Positions 1-56,347 of a stretch of DNA of 56,347 bases are shown in pieces. Within the stretch, counting starts at the first letter, position 1, and every line of letters starts with the position of its first letter. The notes below the pieces were generated by a model that was not told the DNA's origin, ran no database searches, and was given only the letters and a program-made list of their open reading frames with translations. This DNA comes from Micromonospora sp. CPCC 205371. GTDB lineage: Bacteria; Actinomycetota; Actinomycetes; Mycobacteriales; Micromonosporaceae. Where the stretch lies: NCBI RefSeq assembly GCF_026130045.1, contig NZ_JAIBNX010000029.1, positions 1 to 56,347 of the forward strand, given 5' to 3'. The position numbers were made by a program, and so were the translations under genes.

Positions 1-81
1 GATCAAGGGCGAATGCACGTGGTTGGATCTCTTTTCCGCGTGCATTCGCCCTTGATCGATGCGAATGCCCTTGATCGACGG
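1..81 (+). repeat. Interspersed palindromic repeat, copy 1
   Basis: A perfect 19-bp inverted repeat (GATCAAGGGCGAATGCACG at 1-19, its reverse complement at 39-57) encloses a 19-nt loop containing TTGGATCTC. A third CCCTTGATCG box follows at 68-77. The same architecture recurs at 22471-22555, 39481-39563 and 39829-39915. The left end is cut by the window edge, so the terminal CCGCC seen in copies 2 and 4 may lie outside. No coding potential. Confidence 0.9.
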
Positions 82-342
82 CCCGCGTGGCCAGGGCCGG
101 GATGTGCGGCCCTAAGGCCGCGCAGGTCGCCCCCTTGGGCGGCGACGACCCGCGGCGGCCCCGCCGCCCGCGACGCCGACACGACGCGGGACGCGGGACG
201 CGGGGTGGGCGTACGGGGGGTGCCCTACGGGTACGGAGTGGTGTAGTACGCCTCGCGGCCGAGGGCGGGGCGGCACGCCGTTCGTACGGTGGAAACAGCC
301 GCGGCGAACACCCCGCCGCCCGACGTCAAGGAGTTGACGACC
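82..342. other. Non-coding gap upstream of the PspC gene
   Basis: No reading frame here has protein-like composition or a plausible start. The stretch is very GC-rich and holds a short direct repeat (ACGCGGG three times near 183-203). The promoter of the PspC gene presumably lies in the right half, but I cannot point to convincing -35 and -10 boxes. Confidence 0.5.
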
Positions 343-546
343 ATGAGTCGCAAGCTCGTCCGACCTCGCGACAATCGCATGATCGCCGGTGTCTGTGCCG
401 GTCTCGCGCGCCGCTTCGGCATGTCGGCCGGGATGATGCGCCTGATCTTCGTGCTGTCGTGCCTGCTGCCGGGGCCGCAGTTCATCATCTACATCGCGCT
501 GTGGATCGTCATGCCGAGCGAGGACCGCTACGCGACCGCGCGTTAG
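343..546 (+). CDS. Small PspC-domain membrane protein
   Basis: A 67-residue protein that is essentially one PspC domain. The N-terminal half carries the family's basic stretch and an IAGVCAGLARRFG-type motif (about residues 13-25). A hydrophobic segment and the typical IALWIVMP ending (about residues 50-57) follow. PspC domains are short membrane-associated modules first described in the phage-shock response of enterobacteria; in actinobacteria small stand-alone versions are common and their role is mostly unknown. The ATG at 343 is preferred because AAGGAG lies at 328-333, a good Shine-Dalgarno distance; the frame opens further upstream at 289 but lacks a comparable site. The gene converges with the arabinosyltransferase-like gene that ends at 600. 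Confidence 0.85.
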   Translation: MSRKLVRPRDNRMIAGVCAGLARRFGMSAGMMRLIFVLSCLLPGPQFIIYIALWIVMPSEDRYATAR

Positions 547-599
547 CTGTGCCTGAGCCCTCGCTCCGCTCGGGTCGCTCGCGCGCTCGGCAGCGCTCG

Positions 600-2510
600 C
601 TAAGGCTTGCGGACGCAGACCACGACGTCTTCGGGCAGGTCGTCGACCACGGTCCAGTGCTCGGTGGAGAACTGCTCGCGCTGGAACCGCAGGTTGTCCC
701 ACTGCCAGCCGTTGGCCCGCTTCCGCAGCACGAAGACGTCAATGGGGCCGAACTTCGTGTTTGCGGAGGTGGCCGCGAACGCATCGGGGTCGAGGGTCTG
801 CGACAGGCGGGTGACCTCGGCGCGGCGTTCGGTCCAGCGGGAGAGCGAGCCCGCGCCCTCGACCGGGATGGCCACGTAGGCGGGCCAGGGCAGGTAGGAG
901 AAGAGCCGTTCGTCGACGGTCAGCGTGACGAGTCGCGCGTCGGGGCCGCGGGCGTCTGCGACGGCCTTCTTGATGGGGTCGATCGGGAACCAGCGCCGCC
1001 GGTTTTCGCCGCTGGGGGCGAACACCGGGTACTCGCCGTTGGGTAGAGGCTCGTTGTGCGCGTCCCAGGCGTACCGCTGCCCCGTGTACAGCTCGGCGTT
1101 TTCCTTGGGCATCCACTCTTCGGTGTAGTAGCTGGCGGACCAGGCCAGGGCGACGGCGAGCGCGGCGGCACCGGCGGCGCGGGGCGCGATGAGCCGCACC
1201 CGCCGCAGGATGATCGGCACGGCGTGGGCGATCGTGAGCACGCCGGCGATCGCGAGCAGCACGGTGTACAGCCGGACCGTGTAGTGCAGGAAGAACGTGT
1301 GCTCGGTGAAGACGAAGCGCACCATGTTGATCAGCCGGTAGGCGTACACGCCGAGCACCAGGAACAGGATCGGCTTGGCCCACCACGTGGAGCGGTAGAA
1401 GAACAGCAGACCGGCGAGGCCCGCGAGCTGGAGCATGCCGAGCGGGGTGATCTCCAGGAACGGGAAGAGGTTTTCGTTGATCCCCGCGGAGACGAAGAGG
1501 TCGGAGACCAGTTCGCCGTTCTGCGTCAGCATCGCCCAGGCGTACGGGATGACGTACCAGGCCGAGACCGCGAACGCGACCAACGCCATCAGCGCCAAAC
1601 GGCGGATGTACGCCTTGCGGTCGGTCTCGGCGCGGAAGGTCACGATGATCAGAGCCACGATCGCGAAGACCGAGTAGATGATCCACGCCTGGTAGACGAC
1701 CACCATCAGGCCGCCGAGCACGCCGGAGAGCAGCCAGTGCATCCGGGCCCGGGGCGGCCTGCCGAAGGTCTCCAGCACCCACGGCACGAAGATCGACAGG
1801 GTGATGACCTCGAACGCCTTGCGCGGGTCGGCCCAGGTGACGAATGCCAGGGCGGAGATCGCGAGGGCGACCCAGGGGCCGACATGGCGGCGCCACAGCA
1901 GGAACGCCACGAGCAACGCGGCCGACGTGGTGAGCACCTCGGCGTCGGCGAGCAGCCGCCACGCCTGCGCGTCGAGCACCACGGCGGCCCGCCCGATCAG
2001 CCAGGCGTAGAGCGGTGGGTACTCCGACACCAGCCCCGGGATCGGGTCGGACGGCTTCATCGTGGTGGTGTAGTGCTCGACGATCGCCGACATGCGCATC
2101 ATGTCGCCGGCCACGCCACCGAACCCGAACGGCGTGCCGTAGAGCGAGCTTCGCAGGAGCAACACCACCCAGGCGGCTGTCAAGCCACCCGCGGCGCCGG
2201 CCACCAGCTCACCGCGCCAGCGAAGGCCGATAACGAAGAGCACGCCGGCGAGGATGAGCGCGGCGGTCAGCGGGACCGCGTAGCCGATGTAGGAGAACGG
2301 GTCGTACCTGAAATACGCGGGGGCGAAGAACGCGATGGGGGTAGCCACCAGCCACACCAGCACCGCGATGGTGCCCGAGTTCGACAGCCAGCCCAGCAGT
2401 CGCTGCCGGCGCGGTGGCGACGCCGCGGAAGGAGGCGACGGCGACTCCACGTCCGGCTCCTGAGTTTGCACCGCCATGTCGTCCGACATTCCCCCGTCGT
2501 CGTCGGGCAC
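600..2510 (-). CDS. AftA-like (GT-C fold) membrane arabinofuranosyltransferase
   Basis: A 636-residue polytopic membrane protein. A Pro/Ser-rich cytoplasmic N-terminus (about 1-40) leads into many hydrophobic segments (about 45-440) and then a soluble C-terminal domain (about 450-636). An EYPPLYAWL motif lies near residue 165. Size, topology and C-terminal domain resemble AftA, the actinobacterial enzyme (CAZy GT85) that adds the first arabinofuranosyl residue to cell-wall galactan from decaprenyl-phosphoarabinose. The assignment is from overall resemblance, so another lipid-sugar-dependent GT-C enzyme is possible. It lies 6 nt downstream of a GT2 gene and is probably co-transcribed with it. 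The start is uncertain: GTG at 2510, ATG at 2489 or ATG at 2477 are all possible, with a GGGGGA run (2490-2495) best placed for the last. Confidence 0.6.
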   Translation of the reverse strand: MPDDDGGMSDDMAVQTQEPDVESPSPPSAASPPRRQRLLGWLSNSGTIAVLVWLVATPIAFFAPAYFRYDPFSYIGYAVPLTAALILAGVLFVIGLRWRGELVAGAAGGLTAAWVVLLLRSSLYGTPFGFGGVAGDMMRMSAIVEHYTTTMKPSDPIPGLVSEYPPLYAWLIGRAAVVLDAQAWRLLADAEVLTTSAALLVAFLLWRRHVGPWVALAISALAFVTWADPRKAFEVITLSIFVPWVLETFGRPPRARMHWLLSGVLGGLMVVVYQAWIIYSVFAIVALIIVTFRAETDRKAYIRRLALMALVAFAVSAWYVIPYAWAMLTQNGELVSDLFVSAGINENLFPFLEITPLGMLQLAGLAGLLFFYRSTWWAKPILFLVLGVYAYRLINMVRFVFTEHTFFLHYTVRLYTVLLAIAGVLTIAHAVPIILRRVRLIAPRAAGAAALAVALAWSASYYTEEWMPKENAELYTGQRYAWDAHNEPLPNGEYPVFAPSGENRRRWFPIDPIKKAVADARGPDARLVTLTVDERLFSYLPWPAYVAIPVEGAGSLSRWTERRAEVTRLSQTLDPDAFAATSANTKFGPIDVFVLRKRANGWQWDNLRFQREQFSTEHWTVVDDLPEDVVVCVRKP

Positions 2511-2516
2511 GTGGCG

Positions 2517-3746
2517 TCAGGCGCCGGTAGCCGCGTATTCGCTGTTGGCCTGCTGCTTGGAGGTCACCGGCGCGTGCACCCGGCGCAGGCTGAGCAGGCT
2601 GGAGAACAGGCCGGCGAAGAGCACCATCACGCCGAGACCGATGGCGGTGGACGATGGCAGCACGACGCGGAGCGCTTCGCCGAGATCTTGCGCGCCGAAG
2701 CCGCGCGAACCCCACGCCGAGAAGGCCAGGATGCTGCCCGCCAGGCCGATCAGGATCATCACGATGCCAGCGGCCGTGCAGGTCTCGAACCGGATCAGCC
2801 GGGTCCAGCGGTCGGCCTGCTTGTCGTTCGTGATGCCTTCGTTGTGCCCGTATATCAGCGCGAACACACCGAACAGCAACAGTTGGGCGCCGACGAGCAT
2901 GGCGAGGCACGTGTAGACGAGCGTGTTGATGTCGAAGCCGACGCCGGCGACGCTCAGCGGGCCGACGGTGAGGATGCCGGTGCCGATCAGGCCGAGAACG
3001 AACATGATCGCGCCCGGCCAGATGAGCGTCTTGCGGGGCGCGAACACCAGCAGGAAGCGCAGGTGGCGCCAGCCGTCGCGCCAGGTGCGCAGGTGCGGCG
3101 GGCGGCTGCGGCCGTCGGGCTGGAGGGTGGTCGGCACCTCGACGATGTCGTACTTGTTGAGCGCCGCGCGGACGACCAGCTCGGACGCGAACTCCATGCC
3201 CGGCATGCAGAGCCCGAGCTGGCGGATCCGGTCGCGGTTGAAGCCGCGGATGCCGCAGTGGAAGTCGCCGACGCGGAGGCCGAAGAGGCGCCGGCCGAGC
3301 CAGGAGAGCACCGGGTTGCCCAGGTACTTGTGCAGGGGCGGCATGGCGCCGGGCGCGATGCCGCCGCGGAACCGGTTACCCATGACCAGGTCGTGGCCGG
3401 CGCGCAGCTCCCGGACAAACGGCTCAAGATTGGACAGATCGTACGAGTCGTCGGCGTCGCCCATGATGATGTACTTGCCGCGCGCCTCTTCGATGCCGTT
3501 GAGCAGCGCACCGCCGTAGCCACGGATCGGTGCGTGCGACACCCTGGCGCCCGCCTTGGTGGCGATCTCCTGGGAGCCGTCGGTCGAGCCGTTGTCGCTG
3601 ACCAGCACCTCCCCGACGACGCCGAGCTCATCGAGGGCGCGGAGCGCCTTCGAGACGCACACCTCCAGCGTTTCTGCCTCGTTGAGGCAGGGCAGCAGGA
3701 CGGTGACCTCGATCTCGTCTCTGGCCACGGTGCCAGCCACAGGCAT
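2517..3746 (-). CDS. Family 2 glycosyltransferase with C-terminal membrane segments
   Basis: A 409-residue protein whose N-terminal 230 residues are a GT-A domain: the LLPCLNEAETL nucleotide-binding strand (17-27), DNGSTDGS (51-58) and the acidic GDADD metal motif (96-100). The C-terminal part (about 240-400) has four hydrophobic segments. This resembles polyprenyl-phosphate mannose or glucose synthases and could supply a lipid-linked sugar donor to the downstream AftA-like enzyme, which starts 6 nt after it; that functional link is inference. ATG at 3746 has a GGGAGA run almost touching it. A GTG two codons later (3740) has the same run at a normal 7-nt distance and may be the true start. 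Confidence 0.8.
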   Translation of the reverse strand: MPVAGTVARDEIEVTVLLPCLNEAETLEVCVSKALRALDELGVVGEVLVSDNGSTDGSQEIATKAGARVSHAPIRGYGGALLNGIEEARGKYIIMGDADDSYDLSNLEPFVRELRAGHDLVMGNRFRGGIAPGAMPPLHKYLGNPVLSWLGRRLFGLRVGDFHCGIRGFNRDRIRQLGLCMPGMEFASELVVRAALNKYDIVEVPTTLQPDGRSRPPHLRTWRDGWRHLRFLLVFAPRKTLIWPGAIMFVLGLIGTGILTVGPLSVAGVGFDINTLVYTCLAMLVGAQLLLFGVFALIYGHNEGITNDKQADRWTRLIRFETCTAAGIVMILIGLAGSILAFSAWGSRGFGAQDLGEALRVVLPSSTAIGLGVMVLFAGLFSSLLSLRRVHAPVTSKQQANSEYAATGA

Positions 3747-3782
3747 TCTCCCAGGTAAATCAGGCGGCGACGGAAGCGACGC

Positions 3783-3790
3783 ACCCTATA
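3783..3790 (-). promoter_or_regulatory. Possible -10 region for the GT2/AftA-like operon
   Basis: On the minus strand the stretch reads TATAGGGT, the most A/T-rich patch in the 159-nt gap upstream of the GT2 gene, about 40 nt before its start. No clear -35 box is visible. Confidence 0.3.
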
Positions 3791-3905
3791 TGGCGCACTT
3801 TACGCAGGCGGCGAGGCGCGGGTGGTCTGACCTGTCGAATCCCACCCGGTGGTACGCCACCCGCAGAAGGATAGCGGGTGGCGGGAGAAGGCGGGGACGC
3901 ACCGG

Positions 3906-4619
3906 CTACGACGCCGTATAGGTAACCGTAATGGTCTGATAACCCAGCGAACGCAGCAGCCCCTCCAGCATCTTTCGCGTGTTTGCCTCGGCACGCTGAG
4001 CGAGCCCACTATCGCCGGCAGCGGCCGTGATCCGTTCCTGCGCCAGCCGGTAGACCTCCTGCTGGCGGTTGGGATCACCGCCGAACACCTCGCCGATGCG
4101 GTTGATCAGGCCACGCTGCTCGGCGAAGACGTAGCTCTTCTCCAGGTCGAGGCGCGCCTCACTGAGCTGGGGCGCGGGCAGCTTGACCTCGACGGACGTG
4201 CCATCGGCGGATGCCACTACTGCCCCTTCGCCGACCTTGGTGAAGTCGACGTATGCGTCGACCGTGCCGGCGCCGACGAAGAGCGTGCGCTCGTTGACGA
4301 GGAAGTCCGGCACGTATTTGCGGTCTTTCTGCAGGTCGATGACCACCTGGAAGGTGCCCTCAGCGGCCACGTAGCGGCTCAGGTCTTGGATCGACTGGAG
4401 CAGCGGCGGCTGGCTGCGGTCGGTCTTTTCCGAGGCGAACGGGTTGCGCCAGCTGGGCCACAGGCCAAAGGCCTGCACGCTGAGCACCAGCGCGACGACC
4501 AGACCGACGGCCACGGCGAGCCAGAACAGGCCGCGCCCGCGCCGCGCGCCCTGAGTGGGCGTCGGGTCGCTGAGCTCGTCGTCGGTCACTTGGGGAAACT
4601 CGCTGGTCGGGTGCGTCAT
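3906..4619 (-). CDS. DUF4230 domain protein, membrane-anchored
   Basis: A 237-residue protein with an acidic N-terminus, one hydrophobic anchor (about residues 35-55) and an extracytoplasmic DUF4230 domain. The domain shows the family's pattern: a DLSRYVAAEG strand, a VGAGTVDAYVDF segment and a C-terminal helical part ending in QTITVTYTAS. DUF4230 proteins are widespread and have no established function. The frame is open to a GTG at 4682, but the ATG at 4619 gives the usual acidic N-terminus and a GAGGA lies upstream of it. It has its own short upstream gap and sits between the glycosyltransferase pair and an acyl-CoA dehydrogenase. Confidence 0.8.
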   Translation of the reverse strand: MTHPTSEFPQVTDDELSDPTPTQGARRGRGLFWLAVAVGLVVALVLSVQAFGLWPSWRNPFASEKTDRSQPPLLQSIQDLSRYVAAEGTFQVVIDLQKDRKYVPDFLVNERTLFVGAGTVDAYVDFTKVGEGAVVASADGTSVEVKLPAPQLSEARLDLEKSYVFAEQRGLINRIGEVFGGDPNRQQEVYRLAQERITAAAGDSGLAQRAEANTRKMLEGLLRSLGYQTITVTYTAS

Positions 4620-4696
4620 CCCCGGATCACCGTCCTCTTGAGACTGGTACCTAAGAGCAACGGTAAGGCCACCGTACGACACCCGCAGGATGATCT

Positions 4697-5863
4697 TCAG
4701 GCGAAGGCGGCGAGGCCCGTCAGGTGCTGGCCGATGACCAGCTGATGGATCTCCGAAGTGCCCTCGTAGGTCAGCACGCTCTCCAGGTTGTTGGCGTGCC
4801 GCAGCACTGGGTACTCACCGCTGATGCCGTTCGCACCGAGGATCGTGCGGCACTGCCGAGCGATCACCAGCGCCTCCCGGACGTTGTTGAGCTTCCCCAC
4901 GCTGACCTGCTCGGGTCGCAGCGTGCCGGCGTCCGCCAGGCGGCTCAGGTGCAGCGCCAGCAGGTACCCCTTGTGCAGCTCGACCGCCATGTCGGCGAGT
5001 TTGGCCTGGGTGAGCTGGAACGCCGCGATCGGCCGCCCGAACTGCTCGCGGCTCGTGGCGTACGCGATCGCCGTGTGAAGACAGTCGCGCGCCGCGCCGA
5101 GCGAGCCCCACGCGATGCCCTGGCGCGCCTCGGTGAGGCAGCTCAGCGGCGCTTTGAGGCCGGCTGCCTCTGGCAGCCGGGCCGACGCCGGCAGGCGCGC
5201 GTCGTCGAGCACGATCTCACCGGTCGAGGACGCGCGCAGCGACAGCTTGTGCCGGATCTCGCGCGCCGTCACGCCGGGCGTGTCCATCGGTACGACGAAG
5301 CCGGCGACCCGGTCGTCGGCCCTGGCCCAGATCACGGCGACGTCGGCAATGGGCGCGTTGGTGATCCACATCTTGGTGCCGCTCAGCAGCCAGTCGTCAC
5401 CCGAGCGGCGGGCCCGCGTGGTCATGGAGGCCGGGTCGGAGCCGTGGTCGGGCTCGGTCAGCCCGAAGCAGCCGACCGCCTCACCGGTCGCCATGAGGGG
5501 CAGCCACCGCTGCTTCTGCTCGTCGTTGCCGAACCGCCAGATCGCGTACATCGCGAGCGAACCCTGCACAGAGACCAGCGACCGGACACCCGAGTCGCCA
5601 GCCTCTAGCTCCATGCAGGCCAGCCCGTACGCCACAGCGGACGCGCCCGCGCACCCGTATCCGGTCAGGTGCATGCCGAGCAGGCCGAGCTTGCCGAACT
5701 CCAGGGCCAGCTCGCGGGCCGGCACCCGGCCCTCCTCGTACCATTGCGCCACGTGCGGGCGCACCCGGTCGTCGACCACCTGACGCACGACGGACCGGAT
5801 CTGCCGTTCCTCGTCGCTGTGCAGGGAGTCGACGTCGATCAGATCGAGCGGCAGGGTGGTCAT
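4697..5863 (-). CDS. Acyl-CoA dehydrogenase, glutaryl-CoA dehydrogenase type
   Basis: A 388-residue flavoprotein of normal family length that would oxidise an acyl-CoA using FAD. Visible signatures are [15 protein letters not shown] (133-147), the substrate and FAD contact region, GTKMWITNA, and [13 protein letters not shown] (366-378), which holds the catalytic glutamate (E367). The [11 protein letters not shown] segment and the EPDHGSDP variant are typical of glutaryl-CoA dehydrogenases in lysine and tryptophan degradation. Substrate assignment is by similarity, and another acyl-CoA is possible. The start is ATG 5863 with GGAG five bases upstream. The small ParB-like gene ends 16 nt upstream, so the two may be co-transcribed. 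Confidence 0.75.
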
Positions 5864-5878
5864 GCTAGCTCCGGCATG

Positions 5879-6172
5879 TCAGGTCAGGACCAAAACCCGC
5901 GCGTGGATCTGGTTGCGCTGCTGGAGCGCCGCGCGCAGTGCCCGGTGCAGCCCGTCTTCGAGGTACAACCCACCGTTCCACTGCACCACATGCGGAAACA
6001 GGTCGCCGTAGAACGTGGAGTCTTCGGCCAGCAGCTTGTCGAGGGCGAGCTCGCGCTTGGTGGTGATCAGCTGGTCGATCCGGATCGGCCGCGGTGGGAT
6101 CTCGGCCCACTGTTTCAAGGTGAGCCCGTGCTCGGGGTACGGACGCCCGTCCCGAACCGCTTTGAAGATCAC
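5879..6172 (-). CDS. Small protein with a ParB/sulfiredoxin-like motif
   Basis: About 97 residues. I do not recognise a named family with certainty. RPIRIDQLITTK followed by LYLEDGLHRALRAALQ resembles the DGHHR-type motif of ParB/sulfiredoxin-fold domains, so a nucleotide- or DNA-related role is conceivable. The start is chosen as GTG 6172 because GGAGGGGAG lies just upstream at a normal distance. An ATG at 6193 would place that ribosome site inside the coding sequence. It lies between the nitroreductase and acyl-CoA dehydrogenase genes on the same strand, with a roughly 100-nt gap upstream. Confidence 0.65.
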   Translation of the reverse strand: MIFKAVRDGRPYPEHGLTLKQWAEIPPRPIRIDQLITTKRELALDKLLAEDSTFYGDLFPHVVQWNGGLYLEDGLHRALRAALQQRNQIHARVLVLT

Positions 6173-6271
6173 GACGGCACGCTCCCCTCCCATGTCGTCG
6201 CACCACTGACCCGTTGTCGACCGGGTGCCAGCCTAGCGACCGCTGCCGACATCGCGGTTTGTTCCCGAATG

Positions 6272-6892
6272 TCAGTTTTCTGGCACGCTGGCCAGCCACC
6301 TACCCCGGTGCACCACCTGGTCCACGGGGCGACGTCCCCGCTTCAACGACGGCGACCGGCGGTCCGGTGCGGGATATCCGACCGTGATCGCACCGATCGG
6401 CGTGTAGTCGGCGGGCACCCCGAACGTATCCCGGTACGGCGCGATCCGGTCGGGTGGGATGCCGAAGAAGCACGCTCCCAATCCCTCGTCGACCGCGGTG
6501 AGCAGCACGAGTAGCGACGCGAAGCCGGCGTCGATGTGCCAGTACGGAACAGGCCAGCGGGACTCGTCGCGGTCGGTCCAGCCCTTGTCGGGCTCGGCGT
6601 ACCTGTCCAGGTAGACCGATTTGTTCGAGTGCGGCACCACGATCAGCGGCGCTCGCCGCATCCCGGTCAGCCAACGGGTCGCGGGTCTACCCGAAGGCGT
6701 GGTGGCGTCCCAGAACGCGTCCCGGTCGGCGGCGTCCGACAGCACCAGGAAGCCCCAGCCCTGCGAGAACCCCGCCGACGGGGCCTGGATGGCGTGCGCC
6801 AGCAACCGTTCCACCACCTCGGGTGGCACCGGACGGTCCGGGTCGTAGTTGCGCACCATCCGCCGCGCGCGCACGACATCGGCGAACTCCAC
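6272..6892 (-). CDS. Nitroreductase-family FMN oxidoreductase
   Basis: A 206-residue protein of normal length. The N-terminal RARRMVRNYDPDRPVP motif (about 9-24) is the FMN-phosphate-binding signature of the nitroreductase fold. HAIQAPSAGFSQGWGF (about 33-48) is the second flavin-contact region, and the C-terminal GAITVGYPAPD loop is typical. Members reduce nitroaromatics, quinones, flavins or specialised metabolites with NAD(P)H; the substrate cannot be told here. The GTG start directly abuts the TAG stop of the aldose 1-epimerase gene with no spacer, which suggests coupled translation. Confidence 0.85.
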   Translation of the reverse strand: MEFADVVRARRMVRNYDPDRPVPPEVVERLLAHAIQAPSAGFSQGWGFLVLSDAADRDAFWDATTPSGRPATRWLTGMRRAPLIVVPHSNKSVYLDRYAEPDKGWTDRDESRWPVPYWHIDAGFASLLVLLTAVDEGLGACFFGIPPDRIAPYRDTFGVPADYTPIGAITVGYPAPDRRSPSLKRGRRPVDQVVHRGRWLASVPEN

Positions 6893-7834
6893 CTAGCGAC
6901 CGCCGCCCGGGGTGATGCCCCAACTCGCCCGCCAGGTCTGTCCCGGCTCCAGCACGGTCAGGTCGCGGCCCGACCGGAACGCGTCGGGCGGGCACGTCAT
7001 CGGCTCGATCGCGATCGAGCGGCGCAGCCGGTCACCGGCCAGCGTGTCGCTCGTGAAGACCTGCCACCAACCGAAGAGCTCGTCGGCCCACACCGACACC
7101 GAGTACTGTCCGTCCACGGTGGACAGCTCGACCCGGGAGCCGCCGTCGGCGTCTCGCTCGACGTCACCGAACGCCGTGTCGAGCACGCTGGCGCCGATCC
7201 GCTTCGGCTCCGTGAAGTCGAACCGGGTGCCAGCCACCTTGGCCGCCCCGATCGGCAGCAGCCGCGAGTCGACGAGCAGCCGGCTGCGCGCCGGCACCTT
7301 CAGCACCATGTCGTCGACGCGCGCCCCGGGCAGGCTCAGGTACGGGTGCACGGAGAACCCGATCGGGCACGACTTGTGGCCAACGTTCGTGATCTCCTGC
7401 TCGGCACGCAGGCCACCGTCGCCGACCCGCCAGGTCGTGCGCAGGAGCAGCGGCCAGGGGTACCCCGGCTGTGCCGGCATCGGGCACTCCAGCGTGACGG
7501 CGTCCGCGCTCTGCTCGACGGCCCGCCACGGCTGCCAGCTGACCAGCCCGTGGATCGCGTTGTGGCGCTGCGGCTCGGTCAGCGAGAGCTGCTGCGGCTC
7601 ACCCGCGAACGTGTACCGCCCGTCCCGGATGCGGTTGGGCCACGGCGCCAGGATCTGGCCGGCGCAACCAACCGGCAGCTCGTCCGCGCCGTAGCCGTCG
7701 ACGTAGTCAACGCCGTCCGCCCGGTACGCCCGCAGCCCGCCGCCGACCTCGACCAGGACGGCCTCGTGGCCGCCCGAATTGATCGTCCACTGTGTGCCGG
7801 AGAGCGGCGCGGTGCCGTTGAGCTGGTTATCCAT
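6893..7834 (-). CDS. Aldose 1-epimerase (mutarotase) family protein
   Basis: A 313-residue protein of the galactose-mutarotase fold, which interconverts alpha and beta anomers of aldoses. Catalytic-type residues are visible: H95 in HNAIHGL, H163 in SVHPYLSL and E277 in IEPMTCPPDAF, matching the two histidines and the glutamate base of the family. ATG 7834 has AAGG at a good distance. The gene overlaps the upstream MFS gene by 8 nt and abuts the nitroreductase gene, so MFS, epimerase and nitroreductase probably form one operon. Actinobacterial members of this group often have unknown sugar specificity. Confidence 0.9.
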   Translation of the reverse strand: MDNQLNGTAPLSGTQWTINSGGHEAVLVEVGGGLRAYRADGVDYVDGYGADELPVGCAGQILAPWPNRIRDGRYTFAGEPQQLSLTEPQRHNAIHGLVSWQPWRAVEQSADAVTLECPMPAQPGYPWPLLLRTTWRVGDGGLRAEQEITNVGHKSCPIGFSVHPYLSLPGARVDDMVLKVPARSRLLVDSRLLPIGAAKVAGTRFDFTEPKRIGASVLDTAFGDVERDADGGSRVELSTVDGQYSVSVWADELFGWWQVFTSDTLAGDRLRRSIAIEPMTCPPDAFRSGRDLTVLEPGQTWRASWGITPGGGR

Positions 7835-9080
7835 GCGGGGACCTTATCTGGTAGCGGAGCAGCGCGGGGAAAGCCATTGCCAGCGCGAGAGCCAGCACCG
7901 CCGCCGCGAGGCCGCCACCGACCCAGGCGACCGGCAGCCCCCAGGCACCGGCCATCGTGCCGGCGCGCAGGTCGCCCAGGCGCGGCCCGCCCGCCACGAC
8001 CGTGATGTTGACACCCTGGAGGCGCCCGCGGAGCCGGTCCGGCGCGTACGTCTGGAGGATCGATTGGCGGTTCACGGCGCTGACGAGGTCGGCGCCCCCA
8101 GCGACGGCGAGCAGCACGACCGCGAGCCAGAGCTGCTGTGCGAGCCCAGCGGCGGCGATCGCGAGACCCCAGGCGATCACGGCCGCGACGAGGGCCCGCC
8201 CCTGCCGGCGTACCCGGCTGGTCCAGCCGGACGTGAGCCCGCCGAGCACCGAGCCGAGCGCGATCGCGCTGAACAGCCAGCCCGCCGCCGCGCCGCCCCC
8301 GAAGCGCTCCTGGGCCGCCTCGGGGAAGAGCGCCTTCGGCATCGCCAGCACCATGGCGACGATGTCGATCGCGAACGACAGGAGCAGCACGGGCGTGGTG
8401 GCCAGGTACTTGAACCCCTCGGCGACGCTGCGCAGCCCCATCGACCGGTGCTCGCCCTCGGGCGGCATCGACGGCAGCCGCACCGTCGCCCAGAACGATA
8501 GGGAGAAGAGCACCGCGTCGACCGCGTAGGCCACCGGTACCCCAGCATCAGTGCCCCAGGCGGCGAGGATGAGGCCCGCGGCGAGCGGGCCCGCGACGGA
8601 GCTGCCGCCCGACGTGGTGAAGCCGAGCGTGTTGGCGGCGGGCACCAGCTCGGTGCCCACGAGCCTCGGGATGATCGCCTGCCGGGTGGGCGAGCTGATC
8701 GCGAACGCCGTGGTCTGCATGGCCACCAGCGCCAGCAGGAGCACCGGACTTCCGACCTGGAACACCGCCTGGGCCAGCAGCCCGGCGGTCGACGCCCACA
8801 TCAGGCTGGAGCTGGCGAGCAGCACCTTGCGGCGGTCGATCGCGTCGGCCACCGCGCCGCCCCAAAGGCCAAAGACCAGCAGCGGCACCAAGCCAGCCAC
8901 GCCAATGAGGCCGACCCAGAAGGAGTCGCGGGTCAGGTCGTACATCTCGACCGCCACCGCGACACCGCTGAGCTGGAATCCGAAGAACGAGACGGCGTTG
9001 CCGAACCACATCCGCCGGTACGCCGGCACCCGCAGCGGGCGCACGTCGATCGCCCACCGGCGGGCGCTGGTCTCGGTCAT
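7827..9080 (-). CDS. MFS transporter, EntS-like exporter group
   Basis: A 417-residue major facilitator with about 12 hydrophobic segments. The FGLWGGAVADAIDRRKVL motif (about 70-87) is the MFS loop 2-3 signature, and a VRRQGRA-type basic loop lies in the second half. The sequence resembles the MFS_3 group (EntS-like), which includes siderophore and macrolide exporters, but no substrate can be assigned. It is the first gene of a probable three-gene unit with the epimerase (8-nt overlap) and nitroreductase. The start is ATG 9080, with no strong ribosome site. Confidence 0.8.
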   Translation of the reverse strand: MTETSARRWAIDVRPLRVPAYRRMWFGNAVSFFGFQLSGVAVAVEMYDLTRDSFWVGLIGVAGLVPLLVFGLWGGAVADAIDRRKVLLASSSLMWASTAGLLAQAVFQVGSPVLLLALVAMQTTAFAISSPTRQAIIPRLVGTELVPAANTLGFTTSGGSSVAGPLAAGLILAAWGTDAGVPVAYAVDAVLFSLSFWATVRLPSMPPEGEHRSMGLRSVAEGFKYLATTPVLLLSFAIDIVAMVLAMPKALFPEAAQERFGGGAAAGWLFSAIALGSVLGGLTSGWTSRVRRQGRALVAAVIAWGLAIAAAGLAQQLWLAVVLLAVAGGADLVSAVNRQSILQTYAPDRLRGRLQGVNITVVAGGPRLGDLRAGTMAGAWGLPVAWVGGGLAAAVLALALAMAFPALLRYQIRSPHG

Positions 9081-9096
9081 GCGCCAGCTAGCTCGG

Positions 9097-9750
9097 TCAA
9101 GGGGCGAGCCGCTCGATCATCCACACTCCCTCGTCGGTGCGGCGGTACCGGAGACGATCATGCAAGCGGCCCGTCCGGCCCTGCCAGAACTCCACCGTGT
9201 GAGGCGTCACACGCAGGCCACCCCAGTGCGGCGGCGGGGGCACGTCGTCCGGAAACCGCTCTCCGGCCGCGCGCAGCAACTCGTCGAGCGCCGCGCGATC
9301 GGCCACCACCCGCGACTGCGGGCTCGCCCAGGCGCCGAGCTGGGCGTCGCGCGGGCGGGTCGCGAAGTAGGCCTCGGTCTCGGCGCGACTGACCGGGGCC
9401 ACCGAGCCGGCGACGACCACCTGCCGATGCATCGGAAACCACGGAAAGACGAGGCTCGCGTACGGGTTGACGCGCGCCTCGCTGCCCTTGCGCGACTCGT
9501 AATTGGTGTAGAAGACGAATCCCCGCTCGTCGTACCCCTTCAGCAGCACGGTGCGCGCGCTGGGGCGACCATAGGCGTCGGCGGTGCCCACCACCATGGC
9601 GTTCGGCTCGGGCAGCGCGGCGGCGACCGCGTCGGCGAGCCACCGTGCGAACTGCGTCACCCAATCGGTCGCGAGATCACCTTCGGCAAGCCCTTTCACC
9701 TGCGTGTACTCCCGACGCATGCCCGCTAGCCAGGATGTGTCTTCGATCAC
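9097..9750 (-). CDS. pdxH: Pyridoxine/pyridoxamine 5'-phosphate oxidase
   Basis: About 217 residues. It oxidises pyridoxamine or pyridoxine 5'-phosphate to pyridoxal 5'-phosphate using FMN and oxygen. Signatures include [20 protein letters not shown] (FMN binding), [18 protein letters not shown] and the C-terminal [20 protein letters not shown] with [10 protein letters not shown], all highly characteristic. GTG 9750 is preferred because GAGG stands 8 nt upstream of it; the frame is open to another GTG at 9768 without such a site. The gene is divergent from citrate synthase across a 148-nt region that must hold both promoters. Many neighbours (SerC, CBS) need PLP. Confidence 0.93.
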
Positions 9751-9898
9751 GTGACCATCCTCGTACACAGGTCAACGACGGTTAAGGAAGCGACAGGGGA
9801 TGATGTCGTATGTAACACAAGTGCGACGGGTCGCAAAGGTAGTTACTCACCAGGCAAGATGGCGCTGCCAGTGCGGACAACAATTCCAGGAGAGCGAA

Positions 9899-11005
9899 AT
9901 GTCCGACTTCAAGCCGGGACTCGAAGGAGTCATCGCCTTCGAAACCGAGATCGCCGAGCCCGACAAAGAGGGTGGGGCACTGCGATACCGCGGCGTCGAC
10001 ATCGAAGACCTGATCGGCCAGGTCTCGTTCGGCAACGTTTGGGCCCTCCTGGTCGACGGCCGGTTCGGCCCCGGGCTACCGCCCGCCGAGCCGTTCCCGG
10101 TGCCCGTGCACTCTGGCGACATCCGCGTCGACGTGCAGTCCGCGGTGGCCATGCTGGCGCCCTACTGGGGGCTCGGGCAGCTCCTCGACATCTCCGACGA
10201 GCAGGCTCGCGAAGACCTGGCCCGGGTGTCAGTGACCGCGCTGTCGTTCGTGGCGCAGTCCGCCCGCGGCCTTGGCCTGCCGGCGGTGCCGCAGAAGGAG
10301 ATCGACAAGGCGTCCACCATCGTCGAACGCTTCATGCGCCGGTGGCGCGGCGAGCCCGACCCGCGGCACGTCAAGGCCGTCGACGCCTACTTCATCTCCG
10401 CCGCCGAGCACGGCATGAACGCCTCCACGTTCACCACCCGCGTGGTCGCCTCCACCGGCGCCGACGCCGCGGCCTGCATCTCGTCCGGAATAGGAGCACT
10501 GTCCGGCCCGCTGCATGGCGGCGCCCCCTCCCGGGTGTTGCACATGATCGAGGCGGTCGAGCGCAGCGGCGACGCCGAGGGGTACGTCAAGGGCGTCCTC
10601 GACCGGGGCGAGCGGCTGATGGGCTTCGGCCACCGGGTGTACCGGGCCGAAGACCCGCGCGCCCGCGTGCTCCGGCGCACCGCCAAGGAGCTCGGCGCCC
10701 CGCGGTACGAGATCGCCGAGGCGCTGGAGAAGGCGGCTCTGGAGGAGCTGCACGCCCGCAAGCCCGACCGGGTCCTCGCCACGAACGTAGAGTTCTGGTC
10801 GGCGGTCGTGCTCGACTTCGCCGAGGTGCCGGCGCACATGTTCACATCGATGTTCACCTGCGCCCGCATGGGTGGCTGGAGCGCGCACATCCTGGAGCAG
10901 AAGCGCCTCAGCCGGCTCATCCGCCCGTCCGCGAAGTACGTGGGTCCAGCACCGCGCAAGCCCGCCGACGTCGAGGGCTGGGACGCCGTCCCGCACGGCG
11001 TCTGA
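9899..11005 (+). CDS. Citrate synthase (citrate synthase 2 type)
   Basis: A 368-residue enzyme that condenses oxaloacetate and acetyl-CoA. Catalytic residues are visible as H206 in GPLHGGAP, H245 in GFGHRVY and an aspartate near 306 in SAVVLDFAEV; AAEHGMNAST (168-177) is also conserved. It belongs to the shorter actinobacterial citrate synthase 2 group. ATG 9899 is preceded by AGGAG at 9888-9892, whereas the open frame upstream to 9800 has no good site and unrelated composition. SerC follows 45 nt downstream on the same strand. Confidence 0.93.
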   Translation: MSDFKPGLEGVIAFETEIAEPDKEGGALRYRGVDIEDLIGQVSFGNVWALLVDGRFGPGLPPAEPFPVPVHSGDIRVDVQSAVAMLAPYWGLGQLLDISDEQAREDLARVSVTALSFVAQSARGLGLPAVPQKEIDKASTIVERFMRRWRGEPDPRHVKAVDAYFISAAEHGMNASTFTTRVVASTGADAAACISSGIGALSGPLHGGAPSRVLHMIEAVERSGDAEGYVKGVLDRGERLMGFGHRVYRAEDPRARVLRRTAKELGAPRYEIAEALEKAALEELHARKPDRVLATNVEFWSAVVLDFAEVPAHMFTSMFTCARMGGWSAHILEQKRLSRLIRPSAKYVGPAPRKPADVEGWDAVPHGV

Positions 11006-12178
<1,173 letters not shown>

Positions 12179-12274
12179 GGAGTAAATAGCCGGCGTGGCC
12201 TCCCCCCACTCGGGCCGATAAGGGCGTAGCGTGTCGCGGGAACGGGGCCAGCTCAGCGGGACGGAGGCAACGCG

Positions 12275-13360
12275 ATGCGGCCAGTACGCTTCGTCGCCCT
12301 CTCCGAGGACGGCCAGGCCTTGGTGCTTGCCGACGAGGTCGGCCGCCTCCTGGCGCTCCCGCTCGATGAGCGAGTCTCCAGCGCGCTGCACGCCGAGCCC
12401 GGCGTGGGGGCTGCCCCGGCGACCGCCTCCGGCGGTGGCCACGAGCCCCCACCCTCGCTGTCGCCGCGCGACATCCAGGCACGCATCCGCGCTGGCGAGT
12501 CGGCCGACGACGTCGCACGCATCGCTGGCGTGCCCGTCGACCGGGTCCTGCGATACGCGGGCCCCGTCCTCCAGGAGCGCGCGATGCTGGCCCAGCACGC
12601 ACGCCGCACACGCTTGAAGACCTCCGAAAAGGGCGCACCCCTCGCCGAAGTGGTCGACGGCCGGCTGGCCCAGCACGGCATCGACTCCGAAAAGATCTCC
12701 TGGGACGCTTACCGGCGCGAAGACGGCACCTGGCGGATCGTCGCCACGTGGCCGTCGGGCAAGGCGACCGCGCAGGCCATCTGGGAGCTAGACAAGACCC
12801 GGCAGATGGTGTCTCCCCACGACGACATGGCGCAATACCTCTGCGCCGAGCGGCCGACGCAGATCCTCGGCCAGGAACCGCCCGCCGACCGCACCGGGCA
12901 CGGGCTGCCCGGCCCGTCACGTGGCGAGCCGAGCCGAGGTGGCCACGGGCTGCCGGCGGCCGCGGGCGACAAGTCGCGGAGTGGGCGTGACCCGATCCGT
13001 GCCGGCCGTGACGCCCTGCTCGCGTCGCTCGACCGGCCGGCGGCGTCCGGCCGAGGGCTCGACCAGGGCGGCGGACTCGCCGGCTCGGAGCCGCGGCGCT
13101 CGGGCGCCGTCTCCGGTGGCGCAGCGGCGCTCCTCGGCGGCGGTCAGGGTTCGGCGTTCGACGACGACAGCGACCTCCCCAAGGAGGTGCCGGCTGTGCC
13201 GTCGCTGGCGGTGCTCCGGCCCCGGCGCACGACGTCGGGCGGTGGCGCCGCAGCGGCGGGCGGCGGGCCCGCCGGAGGGAGCGGGAAGGCGCGCGAGCGC
13301 CTCCCGAGTTGGGATGACGTGCTCTTCGGCAGCGGCCCGGCGGCGCGCGAGAGTTCCTGA
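12275..13360 (+). CDS. sepH: Septation protein SepH (DUF3071)
   Basis: A 361-residue protein. The N-terminal domain begins MRPVRFVALSEDGQALVLAD. A helix-turn-helix-like segment (about 62-98, including ESADDVARIAGVPVDRVLRY) and a conserved WDAYRREDGTWRI block (about 148-160) follow. Residues from about 210 onward form a low-complexity linker ending in LPSWDDVLFG. This is the architecture of SepH, which binds FtsZ and stimulates its assembly during sporulation septation and vegetative division in Streptomyces. GGAGG lies 8 nt before ATG 12275. The linker is unusually rich in Gly, Ser, Arg and Ala, as in other members. Confidence 0.9.
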   Translation: MRPVRFVALSEDGQALVLADEVGRLLALPLDERVSSALHAEPGVGAAPATASGGGHEPPPSLSPRDIQARIRAGESADDVARIAGVPVDRVLRYAGPVLQERAMLAQHARRTRLKTSEKGAPLAEVVDGRLAQHGIDSEKISWDAYRREDGTWRIVATWPSGKATAQAIWELDKTRQMVSPHDDMAQYLCAERPTQILGQEPPADRTGHGLPGPSRGEPSRGGHGLPAAAGDKSRSGRDPIRAGRDALLASLDRPAASGRGLDQGGGLAGSEPRRSGAVSGGAAALLGGGQGSAFDDDSDLPKEVPAVPSLAVLRPRRTTSGGGAAAAGGGPAGGSGKARERLPSWDDVLFGSGPAARESS

Positions 13361-13402
13361 TCTTCACTGGGGCCGCCTCCCGCCGCGTGGCAGGCTGGGC
13401 TC

Positions 13403-14392
13403 ATGGAGTACACCAACCTCGGCCGGACCGGCCTGTCTGTCAGTCGTCTCTGCCTCGGCACCATGAACTTCGGCCCGCAGACCACCGAACCGGACAGCTT
13501 CGCCATCATGGACCGCGCGCTGGAGCACGGGCTCAACTTCTTCGACACGGCCAACACGTACGGCCAGAAGCAGGGTGAGGGCCTCACCGAGCAGATCATC
13601 GGCCGGTGGTTCGCGCAGGGCGGCGGGCGGCGGGAGAAGGTCGTGCTCGCCACGAAGGTGTACGGGAGGATGGGCGACTGGCCCAACGAGCGTGGCCTGT
13701 CCGCTCGGCACATCGTCCGGTCCTGCGAAGACTCGCTGCGGCGCCTCCAGACCGACTGGATCGACGTGTTCCAGATGCACCACGTCCTGCGGGCGACGCC
13801 GTGGGAGGAGATCTGGCAGGCGATGGAGATCCTGGTCGCCCAGGGCAAGGTGCTCTACGTCGGCTCGTCGAACTTCGCCGGCTGGGACCTCGCCCGGGCG
13901 CAGGAGTCGGCCGCACACCGAAACTTCCTCGGGCTGGTATCCGAGCAGTGCCTGTACAACCTGCTGACCCGCCACGTCGAGCTGGAGTTGCTGCCCGCCG
14001 CCCAGCACTACGGCATCGGCGTCATCCCGTGGTCGCCGCTGCACGGCGGGCTGCTCGGCGGTGCGATCCGCAAGCTGGCCGATGGCGAGGCGGGACGGCG
14101 GACCAAGGGCGGGCGCGCGGCCGACGGGCTGGCCGAGCACCGGACCACGATCGAGGCGTACGAGAAGCTCAGCGCCGACCTGGGCCACGACCCGGCCAAC
14201 GTGGCGCTGGCTTGGCTGCTGTCTCGCCCCGGCGTGACCGCACCGATCATCGGCCCGCGTACCGTCGACCAGCTCGACGCGGCGCTCGGAGCGTTCGACG
14301 TGACCTTCTCCGATCAGGTGCTGAACCGCCTCGACGAGCTCTTCCCGCCGATCGGCAACGGCGGCTCGGGGCCCGAGGCATGGGCCTGGTGA
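13403..14392 (+). CDS. Aldo/keto reductase
   Basis: A 329-residue NADPH-dependent oxidoreductase with the full AKR catalytic tetrad: D48 and Y53 in FFDTANTYG, K85 in LATKVYG and a histidine at about 126-127 in QMHHVL. The NADPH-binding end is seen as APIIGPRTVDQLDAALGA. It resembles the YajO/AKR11-like group of general aldehyde and ketone reductases; the substrate is unknown. It starts 42 nt after sepH and converges with thpR, only 4 nt separating the two stop codons. Confidence 0.9.
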   Translation: MEYTNLGRTGLSVSRLCLGTMNFGPQTTEPDSFAIMDRALEHGLNFFDTANTYGQKQGEGLTEQIIGRWFAQGGGRREKVVLATKVYGRMGDWPNERGLSARHIVRSCEDSLRRLQTDWIDVFQMHHVLRATPWEEIWQAMEILVAQGKVLYVGSSNFAGWDLARAQESAAHRNFLGLVSEQCLYNLLTRHVELELLPAAQHYGIGVIPWSPLHGGLLGGAIRKLADGEAGRRTKGGRAADGLAEHRTTIEAYEKLSADLGHDPANVALAWLLSRPGVTAPIIGPRTVDQLDAALGAFDVTFSDQVLNRLDELFPPIGNGGSGPEAWAW

Positions 14393-14396
14393 CGGC

Positions 14397-14954
14397 CTAC
14401 AGCTTCCAGGCGCCCAGCCTGTCGTAGCTGGGATTGGGGCCGGGGTGGCTGCGCATCAGCACCACCTCGGTCACCCGCCACAGTGGACCCTCGTACGCGG
14501 CCAGCGCCGCGCGGTCGGCGGTCACCTCGTCTCGGCCGATGCGGTCACCCGGACGGGCGATCGTCAGGTGCGGCCGGAAGGGCTTGCGGTCGAACGGCAG
14601 CTTGGCGCGAGACAGCTCGCGCCGGACGGAGCGGCTGAGCCCAGTGAGCGCCGGCAGATCGCCACCGAGAGCCGCCCACAGGATGGTGAACCGACCACGC
14701 CCGAACCGCCCGCCGCCTGCGACCCTGATCTCGAACGGCGAGGCAGAGAGTCGGGAAAGAGCCGCCTCGACGTCCGGCAAGCGCTCGTCGGGCACCTCGC
14801 CGAGAAACGCCAGCGTCACGTGCCAGTTGCTTCGGGGCGCCAGCCGCGTGTTGACGCCATCGGCGGCAGCGCGGCTGACCCGCAGCTCCGACACGCACGC
14901 CGCCAAATGATCGGCTACATCGTCCGTCGGGTAGACCGCGGTGAAGAGCCGCAC
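14397..14954 (-). CDS. thpR: RNA 2',3'-cyclic phosphodiesterase (2'-5' RNA ligase family)
   Basis: A 185-residue protein of the 2H phosphoesterase fold. The two HxTx motifs are plain: H45-V-T47 in NWHVTLAFLG and H129-L-T131 in FRPHLTIARPGD. Members open 2',3'-cyclic phosphates on RNA ends and can join 2'-5' linkages in vitro; the cellular role in bacteria is unsettled. The GTG start follows the stop of the upstream small membrane protein by one base (TGAGGTG), so translation is probably coupled. Confidence 0.9.
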   Translation of the reverse strand: MRLFTAVYPTDDVADHLAACVSELRVSRAAADGVNTRLAPRSNWHVTLAFLGEVPDERLPDVEAALSRLSASPFEIRVAGGGRFGRGRFTILWAALGGDLPALTGLSRSVRRELSRAKLPFDRKPFRPHLTIARPGDRIGRDEVTADRAALAAYEGPLWRVTEVVLMRSHPGPNPSYDRLGAWKL

Positions 14955-14955
14955 C

Positions 14956-15429
14956 TCAGTGGTCTTGCCGGTGCTGGATGGTCGACCGCAGCGCGAGACC
15001 GGCGGCCTGCAGCTCGCCCTCGACGCGCACCCGCTCGATCGCCAGATCGATGCCGTCGAGCTGCTGGAGGTGCTCCGCCACGCCGAGGCTATGGCTGGCC
15101 AGGCGCAGCCGGTCGTCGTACGCCTGCTGCACCGCGGCGTGCCACACCCGCGACTGGGTGGCGACCCCGCCGAGCCGCTGCCTGTCGAGCCGGCGCAGGT
15201 CGGCGGCGATCTGCTGGATGCTCGGCTGCCGGCGGTCGTCGAGCGCCGTGATCTGGATGGCCTGCGTGCCGAGCATGCGGTCGAGCCGCTGGAGCGTGCG
15301 GCGCTCGCGACGGCGCTGGATGCGCCTGCGGATGTCGCCGGTGACGTCGTCGGCGCAGATCACCAGCGCGATGGCAACCGGCAGTGCCGCGAGCGCTAGG
15401 AGCGCCGCCGCCAGCACCATTGCGCGCAC
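14956..15429 (-). CDS. Small membrane-anchored protein of unknown function
   Basis: About 157 residues. One strongly hydrophobic N-terminal helix (roughly residues 3-25, Ala/Leu-rich) is followed by a highly charged, probably helical cytoplasmic region with many Arg, Gln and Leu residues, including RRRIQRRRERRTLQRLDRM, that could form a coiled coil. I do not recognise the family. The start is placed at GTG 15429, which has AAGGA about 10 nt upstream; TTG 15447 and GTG 15438 are alternatives. It is coupled to thpR downstream. The 62-bp repeat copy at 15488-15549 lies just upstream and may contain or disturb its promoter. Confidence 0.6.
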   Translation of the reverse strand: MRAMVLAAALLALAALPVAIALVICADDVTGDIRRRIQRRRERRTLQRLDRMLGTQAIQITALDDRRQPSIQQIAADLRRLDRQRLGGVATQSRVWHAAVQQAYDDRLRLASHSLGVAEHLQQLDGIDLAIERVRVEGELQAAGLALRSTIQHRQDH

Positions 15430-15487
15430 GGGAGCCACGTCCTTCAACGCTAGGCGCTAGTCGCGATGACCGCCACCCGATTCAGCT

Positions 15488-15549
15488 TCGTGTCGGTAAG
15501 GGACCCGTGGCGACCAACGACGGCGAACGACCTGAATTCCGGTTTGGTT
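15488..15549 (+). repeat. 62-bp dispersed repeat, copy A
   Basis: This stretch matches the reverse complement of 26245-26306 at 57 of 62 positions, including GTGTCGGTAAGGGA and CCTGAATTCCGG. It lies two bases after the MFS stop codon and 58 nt before the chosen start of the small membrane protein. Relative to the genes' direction both copies have the same orientation. Confidence 0.9.
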
Positions 15550-15551
15550 TG

Positions 15552-16829
15552 TCACGCGTGAACGACGTACACCTTGGGAAGCGGACGGAGCCGCAGCCGC
15601 AGACGGCCTCCGCTGCGGCGAAGCTGCCAGGCAAGCGCGACGGCGGCCGCGGCCATCGAGATGAGCCCGCCGAGCCAGATGCTGGTGCCCGCCCCGTACT
15701 CCTCGGCGACCCAGCCGATGAGCGGCGCCCCCACCGGGTTGGTGCCGAGGAAGACCAGCACCCAGAGCGACATGACGCGACCCCGGTACGCGGCGTCGAC
15801 GCCGAGCTGGACCCGCTGGTTGGACGCCTGCGCGAAGAACACCATGAAGAACCCGGTCGGCACCAGGACAGCCACGACCAGCCAGTACGTGGGCGCGAGC
15901 CCCACCAGCGTGCCGAACGCCGCAAAGGCGAGCGCGGAGCCGATGACCACGTAAACCGACGGGCGCGACCGCCGGCCGCCACTCGCCAGGGCACCGACCA
16001 GCGCACCGGTGGCGAGCGCCGTCGTGAAGAGCCCGAACGACGCCGCGCTGGTGTTGAAGACGGTCTTGGCGAGCGCCGCGAGGGTGAGCTGGAAGTTGAA
16101 CAGCACCATGCCGATGACCGACATGAGCGCCATCGGCAGCAGCAGGTCGGGGCGGCGCGCGACGTACCGCAGCCCATCGACCACGCGTGCCGCGTCGCGC
16201 TGGTCGATCGGCAGCAGTTCGGCCCGGTGCAGTTCACTCGCGCGCATCATGAACAGGCCGAATAGGGGTGCGAGCGAGCTGACCGCGCTGATCAGGAAGA
16301 CCGGCCCGACGTCGAAGGCCGCGATGGCGACACCGGCCAGTGCCGGCCCGAGAATCCGGGCGGTGTTGAAGGTGGCCGCTGACAGCGAGAGCGCGTTGGG
16401 CAGCAGATCGGTGCCGACCAGTTCGGAGACGAAGGCCTGCCGCACCGGAGTCTCGATCGCGTTGGAGACCCCGAGCAGGAGGGCGAAGAGGAAGACGTGC
16501 CAGAGCCGCACGGCGCCGGTCACGACGAGCACGCTCATGCCGAGCGCCAGCACGCTCCAGGTCGCGTTGGCGATCACCAGGAGCAGCCGCTTGTCGTACC
16601 GGTCGGCCAGCCGTCCGGAGAGAAGGGTCAGCAGCAGGACCGGGGTGAACTGGAGCGCGGTTACCACGCCCAGCGCGGTCGCCGAATCGTTCGACAGCTC
16701 CAGGACCAGCCAGTCCTGGGCTATGAACATCATCCAGACGCCGATCAGCTTGGTGAGCTGACCGATCGCGAACAGCCGGTAGTTGCGGACCTTGAGAGAT
16801 TGGAACGTCGTGCTCAGCTTCGCCCGCAC
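15552..16829 (-). CDS. MFS transporter, drug-efflux type, MarR-linked
   Basis: A 425-residue major facilitator with about 12 hydrophobic segments. The LLSGRLADRYDKRLLL motif (about 69-84) is the MFS loop 2-3 signature. It starts 72 nt downstream of a MarR-family gene on the same strand, the usual layout of a regulator and the efflux pump it controls, so multidrug or metabolite export is likely; the substrate is unknown. The GTG start has GGAGG 11 nt upstream. The stop codon is followed within two bases by the 62-bp repeat. Confidence 0.85.
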   Translation of the reverse strand: MRAKLSTTFQSLKVRNYRLFAIGQLTKLIGVWMMFIAQDWLVLELSNDSATALGVVTALQFTPVLLLTLLSGRLADRYDKRLLLVIANATWSVLALGMSVLVVTGAVRLWHVFLFALLLGVSNAIETPVRQAFVSELVGTDLLPNALSLSAATFNTARILGPALAGVAIAAFDVGPVFLISAVSSLAPLFGLFMMRASELHRAELLPIDQRDAARVVDGLRYVARRPDLLLPMALMSVIGMVLFNFQLTLAALAKTVFNTSAASFGLFTTALATGALVGALASGGRRSRPSVYVVIGSALAFAAFGTLVGLAPTYWLVVAVLVPTGFFMVFFAQASNQRVQLGVDAAYRGRVMSLWVLVFLGTNPVGAPLIGWVAEEYGAGTSIWLGGLISMAAAAVALAWQLRRSGGRLRLRLRPLPKVYVVHA

Positions 16830-16901
16830 TTGGGGGTGCGCCTCCTCGGGTCAAATACGCGTCATCCACAGTGGACGAAGCGGACCCGGTGCCCCGAAGG
16901 G

Positions 16902-17333
16902 TCAGGCGCGCGCGACCTTTTGCAAGATCTCCGCGGCTCGCCGCAGCGAGTCGCGTTCCTCGGGTGTCAGCTCGGCCAGCCTCGCGGCCAGCCACTCGTC
17001 GCGGGCCCGCTCGTGGTAAGCGAGCACCGCGCGCCCCGACTCGGTAGCCGACAGGATCACCTGCCGGCCATCGGTCGGGTGGGGAGACCGCAGCACGAGG
17101 CCGCGGTCTTCCAACTTTGCGACGATCTTGGTCATCGTCGGCGGCTGGACCCGCTCGACATCGGCGAGCTCGCGGGGAGTCAAGGCACCGGCCAGCTCGA
17201 GGCTGGTCAGCGCGGAGAGCTGAGTCACCGTGAGGTCACCGACCGGGCGGGCCTGCCGCACCCGTCGGTTGAGCCTGGTGATCGCGTCGCGCAGCATGGG
17301 CGCGAGCTGAACGGCAGTAACACGCACCGCCAT
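16902..17333 (-). CDS. MarR-family transcriptional regulator
   Basis: A 143-residue winged-helix regulator. The DNA-binding core is clear: LTVTQLSALTSL, then LTPRELADVERVQPPTMTKI (recognition helix) and the wing GLVLRSPHPTDGRQVILSAT. Long helices at each end would form the dimer interface. ATG 17333 is preferred, with GGAG nine bases upstream; GTG 17351 and ATG 17339 are in frame but poorly spaced. It is transcribed ahead of the MFS gene and has a strong palindrome (17355-17384) immediately upstream, so autoregulation is likely. The inducer is unknown. Confidence 0.9.
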   Translation of the reverse strand: MAVRVTAVQLAPMLRDAITRLNRRVRQARPVGDLTVTQLSALTSLELAGALTPRELADVERVQPPTMTKIVAKLEDRGLVLRSPHPTDGRQVILSATESGRAVLAYHERARDEWLAARLAELTPEERDSLRRAAEILQKVARA

Positions 17334-17354
17334 CACCATCCGCTCCGTCACAGT

Positions 17355-17384
17355 CGTTAGCTTAGCTAATAAGCCAAGCTAACG
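17355..17384. promoter_or_regulatory. Palindromic operator upstream of the MarR gene
   Basis: Perfect 9-bp arms, CGTTAGCTT and AAGCTAACG, are separated by 12 bp of A/T-rich sequence; a nested TTAGC-TTA-GCTAA palindrome shares the left arm. It stands out as A/T-rich in a GC-rich region and lies directly before the regulator's start, as expected for a MarR dimer site. Confidence 0.8.
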
Positions 17385-17417
17385 ACCACTGGTTATGATC
17401 GCGATCACCATGACCTC

Positions 17418-18830
17418 TTAGAAGAGCCAGGTCTCGATGGGACCGCGCAAAAAGTACAGCACGAACAAGGCGGCCACGGCATAGAGGAGCGGGTGCACCT
17501 CGCGGGGCTTTCCGCTCGCGACCTTCAACAGCACGTAGGAGATGACGCCGGCGCCGATCCCGTTCGAGATCGAGTACGTGAACGGCATCAGCACGATCGT
17601 CAGGAACGCCGGGATGGCGATCTCGTAGTTGGTCCAGTCGATCTGGCGTACCGCCGTCATCATCAGGAAGCCGACGATCACCAGCGCGGACGAGGCCGCC
17701 TCGAACGGCACCAGCTGCACCAGCGGCGCCAGGAACATGGCCACCAGGAAGAGCGCGCCGGTCACCAGGTTGGCCACGCCGGTCCGGGCGCCCTCCGCGA
17801 CACCGGCCGCACTCTCGATGTACGAGGTGTTGCTCGACACGCTCGCCGCACCACCCGCGGCGGCGGCCACCGAGTCGACGAGCAGGATCTCCCGGGTACG
17901 CGGGGGCATGCCGCGGTCGTCGAGCATGCCGCCCTCCTGGCCGACCGCGACCATCGTGCCCATCGTGTCGAAGAAGTCGGTGAGCAGGAGGGTGAACACG
18001 AACATCAGCGCGACCAGCACACCGGCCCGGTCCCAGGCGCCCAGCACGTTGAAGTTGCCGAGCAGCGACAGGTCGGGGGTCGCGTCCCAATTCGACGGCC
18101 ACTCCGGCACGTTGAGCGACCAGCCGTGCGGGTTGCCCTCGGGGCCGCCGGCCGGGCCGACATCCGCGATCGCCTCCACGATGATGGCGAGCACCGTCGT
18201 ACCCAGGATGCCGATCAGGATCGCGCCCTTCACCCGGCGCACCACCAGGACCAGCGTGGCGAGCAGGCCGATGACGAACACGAACGCCGGCCAGGTCACC
18301 AGCAGGCCGCCGATGCCCATGCCCACCGGCGGGGTGCCGGCGTTGCCCTTGACGAAGCCCGCGTCGACGAAGCCGATCAGCGCGAGGAACAGGCCGATGC
18401 CCACCCCGATCGCCGTCTTGAGCTCCGTGGGCACGGAACGGAACACGGCGGTACGCAACCCAGTGAGCACCAGGATCGCGATGATCACACCCTCGATCAC
18501 CACCAGGCCCATGGCGTCGGCCCAGGTCATCTCGGGCGCGATCTCGTACGCCACGAGAGCGTTGACGCCGAGGCCAGCGGCCAGCGCGAGCGGGAAGCGG
18601 GCCACGACGCCCATCAGGATCGTCATCACGCCCGCGACCAGCGCGGTTGCGGCGGCCACCGCTGGAATAGCGAGCTTGGCACCGTCGCCATCCGCCGAGC
18701 CGAACAGGATGAGTGGGTTCAGCACGACGATGTACGCCATCGTGAAGAAGGTGGCCAATCCGCCACGGATCTCCCGGCTCAGCGTCGAGCCGCGGGCGGA
18801 TATCTCAAAGAACCGGTCGAAGCGGTCCAT
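17418..18830 (-). CDS. NCS2-family purine permease (AzgA/GhxP type)
   Basis: A 470-residue membrane protein with about 13 hydrophobic segments. The N-terminus MDRFDRFFEISARGSTLSRE and the motifs GGLATFFTMAYIVVLNP, AAGLGVNALVAYEI and LTDFFDTMGTMVAVG are typical of AzgA-like adenine, guanine and hypoxanthine proton symporters. It would import purine bases for salvage. GAGG lies a few bases before ATG 18830. It is divergent from the DUF2530 gene, and the 100-nt gap between them carries an ATGATCAT palindrome at 18843-18850. Confidence 0.9.
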   Translation of the reverse strand: MDRFDRFFEISARGSTLSREIRGGLATFFTMAYIVVLNPLILFGSADGDGAKLAIPAVAAATALVAGVMTILMGVVARFPLALAAGLGVNALVAYEIAPEMTWADAMGLVVIEGVIIAILVLTGLRTAVFRSVPTELKTAIGVGIGLFLALIGFVDAGFVKGNAGTPPVGMGIGGLLVTWPAFVFVIGLLATLVLVVRRVKGAILIGILGTTVLAIIVEAIADVGPAGGPEGNPHGWSLNVPEWPSNWDATPDLSLLGNFNVLGAWDRAGVLVALMFVFTLLLTDFFDTMGTMVAVGQEGGMLDDRGMPPRTREILLVDSVAAAAGGAASVSSNTSYIESAAGVAEGARTGVANLVTGALFLVAMFLAPLVQLVPFEAASSALVIVGFLMMTAVRQIDWTNYEIAIPAFLTIVLMPFTYSISNGIGAGVISYVLLKVASGKPREVHPLLYAVAALFVLYFLRGPIETWLF

Positions 18831-18918
18831 GGGACCTCACCTATGATCATGGATACAGTTGCGCGCATCGTCCCAGATCACAAGGGCACCGAGGAAGCAC
18901 CCTCGCGTTACAAAGCCG

Positions 18919-18924
18919 TACCCT
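18919..18924 (+). promoter_or_regulatory. Probable -10 box, leaderless start of the DUF2530 gene
   Basis: TACCCT ends six bases before the GTG at 18931, and there is no Shine-Dalgarno sequence. That spacing fits a leaderless transcript that begins at or next to the start codon. Confidence 0.45.
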
Positions 18925-18930
18925 TGGCTG

Positions 18931-19185
18931 GTGTCTGATCAAGACGAACCACGCCGGGTCGCACCCCTCGATCCGCCGATGGTGCCGTTCGCGGTCGCGG
19001 GCATCGTGATCTGGGCGCTGGTCGGCCTGGTACTGCTGATCTTCTTCCGCGACTGGCTCGCCGACCACGACCGCACCGACTGGCTCTGGACCTGTCTAGC
19101 CGGCTTCCTGCTCGGCTTCCTGGGCCTGGCCGTGATGATCCGCCACGACGCCAACCGCCGGCGCCGCCGCACCGATCCTTCGTGA
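18931..19185 (+). CDS. DUF2530 small membrane protein
   Basis: An 84-residue protein with two hydrophobic helices (about 15-40 and 50-72) and a very basic C-terminus (RRRRR), so the tail is probably cytoplasmic. It matches the actinobacterial DUF2530 family, whose function is unknown. The GTG 18931 start gives the family's usual N-terminus, DEPRRVAPLDPPMVP. It converges tail to tail with the DUF3027 gene, which ends at the next base (19186). Confidence 0.8.
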   Translation: MSDQDEPRRVAPLDPPMVPFAVAGIVIWALVGLVLLIFFRDWLADHDRTDWLWTCLAGFLLGFLGLAVMIRHDANRRRRRTDPS

Positions 19186-20013
19186 TCAGCCGTGCCCGTA
19201 GGGCTCGGCAGGCTCGGCGGCCTCGACCGAGCCGGGCGCGCGGCTGACCGCGACCGCCTCGACCTCGCTGTCGTCGTACACGGTCGGCAGCTCCTCGACC
19301 GGAGCCTCGGGCTCGCGAAGCGCCTCGGAGTGCGCGCCACAGCCGTGATCGACGCTGACGACCCGCCCGTCATCGGGGGCGTACAGGTTGCCACAGGCCC
19401 CGAACGACTGCCGGAGCGAGCCGGCGAGTGGCAGGTAAAACCCGCACGACCCGCACCGCGCCGTCTTCGGCGCCCCCAAAGAGATCGGAGCGTCCGGCCC
19501 GGCGTCGCCGTCGTACCACCGCTGCGCCGTGTCGAGCCGACCCTCCAGGGACATCACCCGGGCCCGGCCGAGACCCAACTCCCAGGAGACCTCTTCGACC
19601 GCCGGGTCGTCGGACAGCGTGTATCCCGGCGCGAGCCGGTCGTCGTCGGCTGGCGTCGGCAGCAGGTCGCCCACGCCCAGGTCGCCCGGCTGCAGCCGCT
19701 CGTGCCACGGCACCCAGCCCGGGGCCAGCAGCGCGTCGGGGCCGGGCAGCAGGACGGTCTCGCACACGGTGACGTGCTTGCTGCGCGGCACCCGGGTCAC
19801 GGTGACAGCCCACCGCCACCCGCGATATCCCGCGAGATGGCAATCGAAGAAGTGGGTCACCAGCCGGTCACCCTCGGCCACCGCCTCCAGGTGGTCGCCC
19901 ACGTCAGAAGGCTCGACCTCGGTGATGGCCGCGCGCGCCAGGTCGACGGCATCGGCACATACCTGGTCGAGTCGGGCAGCGCGTGTGGCGGACGTCCTGG
20001 TCACGTCGGACAT
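19186..20013 (-). CDS. DUF3027 family protein with a zinc-ribbon-like motif
   Basis: A 275-residue protein, found across actinobacteria and without known function. The conserved part includes HFFDCHLAGYRGWRWAVTVT, VLLPGPDALLAPGWVPW, a DDPAVEEVSWELG block and a cysteine motif, CGSCGFYLPL then FGACGN, that looks like a metal-binding knuckle. The C-terminus is acidic and low-complexity. ATG 20013 is chosen because the family similarity starts there; ATG 20028 is possible, and the longer open frame is probably fortuitous. It is divergent from an MFS gene, a pairing I associate with other actinobacteria. Confidence 0.8.
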   Translation of the reverse strand: MSDVTRTSATRAARLDQVCADAVDLARAAITEVEPSDVGDHLEAVAEGDRLVTHFFDCHLAGYRGWRWAVTVTRVPRSKHVTVCETVLLPGPDALLAPGWVPWHERLQPGDLGVGDLLPTPADDDRLAPGYTLSDDPAVEEVSWELGLGRARVMSLEGRLDTAQRWYDGDAGPDAPISLGAPKTARCGSCGFYLPLAGSLRQSFGACGNLYAPDDGRVVSVDHGCGAHSEALREPEAPVEELPTVYDDSEVEAVAVSRAPGSVEAAEPAEPYGHG

Positions 20014-20041
20014 TGTTTCATGGAGCATCGGGGGTGTCTTC

Positions 20042-21604
20042 ATGGGCCAGAATGAGGGGATGCCGCTGTTGCCATCTGCCGGGCGAGCCGTCGGCTCAGC
20101 GATCCGGACGGCACGGGTGGCTGTCCGAGGATCGCTGACGGGCGGGAAGTGGGTGACCCGCAAGGTCGGCCAGGTCCGCGAGAAGGGCGCCGGCGGCGAG
20201 GTCGGCATGACCCGGCTGCTCGACCTGCACGCCGCCTCGTACGCGGGCGACACCCTCATCGCGATCGGGCTGGCCGGCACCATCTTCTTCAGCGTGCCGC
20301 TCGGCGAGGCGCGCAGCGGCGTCGCGCTCTACCTGCTGATCACGATGATCCCGTTCGCGCTGCTGGCACCCGTCGCCGGGCCACTGCTCGACCATTTCCG
20401 GCACGGCCGGCGATACGCGCTCGCCGCTACGATGCTCGGCCGCGCCTTCCTGGCATGGCTGATGTCCGACTACATCCACGGTTTCGGCCTGTACCCAGCG
20501 GCCTTCGGCGTGCTGGCGCTCTCCCGCGCCTACGGCGTCGCCCGCTCCGCGGCTGTGCCCCGCCTGCTGCCGGGCGGCATGGGACTGTCCCAGGCGGCTG
20601 CCCGCGCCGGCGTCTACGGCATGATCGCGGGAGCCGTGGTCACTCCGCTGGGACTGGCCGCATTCAAGATCGGGCCACAGTGGCCACTGCGGGTCGCCTC
20701 GGTGATCTTCCTCGTCGGCATGGTGATCTCGCTACGACTCCCGCCCCGCGCCGACTCCGATCCACCCGAGACCGTGCCACCACGGTTCTCGATCATGGGC
20801 CTGCGGCGGGGCGAGCGCGCGTTGACCGGCCGCCTGGTCACGTCGACGCTCGTGGGCAGCGCCGCGCTGCGCGCGATGCACGGATTCCTGTTGCTGTTCC
20901 TGGCGTTCGCGATCAAGGCCGGCGCACTGACGACGGCCTTCCTCGGCCGCGACATCGGCGACGAGGCCGCGCTCGGCCTGGCCGGTGGCGCACTCGTCGT
21001 CGGCGGTTTCTTCGCCACCGCCCTCGGCACCCGCATGAACATCCACCGCCCCGCTGCCCTCCAGTCGAGCGGGATGATCATCGTGGCCGGCGTGGCGGTG
21101 CTGACGACCCTCAAGTTCTCGCTCGCGATGGTGGCCCTGCTTTGCCTGGTGACCGGCTTCATGAGCGGCATCTCCAAGCTTGCGGTCGACGCGTCCATTC
21201 AAGAACGCATCGTCGACCGGCTGCGTGCCAGCGCGTTCGCCCGCTCCGAGACCGTGCTCATGCTCGCGTGGGTGGCGGGCGGCGCGGCAGGGCTGATCCC
21301 GTTCGGCGGGCGGGTCGGCATCGCGGTCGCCACGGTGTTCGCGGTGGCGGCGGCGGTGCGGGCCATCGTCGTGGCGGGGGCACTACGCAAGGAAAAGCTC
21401 AATGGCCGCTCATCCCACGACGAGGCCGCCGATCCGTCGCCCGCGCCGTCCACCCCGGAGCCTTCACGGTCCGCGACGCCAGCGCCTGCGAAGGCAGAGC
21501 CTTCGCAACCGGCGAGCAGCGAGCCCAGGAGCGACGCGCCGGTCTCACCCGCCCCACCGCCCGGCTTCCACGTGTACCGGCCAACGTCCGGCCCACCGTC
21601 GTGA
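20042..21604 (+). CDS. MFS permease with Pro/Ser-rich tail
   Basis: A 520-residue membrane protein with about 11-12 hydrophobic segments. VAGPLLDHFRHGRRYALA (about residues 116-133) matches the MFS loop 2-3 motif. The last 80 residues are a low-complexity Pro/Ala/Ser tail ending in GFHVYRPTSGPPS, probably cytoplasmic. ATG 20042 is taken because a GGGGG run precedes it by seven bases. The gene overlaps mqnB by four bases (GTGA), so the two are translationally coupled. A link to menaquinone or futalosine metabolism is suggested only by this neighbour. Confidence 0.8.
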   Translation: MGQNEGMPLLPSAGRAVGSAIRTARVAVRGSLTGGKWVTRKVGQVREKGAGGEVGMTRLLDLHAASYAGDTLIAIGLAGTIFFSVPLGEARSGVALYLLITMIPFALLAPVAGPLLDHFRHGRRYALAATMLGRAFLAWLMSDYIHGFGLYPAAFGVLALSRAYGVARSAAVPRLLPGGMGLSQAAARAGVYGMIAGAVVTPLGLAAFKIGPQWPLRVASVIFLVGMVISLRLPPRADSDPPETVPPRFSIMGLRRGERALTGRLVTSTLVGSAALRAMHGFLLLFLAFAIKAGALTTAFLGRDIGDEAALGLAGGALVVGGFFATALGTRMNIHRPAALQSSGMIIVAGVAVLTTLKFSLAMVALLCLVTGFMSGISKLAVDASIQERIVDRLRASAFARSETVLMLAWVAGGAAGLIPFGGRVGIAVATVFAVAAAVRAIVVAGALRKEKLNGRSSHDEAADPSPAPSTPEPSRSATPAPAKAEPSQPASSEPRSDAPVSPAPPPGFHVYRPTSGPPS

Positions 21605-22242
21605 CGCTCCTCATCGTCACCGCCGTCGCGCCCGAAGCCGACGCCATCCGCACCGCCGCAGGTCGATCGTCGTCCACAGTGGAGGTTGTTGGTGTGGGTG
21701 CGGCGGCCGCGGCGGGCGGCACCGCGCGGTTGCTCGCGTTGGCTGAGGCCGCCGGCCGTCCATATCGGGCGGTGCTCAGCGCCGGCATCGGCGGCGGCTT
21801 CCCCGGTCAGGTACCCGTCGGCGGCACCGTGCTCGCCGCACGCAGCATCGCCGCCGACCTGGGCGCCGACTCCCCCGACGGCTTCATCCCACTCGACGAG
21901 CTGGGCTTCGGCTCCGCGATCGCCGCTGTCGACGAGTCGCTGCTAGCGGCGCTCCGGGCCGCGCTGCCGTACGCGGTCGTCGGCGACGTGCTGACGGTCA
22001 ACACCGTGACCGGCACGGCCGAGGGCGCCAAGGCGCTCGCCGCCCGCTATCCGGCGGCGGTGGCCGAGGCCATGGAGGGGTACGGCGTCGCGTGCGCCGC
22101 CACGGCAGCAGGCCTGCCCTTCGCCGAGCTACGCACGATCTCCAACCCCGTCGGCCCCCGCGACCGCGCCGCCTGGCGCCTGGCCGACGCGTTCGCCTCC
22201 TTAGCGAAGGCCGCGGCGACGCTCCCGCGCGCCCTGCCCTAA
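21601..22242 (+). CDS. mqnB: Futalosine hydrolase
   Basis: A 213-residue nucleosidase of the MTA/SAH nucleosidase fold. It cleaves futalosine to hypoxanthine and dehypoxanthine futalosine in the alternative menaquinone pathway. AGIGGGFPG (61-69) and AMEGYGVACAA (157-167), with the ribose-binding MEG triplet, are typical. GTG 21601 overlaps the upstream stop as GTGA. The other mqn genes are not in this window, which is common. A TCCACAGTGGA palindrome (21673-21683) lies inside the coding sequence. Confidence 0.85.
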   Translation: MTLLIVTAVAPEADAIRTAAGRSSSTVEVVGVGAAAAAGGTARLLALAEAAGRPYRAVLSAGIGGGFPGQVPVGGTVLAARSIAADLGADSPDGFIPLDELGFGSAIAAVDESLLAALRAALPYAVVGDVLTVNTVTGTAEGAKALAARYPAAVAEAMEGYGVACAATAAGLPFAELRTISNPVGPRDRAAWRLADAFASLAKAAATLPRALP

Positions 22243-22281
22243 TACCGCGCGAGCGCCCGACCGCGCCGCCGCTCGCACGGC

Positions 22282-22429
22282 CAGCGCGACCCCGACAGCG
22301 CGACCCCGGCCAGCGCGACCCCGGCCAGCGCGACCCCGGCCAGCGCGACCCCGGCCAGCGCGACCCCGGCCAGCGCGACCCCGGCCAGCGCGACCCCGGC
22401 CAGCGCGACCCCGGCCAGCGCGACCCTGA
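22282..22429. repeat. 15-bp tandem repeat array
   Basis: Eight perfect copies of CAGCGCGACCCCGGC (22296-22415) are flanked by shorter variant units at 22282-22295 and 22416-22429. Because the unit is a multiple of three, all frames stay open. Near-identity suggests recent expansion, so copy number may vary between strains. Confidence 0.95.
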
Positions 22430-22470
22430 CAGCGCAGCGCGGACAGCGCGCCCGGACAGCGCAGCCTGCG

Positions 22471-22555
22471 CGTCGATCAAGGAGATCTTCATCGATCAAG
22501 GGCGAACGCACGCGGAAATGAGATCCAACCACGTGCGTTTGCCCTTGATCGGCGG
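22471..22555 (-). repeat. Interspersed palindromic repeat, copy 2
   Basis: Full-length copy in reverse orientation. The stem carries C:G at the position where copies 1 and 4 have T:A, so pairing is kept. One further stem position differs between arms. Both outer ends read as GATCAAGG/CCTTGATC next to CGRCGG-type bases, giving short terminal inverted repeats. Confidence 0.9.
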
Positions 22556-22617
22556 AAGGTGGCGGGCCGGCCGGGCCGGGCGGGCGCCGGGCCGGGCGGG
22601 CGCCGGGGCGAGCGGGG

Positions 22618-23991
22618 CTACGGGGTGGTGCCTAGGTGGGCTAGGAGGTCTTGGCGGGTTAGGACGCCTGTGGGTTTGCCGTCTACCAGCACCAGGGCGG
22701 CGTCGGCCTTCTCCAGCAGGCGGACGGCCTCGCCTACGGGCTGCCCAATGCCGATCATGGGCAGTGCGGGGCCCATGTGGCGCTCGATCGTGTCGTGCAG
22801 GTGAGCGCGCCCGGTGAAGAGCGCGTCGAGCAGATCCTTCTCCGCGATCGACCCAGCCACCTCACCGGTCACCACGGGCGGCTCGGCCTTCAGCACCGGC
22901 AGTTGGGAGACGCCGTACTCGCGCATGTAGTCGATCGCGTCGCGCACCGTCTCGGTCGGGTGTACGTGCACGAGCGACGGCATCCCGCCCGGCTTGCTCG
23001 ACAGGGCGTCGGACACGGTCGGCTCGGCGCTGCCGGTCTCGAGGAAGCCGTACCGGGCCATCCATTCGTCGTTGAAGAGCTTCGAGAGGTAGCCCCGGCC
23101 ACCGTCGGGCAGCAGGACAACCACTACGTCGTCGGGCGTACCCCGGCTGGCCACATCGAGCGCGGCGGCGACCGCCATCCCGCACGAACCGCCGACCAGC
23201 AGCCCTTCCTCGCGCGCCAGCCGCCGGGTCAGCTCGAACGACGTCTTGTCGGAGACCTTGACGATCTCGTCGCACACCGTCGGGTCGTACGTCTGCGGCC
23301 AGAAGTCCTCGCCGACACCTTCGACGAGGTACGGCCGGCCGGTGCCGCCGGAGTACACCGAGCCTTCCGGGTCGGCGCCGACGATGCGCACCGCGCCTGC
23401 GGAGGCCTCCTTGAGGTACCGGCCGACGCCCGAGATCGTGCCGCCGGTGCCGACCCCCGCCACGAAGTGGGTGATCCGGCCGTCGGTCTGCTTCCACAGC
23501 TCCGGACCGGTGGTCTCGTAGTGCGAGCGCGGATTGGCCGGGTTGGAGTACTGGTCGGGCTTCCACGCGCCGGGGATCTCACGGGCGAGGCGGTCGGAGA
23601 CGTTGTAGTACGAGCGGGGGTCTTCGGGGGCGACCGCGGTGGGGCAGACCACCACCTCGGCCCCGTACGCCCGGAGCACGTCCTGCTTGTCCTGGCTCAC
23701 CTTGTCGGGGCAGACGAACACGCAGCGGTACCCGCGCAGCTGGGCGACGAGCGCTAGCCCGACGCCGGTGTTGCCGCTGGTGGGCTCGACGATCGTGCCT
23801 CCGGGCTTGAGCAGTCCCGCGTGCTCGGCCTCTTCGACCATGCGCAGCGCGATCCGGTCTTTTACGGACCCGCCGGGGTTGAGGTACTCCACCTTGGCCA
23901 GCACGGTCGCCGGGATGCCGGCGGTCACGTTACGCAGCTTGACCAGCGGCGTGTTGCCGATCAGTTCGACGACGTTGTCGTAGTAGTGCAC
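22618..23991 (-). CDS. Cystathionine beta-synthase with CBS domain pair
   Basis: A 457-residue protein: a fold-II PLP domain (about 1-320) and a C-terminal pair of CBS domains (about 335-455). The PLP lysine is K44 in NPGGSVKDRIALR. SGNTGVGLA, the glycine loop VGTGGTISG and GGSCGMAVAAAL are the other cofactor motifs. It condenses serine and homocysteine to cystathionine in transsulfuration. The CBS pair may bind an adenosyl ligand. A cysteine synthase role is less likely given the CBS domains. GTG 23991 follows the YkvA-like gene's stop by four bases, so the two are likely co-transcribed. Confidence 0.88.
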   Translation of the reverse strand: MHYYDNVVELIGNTPLVKLRNVTAGIPATVLAKVEYLNPGGSVKDRIALRMVEEAEHAGLLKPGGTIVEPTSGNTGVGLALVAQLRGYRCVFVCPDKVSQDKQDVLRAYGAEVVVCPTAVAPEDPRSYYNVSDRLAREIPGAWKPDQYSNPANPRSHYETTGPELWKQTDGRITHFVAGVGTGGTISGVGRYLKEASAGAVRIVGADPEGSVYSGGTGRPYLVEGVGEDFWPQTYDPTVCDEIVKVSDKTSFELTRRLAREEGLLVGGSCGMAVAAALDVASRGTPDDVVVVLLPDGGRGYLSKLFNDEWMARYGFLETGSAEPTVSDALSSKPGGMPSLVHVHPTETVRDAIDYMREYGVSQLPVLKAEPPVVTGEVAGSIAEKDLLDALFTGRAHLHDTIERHMGPALPMIGIGQPVGEAVRLLEKADAALVLVDGKPTGVLTRQDLLAHLGTTP

Positions 23992-23995
23992 CAGC

Positions 23996-24349
23996 TCAGA
24001 GTACGGTGCCCGGAATGACGCTCTCGCGGCGCGCCTCCCAGGTCAGGAACCGTTCGGTCTCCGCGAGTACGGCACCGGCCAGCCAGGTGATTACCAGGGC
24101 ATCGTCGGCGAGGCCGACCAACAGCAGCAGCGCCTCGGGCACCGCGTCGATCGGAGAGGCGACGTAGATCATCGCGGCGGACATGAGCGCCAGCCGGAGC
24201 CCGCCGTCGTACTCGCCCTTCATAGTTGCTTTGATCATGCGCGGCAGGGCGGCCAGCCGCTTGCCGATCGACGGCCCACCGCGCGCCCCCGCAGTGATCG
24301 CCCGCCCGAGCGCGCTGAACGCGGCGGCCCGCTTCAAGGTCCTACCCAT
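23996..24349 (-). CDS. YkvA-like DUF1232 membrane protein
   Basis: A 117-residue protein with the DUF1232 signature: YVASPIDAVPEALLLLVGLADDALV (about residues 62-86, quoted here only as a region) spanning a hydrophobic segment with conserved acidic residues. Family function is unknown. ATG 24349 gives a basic N-terminus; a TTG at 24376 is possible but unlikely. GGAGG lies unusually close to the ATG. It is immediately upstream of the CBS gene and divergent from the first SGNH hydrolase gene. Confidence 0.75.
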   Translation of the reverse strand: MGRTLKRAAAFSALGRAITAGARGGPSIGKRLAALPRMIKATMKGEYDGGLRLALMSAAMIYVASPIDAVPEALLLLVGLADDALVITWLAGAVLAETERFLTWEARRESVIPGTVL

Positions 24350-24430
24350 GCCTCCAATGGTGCCCCGGCAGCGCAAGGCTCAATCGTGTCGTGCCGTCGC
24401 GATAACCTCGTAAGCCACAGGGGGGCACAG

Positions 24431-25441
24431 ATGAGTCGGACCGGTTGGCGGGTCGTCAAGGCGATGGCGGCCACCGCAGGCGTAACGGCGGTGGCTACGG
24501 GAAGCGTGTTAGGGGTGCTCGCGGCGCAGGCGCAGCGGGCGCGGCGGACCATTCCGATGGCCGAGAGTCCGCCACCACGCGGCGACGGGCTGTACGGTGC
24601 CAGGCTGCCGGGTCCACCGCTCACACTGGTCGTGCTGGGCGACTCGTCGGCCGCTGGTTACGGCGTGCACCGGTCGCGGGAGACCCCGGGCGTGCTGCTC
24701 GCGATGGCGATCTCCCGCCGGCTACGCCGGTCAGTGCGCCTGCACCGCTTCGCCGTGGTCGGTGTGACCTCCGCCGGCCTCCCGCCGCAGGTCGAGGCCG
24801 CGCTGGAGGTGCGGCCAGATCTGGCGATCATCCTTATCGGCGGCAACGACGTGACCCACCGCTCGTCGTTCAACACCGCCGTGCGCCATCTCGTCAACGC
24901 GGTACGTGATCTGCGTGCCGCTGGCGTCGAAGTGGTGGTGGGGACGTGTCCCGACCTGAGCACGATCCAGCCGATCAAGCCCCCGCTGCGGTGGCTGGCC
25001 CGGCACTGGAGCCGCCAGCTGGCGAGGGCGCAGACCGTGGCGGTGGTCGAGGCCGGCGGCCGCACGGTGTCGCTCGCCGACCTGCTCGGGCCCAAGTTCA
25101 GGGCGGAACCGACCCGCATGTTCGCTTGGGACAAGTTCCACCCGTCGGCCGACGGCTACGCGGTGGCGGTCGCGGCGCTCCTGCCGACCGCGCTCGCGGC
25201 GCTGGGAGCGGGCGAGTCGAGGGCGCTCAGCCGCGACGAGGGTGTGCGCTCGCTTCCCCGGGCGGCTCACGAGGCGAGCAAGCACGCTGGCACGGAGGTC
25301 ACCGGTGCACAGGTGGCCGGGCGCGACCGCGGGCCGGCCGGGCGCTGGGCTGAGCTGCGCCGGCACACGCGCTGGTTCACCGAGCCCGAGACTTCGCTCG
25401 ATGCCGCCGTACCCTTGGATGAAACGCAGCGACAGGGGTGA
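24431..25441 (+). CDS. SGNH/GDSL hydrolase, first of a tandem pair
   Basis: A 336-residue protein. A hydrophobic N-terminal segment (about 8-35) is probably an anchor or signal. The SGNH blocks follow: VVLGDSSAAGYGV with nucleophile S72, the glycine and asparagine blocks (VVGVTSAGLPP, ILIGGNDVTH), and the Asp-His block DKFHPSADGY. Residues after about 260 form a charged tail not needed for catalysis. Such enzymes are esterases or lipases of varied substrate. ATG 24431 is preceded by an AGGGGGG run at 24419-24425. The second paralogue starts 9 nt downstream. Confidence 0.85.
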   Translation: MSRTGWRVVKAMAATAGVTAVATGSVLGVLAAQAQRARRTIPMAESPPPRGDGLYGARLPGPPLTLVVLGDSSAAGYGVHRSRETPGVLLAMAISRRLRRSVRLHRFAVVGVTSAGLPPQVEAALEVRPDLAIILIGGNDVTHRSSFNTAVRHLVNAVRDLRAAGVEVVVGTCPDLSTIQPIKPPLRWLARHWSRQLARAQTVAVVEAGGRTVSLADLLGPKFRAEPTRMFAWDKFHPSADGYAVAVAALLPTALAALGAGESRALSRDEGVRSLPRAAHEASKHAGTEVTGAQVAGRDRGPAGRWAELRRHTRWFTEPETSLDAAVPLDETQRQG

Positions 25442-25450
25442 GGTGACCCG

Positions 25451-26239
25451 ATGAGTTGGGCCCGGCACGCTGGCCGAGCCGCGGTGCTCACGTTCGTCGC
25501 CGGCACGGTGGGTGGCGCCGCGGTGCTGGCCGCCGAGGCGATCGTCGCCCGCAACCGGCGGTACGCGAAGCCGGAGATGAGCCTCGCGCTGCGCACCACG
25601 ATGGGCCCCGACAGCGCACCACCGCTGCGTTTGGTGCTGCTCGGCGACTCGTCGGCGCTCGGCGTCGGGGTGGAGCGGCTCGCCGACACGATCGGCGGCC
25701 AGCTCGCGCAGATGCTGTCAGACGGCACAGCGGGGCTGTCGCCCCGGCACGTCCAGCTCTCCTGTGTCGGTGTGTCCGGTTCCCGGTCGACCGATCTGGC
25801 CACGCAGGTGGCCCGGGCGCTGTTGGGCGAGCGTCCTGACGTCGCGGTCGTCCTGATCGGGGCAAACGACGCGACCAGCGTGCGGCGGCCGTCCGAGGCA
25901 GCGGCATATCTGGGCGCGGCGGTCCGGCGACTCCGGGATGCCGGTGTGGAGGTCGTGGTGGGCACCTGCCCGGATCTCGGCGCGGTGCGGGCCGTGGCCC
26001 CGCCGCTGCGCCAGGTGGTGGGCTGGCTGGGCCGGCGGCTGGCCCGGGCTCAGGCCCGCGCGGTGCTCGCCGCGGGCGGCACCGTGGTCGACCTGGCCGC
26101 CGAGACGGGTGCGGTCTTCCGGGCAGACGCGGGCACGCTCTGCTACGACGGCTTCCACCCGTCCGCCGACGGCTACCGGGTCTGGGCGCACGCCCTTCTA
26201 CCCGCCGTGATCAGGGCGGCCGTCCCTACTACCCGCTAA
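25451..26239 (+). CDS. SGNH/GDSL hydrolase, second of a tandem pair
   Basis: A 262-residue paralogue of the upstream gene, without its charged C-terminal tail. It has an N-terminal hydrophobic segment (about 8-32), the nucleophile S67 in LVLLGDSSALGVGV, the block VVLIGANDATS (Gly-Ala-Asn-Asp instead of Gly-Gly-Asn-Asp) and YDGFHPSADGY with the catalytic Asp and His. GAGG lies about 8 nt before ATG 25451. Tandem duplication is the simplest origin. The two probably act on envelope lipids or esters; that is inference. Confidence 0.85.
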   Translation: MSWARHAGRAAVLTFVAGTVGGAAVLAAEAIVARNRRYAKPEMSLALRTTMGPDSAPPLRLVLLGDSSALGVGVERLADTIGGQLAQMLSDGTAGLSPRHVQLSCVGVSGSRSTDLATQVARALLGERPDVAVVLIGANDATSVRRPSEAAAYLGAAVRRLRDAGVEVVVGTCPDLGAVRAVAPPLRQVVGWLGRRLARAQARAVLAAGGTVVDLAAETGAVFRADAGTLCYDGFHPSADGYRVWAHALLPAVIRAAVPTTR

Positions 26240-26244
26240 TATCA

Positions 26245-26306
26245 ACCAAACCGGAATTCAGGTCATTTCGCCGTCGCTGGTCACCACGGCTCCCTTACCG
26301 ACACGA
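26245..26306 (-). repeat. 62-bp dispersed repeat, copy B
   Basis: Inverted partner of 15488-15549 (57 of 62 identical). It starts five bases after the second SGNH hydrolase stop and ends 27 nt before the thiolase start. It contains the palindrome TGGTCACCA; copy A has TGGTCGCCA there. Confidence 0.9.
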
Positions 26307-26320
26307 TGGTTACTAGCGAG

Positions 26321-26326
26321 TAGAGT
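26321..26326 (+). promoter_or_regulatory. Probable -10 box, leaderless start of the thiolase
   Basis: TAGAGT ends seven bases before ATG 26334, with no ribosome site in between. The preceding bases TACTAGCGAGTA form a small inverted repeat around the box and could bind a regulator. Confidence 0.5.
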
Positions 26327-26333
26327 CACGGGT

Positions 26334-27908
26334 ATGCCTGAAGCCGTCATCGTCGCCACCGCCCGGTCCCCCATTGGCCGGGCTCACAAGGGCTCGCTGC
26401 GCGAGGTGCGCCCCGATGATCTGGCCGCCACCATCGTGCGGGCGGCGCTCGACAAGGTGCCGCAGCTCGATCCGGGCGAGATCGACGACCTGTACCTGGG
26501 CTGCGGACTGCCCGGCGGTGAGCAGGGCTTCAACATGGGCCGGGTGGTCGCCACCCTCCTCGGCCTCGACAAGCTGCCGGCGGCCACGGTCACGCGGTAC
26601 TGCGCGTCGTCGCTCCAGACCACCCGGATGGCGTTCCACGCGATCAAGGCGGGCGAGGGTGACGTCTTCGTCTCGGCGGGCGTGGAGTGCGTGTCCCGGT
26701 ACGCCCGGGGCAGCTCGGATGGGTTGCCGCCGGAGGCGCAGGCGGCTGTGGGCGGCAGCTGGGAAAACCCGCGGTTCACCGCGGCGAGCGCACGCTCCGC
26801 CGAGCGGGCGAAGGGCGGTGCCGAGGTGTGGCACGACCCGCGCGCCGACGGCGAACTGCCCGACATCTACCTGGCGATGGGCCAGACCGCCGAAAACCTC
26901 GCTCAGGTCTACGGAGTGACCCGCGAAGAGATGGACGAGTTCGGCGTACGCAGCCAGAACAACGCTGAGAAGGCGATCGCCGACGGCTTCTGGGCCCGCG
27001 AGATCACCCCCGTGACCGTGCCGTCCGGCGACGTGGTGAGCACCGACGACGGCCCGCGTCCCGGGGTCACGATGGAGGGTGTGGCCGGGCTGAAGCCGGT
27101 CTTCCGCCCCGATGGCACGATCACCGCCGGCAACTGCTGCCCGCTCAACGACGGCGCCGCCGCCGTGGTGATCATGAGCGACACCCGAGCCCGGGAGCTG
27201 GGCGTCACGCCGCTGGCCCGGATCGTCTCGACGGGCGTGACCGCGCTGTCTCCCGAGATCATGGGGCTGGGCCCGGTCGAGGCGTCGCGCCAGGCGCTCA
27301 AGCGGGCCGGCATGACGATCGACGACGTCGACCTGGTGGAGATCAACGAAGCGTTCGCCGCCCAGGTCATCCCGTCGTACCGCGACCTTTCCATCCCGGT
27401 CGAGAAGCTCAACGTGATGGGTGGCGCGATCGCTGTCGGTCACCCGTTCGGGATGACCGGCGCCCGGATCACCGGCACGCTGCTCAACGCGCTCGACTGG
27501 CACGACAAGACGATCGGCCTGGAGACCATGTGCGTCGGCGGCGGCCAGGGCAAGGCCATGATCGTCGAGCGCCTCAAGCACGCCCTGGGAGCTCCGCGCG
27601 TCGCCGGGGGCGGCCGCCAGCACTTCGTCGGCCGGCGCCGCCGCCAGCAGGTCGGCGCAGACCACCCGAAGTTGATCGAGAAGGCTGGTGTCGACGCTCA
27701 GGCGAGGCACCGGCCTGCGGGGCTGGCCCTCGGCGTCGGCGGCGCGGTCGGCCATCCGCTGCACGAGGCCGTACACGACCTCGGCGCGGGTGCCCTCGGC
27801 TCCGAAGGCCACGACGCCCCAGCGCGGCGCCTCCCAGTGCCCCACGTGCCGGCTCAGCCGCTCGACCGCCTGGCTCAACTCCTGCGCGCTCATCGTCAGG
27901 CAGCCTAA
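26334..27908 (+). CDS. Acetyl-CoA C-acetyltransferase (thiolase) with abnormal C-terminal extension
   Basis: The first 414 residues are a complete thiolase: acylated cysteine C90 in TRYCASSLQTT, the NEAFA block, the catalytic histidine in GGAIAVGHPFGMTGAR and the second cysteine in METMCVGGGQG (as ETMCVGGGQG), ending in AMIVERL. Family members normally stop there (about 27575). Here the frame continues for 110 residues that are Arg/Pro/His-rich and are simply the antisense of a convergent gene. The normal stop appears to have been lost, possibly by a deletion joining the two 3' ends. The enzyme would make or cleave acetoacetyl-CoA or a 3-ketoacyl-CoA; whether the tail affects it is unknown. 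It probably starts leaderless at ATG 26334. Confidence 0.85.
   Translation: MPEAVIVATARSPIGRAHKGSLREVRPDDLAATIVRAALDKVPQLDPGEIDDLYLGCGLPGGEQGFNMGRVVATLLGLDKLPAATVTRYCASSLQTTRMAFHAIKAGEGDVFVSAGVECVSRYARGSSDGLPPEAQAAVGGSWENPRFTAASARSAERAKGGAEVWHDPRADGELPDIYLAMGQTAENLAQVYGVTREEMDEFGVRSQNNAEKAIADGFWAREITPVTVPSGDVVSTDDGPRPGVTMEGVAGLKPVFRPDGTITAGNCCPLNDGAAAVVIMSDTRARELGVTPLARIVSTGVTALSPEIMGLGPVEASRQALKRAGMTIDDVDLVEINEAFAAQVIPSYRDLSIPVEKLNVMGGAIAVGHPFGMTGARITGTLLNALDWHDKTIGLETMCVGGGQGKAMIVERLKHALGAPRVAGGGRQHFVGRRRRQQVGADHPKLIEKAGVDAQARHRPAGLALGVGGAVGHPLHEAVHDLGAGALGSEGHDAPARRLPVPHVPAQPLDRLAQLLRAHRQAA
27594..27893 (-). CDS. Small conserved-looking protein, 3' end lost into antisense thiolase
   Basis: From ATG 27893 about 100 residues look like a genuine small, helical, charged protein: it begins MSAQELSQAVERLSRHVG, then has a RWGVVAF segment, VVYGLVQRMADRAADAEG and VCADLLAAAPADEVLAAA. 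I recall similar unnamed Micromonosporaceae proteins of this size but no function. No stop follows where one is expected. The frame stays open on the minus strand to 26313 through the antisense of the thiolase. The end given is where the plausible protein fades out, not a stop codon. The ribosome site is weak. Confidence 0.5.
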
Positions 27909-27914
27909 TCAGCG

Positions 27915-27948
27915 GAACGCCCGCCCCGGGAACCGGGAGCGGGCGTTC
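27915..27948 (-). terminator. Strong GC-rich hairpin, likely terminator of the Bax1-I gene
   Basis: Perfect 10-bp arms GAACGCCCGC and GCGGGCGTTC enclose a nested CCCGG/CCGGG stem. It lies 20 nt beyond the Bax1-I stop codon, before the small gene downstream. No T-tract follows, as is common in high-GC actinobacteria. Confidence 0.7.
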
Positions 27949-27968
27949 ATCGCTGGAGGAGACGAGTG

Positions 27969-28790
27969 TCAGTCGTCGCCCTGGAAGTAGCTCAGCAGGC
28001 GCAGGATCTCGATGTACAGCCAGATGAGGCTGACCAGGATGCCGAAGGCGGCCGTCCACGAGTACCGCTGGGGCAGGCCGAGCCGGACGCCCTCTTCCAC
28101 CTCGGCGAAGCTCAGCACGAAGCTCAGCGAGGCGACGACGATGCAGACCAGGCTGAACCCGATGCCGAGCAAGCCGTTGTCACGCAGGCCGGTGTTGAAG
28201 CCGAAGATGGCGAGCACGAAGTTGATCAGCATGACGGCGAACAGGCCCGCCATAACCGCGATCATCCCGCGAACGAACTTCGGCGTGGCCCGGATGACCC
28301 TGGCCTTGTAGAGCATGGCCATCAGGAAGAACACACCGAACGTGGCCACGACGGCTTGGAGGACGATGCCCTCATAGCCGGCGATGACCTCGAAGTACTT
28401 GCTGACCATGCCGACGAAGACGCCCTCGATCACGGCGTACGTCACCACGAGCGCCGGATTTGCCACCCGCGAGAACGAGATGACCAGGCCGAGGACGAGG
28501 CCGACGAGCGCCGCACCGATCCACGCCGCGCCCATGAGCGAGTCCGGAATGAGGACCCAGGCCGCCGCGGCGGAGGCGCCAACGATGGCCAGCAGCGTCA
28601 CGGTCTTGACGACGACGTCGTCGACGGTCATGGGCTGCGTGGTGGGCGGCGCGGCCGGGTAGCCAGCGGCGGTCTGGTACGGATCGCCGTAGGTGGGCGC
28701 GCCGTATGGACCGGCGGGGGCATACCCGGCGGCCCGCTCCCGCTCAGCCGCCTGGCCGAGCCGGCTCAGCACCGGGTTGGAAGTCTTCAC
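27969..28790 (-). CDS. Bax inhibitor-1/YccA family membrane protein
   Basis: A 273-residue protein. A Pro/Gly/Tyr-rich cytoplasmic N-terminus (about 1-55) is followed by seven hydrophobic segments. The family's C-terminal block SLIWLYIEILRLLSYFQGDD (residues about 254-273) is clear, as is the QRYSWTAAFG loop. BAX1-I proteins are membrane proteins related to TMBIM channels, and a proton- or calcium-leak role is proposed in some bacteria. GTG 28790 is chosen because GGGAGG stands six bases upstream; the open frame beyond runs into the tRNA region. It is followed by a strong hairpin. Confidence 0.88.
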   Translation of the reverse strand: MKTSNPVLSRLGQAAERERAAGYAPAGPYGAPTYGDPYQTAAGYPAAPPTTQPMTVDDVVVKTVTLLAIVGASAAAAWVLIPDSLMGAAWIGAALVGLVLGLVISFSRVANPALVVTYAVIEGVFVGMVSKYFEVIAGYEGIVLQAVVATFGVFFLMAMLYKARVIRATPKFVRGMIAVMAGLFAVMLINFVLAIFGFNTGLRDNGLLGIGFSLVCIVVASLSFVLSFAEVEEGVRLGLPQRYSWTAAFGILVSLIWLYIEILRLLSYFQGDD

Positions 28791-28910
28791 GTCAAGCCTC
28801 CCTCGAAGGGTTGAGCACGGGTCAGATCTCGTGACCGTGCCCATCAAGGGTAGATGGCCGAAGCGACATTGTGTGTGCAGGCTGTGCTGGGGATATGCCG
28901 GGTGCTCTCG

Positions 28911-28991
28911 TGCCCGGGGCGGGACTCGAACCCGCATGCCTCTCGGCAGCCGCTTTTAAGGCGGCCGTGTCTGCCGTTCCACCACCCGGGC
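28911..28991 (-). tRNA. tRNA-Leu (anticodon UAA)
   Basis: Read on the minus strand, the acceptor arms GCCCGGG and CCCGGGC pair perfectly. The anticodon arm is GCCGC-CTTAAAA-GCGGC with anticodon TAA, the T-arm GCGGGTTCGAGTCCCGC is canonical, and a long variable arm (TGCCGAGAGGCA) marks a class II tRNA. The discriminator is A (28911) and the 3' CCA is not encoded. TTA codons are rare in such genomes and often mark developmental or secondary-metabolism genes; in Streptomyces the equivalent gene is bldA. Confidence 0.95.
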
Positions 28992-29068
28992 AGGGGCGCG
29001 ACCTGCGCGCAGATGCCACGGTAGCGGGTGAGTGCCCACCAGGGCGCACCTGGACGGGCCATCGGCAC

Positions 29069-29074
29069 TAGGGT
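29069..29074 (+). promoter_or_regulatory. Probable -10 box, leaderless start of the GT-C-like gene
   Basis: TAGGGT lies seven bases before GTG 29082 and there is no ribosome site. A leaderless transcript is likely. Confidence 0.45.
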
Positions 29075-29081
29075 CAAGGCC

Positions 29082-30923
29082 GTGACCAGCACTGCCCGCG
29101 CCGCTCACTCCGACACCGGTGAGGCCGCCATCGAGGCCTCGGCCAGCACCGCCACCGATACGGCACTCGGTTCGCCGTCGAGACGCACGCGGCTCGCCGC
29201 GCGCGTCCGGCCGTACGGGCCGGACGCGCTGGTCTGCCTGGTGTTTCTCGCGCTCGCCGGCTACGTCACGCACGGGCTCTGGCCTGACCCGGCGAGCCGG
29301 GTCATGGGGCTCAACCCCGAAGACCAGGTGCTGTACGAGTGGTTCCTGGCCGCCGACACCAAGTTCTTCTTCGGTGACCTGAGCCTGCTGACCGACCGTC
29401 TGAACGCCCCGGAGGGCGTCAACCTGCTCGCCAACACCACGGTCATCGCGCTCGGCACCCTCCTCACGCCTGTCACCCTGATCTTCGGCGTGCCGGTGAC
29501 GTTCGCCCTGATCGCGGGCGGCAATCTGGCCGGCACGGCGATCGCCTGGTACTTCCTCTACACCCGGGTGCTGGGCGCCCGCCGGTTCGCCGCGGCGGTC
29601 GGCGGCGGGCTGTGCGGCTTCGGGCCGGGCATCATCTCCCAGAACAACAGCCACCTCCATATGACCGCCCAGTGGCTGGTGCCGGTCATGGTCTGGCTGG
29701 TGGTCCGGATGGCACGGGCGGCCGATCCGGACGACGTCGCGAGCCGGCGCAAGGTGATCACGTCGGGCCTCTGGCTCGCGGTGACGGTCGCTGTCCAGGT
29801 CTTCGTCGGCGAAGAGGTGCTCTTCCTCACGGCCTTCACCCTCGCGATCATGACCATCGCGTACGCCCTCACTCGGCGCGACTGGGCGAAACGGGTGGCG
29901 CCCGGCTTCCTCCGCGGGCTCGGCGTGACCGCCGGCACCGCGGTCGTGCTGCTGGCGTACCCGCTGTGGTTCCAGTTCGCCGGGCCGCAGAGCGTGCCCA
30001 ACGGCGTGTTCAGCCCGCACTACTTCTCGGCCGACCTGGCCAGCTGGACGGCCATTTCGCCGCTGTCCATCGCGGGCTCCGACGCGTCGAAGAAGCTGTC
30101 GACGGGCGCGGCCGAATACAACACGTTCCTCGGCTGGCCGCTGCTGCTCGTCACGGTCGTGTACCTGATCTGGCAGATCCGCCGGCCGGTGGTCATCGCG
30201 TGCGCGGTCGCCGGAGTGCTGATGGCGTGGCTGTCGCTCGGGCCCGACATCGTGCTCAACGGGCAGCGCAGCGACATTCACGGTCCGTACTCGGTCCTAG
30301 TCGGGCTGCCGATCGTCGACGGCGCGCTGCCCATGCGGTTCGCCCTGGCACTGCTGCCGCTGGTCGCCACCGTGCTCGTGCTGGCGATCGACAAGGCGCT
30401 GCGCGACACCTCCCGGACCACCCGTCTGGTCGTGCCCGGCGCCATCCTGGCCGCGCTGCTGCCGATCTTCCCCGCGCCGCTGCCCACAGCAGAGCGTCCG
30501 GCCCTGCCGGAGTTCATCTCGGGTGGCCACTGGCGCGAGTGCGTGCAGCCCGGTGGGGTACTCGTGCCCGTGCCGCTGCCGACACCGCCGCAGCCGTGGG
30601 CGATGCGCTGGGCGGCGGCCGCCGATGCCGAGTTCGGCCTGCCAGAGGGCTTCTTCATCGGGCCGTACGGCTCGAAGGGCAAGGCGTCCATGGGCACCGC
30701 CAAGCGGCCGACCTCGCGGCTGTTGGAGCAGGTGGCCAAGGACGGCGGCGTGCCCGCGATCGGCCCCGACCAGTTGCGCGAGGCCAGGGAAGACGTCGCG
30801 TTCTGGGGCGCCTCGTGCGTCGTACTCGCCGACGCCCCCCACCGCGACGACCTGCGCGCCACGCTCGATGCCCTGTATGGGCCGGGCACGCAGGTCGCCG
30901 ACGCCTGGATCTGGAAGGTCTAG
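29082..30923 (+). CDS. Polytopic membrane protein, GT-C glycosyltransferase-like
   Basis: A 613-residue protein. A Ser/Thr/Ala-rich cytoplasmic N-terminus (about 1-45) leads into about ten hydrophobic segments (about 50-450) and a soluble C-terminal domain. An acidic motif, NPEDQVLYEWF, follows the first membrane segment, where GT-C enzymes keep catalytic acidic residues. I cannot name the sugar or acceptor; an envelope-related transferase using a polyprenyl-phosphate donor is the best inference. GTG 29082 is chosen for its leaderless -10 box. Its TAG stop overlaps the TAG stop of the convergent dehydrogenase gene in the sequence CTAG. Confidence 0.65.
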   Translation: MTSTARAAHSDTGEAAIEASASTATDTALGSPSRRTRLAARVRPYGPDALVCLVFLALAGYVTHGLWPDPASRVMGLNPEDQVLYEWFLAADTKFFFGDLSLLTDRLNAPEGVNLLANTTVIALGTLLTPVTLIFGVPVTFALIAGGNLAGTAIAWYFLYTRVLGARRFAAAVGGGLCGFGPGIISQNNSHLHMTAQWLVPVMVWLVVRMARAADPDDVASRRKVITSGLWLAVTVAVQVFVGEEVLFLTAFTLAIMTIAYALTRRDWAKRVAPGFLRGLGVTAGTAVVLLAYPLWFQFAGPQSVPNGVFSPHYFSADLASWTAISPLSIAGSDASKKLSTGAAEYNTFLGWPLLLVTVVYLIWQIRRPVVIACAVAGVLMAWLSLGPDIVLNGQRSDIHGPYSVLVGLPIVDGALPMRFALALLPLVATVLVLAIDKALRDTSRTTRLVVPGAILAALLPIFPAPLPTAERPALPEFISGGHWRECVQPGGVLVPVPLPTPPQPWAMRWAAAADAEFGLPEGFFIGPYGSKGKASMGTAKRPTSRLLEQVAKDGGVPAIGPDQLREAREDVAFWGASCVVLADAPHRDDLRATLDALYGPGTQVADAWIWKV

Positions 30924-32254
30924 CCAGGCACCTTCGGGGTGACCTCGGTGAACTCCACACGCGGGTCGTGGAGCTGGCCCAGCGCCACGACCTCGCGCTT
31001 GAGGAAGAAGGCCAGCGTCCAGTCGATCACCACGCGCACCTTGCGGTTGAACGACGGAATCCGGCTCACGTGGTACGTGCGGTGCATGAACCAGGCGAGC
31101 GGGCCGGTGAGCTTGATCCCGTACACCTGGGCAACACCCTTGTGCAGGCCGAGGCTCGCGACGCTGCCGACGTGCTTGTGCTTGTACGGCGTCGGCGCCT
31201 TGCCCCGGATGACGTCGCGGATGTTGTCGGCCAGGCGCACCGCCTGGCGTACCGCGTGCTGCGCGCTCGGCGAGCAGTAGGCGCCCGGCGGCCCTGTGAG
31301 GTCGGGCACCGCGGCGCAGTCACCCGCGCTCCAGGCACCGTCGAGCACCCGGTCACCGTCGGCCACCTGGAGGGTGGGCAGGCAGGTGATCCGGCCGCGC
31401 GGGTCACGGGGCAGGTCGGTGTCGTCGAGCATCGGCGACGGCTTCACGCCCGCGGTCCACACGAGCGTGTCGGCCGGGAAACTGTCGCCGTCGGAGAGCT
31501 TGACCACACCGTCGACGCAGGACTCCAGCCGCGTGTCGAGCCGGATGTCGAGCCCGCGCTTGATCAACTGCTGCACGGTGTAGGCGCCCATGTCGCGGTC
31601 GACCTCGGGCAGCACCCGCTGGGTCGCCTCGACGAGCACCCAGTGCATGTCGCTCTGCTCGAGCTCGGGATAGTACTTGAGGGCGTCCCGGGCCATGTCT
31701 TCCATCTCGGCGAGCGCCTCGATGCCCGCGTAGCCGCCGCCGACGAAGACGAAGGTCAGCGCCCGCCGCCGGGTCTCGGTGTCTCTCGTAGCGGCGGCCA
31801 CGTCGAGCCGATCGAGCACATGGTTGCGCAGGTAGATGGCCTCACCGATGGTCTTGAACCCGATGCCGTGCTCGCGCAGGCCTGGGATCGGGAGGGTGCG
31901 GGAGACCGAGCCGGGCGCCACCACGATGTGGTCGTACTCGATCTCGCGGGCCGGACCGATGATCGGCTGCACGGTCGCGACCTTGCGCGCGTGCTCGATC
32001 CGGGTGACCGCGCCGGACACGATGCGACAGCGCCGCAGCTCGCGGCGCAACGGCACGACGGAGTGCCGGGGAGAGATGTTTCCCGCCGCCGCCTCCGGCA
32101 GGAACGGTTGGTACGTCATGTGCGGCTGCGGATCGACGACCGTAACCTCGGCCTCGCGCCGACGCACCTTGTCGGACAGCCGTAGGGCCGCGTAAAGCCC
32201 GACGTGGCCGGCCCCCACCACAAGAATCCGCTGCGGTTTCACGGCCTCCATCAT
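30920..32254 (-). CDS. ndh: Type II NADH dehydrogenase (FAD-dependent)
   Basis: A 444-residue FAD/NAD oxidoreductase. The first Rossmann motif is RILVVGAGHVGLYAA near the N-terminus. The second, FVFVGGGYAGIEALAEME, binds NADH. The AGDCAAVPD block with SPSAQHAVRQ is typical of the family, and the C-terminal part has amphipathic helices for membrane association. It would pass electrons from NADH to menaquinone without pumping protons. AGGAGG abuts a double ATG (32254, 32251), so the second ATG or GTG 32242 may be used. An 11-bp inverted repeat (32291-32339) precedes it. Confidence 0.85.
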   Translation of the reverse strand: MMEAVKPQRILVVGAGHVGLYAALRLSDKVRRREAEVTVVDPQPHMTYQPFLPEAAAGNISPRHSVVPLRRELRRCRIVSGAVTRIEHARKVATVQPIIGPAREIEYDHIVVAPGSVSRTLPIPGLREHGIGFKTIGEAIYLRNHVLDRLDVAAATRDTETRRRALTFVFVGGGYAGIEALAEMEDMARDALKYYPELEQSDMHWVLVEATQRVLPEVDRDMGAYTVQQLIKRGLDIRLDTRLESCVDGVVKLSDGDSFPADTLVWTAGVKPSPMLDDTDLPRDPRGRITCLPTLQVADGDRVLDGAWSAGDCAAVPDLTGPPGAYCSPSAQHAVRQAVRLADNIRDVIRGKAPTPYKHKHVGSVASLGLHKGVAQVYGIKLTGPLAWFMHRTYHVSRIPSFNRKVRVVIDWTLAFFLKREVVALGQLHDPRVEFTEVTPKVPG

Positions 32255-32290
32255 CCTCCTGAGACCGCCCTCACACAGGGCCGATCCGCG

Positions 32291-32339
32291 CGGCTGTGAC
32301 GCCGGTGACCCAACCTCCATGATCAGGACGTCACAGCCG
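32291..32339. promoter_or_regulatory. 11-bp inverted repeat between the DUF58 operon and ndh
   Basis: CGGCTGTGACG (32291-32301) and CGTCACAGCCG (32329-32339) are perfect inverted repeats with a 27-bp spacer. It could end the upstream five-gene operon as a hairpin or act as an operator for ndh. The TGTGA/TCACA cores recall Crp/Fnr half-sites, but the spacing is far too wide for one dimer. Confidence 0.5.
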
Positions 32340-32342
32340 TGA

Positions 32343-32894
32343 TCAAGAACGGCGCAGGAGCCACGACAGCAGTGCCGACGCGCCCACTGCCACGGCCAGG
32401 CCCGCGAGCGCCGCCAGGAGGAACGGCCGGTCGCCGCCCAGGTCGGCGCCGCCCAGGACCAGTACGGCCAGCACCGCCGAGCCGAGCACCACGGCGAGCG
32501 CCCGGGAAACCCATCGGAAGAGCACCTCGGGCGCCACGATGGCGTCGTATGGCAGCGAGGACGCGAGCGCGGCGAGGCTGTGCGTCAGGTACAGGAAGGT
32601 GGCGAGCCCGATCAGCCGCCACAGCTCGATCGGCTCGTCGTACCAGATGGTCGACACGCCCCAGCCGCCCACGGCGATGAGCACCGCGATCGTCACCCAC
32701 GGGCTGCGCGGCAGCACCGCCGCCAGGCCGGCCTGCAGCGTCAGGATGCCGAGCATGTAACCGGTCAGCATCTCCGGTGAGAACGCCGTGACGAACGCCG
32801 CCATGGCGCAGCCGAGCAGCAATGCCCGCACCAGCATCGGCGCGAACGTCATGCGGCTGAAGAGCGTGACGAACCGCGTGATCGCCTTGCTCAT
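32343..32894 (-). CDS. Membrane protein at the end of the MoxR/DUF58 operon
   Basis: A 183-residue protein with about six hydrophobic segments and few charged loops, for example GVSTIWYDEPIELWRL in the middle and a C-terminal SWLLRRS. I do not recognise a named family. ATG 32894 overlaps the DUF58 stop codon (ATGA), so it is translated from the same message and probably works with the MoxR/DUF58 proteins at the membrane. The reading frame opens well upstream of this ATG, but that part is out-of-frame shadow of the DUF58 gene. Confidence 0.75.
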   Translation of the reverse strand: MSKAITRFVTLFSRMTFAPMLVRALLLGCAMAAFVTAFSPEMLTGYMLGILTLQAGLAAVLPRSPWVTIAVLIAVGGWGVSTIWYDEPIELWRLIGLATFLYLTHSLAALASSLPYDAIVAPEVLFRWVSRALAVVLGSAVLAVLVLGGADLGGDRPFLLAALAGLAVAVGASALLSWLLRRS

Positions 32895-34248
32895 CGCAGC
32901 ATCGCCTTCGGCGCCGACGCCAGCCGGGCCACGTCGCGGAGGACGAGATCGAGGCTGCCCGCACCGGCCCAGCGCACCACCGGCACCCCGTGCTCGCGGA
33001 GCTGGCCGATCGTGTTGTCGCGCTCCAGCCGCCACAGCCCGTACGCCACGTCCGTCCAGTTGCTGCGCCGCGACGGCACCGCCCCGGTGGGCAGGGTGTC
33101 GACCGCGACCACGAAACGGCCGCCCCGGGCCAGCCGGGCCATCATGGCCGCCGACCGCCCGTCGACCAGCGGAGTCAGCACGACGACGAGGGCGTTCGAG
33201 GACAGCAGGTGCGGGCCGAAGACCTGGTCGTACGGCTCGTACGGGGACGGCTCGGCGCGGACGTCGAGCAGCCACTCCAGCACCGTCAGGTACTGCCGGC
33301 GGCCGGTGGCGGGGCGGAGCCGGCGGGCCGCCGTGCCGTACTCCAGCAGCGAGACCCGGTCGCCGCGGTGCAGGTAGTGCTCGGAGATCGCGGCAGCCGC
33401 CCGGACGGTCGTGTCGAGCACCGACGCGCTGCCCCCGATGCCGCCCGAGCGCCCGGCCTCGGCTAGCACGTCGAGCAGCAGCACGACCTCGGCGTCGCGG
33501 TCGGACAGGGTGGCCGCCACGTGGAGCTGGCGAGCGCGCAGCGACACCCGCCAGTCGATGCGGCGCAGCCGGTCACCGGGGGCGAAGACGCGCACCCCGG
33601 CCAGCTCGCCGCCCTCGCCCGGGCGCCGCGACCGGTGGCCACCCACCAAGCCCGCCGCGCGGGGCATCGCCTCGTCGGCGTCGAAAGGCTCGGTGACCGG
33701 GTACACCTTGACGTCGTACGGGTCGGCCACCGACAGCCGGCTCGCCAGCAGCCCGTCACAGGCCACCGCCTGGGCGACCGCAGGGCCGAGCCGGTGGCGG
33801 CCCCAGCGCACCGCCGGGCCTTCCAGCGCGATGTCGTCGACGGCGTCGCTGACCAGCGTGCGCACGTACGGCCGATCGGCTTTCTCGATGCGCAGCCAGC
33901 GCGGCGTCTGCGCGCGGACCACCACGACGTCGTACGCCACCGGGGTCGGGTTGCCGACGATGACCGCCGCCGACACGTCGTCGCCCTCGGCGAGTTGGGT
34001 GTCGTCGGCGCCGATCGCGATCCGAGGCCGCTCGCCCGGCCTGCGGCGCAGCGCGAAGGCGGTGCCGAGTGCGAACGGGATCGCCAGTACGACCAGGTCG
34101 ACGCGGCCCAGCACCACACCGGCGATCAGCAGCAGGCCGGTGAGCAGCACGGCCCGCCCGAGCGCCTTCGTGGGCACCCAGTCGGGACCGATGGGACCGG
34201 CGTCGACCGCGTCGTCGTCGGCCACCGGCACCGCAGACCGGAGACCAC

Positions 34249-34252
<4 letters not shown>
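32891..34252 (-). CDS. DUF58 domain protein
   Basis: A 453-residue protein with two close hydrophobic segments near residues 30-65, a beta-rich middle region and the DUF58 core: GDRLRRIDWRVSLRARQL (about 228-245) followed by a von Willebrand A-like segment beginning EVVLLLDVLAEAG. DUF58 proteins are partners of MoxR AAA+ ATPases, encoded next to each other in most bacteria, and thought to help assemble or activate envelope or metal-containing complexes. The ATG overlaps the MoxR stop by four bases (ATGA), and the 3' end overlaps the next gene in the same way. Confidence 0.9.
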
Positions 34253-35318
<1,066 letters not shown>

Positions 35319-35322
<4 letters not shown>

Positions 35323-35909
35323 AGCTTCTCCAGGTGCGAGACGATTGCCGTCAGGTCGCGGGGATGGGGAGTGCGCTTGGGCGGCTTGGTGAGCAGCGTC
35401 CATAGTGGATCACCGAGCAGGGCCCGCGCGCGCTCGGGGTCGCTCGTGGTCGTGAAGCCGTGTCGTTGCCGGAGCCGCTCGTCGACGATCTGCGCCAGCT
35501 TGGGCTGCGGCGATCGGATGAACCGGTCGGGCTCACGGTCGGCCCAGGCGAGCCGGTTTTCCCACCGGCGCACCGCCGCGTTCAGGCCGTCTTCGCTGGC
35601 CGCCCAGTTGTAGTTGCCATCCTCTTCGCCGGACGGCTGTCGGGCGTACACCTTGACAACCGGCGGCGGCGCGACCAGCGCGACCGCGCGGCGCAGGACG
35701 AGCAGTGCCATGAAGGTCGCGACCGCGAGTGGGATCGACAGGCCGTAGCCGAACAGCCGGAACGCGAAGACCGCGACCGCCGCGAGCCCGGTCGCCACGA
35801 ATGCCGTGCGGACCCACCAGCCGAGGCCGCTGATCTCGCGTTCCGGCTTTGGCGGTGGTTCGTCGTCATGGCGGAGCAGGTCGTCGATGCTGGTGCTGGC
35901 GTCACTCAT
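35319..35909 (-). CDS. Membrane protein of the MoxR operon, unknown function
   Basis: A 196-residue protein. An acidic N-terminus (1-25) and two hydrophobic helices (about 30-52 and 56-78) are followed by a soluble domain with RWENRLAWADREPDRFIRSP and a C-terminal PRDLTAIVSHLEKL. No family recognised. It sits between the DUF4129 protein (8-nt overlap upstream) and MoxR (ATGA overlap downstream), so it is translated with them and is probably part of the same membrane complex. It contains a near match (35399-35409) to the recurring TCCACAGTGGA palindrome. Confidence 0.75.
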
Positions 35910-36603
35910 GGACGGCTCCCGCGGTCAGCTCGGCGCGCAGCCGCTGGAGCGCCTCGCGGGCCTGAGTGCGCATCCGCTCGTCGACGGTGTGCGTGGCGTA
36001 CCGCGCCTCCCGGTACACGTCGGCGAAGCGGGCCAGCACGTCGGCGCTGATGTGGTGGCCGGCGAGCAGCCGCGTGACCAGGTCGGTCGGCGTGTCGGTG
36101 GCTTGTCTGGGTGTGCCCGCGGCGGCGGCCGCCTGTTCGAGCCGCAGCCAGCAGGCGATCACCGCGCGGCGCGGGTCGCTGTCGACGCCCGCGAGGTCGA
36201 CCAGTCCGGCGTCGAGCGCCGCGACGACGTCCTGCGCGCTGGTCTGACCGGGCCGCGCCGGGCGCGCGGGCATGGCGCGCATGCGTCGCTTCTTGACCAG
36301 GTCGCGCGCCAGCACCCAGACCATCATGCCGATGAGTACGACCAGGAGGACTATGCCGATCGCCACGACGACCTTGACGAGCCAGGCTGGCACCGGAACG
36401 GACGGTGGCTGCGCGAGAGGGTCGGTCGTTTGGGTGGGATCGACCTGGATGCGTTCGGGCTCAGGCAGCGACGGCGCCGGACCGGCCGGCGACTCGACCC
36501 GACCCAGCCGCACCGACGAATGGGCAGCCGCCAGCGCGGCCAGCGTAAGCAAGACGGCGACCCCGGCCAGGGGCCACCATCTCCGCAAGAACCCGAAAAC
36601 CAT
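35902..36603 (-). CDS. DUF4129 domain membrane protein
   Basis: A 233-residue protein and the first gene of the five-gene MoxR/DUF58 unit. An N-terminal hydrophobic helix (about 8-28, possibly a signal anchor) is followed by a Pro-rich extracytoplasmic stretch, a second helix (about 72-100) and a cytoplasmic DUF4129 domain ending in FADVYREARYATHTVDERMRTQAREALQRL (residues about 196-225, named as a region only). DUF4129 commonly accompanies MoxR, DUF58 and transglutaminase-like genes; no transglutaminase is present here. It overlaps the next gene by 8 nt. Confidence 0.8.
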   Translation of the reverse strand: MVFGFLRRWWPLAGVAVLLTLAALAAAHSSVRLGRVESPAGPAPSLPEPERIQVDPTQTTDPLAQPPSVPVPAWLVKVVVAIGIVLLVVLIGMMVWVLARDLVKKRRMRAMPARPARPGQTSAQDVVAALDAGLVDLAGVDSDPRRAVIACWLRLEQAAAAAGTPRQATDTPTDLVTRLLAGHHISADVLARFADVYREARYATHTVDERMRTQAREALQRLRAELTAGAVHE

Positions 36604-36663
36604 TTTTGGCGTTTTGTCCGAAATGTCAGGCTAATAGATGCACCACTAACCGTACCGGCACCT

Positions 36664-37413
36664 TCAGTCGATCCCCGCTAGTAACTTCGCTTCAGCGAAC
36701 ACCTCGTCCAGCATCGCGGGTGTGAGCCGCCTGGTAAAGGTGTTCTGCTGACTGACGTGATAACACCCCACCACAGTTGGTGCCCCCGTACCCGTCCATC
36801 GCACGCCGTGCCCGAACGGGGGACGCGGCACCGGCGGCCGGACGCCATACACGGCGGCCATCGCCGGCCACCACGCCGACCAGGCGAACGCGCCCAACGC
36901 CACTACGACCCGCAGCGTCGGCTTGATCAGGGCAAGCTCGCGGTGCAGCCATGGTGCGCAGGTGTCGCGCTCCGCTGGCGTGGGCTTGTTGTCGGGTGGC
37001 GCGCAGCGCACCGCCGCGAAGATCCGCGTGTCGCGCAGCGCCAGGCCGTCGTCGCGCCACACGCTGGTCGGCTGGTTGGCGAGGCCGGCCCGGTGCAGCG
37101 CGGCGAAGAGCACGTCGCCAGAGCGGTCGCCCGTGAAGATCCGGCCGGTGCGGTTGCCGCCGTGTGCCGCGGGCGCCAGCCCCAGGATCGCGAGGCGCGC
37201 GTCGGCCACACCGAACCCGGGCACAGGCCGCGCCCAGTACTCCTGGTCGCGGAACGACGCCCGCTTGACCTGCCCGACCTCCTCCCGCCACGCGACCAGC
37301 CGGGGGCAGGCGAAACAACGGGCAATGGCACCGTCGAGGTCGGGCAGGTCGACCGCCCGTTCGGCGCGGGCGACCACTTCGTCAGCGGTACGCGAATCAG
37401 CGGAGCTTGGCAC
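36664..37413 (-). CDS. udgB: Uracil-DNA glycosylase family 5 (UdgB)
   Basis: About 249 residues. The family 5 active-site motifs are clear: motif 1 [20 protein letters not shown] and motif 2 [19 protein letters not shown]. Four cysteines (in [14 protein letters not shown] and GCYH) could hold the iron-sulfur cluster found in this family. It removes uracil, hypoxanthine and other damaged bases from DNA. The start is uncertain; GTG 37413, overlapping the dienelactone hydrolase 3' end by 17 nt, gives a normal length, and the frame remains open to 37572. It is probably co-transcribed with the hydrolase. Confidence 0.85.
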
Positions 37414-38089
37414 GGAAGTGCACGAGGGTCCGGGCCCATGCGCTGGCGGCCGCGTCCCGATCGAATACCTCGGGGCGGTCGTCGTTGAAAAACGCGTGCT
37501 TGGTGCCGGGATAGTCGTAGAGGACGCACGTGCCGCCGGCAGCCTCGATCGAGCGCCGGGCGACCTGCACACCCTCGTCAGCCGACGTGCCGTCGGCCTC
37601 GGAACAGTGGATCACGGCGGACTTGCCGGCGTATCCGGTCCACTCGGGACGCATCCGCTCCCAGGGCAGCTTCGGGTAGAAGCCGACCGCCGCCACGATC
37701 TGATCGGACAGCGTCGCCGACCACAGCGCCAGGCTGCCCCCCGCGCAGAACCCGACAGCACCGACCTTGCCCGTCACCTCCGGCCGCTCGGTCAGGAAGG
37801 CGGCGGCACCCGCGATGTCCTTGGCCGCCTGGTCCATCGCGAGGCCCATGAGCAGCTTGCCCGCCTCGTCCGGCTCGGTCGTGTGCAAGCCGTGGTAGAG
37901 GTCAGGAGCGAGCGCCACGAACCCGGCATCGGCGAACCGATCGGCAAGCGCCTTGATGTGCGGCACGAGGCCCCAGTACTCCTGGATCACGACAACGGCC
38001 GGGACCGTCTGGTCGCTACCCGAGGCCGGAACGGCGAGGTATCCCTCGCTGGTCCCCCCGTTGCTGCGATAGCTAACCATTTCCCCCAT
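37397..38089 (-). CDS. Dienelactone hydrolase family protein
   Basis: A 230-residue alpha/beta hydrolase with cysteine as nucleophile: C115 in [11 protein letters not shown]. The histidine is in [11 protein letters not shown], and the acidic residue lies near [24 protein letters not shown] holds the oxyanion-loop glutamate typical of dienelactone hydrolases. Members open dienelactones in aromatic degradation, but most actinobacterial ones have unknown substrates, and no other aromatic-degradation gene is nearby. GGAGG lies 8 nt before ATG 38089. UdgB follows with a short overlap. Confidence 0.88.
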
Positions 38090-38249
38090 ATGCCGTCCTC
38101 CTGTCGGTCAGTCATCGTTGGCTGGTCGCACAGTGGCGTCGTTGCGTGCCGGTAGCGTGTCACGCCGTCACGCGGGGGGAAAGCAGACGACGGCGTGGCG
38201 TACACCTCGTTGTTGCCTGGTGTACGCTGCGCCGCCGTTTTGCGGTATA

Positions 38250-38774
38250 TCAGGTCGGCTTGAGGCAGAGCACGTAGCCCTTGCCCGCAGGCGGGATGCT
38301 GTAGAAGATCATCTCGGCGCCCTGCGCCACGTACGGCTGGCAGACCCCGTCCGAGGATGCCTGCGCCGCGGTCAAGTTGTCGACCCGGCCGACCACGGTG
38401 TACTTCGCCTCGGCCGTGCCGCACGTCACCGGCTTGGCGTTGGGGGCCTCGGCCTCCTCGCCCTCCTTGACCTCCGGCAGGTCGGCGATGCAGTCCCCCT
38501 GCTTGGCCTCGGCCGTCTTGTCTTCCTGCAGCGCACCACGCGCGAACGCGAGGCCGCCCGCCACGACCAGCGCAACGACGAGACCGCCGACGATGCCGAG
38601 GATCTTCTTGCCGGCTCCGCCCTTCTTCGGCGGCTGGAGCGACGGCGGCAGCGGCGCACCGGCCGGGCCGAAGCCATCGGTGTGCGGTGGAGGCGGCGGG
38701 GCCGCTCCCCAGCCCTGGTCCGATGGCTGCGGCTGTGGCGCAGCGGCCGGGTACTGGGGTGGCTGGTTCGTCAC
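38250..38774 (-). CDS. LppU/SCO3897-like membrane-anchored protein
   Basis: A 174-residue protein with a Pro/Gln-rich cytoplasmic N-terminus (about 1-52), a single hydrophobic helix (about 58-82) and a small extracytoplasmic domain with four cysteines (in GDCIADL, VTCGTAE, GVCQPYV and VLCLKP) that probably form two disulfides. This pattern fits actinobacterial LppU/SCO3897-type proteins of unknown role. GTG 38774 is chosen because GAGAGGA lies about 8 nt upstream. It has its own transcription unit, divergent from the small gene at 38918. Confidence 0.75.
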   Translation of the reverse strand: MTNQPPQYPAAAPQPQPSDQGWGAAPPPPPHTDGFGPAGAPLPPSLQPPKKGGAGKKILGIVGGLVVALVVAGGLAFARGALQEDKTAEAKQGDCIADLPEVKEGEEAEAPNAKPVTCGTAEAKYTVVGRVDNLTAAQASSDGVCQPYVAQGAEMIFYSIPPAGKGYVLCLKPT

Positions 38775-38905
38775 GACTTGGGTCCTCTCCCAGGTTTCTT
38801 TCAGCGGTTGACCGACGCGACCGTAGCGGTCCTGGTCAACCCCCGCCACCCCCGTAGCTGCGGGTGGTCACCCGGTGGCCGGTAGTAGATAGTGGAGCGT
38901 CGGGC

Positions 38906-38911
38906 TACTGT
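38906..38911 (+). promoter_or_regulatory. Probable -10 box, leaderless start of the gene at 38918
   Basis: TACTGT lies six bases before GTG 38918 with no ribosome site, again the pattern of a leaderless message. Confidence 0.45.
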
Positions 38912-38917
38912 GTCGCC

Positions 38918-39349
38918 GTGCGTGCCAAGGAAGATGTGTTCGGGCGCCTCGCCAGCGCCGCGGGCGTGTACCGCGGACGCGGCGACGGCCCGGAGAGCGG
39001 ACCGTTCGTCGCGCGGATGGCGGTGGCGACGGTCGTGCGCGGGCGCGCCGTGACCCTCGACTACGAGGCCACCAACGACCGCAACGGTCTCCAGCACGTC
39101 GAGCACACCGTCCTGGTCGCCGGCGAGGGCGGGCGGCTTGAGCTGCATGTCGCCTGCCTGGAGCTGCCGGGGGTGGTGCGCTTCGGCGAGACCGGGCCCG
39201 GCGAGTTCACGGCGTACGAGGGCCCGCTGGTGGCCCGCATCGTGCTCGACCTCCCCCAGCCGGGCGCGATCAGCTACGCCTGGTGGTGGTCAAGAGACGA
39301 GTCCGAACCGCGCGAACAATCCCGCGCCGACCTCCGCCGCACCCACTGA
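38918..39349 (+). CDS. Small soluble protein of unknown function
   Basis: A 143-residue protein with no signal or membrane segment. It appears beta-rich: FVARMAVATVVRGRAVTLDY, HTVLVAGEGGRLELHVACLE and FTAYEGPLVARIVLDLP could be strands of a small barrel, somewhat like lipocalin-type domains, but I do not recognise the family. GTG 38918 is the likely start, given the -10 box and better composition from there on. A perfect 11-bp hairpin at 39423-39447 lies 74 nt downstream of its stop. Confidence 0.65.
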   Translation: MRAKEDVFGRLASAAGVYRGRGDGPESGPFVARMAVATVVRGRAVTLDYEATNDRNGLQHVEHTVLVAGEGGRLELHVACLELPGVVRFGETGPGEFTAYEGPLVARIVLDLPQPGAISYAWWWSRDESEPREQSRADLRRTH

Positions 39350-39422
39350 TCCACGGGCGGCGCCCCGCGCCCCCGCGCCGCTTCCCGCGCCGGCGAGCCG
39401 CGCCCCCTTTCCGCCGATCAGT

Positions 39423-39447
39423 CGTAAACGCGCTCCGCGCGTTTACG
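39423..39447. terminator. Perfect 11-bp hairpin, probable bidirectional terminator
   Basis: CGTAAACGCGC and GCGCGTTTACG pair perfectly across a TCC loop. It lies beyond the stop of the small gene ending at 39349. It has no T-tract on the + side but T/A bases inside the stem. Confidence 0.65.
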
Positions 39448-39480
39448 CGGCCCGTGAGCGGCCGCGCCGCGCGGCCCGCG

Positions 39481-39563
39481 TCGATCAAGGGCGAACGCAC
39501 GTCGTTGGATCTCTTTTCCGCGTGCGTTTGCCCTTGATCCATGCAGATGCCCTTGATCGGCGG
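39481..39563 (+). repeat. Interspersed palindromic repeat, copy 3
   Basis: Same orientation as copy 1. The stem uses C:G at the covarying position, and one further pair becomes G:T. The loop reads TTGGATCTCTTTTCC. A third box, ATGCCCTTGATCGGCGG (39547-39563), closes the element. Confidence 0.92.
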
Positions 39564-39662
39564 GCCGTGCAGGCCACGCAACGCAGGCTGCGGGCGTCCG
39601 GCGCAGGCCGCAGGCTGGGGGCGTCCGCTGCGGGCCGTCACGCGGCCCGGCTGGGCACTCTT

Positions 39663-39763
39663 CACCCATCCCTGTGCAAGACCGCGCCGATCCTGCGGTT
39701 GTCACGTCCCATTCCGGGCATTTCGCCGCGACAACTGCAAGCTCGGCGAACAGGGGCTGGGTG
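39663..39763. repeat. Imperfect palindrome between repeat copies 3 and 4
   Basis: The left arm (about 39663-39702, starting CACCCATCCCTGT) matches the reverse complement of the right arm (about 39730-39763, ending CAGGGGCTGGGTG). Shared blocks include CACCCA, CCCTG, CGCCGA and GTTGTC, with small gaps. It lies near the centre of the inverted pair of flanking repeats. Confidence 0.6.
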
Positions 39764-39828
39764 GGCGACGCCACGCGCGGCGCGGCGGGGTCTCGGGCGG
39801 CGCAGCCGAGCGACCGCACCACGCGACC

Positions 39829-39915
39829 GCCGTCGATCAAGGCAAAGTGCATCGATCAAGGGCGAATGCACGCGGAAATGAGATCGAACCACGTGCATTC
39901 GGCCTTGATCGGCGG
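39829..39915 (-). repeat. Interspersed palindromic repeat, copy 4
   Basis: Reverse orientation relative to copy 3. The stem has T:A at the covarying position, as in copy 1, plus one mismatch near the outer end. The third box reads GATCAAGGCAAAGTGC on the plus strand, partly degenerate. Confidence 0.9.
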
Positions 39916-39968
39916 GCGCGGCGGCGCGGCGGCGCGGCGCGGGGCGCGGGGCGCGGGGGCGGGGTGGG

Positions 39969-40874
39969 TCAGGCGAGGGACCAGGCTATGCCGTCGAGGA
40001 TGTCGTGCTCGCTGGCCACGACGGATGCCATGCCTGCGCGGTCCATGATGGTGCGGAGGACCAGAGCGCCGGCCGCGATCACATCGGCCCTGCCCGGATG
40101 CATGACGGGGATCGCCAAGCGCTGCTCGGTCGTCGACTCCAGCATCCGGGCGGTCACCGCCGCCACGTCCTCGTACGAGATGCGGGAGTGGTGGATGCGC
40201 TCCGACTGATACGAAGTCAGTCCGAGCGCGATCGCTGCCACCGTCGTCACCGAGCCAGCCAACCCGACCAGGGTCGCCGCTCGCGTGCCGTCGACCGCGG
40301 CGAGCGCCCGGTCGACCGCCGCCGTGATGTCAGCCGTCGCCGCGGCGGTCTCCTCCAACCCCGGTGGGGTGGTGTGCAGGGGCCGCTCGGTCATCCGGAC
40401 ACAGCCGGTGTCAACGGAGGTGGCCGAGTCCACTGTGGAAGTACCGACGACGAACTCGGTCGAGCCGCCGCCGATGTCGACCACGAGGTAGGGCGCCTCG
40501 GCGGACAAGCCGCGCACCGCGCCGGTGAACGAGAGCCTGGCCTCCTCGTCACCGGTCACGACCTCGGGCTCGACGCCGAGCGTCTCCTTGACCATGACCC
40601 GGAAGTCGTCGGCGTTGGACGCGTCGCGCGTCGCCGACGTGGCGACCATCCGCACGAGTGACACGCCGTGCTCGGCGATCTGCGCGGCGTACGACGCCAG
40701 CGCCACCCGCGTGCGCTCCAGCGCCTCCGGCGCGAGCCGCCCCGTGCGGTCGACGCCCTGGCCGAGGCGCACGATCTCCATCCGTCGCACGACGTCGACT
40801 AGCCCAGCGGGCTCTAAGGAGGCGATCAGGAGCCGGATGGAATTCGTGCCGCAGTCGATCGCCGCCACCCTCAT
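39969..40874 (-). CDS. Ppx/GppA family exopolyphosphatase
   Basis: A 301-residue protein of the sugar-kinase/Hsp70 ATPase fold. The phosphate-1 motif is VAAIDCGTNSIRLLIA (3-18) and the phosphate-2 motif is YLVVDIGGGSTEFVVG. It is the short actinobacterial form (Ppx2-like) without the C-terminal HD domain of the E. coli enzyme. Members hydrolyse polyphosphate or pppGpp; which one cannot be told. ATG 40874. It ends the eno-ftsB-DUF501-argA-ppx run on this strand. A TCCACAGTGGA palindrome (40429-40439) lies inside the gene. Confidence 0.88.
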   Translation of the reverse strand: MRVAAIDCGTNSIRLLIASLEPAGLVDVVRRMEIVRLGQGVDRTGRLAPEALERTRVALASYAAQIAEHGVSLVRMVATSATRDASNADDFRVMVKETLGVEPEVVTGDEEARLSFTGAVRGLSAEAPYLVVDIGGGSTEFVVGTSTVDSATSVDTGCVRMTERPLHTTPPGLEETAAATADITAAVDRALAAVDGTRAATLVGLAGSVTTVAAIALGLTSYQSERIHHSRISYEDVAAVTARMLESTTEQRLAIPVMHPGRADVIAAGALVLRTIMDRAGMASVVASEHDILDGIAWSLA

Positions 40875-40884
40875 GCCCGCAACC

Positions 40885-41391
40885 CTACAAGTGCAGCAGC
40901 ATCCGGGTGTTACCGAGAGTGTTCGGCTTCACCCGCTCCAGGTCGAGGAACTCGGCGACACCTTCGTCGTACGAGCGCAGAAGCTGCTCGTACACCGGAT
41001 GCGGCACCGGCGCGCCGTCGATCTCTTTGAAGCCGAACGACCCGAAGAACCCGGTCTCGAACGTCAGCACGAACACGCGGGACACGCCCACGTCGCGGGC
41101 CACCCCGATCAGCTCGGAGACGATCCGGTGACCGATCTTCATGCCGCGGCAGGACGGGTCGACCGCCACCGTGCGGATCTCGGCCAGGTCTTCCCACATC
41201 ACGTGCAGCGCGCCGCAGCCCACCACCACGTGGTCGGAGGCCCGGGCCGCCACCCAGAACTCCTGCACGTCCTCGTACAGCGTCACGGTGGCCTTGCTCA
41301 GCATCCGGCGCCCGCCGGTGTACATGTCGATCAGCTCGCGGATACGCCGCACGTCCGTCGTGCGGGCGCGCCGGATCACTACGTCACGCAT
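40885..41391 (-). CDS. Amino-acid N-acetyltransferase (GNAT, ArgA type)
   Basis: A 168-residue GNAT-fold protein. VIRRARTTDVRRIRELID at the N-terminus, AEIRTVAVDPSCRGMKIGHR as the acetyl-CoA-binding motif A, and FVLTFETGFFGSFGFKEID are the marks of the short actinobacterial ArgA that acetylates glutamate at the start of arginine synthesis. The Arg-Gly-x-Lys-x-Gly form (RGMKIG) is slightly altered from the usual RGxGxG. ATG 41391 overlaps the DUF501 gene by 13 nt. The long open frame further upstream is shadow of DUF501. Confidence 0.85.
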   Translation of the reverse strand: MRDVVIRRARTTDVRRIRELIDMYTGGRRMLSKATVTLYEDVQEFWVAARASDHVVVGCGALHVMWEDLAEIRTVAVDPSCRGMKIGHRIVSELIGVARDVGVSRVFVLTFETGFFGSFGFKEIDGAPVPHPVYEQLLRSYDEGVAEFLDLERVKPNTLGNTRMLLHL

Positions 41392-41888
41392 GGCCCGTCC
41401 GACCACCATGGCGCGATGAGATCGGCCGTCTCGTCTCCGAACGGGTTGACGCCCGGTCCCACGGCCAGCGAATGGGCCAGGTGCACGTGCAGGCACTTGA
41501 CCCGCCCGGGCATGCCGCCCGCCGATACGCCCTCGATCTCCGGCACCTGCCCGATCTTGTCGCGCCGGGCAAGATAGTCCTCGTGCGCGGCACGGTAGCG
41601 CTCGGCCAGCTCCGGGTCTGCGGCCAGCCGCTCGGCCATCTCTTTCATCAGGCCGGCGGACTCCAGGCGGGAGCAGGCCGCCGTCGCGCGTGGGCAGGTC
41701 AGGTAGAAGAGCGTCGGGAACGGCGTGCCGTCGGCGAGGCGCGGCGTGGTCTCGACGACATCTGGCAGGCCGCAGGGGCAGCGGTGGGCCACCGCTCGCG
41801 TGCCGCGCGGCGTCCTTCCGAGCTGCGCGGCCACCGCGGCGAGGTCGGCCTCCGTCGCCGGTTGCCGCTCCGGAGTGGGTACCGTCAA
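41379..41888 (-). CDS. DUF501 family protein
   Basis: A 169-residue protein, conserved next to enolase and ftsB across actinobacteria. The family marks are HRCPCGLPDVVET, FPTLFYLTCPRA and GGMPGRVKCLHVHLAHSLAVGPG (region near 117-139) with NPFGDE. Cysteine and histidine positions suggest a metal or cluster site, but the function is unknown. TTG 41888 is proposed as the start because it overlaps the FtsB stop as TTGA and has a GGGG site 8 nt upstream; a TTG at 41930 is less likely. It is coupled to ftsB upstream and overlaps the acetyltransferase downstream. Confidence 0.82.
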   Translation of the reverse strand: MTVPTPERQPATEADLAAVAAQLGRTPRGTRAVAHRCPCGLPDVVETTPRLADGTPFPTLFYLTCPRATAACSRLESAGLMKEMAERLAADPELAERYRAAHEDYLARRDKIGQVPEIEGVSAGGMPGRVKCLHVHLAHSLAVGPGVNPFGDETADLIAPWWSDGPCVT

Positions 41889-42466
41889 GGCCGCGACCCC
41901 GCGTTGTTTGCCGCCTGGATGCTCGACCAAAGCGTGTCATACCAGGGGTCCGGCTCCGCTCCCTTGCCCGCGTTGGGGTCGACGCCGGCGTCGCGCGCGG
42001 CGCCCTCTGGGTCGCTGAGCACCACCAGGGGCGTCTCACCCGGATAGACCATGTAAAACCGCTTCCGTGCCTGGATCTTGATGTACTCCTCGTCGCGCCA
42101 CAGCGCGGCCTGCTCGCTCAGTTCGCCGATGCGCCGGCGCTGGGCGTCCTGCGCGGCCTCCATGCGGGCGATGTCGGACTGCTGCGTCAGGTACACGCGT
42201 ACGGGGTACGTGTAGCCGAGCGCGAGCGCGATGAGCACCACGACGAGCACGGTGGCCCGCCCGGTGAAGCGGCGCGGCTGTGGCGCGCTGGTGCGCCGTA
42301 CCGGTGCCCGCCGGGCGGCCGCGGGCCGGTTGGCGGAGCGGCCGGAGTCTCCACCGTCTCGGCTCGCGTGGTCGCGCTGGTCGCGTGCGACCGCTGGGCG
42401 GCGGGGGGCGGCACCGCGGGAACGCCGTGCGGGGCGCTGCCCGCTCGGCGTGAGCCGCTGTGTCAT
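41885..42466 (-). CDS. ftsB: Septum formation initiator FtsB/DivIC
   Basis: A 193-residue bitopic division protein. A basic, Pro/Arg-rich cytoplasmic region (about 1-68) precedes one membrane helix (about 70-88), a coiled coil (about 95-122, QQSDIARMEAAQDAQRR) and the conserved WRDEEYIKIQARKRFYMVYPGE block (region 123-144) with GE near its end. FtsB joins FtsL and FtsQ in the divisome, regulating septal peptidoglycan synthesis. GGAGG lies about 10 nt before ATG 42466. It follows eno by 32 nt, the usual actinobacterial order, and its stop overlaps the DUF501 start. Confidence 0.9.
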   Translation of the reverse strand: MTQRLTPSGQRPARRSRGAAPRRPAVARDQRDHASRDGGDSGRSANRPAAARRAPVRRTSAPQPRRFTGRATVLVVVLIALALGYTYPVRVYLTQQSDIARMEAAQDAQRRRIGELSEQAALWRDEEYIKIQARKRFYMVYPGETPLVVLSDPEGAARDAGVDPNAGKGAEPDPWYDTLWSSIQAANNAGSRP

Positions 42467-42498
42467 GTGGTGCCGCCCTCCTCCCCAGAAGCGCTTGG

Positions 42499-43917
<1,419 letters not shown>

Positions 43918-43919
43918 TC

Positions 43920-44612
43920 ATGTCCTTCGCCCGCCTACTCTCCGCGCTCGTTGTCGTGACCGCCCTCGCGGGCGGATGCCAGTCGATGGACGACGCCGGG
44001 CAGGTGATCGACAGAGCCAGCCTGGTCAACGACCTCGCGAGCCGGCTGGATGGCTCCGGCGAGCTCACCTACTCCGCCGATTACCAGCTCACCGGCGGTC
44101 GCAGCGCGACCATCGCGCAGGCACAGGAGCCGCTGCGGTCGGCCTACGTGTACCCGAATGGGAAGGTCACCGTCACCGCGGAGGCCACCACCGAGTGTCA
44201 CACCGCCTCGGGTGCGACCAGGTGCACGCTGACCGCGCCGCCCACGCCGGCCAACAAGCCAGCGGTCACGCTCTTCGAAAACGCGGGCGCGCAGGGCCTC
44301 GTCGCGCCGACGGTGGTGGTCGGCCTGCTCACCGCCGCCGCGCTCGACACCGACGCGATCATCGAGCAGAGCGACACGACGGTCGCCGGTCGGCACGCGA
44401 CCTGCGTAAAGGTCGAGCGGGTACAGAACGCGGCCGCCTCGAAGTTCGACGCCTGCATCACCACCGAAGGGGTGCTCGGCAGCTTCGCGGGTGTTGTCAA
44501 CGGCTCAGCGGTCGACATCGCGCTGACCCGGTACCGTGACGCCGTGGACGCAGACGCCTTCGCCGTACCCACCGGCGCCACGATCGTCGACCAGCGCGCC
44601 GGCGCGAAGTGA
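43920..44612 (+). CDS. Secreted lipoprotein of unknown function
   Basis: A 230-residue precursor with a signal peptide and lipobox LAGGC (16-20), so the mature protein begins at C20 and is lipid-anchored outside. Four further cysteines occur in pairs (CHTASGATRC, and CVKVERV with FDACI), probably disulfides. The domain resembles LppX/LprG-like or similar actinobacterial lipoproteins in size only; I do not assign it. GGAGG lies ahead of ATG 43920. The gene overlaps nudC by GTGA. It is divergent from eno. Confidence 0.8.
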   Translation: MSFARLLSALVVVTALAGGCQSMDDAGQVIDRASLVNDLASRLDGSGELTYSADYQLTGGRSATIAQAQEPLRSAYVYPNGKVTVTAEATTECHTASGATRCTLTAPPTPANKPAVTLFENAGAQGLVAPTVVVGLLTAAALDTDAIIEQSDTTVAGRHATCVKVERVQNAAASKFDACITTEGVLGSFAGVVNGSAVDIALTRYRDAVDADAFAVPTGATIVDQRAGAK

Positions 44613-45412
44613 GCCCATCGTTCGTGCCGGGCGCCGCGGCTGACGCCCCGCCCGCGCCGGACGACATCTGCCTCGTCGTGGCCGGCCGCAAGCTGATGCG
44701 CATGCCCGACGGCGGCTTTCCCCGCGTCCGCGACCTGCCCGACGGCCTCGACTTCGTCGTCCTGGGCACGCTGGACGGCGTTGCGGTGTGGGCAGCGGCC
44801 AGCGAACGCGGCGACGTGGGCGAGTGGCGGAGCTGGCCGGCACTGGCCGGTGACCTAGGCGAGCCACTCGCTTCCCTAGCCGGCCGGGCGCTCCAGGTGA
44901 TCACGTGGCGGCGCACCCACCAGTACTGCGGCGCCTGCACCGCGCGGCTCGACGACGTGCCCGGCGAGCACGCCCGGCGGTGTCCCGAGTGCGAGCTGTA
45001 CGTGCCGATGCAGCTCTCACCCGCGGTGCTCGTCGCGATCCGGCGCGGCGACGAGCTGCTGCTGGTGCGGCACTCGTACGGGCCGACGGAGCTCTGGGCG
45101 CTGGTCGCCGGCTTCCTGGAGGCGGGCGAGTCGCTGGAGCAGGCGGTGCACCGGGAGGTGCGCGAGGAGGTCGGGCTGGAGCTCGGCGAGCTGACCTACT
45201 TCGGCAGCCAGCCGTGGGCGATGTCCGGACCGGGCGTGGTGCTCGCCGGGTTCACCGCCGAGTGCGCCGACCCCCGTGCCGAGCCGGTGATCGACGGGCG
45301 GGAGCTGACGCAGGCGCGGTGGTTCCCCCTGGACGCGCTGCCCGCGGAGCTGCCACCTCCGTACTCGATCTCCCGCTGGCTAATAGACGCCACTCTCAAG
45401 GAGCGTGCGTAG
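44609..45412 (+). CDS. nudC: NAD+ diphosphatase (NudC-type Nudix hydrolase)
   Basis: A 267-residue protein: an N-terminal regulatory domain, a zinc ribbon (CGACTARL and CPECELY, four cysteines) and a Nudix domain with the full box GFLEAGESLEQAVHREVREE (region about 169-188) plus VGLE. The family cleaves NAD(H), and some members decap NAD-RNA. The SQPW motif is present (about 203-206), but the usual PFPxS that follows in NADH pyrophosphatases is replaced by AMSGPG, so substrate preference may differ. GTG 44609 overlaps the lipoprotein stop. The 3' end overlaps the convergent DUF885 gene by 33 nt. Confidence 0.82.
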   Translation: MSPSFVPGAAADAPPAPDDICLVVAGRKLMRMPDGGFPRVRDLPDGLDFVVLGTLDGVAVWAAASERGDVGEWRSWPALAGDLGEPLASLAGRALQVITWRRTHQYCGACTARLDDVPGEHARRCPECELYVPMQLSPAVLVAIRRGDELLLVRHSYGPTELWALVAGFLEAGESLEQAVHREVREEVGLELGELTYFGSQPWAMSGPGVVLAGFTAECADPRAEPVIDGRELTQARWFPLDALPAELPPPYSISRWLIDATLKERA

Positions 45413-46999
45413 GTGGCGTGGGGGCGGGGAGCCGTGCGCGAGCATCGCGTCGTGCCACTGCCGAAGTGACGTGCCGGCGGGCCGGGCGGCCGCGATCTCC
45501 GCGACCTCGGTGTAGCCCACGAAGTACGTGGAGAGCTGGGTCGATGTGAGCAGCGCCCGGCGCCATTTGCCGGCCGCCTCGCCCTCCTCCTGGAAGCCCT
45601 TGCCGGTCATCAGCGCCATCGCGTCCGCCTCGGCCAGCCCCTCGCAGTGGACGAGCTGGTCGAGTATCGCGTTGATGGTCATCCGGAGCTGCATCTTGAG
45701 CTGCTGCAGCTTGATTGGCAGACCGCCGAACCCGAGCGAGGTCATCAGCTCCTCGGTGTAGACCGCCCAGCCCTCGACGAACGGCCCGGAGTGGCCGAGC
45801 GCCCGCACCCGGGTGGAGCCCCGGTACCGGCGGGAGTGGGCGAGCTGCAGGAAGTGGCCCGGCATGGCCTCATGCACCGTCAGGTTGCGGATCATGTGAT
45901 CGTTGTACTCGCGGTAGAACGACTCCACGCGCTCCGCTGGCCAGTCCGCCGGGGCGGGCGCGATGCAGTAGAACGTCGGCACGTCCGCGGTCTCCAGCGG
46001 GCCGGGCGGGTCGCAGTACGCCACCGCCACCCCGCGCGCGAACTCGGGCATCTCCGTGATCTCGCATGGGTCGTCGACGAGCGTGGCGAGATCGTGCTCG
46101 CGGACGAACTCGGTCGCCTCGCCGAGCGTGACCTTGGCGAGGTCGACGATCGTGGCGTCGTCGGGGTGCTCGGCGCTGAGGATGCCGAGTGCCTGGCGCA
46201 CCGTCTCGTCTGTCGCCGGGCCACCGACCAGCGCGACGGCCGCTTCCCTGATCTCCTCGGTGATCCGGGCCAGGTTGGTCTCGGCGCGGGCGAGCACCTG
46301 CGCGGCGGGCAGCTCGGTGTCGAGCGTGTGCCACAGCCGGGCCTCCCACAGTCGCCGGCCGAGCCGAGGCTCCCGGTCAGCCGTGTCGACCCTGGAGCGC
46401 AGCCAGCCCGCGAACTCGTGCAGCGCGCTCACGGCCGCCTCGGCGAGCGGCGCGACGGATTTCTCCCGCCCGGGGGCCTCCGCGAGCAGGCCGGGCAGCT
46501 CGTCCCGTACCAGCGCGGCGGCGCCCGCAAACTGGCCGGCGGCGGTCTCCAGGTGTATCCGCGGGCAGTCGCGCAGCACCGAACGGGCGGTGGCGAGCGC
46601 GTCGGGCACCGCGGTGAGCCGCCCTTCCAGGCTGGCCAGCCGCTCCTCGGCGGGCGCGAACGGCCGGGCGATCAGCGCGTACAGCAGCGGGCCCGGGTTG
46701 TGGGCCAGTGGATCCCACTCGTGCGACCGGACCTCGGTGGCTTCGAAGAGACCGCGCTCGACCATGGCGGTCAGCATCGCGTGGTCGACCTGGTCCTGCG
46801 GTGCGAGCGTGTCGGCGTCGACCTCGGCCAGGGCATTGCCGGCGTCGCGCAGCATCGCAACCTCGGCCGCCACGCCACCGGCGGACAGGTCGGGCAGCTT
46901 GTGGTCGAAGCGGTGGTCGCCCGCGTACGAGGCGAGCAGCGGGGAGCTTTCCAGGATCGCGTCGGCGATGCGCTCAGCGACCGGTACGAACTGCGCCAT
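45380..46999 (-). CDS. DUF885 family metallopeptidase-like protein
   Basis: A 539-residue cytoplasmic-looking protein, typical in length for DUF885. The hallmark is the zinc-type motif VHEAMPGHFLQLAHSRRYRG (about 380-399), with EGWAVYTEELM further on. C-terminal SYFVGYTEVAEI is also typical. Members are thought to be carboxypeptidase- or oligopeptidase-like metalloenzymes; activity is proven for few. ATG 46999 lacks a ribosome site and has a TAACTT -10 box six bases upstream, so it is probably leaderless. It is divergent from the EamA-like transporter and overlaps nudC tail to tail. Confidence 0.88.
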   Translation of the reverse strand: MAQFVPVAERIADAILESSPLLASYAGDHRFDHKLPDLSAGGVAAEVAMLRDAGNALAEVDADTLAPQDQVDHAMLTAMVERGLFEATEVRSHEWDPLAHNPGPLLYALIARPFAPAEERLASLEGRLTAVPDALATARSVLRDCPRIHLETAAGQFAGAAALVRDELPGLLAEAPGREKSVAPLAEAAVSALHEFAGWLRSRVDTADREPRLGRRLWEARLWHTLDTELPAAQVLARAETNLARITEEIREAAVALVGGPATDETVRQALGILSAEHPDDATIVDLAKVTLGEATEFVREHDLATLVDDPCEITEMPEFARGVAVAYCDPPGPLETADVPTFYCIAPAPADWPAERVESFYREYNDHMIRNLTVHEAMPGHFLQLAHSRRYRGSTRVRALGHSGPFVEGWAVYTEELMTSLGFGGLPIKLQQLKMQLRMTINAILDQLVHCEGLAEADAMALMTGKGFQEEGEAAGKWRRALLTSTQLSTYFVGYTEVAEIAAARPAGTSLRQWHDAMLAHGSPPPRHLRTLLESGVY

Positions 47000-47005
47000 G
47001 CAAAG

Positions 47006-47011
47006 AAGTTA
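47006..47011 (-). promoter_or_regulatory. Probable -10 box, leaderless start of the DUF885 gene
   Basis: On the minus strand TAACTT ends six bases before the ATG at 46999. Confidence 0.45.
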
Positions 47012-47077
47012 CCGCCCCCGGTTTTGGACCACTCCGATCGCGCCTTGATGGCCCTGTCCATGGGACCAAAGCGGCCA

Positions 47078-47083
47078 TAGCGT
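47078..47083 (+). promoter_or_regulatory. Probable -10 box, leaderless start of the EamA-like gene
   Basis: TAGCGT ends seven bases before ATG 47091, with no ribosome site. A small GTCC-ATG-GGAC palindrome (about 47056-47066) lies just upstream, in the 91-nt divergent region. Confidence 0.4.
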
Positions 47084-47090
47084 CGACCGC

Positions 47091-48077
47091 ATGCGACTCG
47101 GTGCCCTGCTCTGCGTTTTCGGGATGGCGATCGTCGGCAGCGCCGTCTCCCTGAGCCAGTTGATCGTCGACTATCCGAACCTGACCGGCCAGGCCGCCCG
47201 GTACGCGGTGGCGGCCGCGATCCTCTTCGCGCTGGTCCGGGGCCCCCGAGTCGTACCCAACCGGCGTGAGCTGGGCATCCTCGCCCTGCTCGCGGCCACC
47301 GGCCTGGCGGCGTTCAACGCCCTCATCCTCATCGCGCTGCCGCACGCCGACGCGGCCGTCGTCGGCACCGTCATCGGCGCCGCCCCGCTCGGCATCGCCC
47401 TGCTGGCGCCGCTGATGCGCGGCGGCCGCCCGGCGGGACGGATCGTGGTCGCGGCGGCCGTGGTCGTGGCGGGCACCGCGCTGGTACAGGGCACCGGACG
47501 CGCCGACATGATCGGGCTGCTCGCCTCGCTGGGCGCCCTGGCTGGCGAGATCCTCTTCTCGGTGCTCGCCGCAGCCGTCCTGCCCCGCCTCGGCGCGGTA
47601 CGCGTGGCGGGCTACAGCTGCGCGCTCGCCGTACCGCTGCTGCTGCTAGTCGCCGTACCAGCCGGCGAGATCGCCCGGTGGCGGATGCCCACGGGCACCG
47701 AAGCGGCGACGCTGGCGTACCTGGCCGTGGGAATGACCGTGGTGGCGTTCGTGGCGTGGTTCACCGGGTTGCAACGGCTCGGCGTCGAGCGGGCCGGGAT
47801 GATCGTCGGCGTGATGCCGATCGCGACCCTCGTGACCGCCGCGATCCAGGCAGGGCGGCTGCCCGAGGCCGGTCAAGCTCTCGGCGTGCTCGTCGTGGCC
47901 ATAGGGCTGGGCGTCGGCCTGACCGGTCAGGTCTCGGCGGCTCGCACCGAGTCCGCGTACGCCAAGGCTGCCCGGCGCAACGCCGCCTCGGAGTCGAGCC
48001 CTCGGGAACGCGCCTCCGCGACGATGGCGAGCAGCACGGCACCCAACTCCGCCTCACTCTCCATCGTGGACGGCTGA
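47091..48077 (+). CDS. EamA/DMT-family transporter with antisense-derived tail
   Basis: A 328-residue protein. About 280 residues form ten hydrophobic helices in two EamA repeats, the usual drug/metabolite transporter build, with a GLTGQVS end to the last helix (about 280). The remaining roughly 45 residues are Ala/Ser/Arg/Glu-rich, unlike the family, and correspond to antisense of the mazG 3' end, so the normal stop appears displaced by about 140 nt. Substrate unknown. It is probably leaderless at ATG 47091. Confidence 0.8.
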   Translation: MRLGALLCVFGMAIVGSAVSLSQLIVDYPNLTGQAARYAVAAAILFALVRGPRVVPNRRELGILALLAATGLAAFNALILIALPHADAAVVGTVIGAAPLGIALLAPLMRGGRPAGRIVVAAAVVVAGTALVQGTGRADMIGLLASLGALAGEILFSVLAAAVLPRLGAVRVAGYSCALAVPLLLLVAVPAGEIARWRMPTGTEAATLAYLAVGMTVVAFVAWFTGLQRLGVERAGMIVGVMPIATLVTAAIQAGRLPEAGQALGVLVVAIGLGVGLTGQVSAARTESAYAKAARRNAASESSPRERASATMASSTAPNSASLSIVDG

Positions 48078-48886
48078 GCCGGCACCGGCACGTCGAGCCC
48101 CGCGCGTTCCACCCGCTCGAGCATCTTCGCGGCGAGCGCCAACGCCGGCTGGGCCATCGCGATGCCGTCCATCGTGGACCCTCGTGACTTCTCGGCCTGC
48201 TTGATCCGGTCCCAGTTCAGGGTGATCTCGTCGATGCCGGACACCGTTACGCCCGAGAACACGTGCGGGTTGCGCCGCACCAGCTTGTCGACCAGGTCAC
48301 CGGCGACGTCGTCGACCGTCCACCGCTCACCGTCCGGCAGTTCCTCGGCCAGCCGGGCGTGCAGCACCACCTGGAGCAGCACGTCGCCCAGCTCCTCACG
48401 CAGCGCCGCCAGGTCACCGGCCTCGATGGCGTCGTACGCCTCGTAGGCCTCCTCCAGCATGAACTGGGCCAGCGTCGCATGCGTCTGCTGCCGCTTCCAC
48501 GGGTCGCCGCCCGGCGACAGCAGCCGGTCCATCGCGCTCACCGCGTCGAGCAGCCGCGCGCCGGGTGGGTCCCAGGAGCCATACATCAGCTCCAGCTCGG
48601 CCAGCCCTGGCTCGCGCGCGATCCGCATGCCCAGGGTGCGGGCCAGCTCCTGGTCGCCGGCCGGGCCGGCCAGCCAGACCGCGGTGCCGCGCTCGCGGGC
48701 CGCAGCCAGCAACGCGTCGACACCACCGATGGAGACCTCGACGCCCGCGGTGCGCACGGCCGCCACCTGCTCGCTCTCCACGGCCGCGAAGACCGGATTT
48801 TCGCGTACCAGGTCCCAGGCGGCCGCCGTCAACAGCCCGGCCGGGAGACGGGGTGACGTGACGAGCAGTACGACCCGAGTGGGCAC
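47927..48886 (-). CDS. mazG: Nucleoside triphosphate pyrophosphohydrolase MazG
   Basis: A 319-residue protein. An N-terminal region of about 110 residues resembles the uroporphyrin methylase-like extension of actinobacterial MazG. The MazG domain follows: EEAYEAYDAIEAGDLAALRE (region about 145-164), then ELGDVLLQVVLHARLA, giving the EExxE and ExxD magnesium-binding pattern. It hydrolyses NTPs or dNTPs to monophosphates, limiting damaged nucleotides and ppGpp effects. The GTG start has GGAG 11 nt upstream. It lies 16 nt beyond the SurA-like lipoprotein gene. Its 3' end overlaps the EamA gene by 151 nt. Confidence 0.9.
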   Translation of the reverse strand: MPTRVVLLVTSPRLPAGLLTAAAWDLVRENPVFAAVESEQVAAVRTAGVEVSIGGVDALLAAARERGTAVWLAGPAGDQELARTLGMRIAREPGLAELELMYGSWDPPGARLLDAVSAMDRLLSPGGDPWKRQQTHATLAQFMLEEAYEAYDAIEAGDLAALREELGDVLLQVVLHARLAEELPDGERWTVDDVAGDLVDKLVRRNPHVFSGVTVSGIDEITLNWDRIKQAEKSRGSTMDGIAMAQPALALAAKMLERVERAGLDVPVPAQPSTMESEAELGAVLLAIVAEARSRGLDSEAALRRAALAYADSVRAAET

Positions 48887-48902
48887 GGTGAATCCGACTC
48901 CG

Positions 48903-49613
48903 CTAAAGAGAAACGTCGGTCACCATGTCCGACGAGACGTAGGGCAGCGTGTAGAAGACCGGGCCCTGCTGGGTGTTGACGGCGAGCGGGGCACCGAGCG
49001 GCTGGTACTTCGGGTTGATCTCGGCGTCGACCTTTTCGACCTCGGCACCCAGCGAGGTGCTCACGAGCGTGGCGGCCTCCGCGAAGATCGCCGCACCAAA
49101 CGCCTCGCGCACCTGCGTGACGTTCATGCCGGGCTGGATCGCGTTGGCGCGCACTAGCGCCTGGTAGACCTGCATGATCCCCGCGTCGGTCAGGCCGACG
49201 CGCGGGGTGTGCTCCACGATCGTGTTCTGCACGTCGAGCCAGGCGGCCCAGAGCTTGACGTACTCGCTCTCCGCCGGGGCGCCGAGCGAGGAGGCGATCT
49301 CCTCCGGTTTGGTGGCCTGCTCCGGGGCGGGGAACTTCTTCTCCTCGACGATCCGCCGGCCCAGCTCCAGGCTCACCAGCAGGTCGACGATCTTCTGGCG
49401 GCTGACCGCCGGAGCGGCGGCCGGGCTCGCGGACGGTGTCGGCTCTCCCGTGCTCGCCGATTGCGCGCCCTCATAGATCTCGGTCACCTGGTCGTCGGTG
49501 AACGAGGTCCCGCCAACGATCGCCGCTTTGCCGCTCTCCACCTGGCACCCGGTGAGAGCACCGAGGCCGAGGCACGCGACGACGACGATGGATGCCAACC
49601 GACGAGCACGCAT
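48903..49613 (-). CDS. SurA N-terminal-domain-like lipoprotein
   Basis: A 236-residue precursor with signal peptide and lipobox LTGC (about 20-23). The mature part begins QVESGKAAIVGGTSFTDDQV, which resembles the N-terminal segment of SurA/PrsA-type chaperones, but there is no peptidyl-prolyl isomerase domain. A Pro/Ser/Ala linker (about 57-70) is followed by a helical region. It probably helps fold or stabilise exported proteins; that is inference. In mycobacteria a lipoprotein gene also lies between mazG and eno. ATG 49613 is preferred over GTG 49622, with a GAGAG sequence 8 nt upstream. Confidence 0.8.
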   Translation of the reverse strand: MRARRLASIVVVACLGLGALTGCQVESGKAAIVGGTSFTDDQVTEIYEGAQSASTGEPTPSASPAAAPAVSRQKIVDLLVSLELGRRIVEEKKFPAPEQATKPEEIASSLGAPAESEYVKLWAAWLDVQNTIVEHTPRVGLTDAGIMQVYQALVRANAIQPGMNVTQVREAFGAAIFAEAATLVSTSLGAEVEKVDAEINPKYQPLGAPLAVNTQQGPVFYTLPYVSSDMVTDVSL

Positions 49614-49626
49614 GGCGGCCACTCTC

Positions 49627-53244
<3,618 letters not shown>

Positions 53245-53438
53245 GGGTTACCCCTTTTGGGCGCACGTCGAGGCCCCCGCGCCCAGCCAGGGCGGGGGGT
53301 TGCCTTCCCAGCCTATCCCGCCGGCCTTAGCACCGGCCTTTGAGACATGACTCACGAGTTCGACCTGCACGCAACGTGGCCTCGGTAACATCCAAGGGTG
53401 TCGGACAGCGCCGTCCTTCGTACTCGCGTAAGGAGCGC

Positions 53439-56228
53439 ATGGTGACCGACAAGACCGACCACGACGGTCCCGATGCGGCTCTTCGCGCCGACATCCGCCG
53501 GCTCGGCACGCTTCTAGGCCAGACCCTCGCCCGCCAGGAAGGCCCGCCGCTCCTCGACTTGGTCGAGGAGATCCGCGCGCTCGTACGCACGGACGCGGAA
53601 GGTGCTGCCGACCGGCTCTCGGCGATGGACATCACCACGGGCACCAAGCTGGCCCGCGCCTTCTCCACGTACTTCCACCTCGCCAACATCACCGAGCAGG
53701 TGCACCGCGCCCGAGAGCTGCGCCGCCAGCGCGCCAGCCAGGGCGGCTGGTTGGACCAGGCGGCCAAACTGATCGCCGAGCGCGGCGTGCCCGCCGACGA
53801 GATCGCCGCCGCCGCGCGCCGGCTCGCGGTCCGGCCCGTCTTCACCGCGCACCCGACCGAGGCGGCCCGCCGCTCGATCCTCTCGAAGCTGCGCGCGGTC
53901 GCCGACGAGCTCGACGCCGAGACCGCGGCCGCGATCCTGTACGGGGCCAGCGAGTCCCCACAGACCGAGCGGCGTCTCGCCGAGCTGATCGACCTGCTGT
54001 GGCAGACCGACGAGCTGCGCCTCGACCGGCCGGACCCCACCGACGAGGCCCGCAACGCGGTTTACTACCTGCGCGACCTGTATGGCGACGCGGCACCGCA
54101 GGTGCTCGACGACCTCGCCGACACGCTGCGCACCCTCGGTGTGGAGACCGCACCGACGGCCCGCCCGATGACCTTCGGCACCTGGATCGGTGGCGACCGC
54201 GACGGCAACCCGTTCGTCACGGCCCGGGTCACGCGAGACGTCCTCATGATCCAGCACGAGCACGGCATCCAGGCCACCGAGGCGGCGATGGACTCGCTGA
54301 TCAACGAGATCTCGGTGTCCCGGCGGCTGCGCGGGGTATCGCTCGACCTATCGGCCAGCCTCGCCAAGGATCTCGACGCGCTGCCCGAGGTGCCGAAGCG
54401 GTTCCGCCGCACCAACGCCGAAGAGCCGTACCGCCTCAAGGCCCGCTGCATCAAGGCCAAGCTCGCCAACACCCGGCTCCGGCTGCGCCAGGGCACCGCG
54501 CACGAGCCCGGGCGCGACTACCGCGGCTCCGACGAGCTGCTCGCCGACCTCGAGCTGATGCGCGCCTCGCTCGCCCGCAACTCCGGCCAGCTCACCGCCG
54601 TGGGCCGGCTGGCTTCGGCGATCCGCACGGTCGCCTGCTTCGGCATGCACCTGGCCACGATGGACGTCCGCGAGCACGCCGAGGCGCACCACACGGTCCT
54701 CGGCGAGATGTACGCGCGCATCGGCGAAGTCGCCGACTACGCCAGCCTCAGCCGCGCCGAGCGCACCAAGCTGCTGAGCGACGAGCTGACCGGCCGGCGG
54801 CCGCTGTCCAGCCCCGACACGCCACTCACCGACGCCGCCCGGCGCACCTTCGACGTGTTCGGCACCATCCGCGAGGCGCAAGAACGATTCGGCCCCGAGG
54901 TCGTCGAGTCCTACATCATCTCGATGACGCTCGGCGTCGACGACGTGCTGGCGGCAGCTGTACTGGCACGCGAGGCCGGTCTGATCGACGTGCACGGGCA
55001 CCGCGCACGCATCGGATTCGTGCCGCTCCTGGAGACCCCCGCCGAGCTCGACGCCGGTGGCGAACTGCTCGACGAGATGCTGTCCCTGCCGGCGTACCGG
55101 GCGATCGTGGCCGCCCGCGGCGACGTGCAGGAAGTGATGCTCGGGTACTCCGACTCCAACAAGGAAGCCGGCATCACCACGTCGCAGTGGTCGATCCACC
55201 GGGCCCAGCGGTCGCTGCGTGACGCGGCCGCCCGGCACGGGGTGCGGCTGCGACTGTTCCACGGGCGCGGCGGCACCGTCGGCCGCGGCGGCGGCCCGAC
55301 GCACGAGGCGATCCTCGCCCAGCCGTACAACACGCTCGACGGTGCCATCAAGGTCACCGAGCAGGGCGAGGTCATCTCCGACAAGTACACGCTGCCGGCG
55401 CTCGCCCGGGAAAACTTGGAGCTGACCGTGGCGGCCGTGCTACAGGCAACCCTGCTGCACACGAGGTCACGAGTCTCCACCGACTCGCTCGCGCGCTGGG
55501 ACTCCACGATGGACACCACCTCGGCGGCCGCCTACCGGGCATACCGGGAGCTGATCGAAGACCCGCAACTCCCCACGTACTTCTGGGCGTCCACGCCGAC
55601 CGAGCTGCTCGGCGCGCTCAACATCGGCTCCCGGCCGGCCAAGCGCCCCAACACCGGTGCCGGGCTCGGCGGCCTGCGGGCCATCCCGTGGGTGTTCGGC
55701 TGGACCCAGTCGCGGCAGATCGTGCCCGGCTGGTACGGCGTCGGCAGCGGCCTCGCCGCCGCTCGGGAAGCCGGCCTGTCCGACGTACTGGCGGAGATGC
55801 ACTCCAACTGGCAGTTCTTCCGCACATTCCTGTCCAATGTGGAGATGATGCTCTTCAAGACCGACCTGAGCATCGCCCGCCGGTACGTGGAGACCCTCGT
55901 CACCGAGGAGTTGCGGGGGATCTTCGACAAGATCGAGGCGGAGTACGCGTTGACGGTCCGCGAGGTGCTGGCGATCACCGGAGAATCCGAGTTGCTCGAC
56001 GCGCAGCCGGTACTGCGCCGCACACTGGCCGTCCGCGACACCTACCTGGAGCCGCTGCACCATCTGCAGGTGGCACTTCTCCGGCAGTACCGCGACTCGG
56101 GCGCCGCGAGCCGCGCGGTCGCGACAGCCCCAGGCGCCCGGCGCGCCCCCGGTGACGGCACCGCGGTGGAGCGCGCCTTGCTGACCACGGTCAACGGCAT
56201 CGCGGCCGGCATGCGCAACACCGGCTAA
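53439..56228 (+). CDS. ppc: Phosphoenolpyruvate carboxylase
   Basis: A 929-residue enzyme that carboxylates PEP to oxaloacetate. It would replenish the TCA cycle that the citrate synthase in this window feeds. Catalytic motifs: [12 protein letters not shown] with the active-site histidine, [24 protein letters not shown], the [16 protein letters not shown] loop, [26 protein letters not shown] and the conserved C-terminal RNTG that contributes to the active and inhibitor sites. AAGGAG precedes ATG 53439 closely; GTG 53442 has better spacing and may be used. A TAACAT box near 53385 could be its -10 element. Confidence 0.96.
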
Positions 56229-56272
56229 CCCCCGCGCTCTGGCACCGCCCGTCACGCCTCTCCGCCCCGCCG

Positions 56273-56347
56273 CCCGTCGCGCGGCCCACCGCGCGGCCCG
56301 TCGCGCGGCCCGTCGCGCGGCCCGTCGCGCGGCTCGTCGCGCGGCCC
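56273..56347. repeat. 12-bp tandem repeat at the right edge
   Basis: Six near-identical units of CCCGTCGCGCGG (one CCCACCGCGCGG, one CTCGTCGCGCGG) start 45 nt after the ppc stop and run off the window. As at 22282-22429 the unit length is a multiple of three. The array's full size is unknown. Confidence 0.92.

Follow-up and report, generated by a model that had tools for sequence, protein, structure and literature searches.

RAYT transposases are the usual explanation for repeats of the REP type, and BIMEs with gyrase in E. coli are an example of repeats that are read as topoisomerase platforms. MITEs such as ERIC, NEMIS, and Correia are small, intergenic, and foldable and bear terminal inverted repeats, while the ends of Tn7 or Mu carry direct repeats of a transposase-binding box that are inverted between the two ends. 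Boxes repeated at 19-20 bp are unusual for the ends of simple insertion sequences. CGTC-tagged REPs are reported to have stems of 8-9 bp, loops of 4-5 nt, and mostly CCA tails, and to come from five phyla, among which Actinobacteria are not included; untagged REP-like sequences are mentioned there for M. tuberculosis and others (PMC3733652).

The family described here was recognised in a 56,347-nucleotide stretch of Micromonospora sp. CPCC 205371 (the window), whose genome (G000) is a 9.36-Mb draft in 481 contigs with an estimated completeness of 98.5%. Its element comprises 84 bp, consisting of a 57-bp palindrome that contains boxes 1 and 2, followed by a third box. The palindrome had been noticed in a preceding sequence-only reading, which assigned it a 19-bp stem and a 19-nt loop; these sizes are replaced by a 22-bp stem and a conserved 13-nt loop (TTSGATCTCWTTT). 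Box 3 (CCTTGATC), also seen in that reading, is a repeat of box 2 downstream of the palindrome and is present in all four window copies, with 19 bp from start to start. It lies at an offset of 11 in 116 of 130 candidate hairpins within 1.17 Mb of G000 and in 44 of 57 candidate hairpins of the congener G004. Alignment of 31 copies, drawn from 35 segments, gave a consensus of approximately CGYCGATCAAGGGCRAAYGCACGTGGTTSGATCTCTTTTCCGCGTGCRTTYGCCCTTGATCSATG-N7-CCTTGATCGRCG; terminal inverted repeats are present (CGYCGATCAAGG / CCTTGATCGRCG), and the ends of the element read CGYCGATC.

All four elements were found where the sequence-only reading had placed them, with boundaries now set by a covariance model. 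Copy 1 (1..80, + strand; boxes at 1-8, 50-57, and 69-76) lacks its first 4 bases, the contig beginning within it. Copy 2 (22471..22554, - strand; boxes 3, 2, and 1 at 22475-22482, 22494-22501, and 22543-22550) lies between a phosphorylase-superfamily gene (+ strand, ending at 22242) and a PALP/CBS-domain gene (- strand, 3′ end at 22618). A 15-bp tandem repeat (GACCCCGGCCAGCGC) at 22300-22430 reaches this copy on its box-3 side. Copy 3 (39479..39562, + strand; boxes at 39483-39490, 39532-39539, and 39551-39558) is the left half of an inverted pair, of which copy 4 (39831..39914, - strand; boxes 3, 2, and 1 at 39835-39842, 39854-39861, and 39903-39910) is the right half with its box 3 pointing inward. 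The spacer between them (39563..39830) holds no further box or called gene, and the pair sits in a convergent gap (39350..39968) between a short ORF without a Pfam match (+ strand) and a Ppx/GppA-family gene (- strand). One loop base is C in copy 4 and G in copies 1-3; the emphasis that had been put on loop conservation was borne out by the recurrence of a TTKGATCTC loop in G004. At the Rfam gathering threshold, the window and six further copy loci gave no match to the element, the only matches being an ordinary tRNA gene in the window (28911-28991, - strand) and an ordinary SAM riboswitch at L171 (14586-14724, - strand). No description of these boxes was found in the titles and abstract openings of the open-access papers listed for the searches made.

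Genome-wide counts revealed how far the family extends. G000 contains 728 instances of the exact 19-nt arm (362 + 366), far above chance as judged from its reversed control, which occurs 0 times, and 142 of the exact loop. The exact three-box pattern yielded 250 matches in G000 and 792 in G004, and none in any of the 352 remaining genomes among the 354 of the family. Because four-box copies match on both strands, the G004 matches correspond to about 600 elements (56 matches represented 43 elements in 720 kb of G004, and 72 matches represented 72 elements in 1.17 Mb of G000). None of the 60 relatives tested contains the exact G000 arm, and the inner stem of G004 reads GGYCG instead of GCACG. 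Among up to 111 candidates scored per genome, weaker matches to the G000 covariance model numbered at least 21 in G015, at least 15 in G014, at least 8 in G013, and at least 1 or 2 each in G001, G002, and G005, with none in G003. The genome-wide search that the sequence-only reading had proposed therefore returned hundreds of further copies, and these extend well beyond a single ancestor duplicated within the window. Its suggestion of recent copying is supported by these numbers, by the confinement of the exact form to two congeners, and by short element-free gaps at several sites in other congeners. An element or a short piece of one was also observed at 34 of 57 G000 contig ends examined, including base 1 of the window, a share biased upward by the choice of most such contigs for holding copies; the repeats probably caused part of the fragmentation of this assembly.

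Folding calculations on the four window copies placed their RNA folds 4.6-7.5 sd below shuffles on both strands. Such strong hairpins on either strand are what would be expected if the elements were bidirectional terminators or 3′-end hairpins that were spread by copying and function as RNA. Selection for the fold had been argued from a stem pair that is T:A in some window copies and C:G in others, reportedly compensated in every copy. That holds for one pair in the four copies, but a second strongly variable pair is unpaired in copy 2 (A opposite C), and larger samples revealed no covariation. The most variable pairs, 11/47 and 14/44, vary independently in 121 G000 copies (Fisher p 0.85 and 0.55), as do the variable pairs in 45 G004 copies (p 0.16 to 1); the covariation score of the 31-copy G000 alignment was 0.071 compared with 0.077 in shuffles, and 30 copies from G064, of another genus, were 78.8% paired compared with 78.9% in shuffles. 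This absence of covariation in three species speaks against a function in the RNA hairpin. The compensation seen across the four window copies is a chance result of small sampling, which leaves the argument for selection on the fold unsupported, and it illustrates that four copies alone can yield a convincing yet false covariation signal.

Variation is instead organised by arm. Changes are linked within an arm (positions 11-14, p 9e-5; positions 44-47, p 3e-7) and unlinked across arms (p 0.55-1). Two arm types, CGAATG or CAAACG (right arms being read on the other strand), in which one of two CpGs is changed, account for 82 of the 115 left arms and 87 of the 119 right arms, and either type on the left is freely combined with either on the right, as if copies had exchanged arms. 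Since the arm types are unlinked across the loop, simple copying of whole units would not be expected to give this pattern. Between species, matched differences were detected: pair 16/42 is C:G in 121 of 121 G000 copies and G:C in 45 of 45 G004 copies, at pair 17/41, 116 of 121 G000 copies have A:T and just 33 of 45 G004 copies have a standard pair, and one box pair at an orthologous site is A:T in G001 and G000 and G:C in G002, G003, and G005. These indicate that symmetry has been inherited or maintained over long times, as would be expected equally of DNA half-sites and of an RNA hairpin.

Placement was analysed with a simple codon-bias gene caller on contigs chosen for holding copies. Of 124 copies in G000, not one falls inside a called gene. 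The 89 that could be placed (35 were left unplaced at contig edges) comprise 42 in convergent, 36 in tandem, and 11 in divergent gaps, compared with 147 convergent, 564 tandem, and 154 divergent gene pairs, so that convergent gaps are over-represented, although the corresponding p of 6e-10 is overstated because members of a doublet share a gap and were counted as independent. In G004, 45 of 46 copies were placed (one falls in a doubtful ORF), with 25 in convergent, 17 in tandem, and 3 in divergent gaps (convergent p 5e-8). Enrichment between convergent genes is again what a terminator would show, and it also suits host chromosome-organising sites, convergent gaps being where supercoils meet. 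Single copies favour the sense of the nearest gene end by 37 to 20, a lean in the direction required of a terminator but a weak one (p 0.03). The 11 G000 copies in divergent gaps count against termination, and such gaps are not clearly avoided (11 of 89 copies versus 154 of 865 pairs, p 0.24; by length, p 0.009). No T-run or terminator-like site was detected at the two window sites scanned, which hold copies 2-4.

Close neighbours display a fixed polarity. Of 46 neighbours less than 1.2 kb apart, 38 are inverted with box 3 inward (29 of 35 in G000 and 9 of 11 in G004), the arrangement of window copies 3 and 4, and the remaining 8 are on the same strand; the opposite polarity, with box 3 outward, was seen in 0 of 46. 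The 46 copies listed for G004 include at least one entry (G4b 249539) that is a nearby palindrome of a different type, so one of the same-strand pairs does not consist of two true copies. Other palindromes were also noticed. A second family, approximately GTGATCARGGCGTCCYTCAAGTCGT...ACGACTTGARGGACGCCYTGATCAC with a similar outer box, is found in several congeners (L145 18792, L157 1156, and L152 2283 in G000, the G4a and G4b stretches of G004, and G002) and in G011 of another genus. The palindrome CGCGCTGTGAACATCTACTGCTGC...GCAGCAGTAGATGTTCACAGCGCG recurs in the spacers of inverted element pairs (L154 9693-9756, L163 2308-2367, L171 5112-5163), at times near an GCCGTTGAGTTAAGCG-like motif.

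Comparison with congeners, along the lines of the flank mapping that the sequence-only reading had suggested, revealed several bare sites, the "empty" state being taken from species that reach about 76-80% identity in their best-aligned genes. At four G004 sites that carry an element, the G001 or G002 flanks align with just 8-52 bp between them; at further sites the congener gaps are longer and without an element by the box definition used. One such G001 gap contains another palindrome with GATCAGGG ends. At the window site of 39.3-40.0 kb, a single element of the G004 type is present in G004, the flanks align in G001 with about 15 bp between them, and the G003 gap has no element. Five G000 gaps could be mapped with both flanks in G004: two, this site and C1 137.7 kb, are filled in both species and three are not, one of the latter holding a different palindrome in G004. 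The two doubly filled gaps imply that old insertions or preferred sites exist. A further position is occupied throughout, in that a palindrome directly follows the stop codon of an NlpC/P60-like gene (identified from its sequence without a family search) in six of six congeners. It is the three-box version with differing interiors in G001, G002, G003, and G005, its inner stem hardly pairing in G002, the high-copy element in G000, and an unrelated palindrome in G004. The three-box architecture therefore predates the amplification. Such constancy, with a palindrome in all six congeners and three boxes in five, is in keeping with terminators, is not predicted for a purely selfish element, and may mean that the palindrome at this gene is useful to the host.

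The insertion record also bears on whether the elements are classical MITEs, that is, deletion derivatives of a DDE insertion sequence moved by the transposase of that element. Their terminal inverted repeats are of the kind MITEs have, their G+C content (mostly 0.52-0.60) differs from that of the flanks (about 0.7 or more), and they have burst in single lineages. No target-site duplication of 2-9 bp exceeded permutation in 106 G000 and 44 G004 copies, however, and the same flank test showed no extended complementarity; no transposase gene was recognised by eye in the gene lists between paired copies, and the repeated boxes at 19-20 bp are atypical of simple insertion-sequence ends. A MITE origin is accordingly judged very unlikely. 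In the fetched stretches, no insertion sequence with box ends was noticed by eye between neighbours less than 6.5 kb apart.

Outside box 1, C is abundant and A is scarce (0.57 and 0.04, respectively, over the first 20 nt) relative to other convergent gene ends (C 0.34, A 0.15). This bias declines within about 200 nt and is found in all gene contexts, including divergent and antisense ones, and the flanks on this side are often short tandem repeats, some with truncated arms; our guess at the cause is slippage or repair at the base of the hairpin. Since the left flank resembles a low-complexity tail, SINE-like copying by reverse transcriptase was considered and was rejected for G000, where this draft of 98.5% estimated completeness contains no RVT_1 match. 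G003 has none either, and the other congeners have one (G004), five (G001), three (G002), and one (G005). RAYT mobilisation was rejected for G000 on the same footing: Y1_Tnp matches numbered 0 in G000-G005, G014, and G015 and two in G013, in a search whose controls were positive in 5 of 14 genomes. The lineage-specific family thus reaches very high abundance, with at least 250 copies here, in genomes in which no RAYT was found.

Beyond these congeners, what recurs is the box. The two-box pattern GATCARGG-N25-45-CCYTGATC equals its own reverse complement, so each site was counted once. It gave 454 sites in G000 and 689 in G004, followed by 100 in G001, 58 in G002, 78 in G003, 41 in G005, 61 in G013, 90 in G014, 39 in G032, 74 in G064, 189 in G182, 121 in G183, 145 in G368, 22 in G377, and 17 in G278. 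The remaining genomes of the 121 had mostly 0-5 sites (11 in G011), and the reversed control was 0 in 120 of 121 genomes. Nine or ten genera show amplification of the pattern. Interiors differ between genera, as seen in G000, G004, G011, G014, G064, and one G182 site; the other genomes are represented by two-box counts alone. This sharing of a box by otherwise different repeats points to a putative protein that recognises it, and the presence of the same terminal box on unrelated palindromes in other genera makes a search for such a box-reading protein directly testable. Two long palindromes with GATCAAGG ends in G384, which belongs to a different family within the order, are a hint that the box is not confined to this family.

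G064 offers the clearest view of which parts are kept. In 30 aligned copies (of 33 listed places and a genome total of 74; one 47-nt copy, one 57-nt copy, and one near-duplicate were left out), the outer 11 bp on each side are nearly invariant and most of the interior has diverged. Conservation of the boxes is partly an effect of ascertainment, since the searches demanded them exact or nearly so; positions 9-11 and 44-46, which the search pattern leaves free, are kept in at least 27 of 30 copies. Each of the 26 G064 cores in the fetched stretches lies between genes, 15 of them in tandem, 11 in convergent, and 0 in divergent gaps, with divergent pairs making up 27 of the 137 gene pairs there. 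About half have extra boxes in inward-pointing polar arrays, on the left of 13 of 26 cores and on the right of 16 of 26, and the steps are exactly 20 bp in 23 of 25 cases on the left and 34 of 35 on the right (57 of 60 in total). Counts of "wrong-way" boxes in these arrays (10 and 4) are unreliable because the right-hand box plus ACG differs from the left-hand box by a single mismatch. In G004, an extra left box at 19 bp is present in 14 of 44 copies, and in G000 in 0 of 106. Direct box repeats at steps of 16-24 bp number 418 in G000, 914 in G004, and 132 in G064; among those listed, the other genomes of the 354 have at most 10, mostly coding as far as the repeated strings suggest, and the G064 congeners G017, G063, and G065 have 0. 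Contigs C76 and C77 of G091 (genus g30) contain CCTTGATC repeats with a 16-bp step in a genome where the three-box element is otherwise absent.

For termination, the G064 cores cut both ways. Their absence from divergent gaps agrees with it, but their stem interior loses pairing while the boxes stay, and termination provides no role for the extra boxes of polar arrays. Although a terminator role for some copies is possible, termination is unlikely to be what the family is for. The same cores lend some weight to host chromosome-organising sites under selection, for example topoisomerase or nucleoid-protein platforms, since the arrays point inward with a fixed step and their boxes are kept while the interiors diverge. 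Against this stand the many genomes of the same family with few or no elements and the lack of direct box repeats in the three G064 congeners, which imply that the role cannot be essential; an organising role of this kind also seems improbable.

Taken together, the elements are probably REP/BIME-like non-autonomous mobile palindromes that would be recognised as DNA, through the box, by a putative protein. The unit would be defined by the DNA box (Y)GATCARGG in inverted pairs about 42-58 bp across, with more boxes one step (19-20 bp) outside the inverted pair in some genomes. A putative host or mobile-element protein would bind the boxes as duplex or single-stranded DNA and, once bound, copy the unit into gene gaps. 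Insertions inside genes would be lost, which would leave survivors mostly downstream of genes and often as inverted doublets, and the species-specific interior would be the mark of amplification from one or a few sources per lineage. The family has probably spread without a RAYT, its constant part being the DNA box, probably a protein-binding site; topoisomerase binding or a brake on transcription may be among its functions. A broader version can be offered tentatively, though it is more doubtful than probable: family-wide mobile "box arrays", in which inward (T)GATCARGG repeats around a short core would be moved and read by one putative protein, neither a RAYT nor a reverse transcriptase, and would have been amplified independently in nine or ten actinobacterial genera with a different interior each time, the box being the real unit and the hairpin a by-product.

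Measured against described systems, the Tn7 and Mu ends are similar in having direct box repeats at each end that are inverted between ends, whereas here about 36-41 bp separate the innermost boxes and there is no cargo gene or duplication. MITEs of the ERIC, NEMIS, and Correia kind resemble the element in being small, intergenic, and foldable with terminal inverted repeats, and differ from it in that no target-site duplication was found here and no cognate insertion sequence was noticed by eye between close neighbours. CGTC-tagged REPs share ends that begin CGYC, a predominance of inverted dimers, and the lack of a known dedicated transposase, but the 22-bp stem and 13-nt loop of the present element lie outside their stem and loop definition (PMC3733652). 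The untagged REP-like sequences of M. tuberculosis are alike by mention alone, as actinobacterial REP-like palindromes (PMC3733652). The closest likeness is to the REP, REPIN, and BIME sequences that accompany RAYTs, which comprise hundreds of extragenic palindromes and inverted doublets located downstream of genes and between convergent genes, with species-specific sequence types (PMC3116915, PMC2817692, PMC3733652). RAYT-linked REPs are described there as 20-40 bp units with a GTAG tag, whereas the present element has 84 bp, a 22-bp stem, no GTAG, extra boxes at a fixed 19-20 bp step, and no Y1_Tnp match in G000. Because these defining features were looked for and found to differ, the element is not a RAYT-linked REP; it behaves like REPINs without belonging to the RAYT-linked family.
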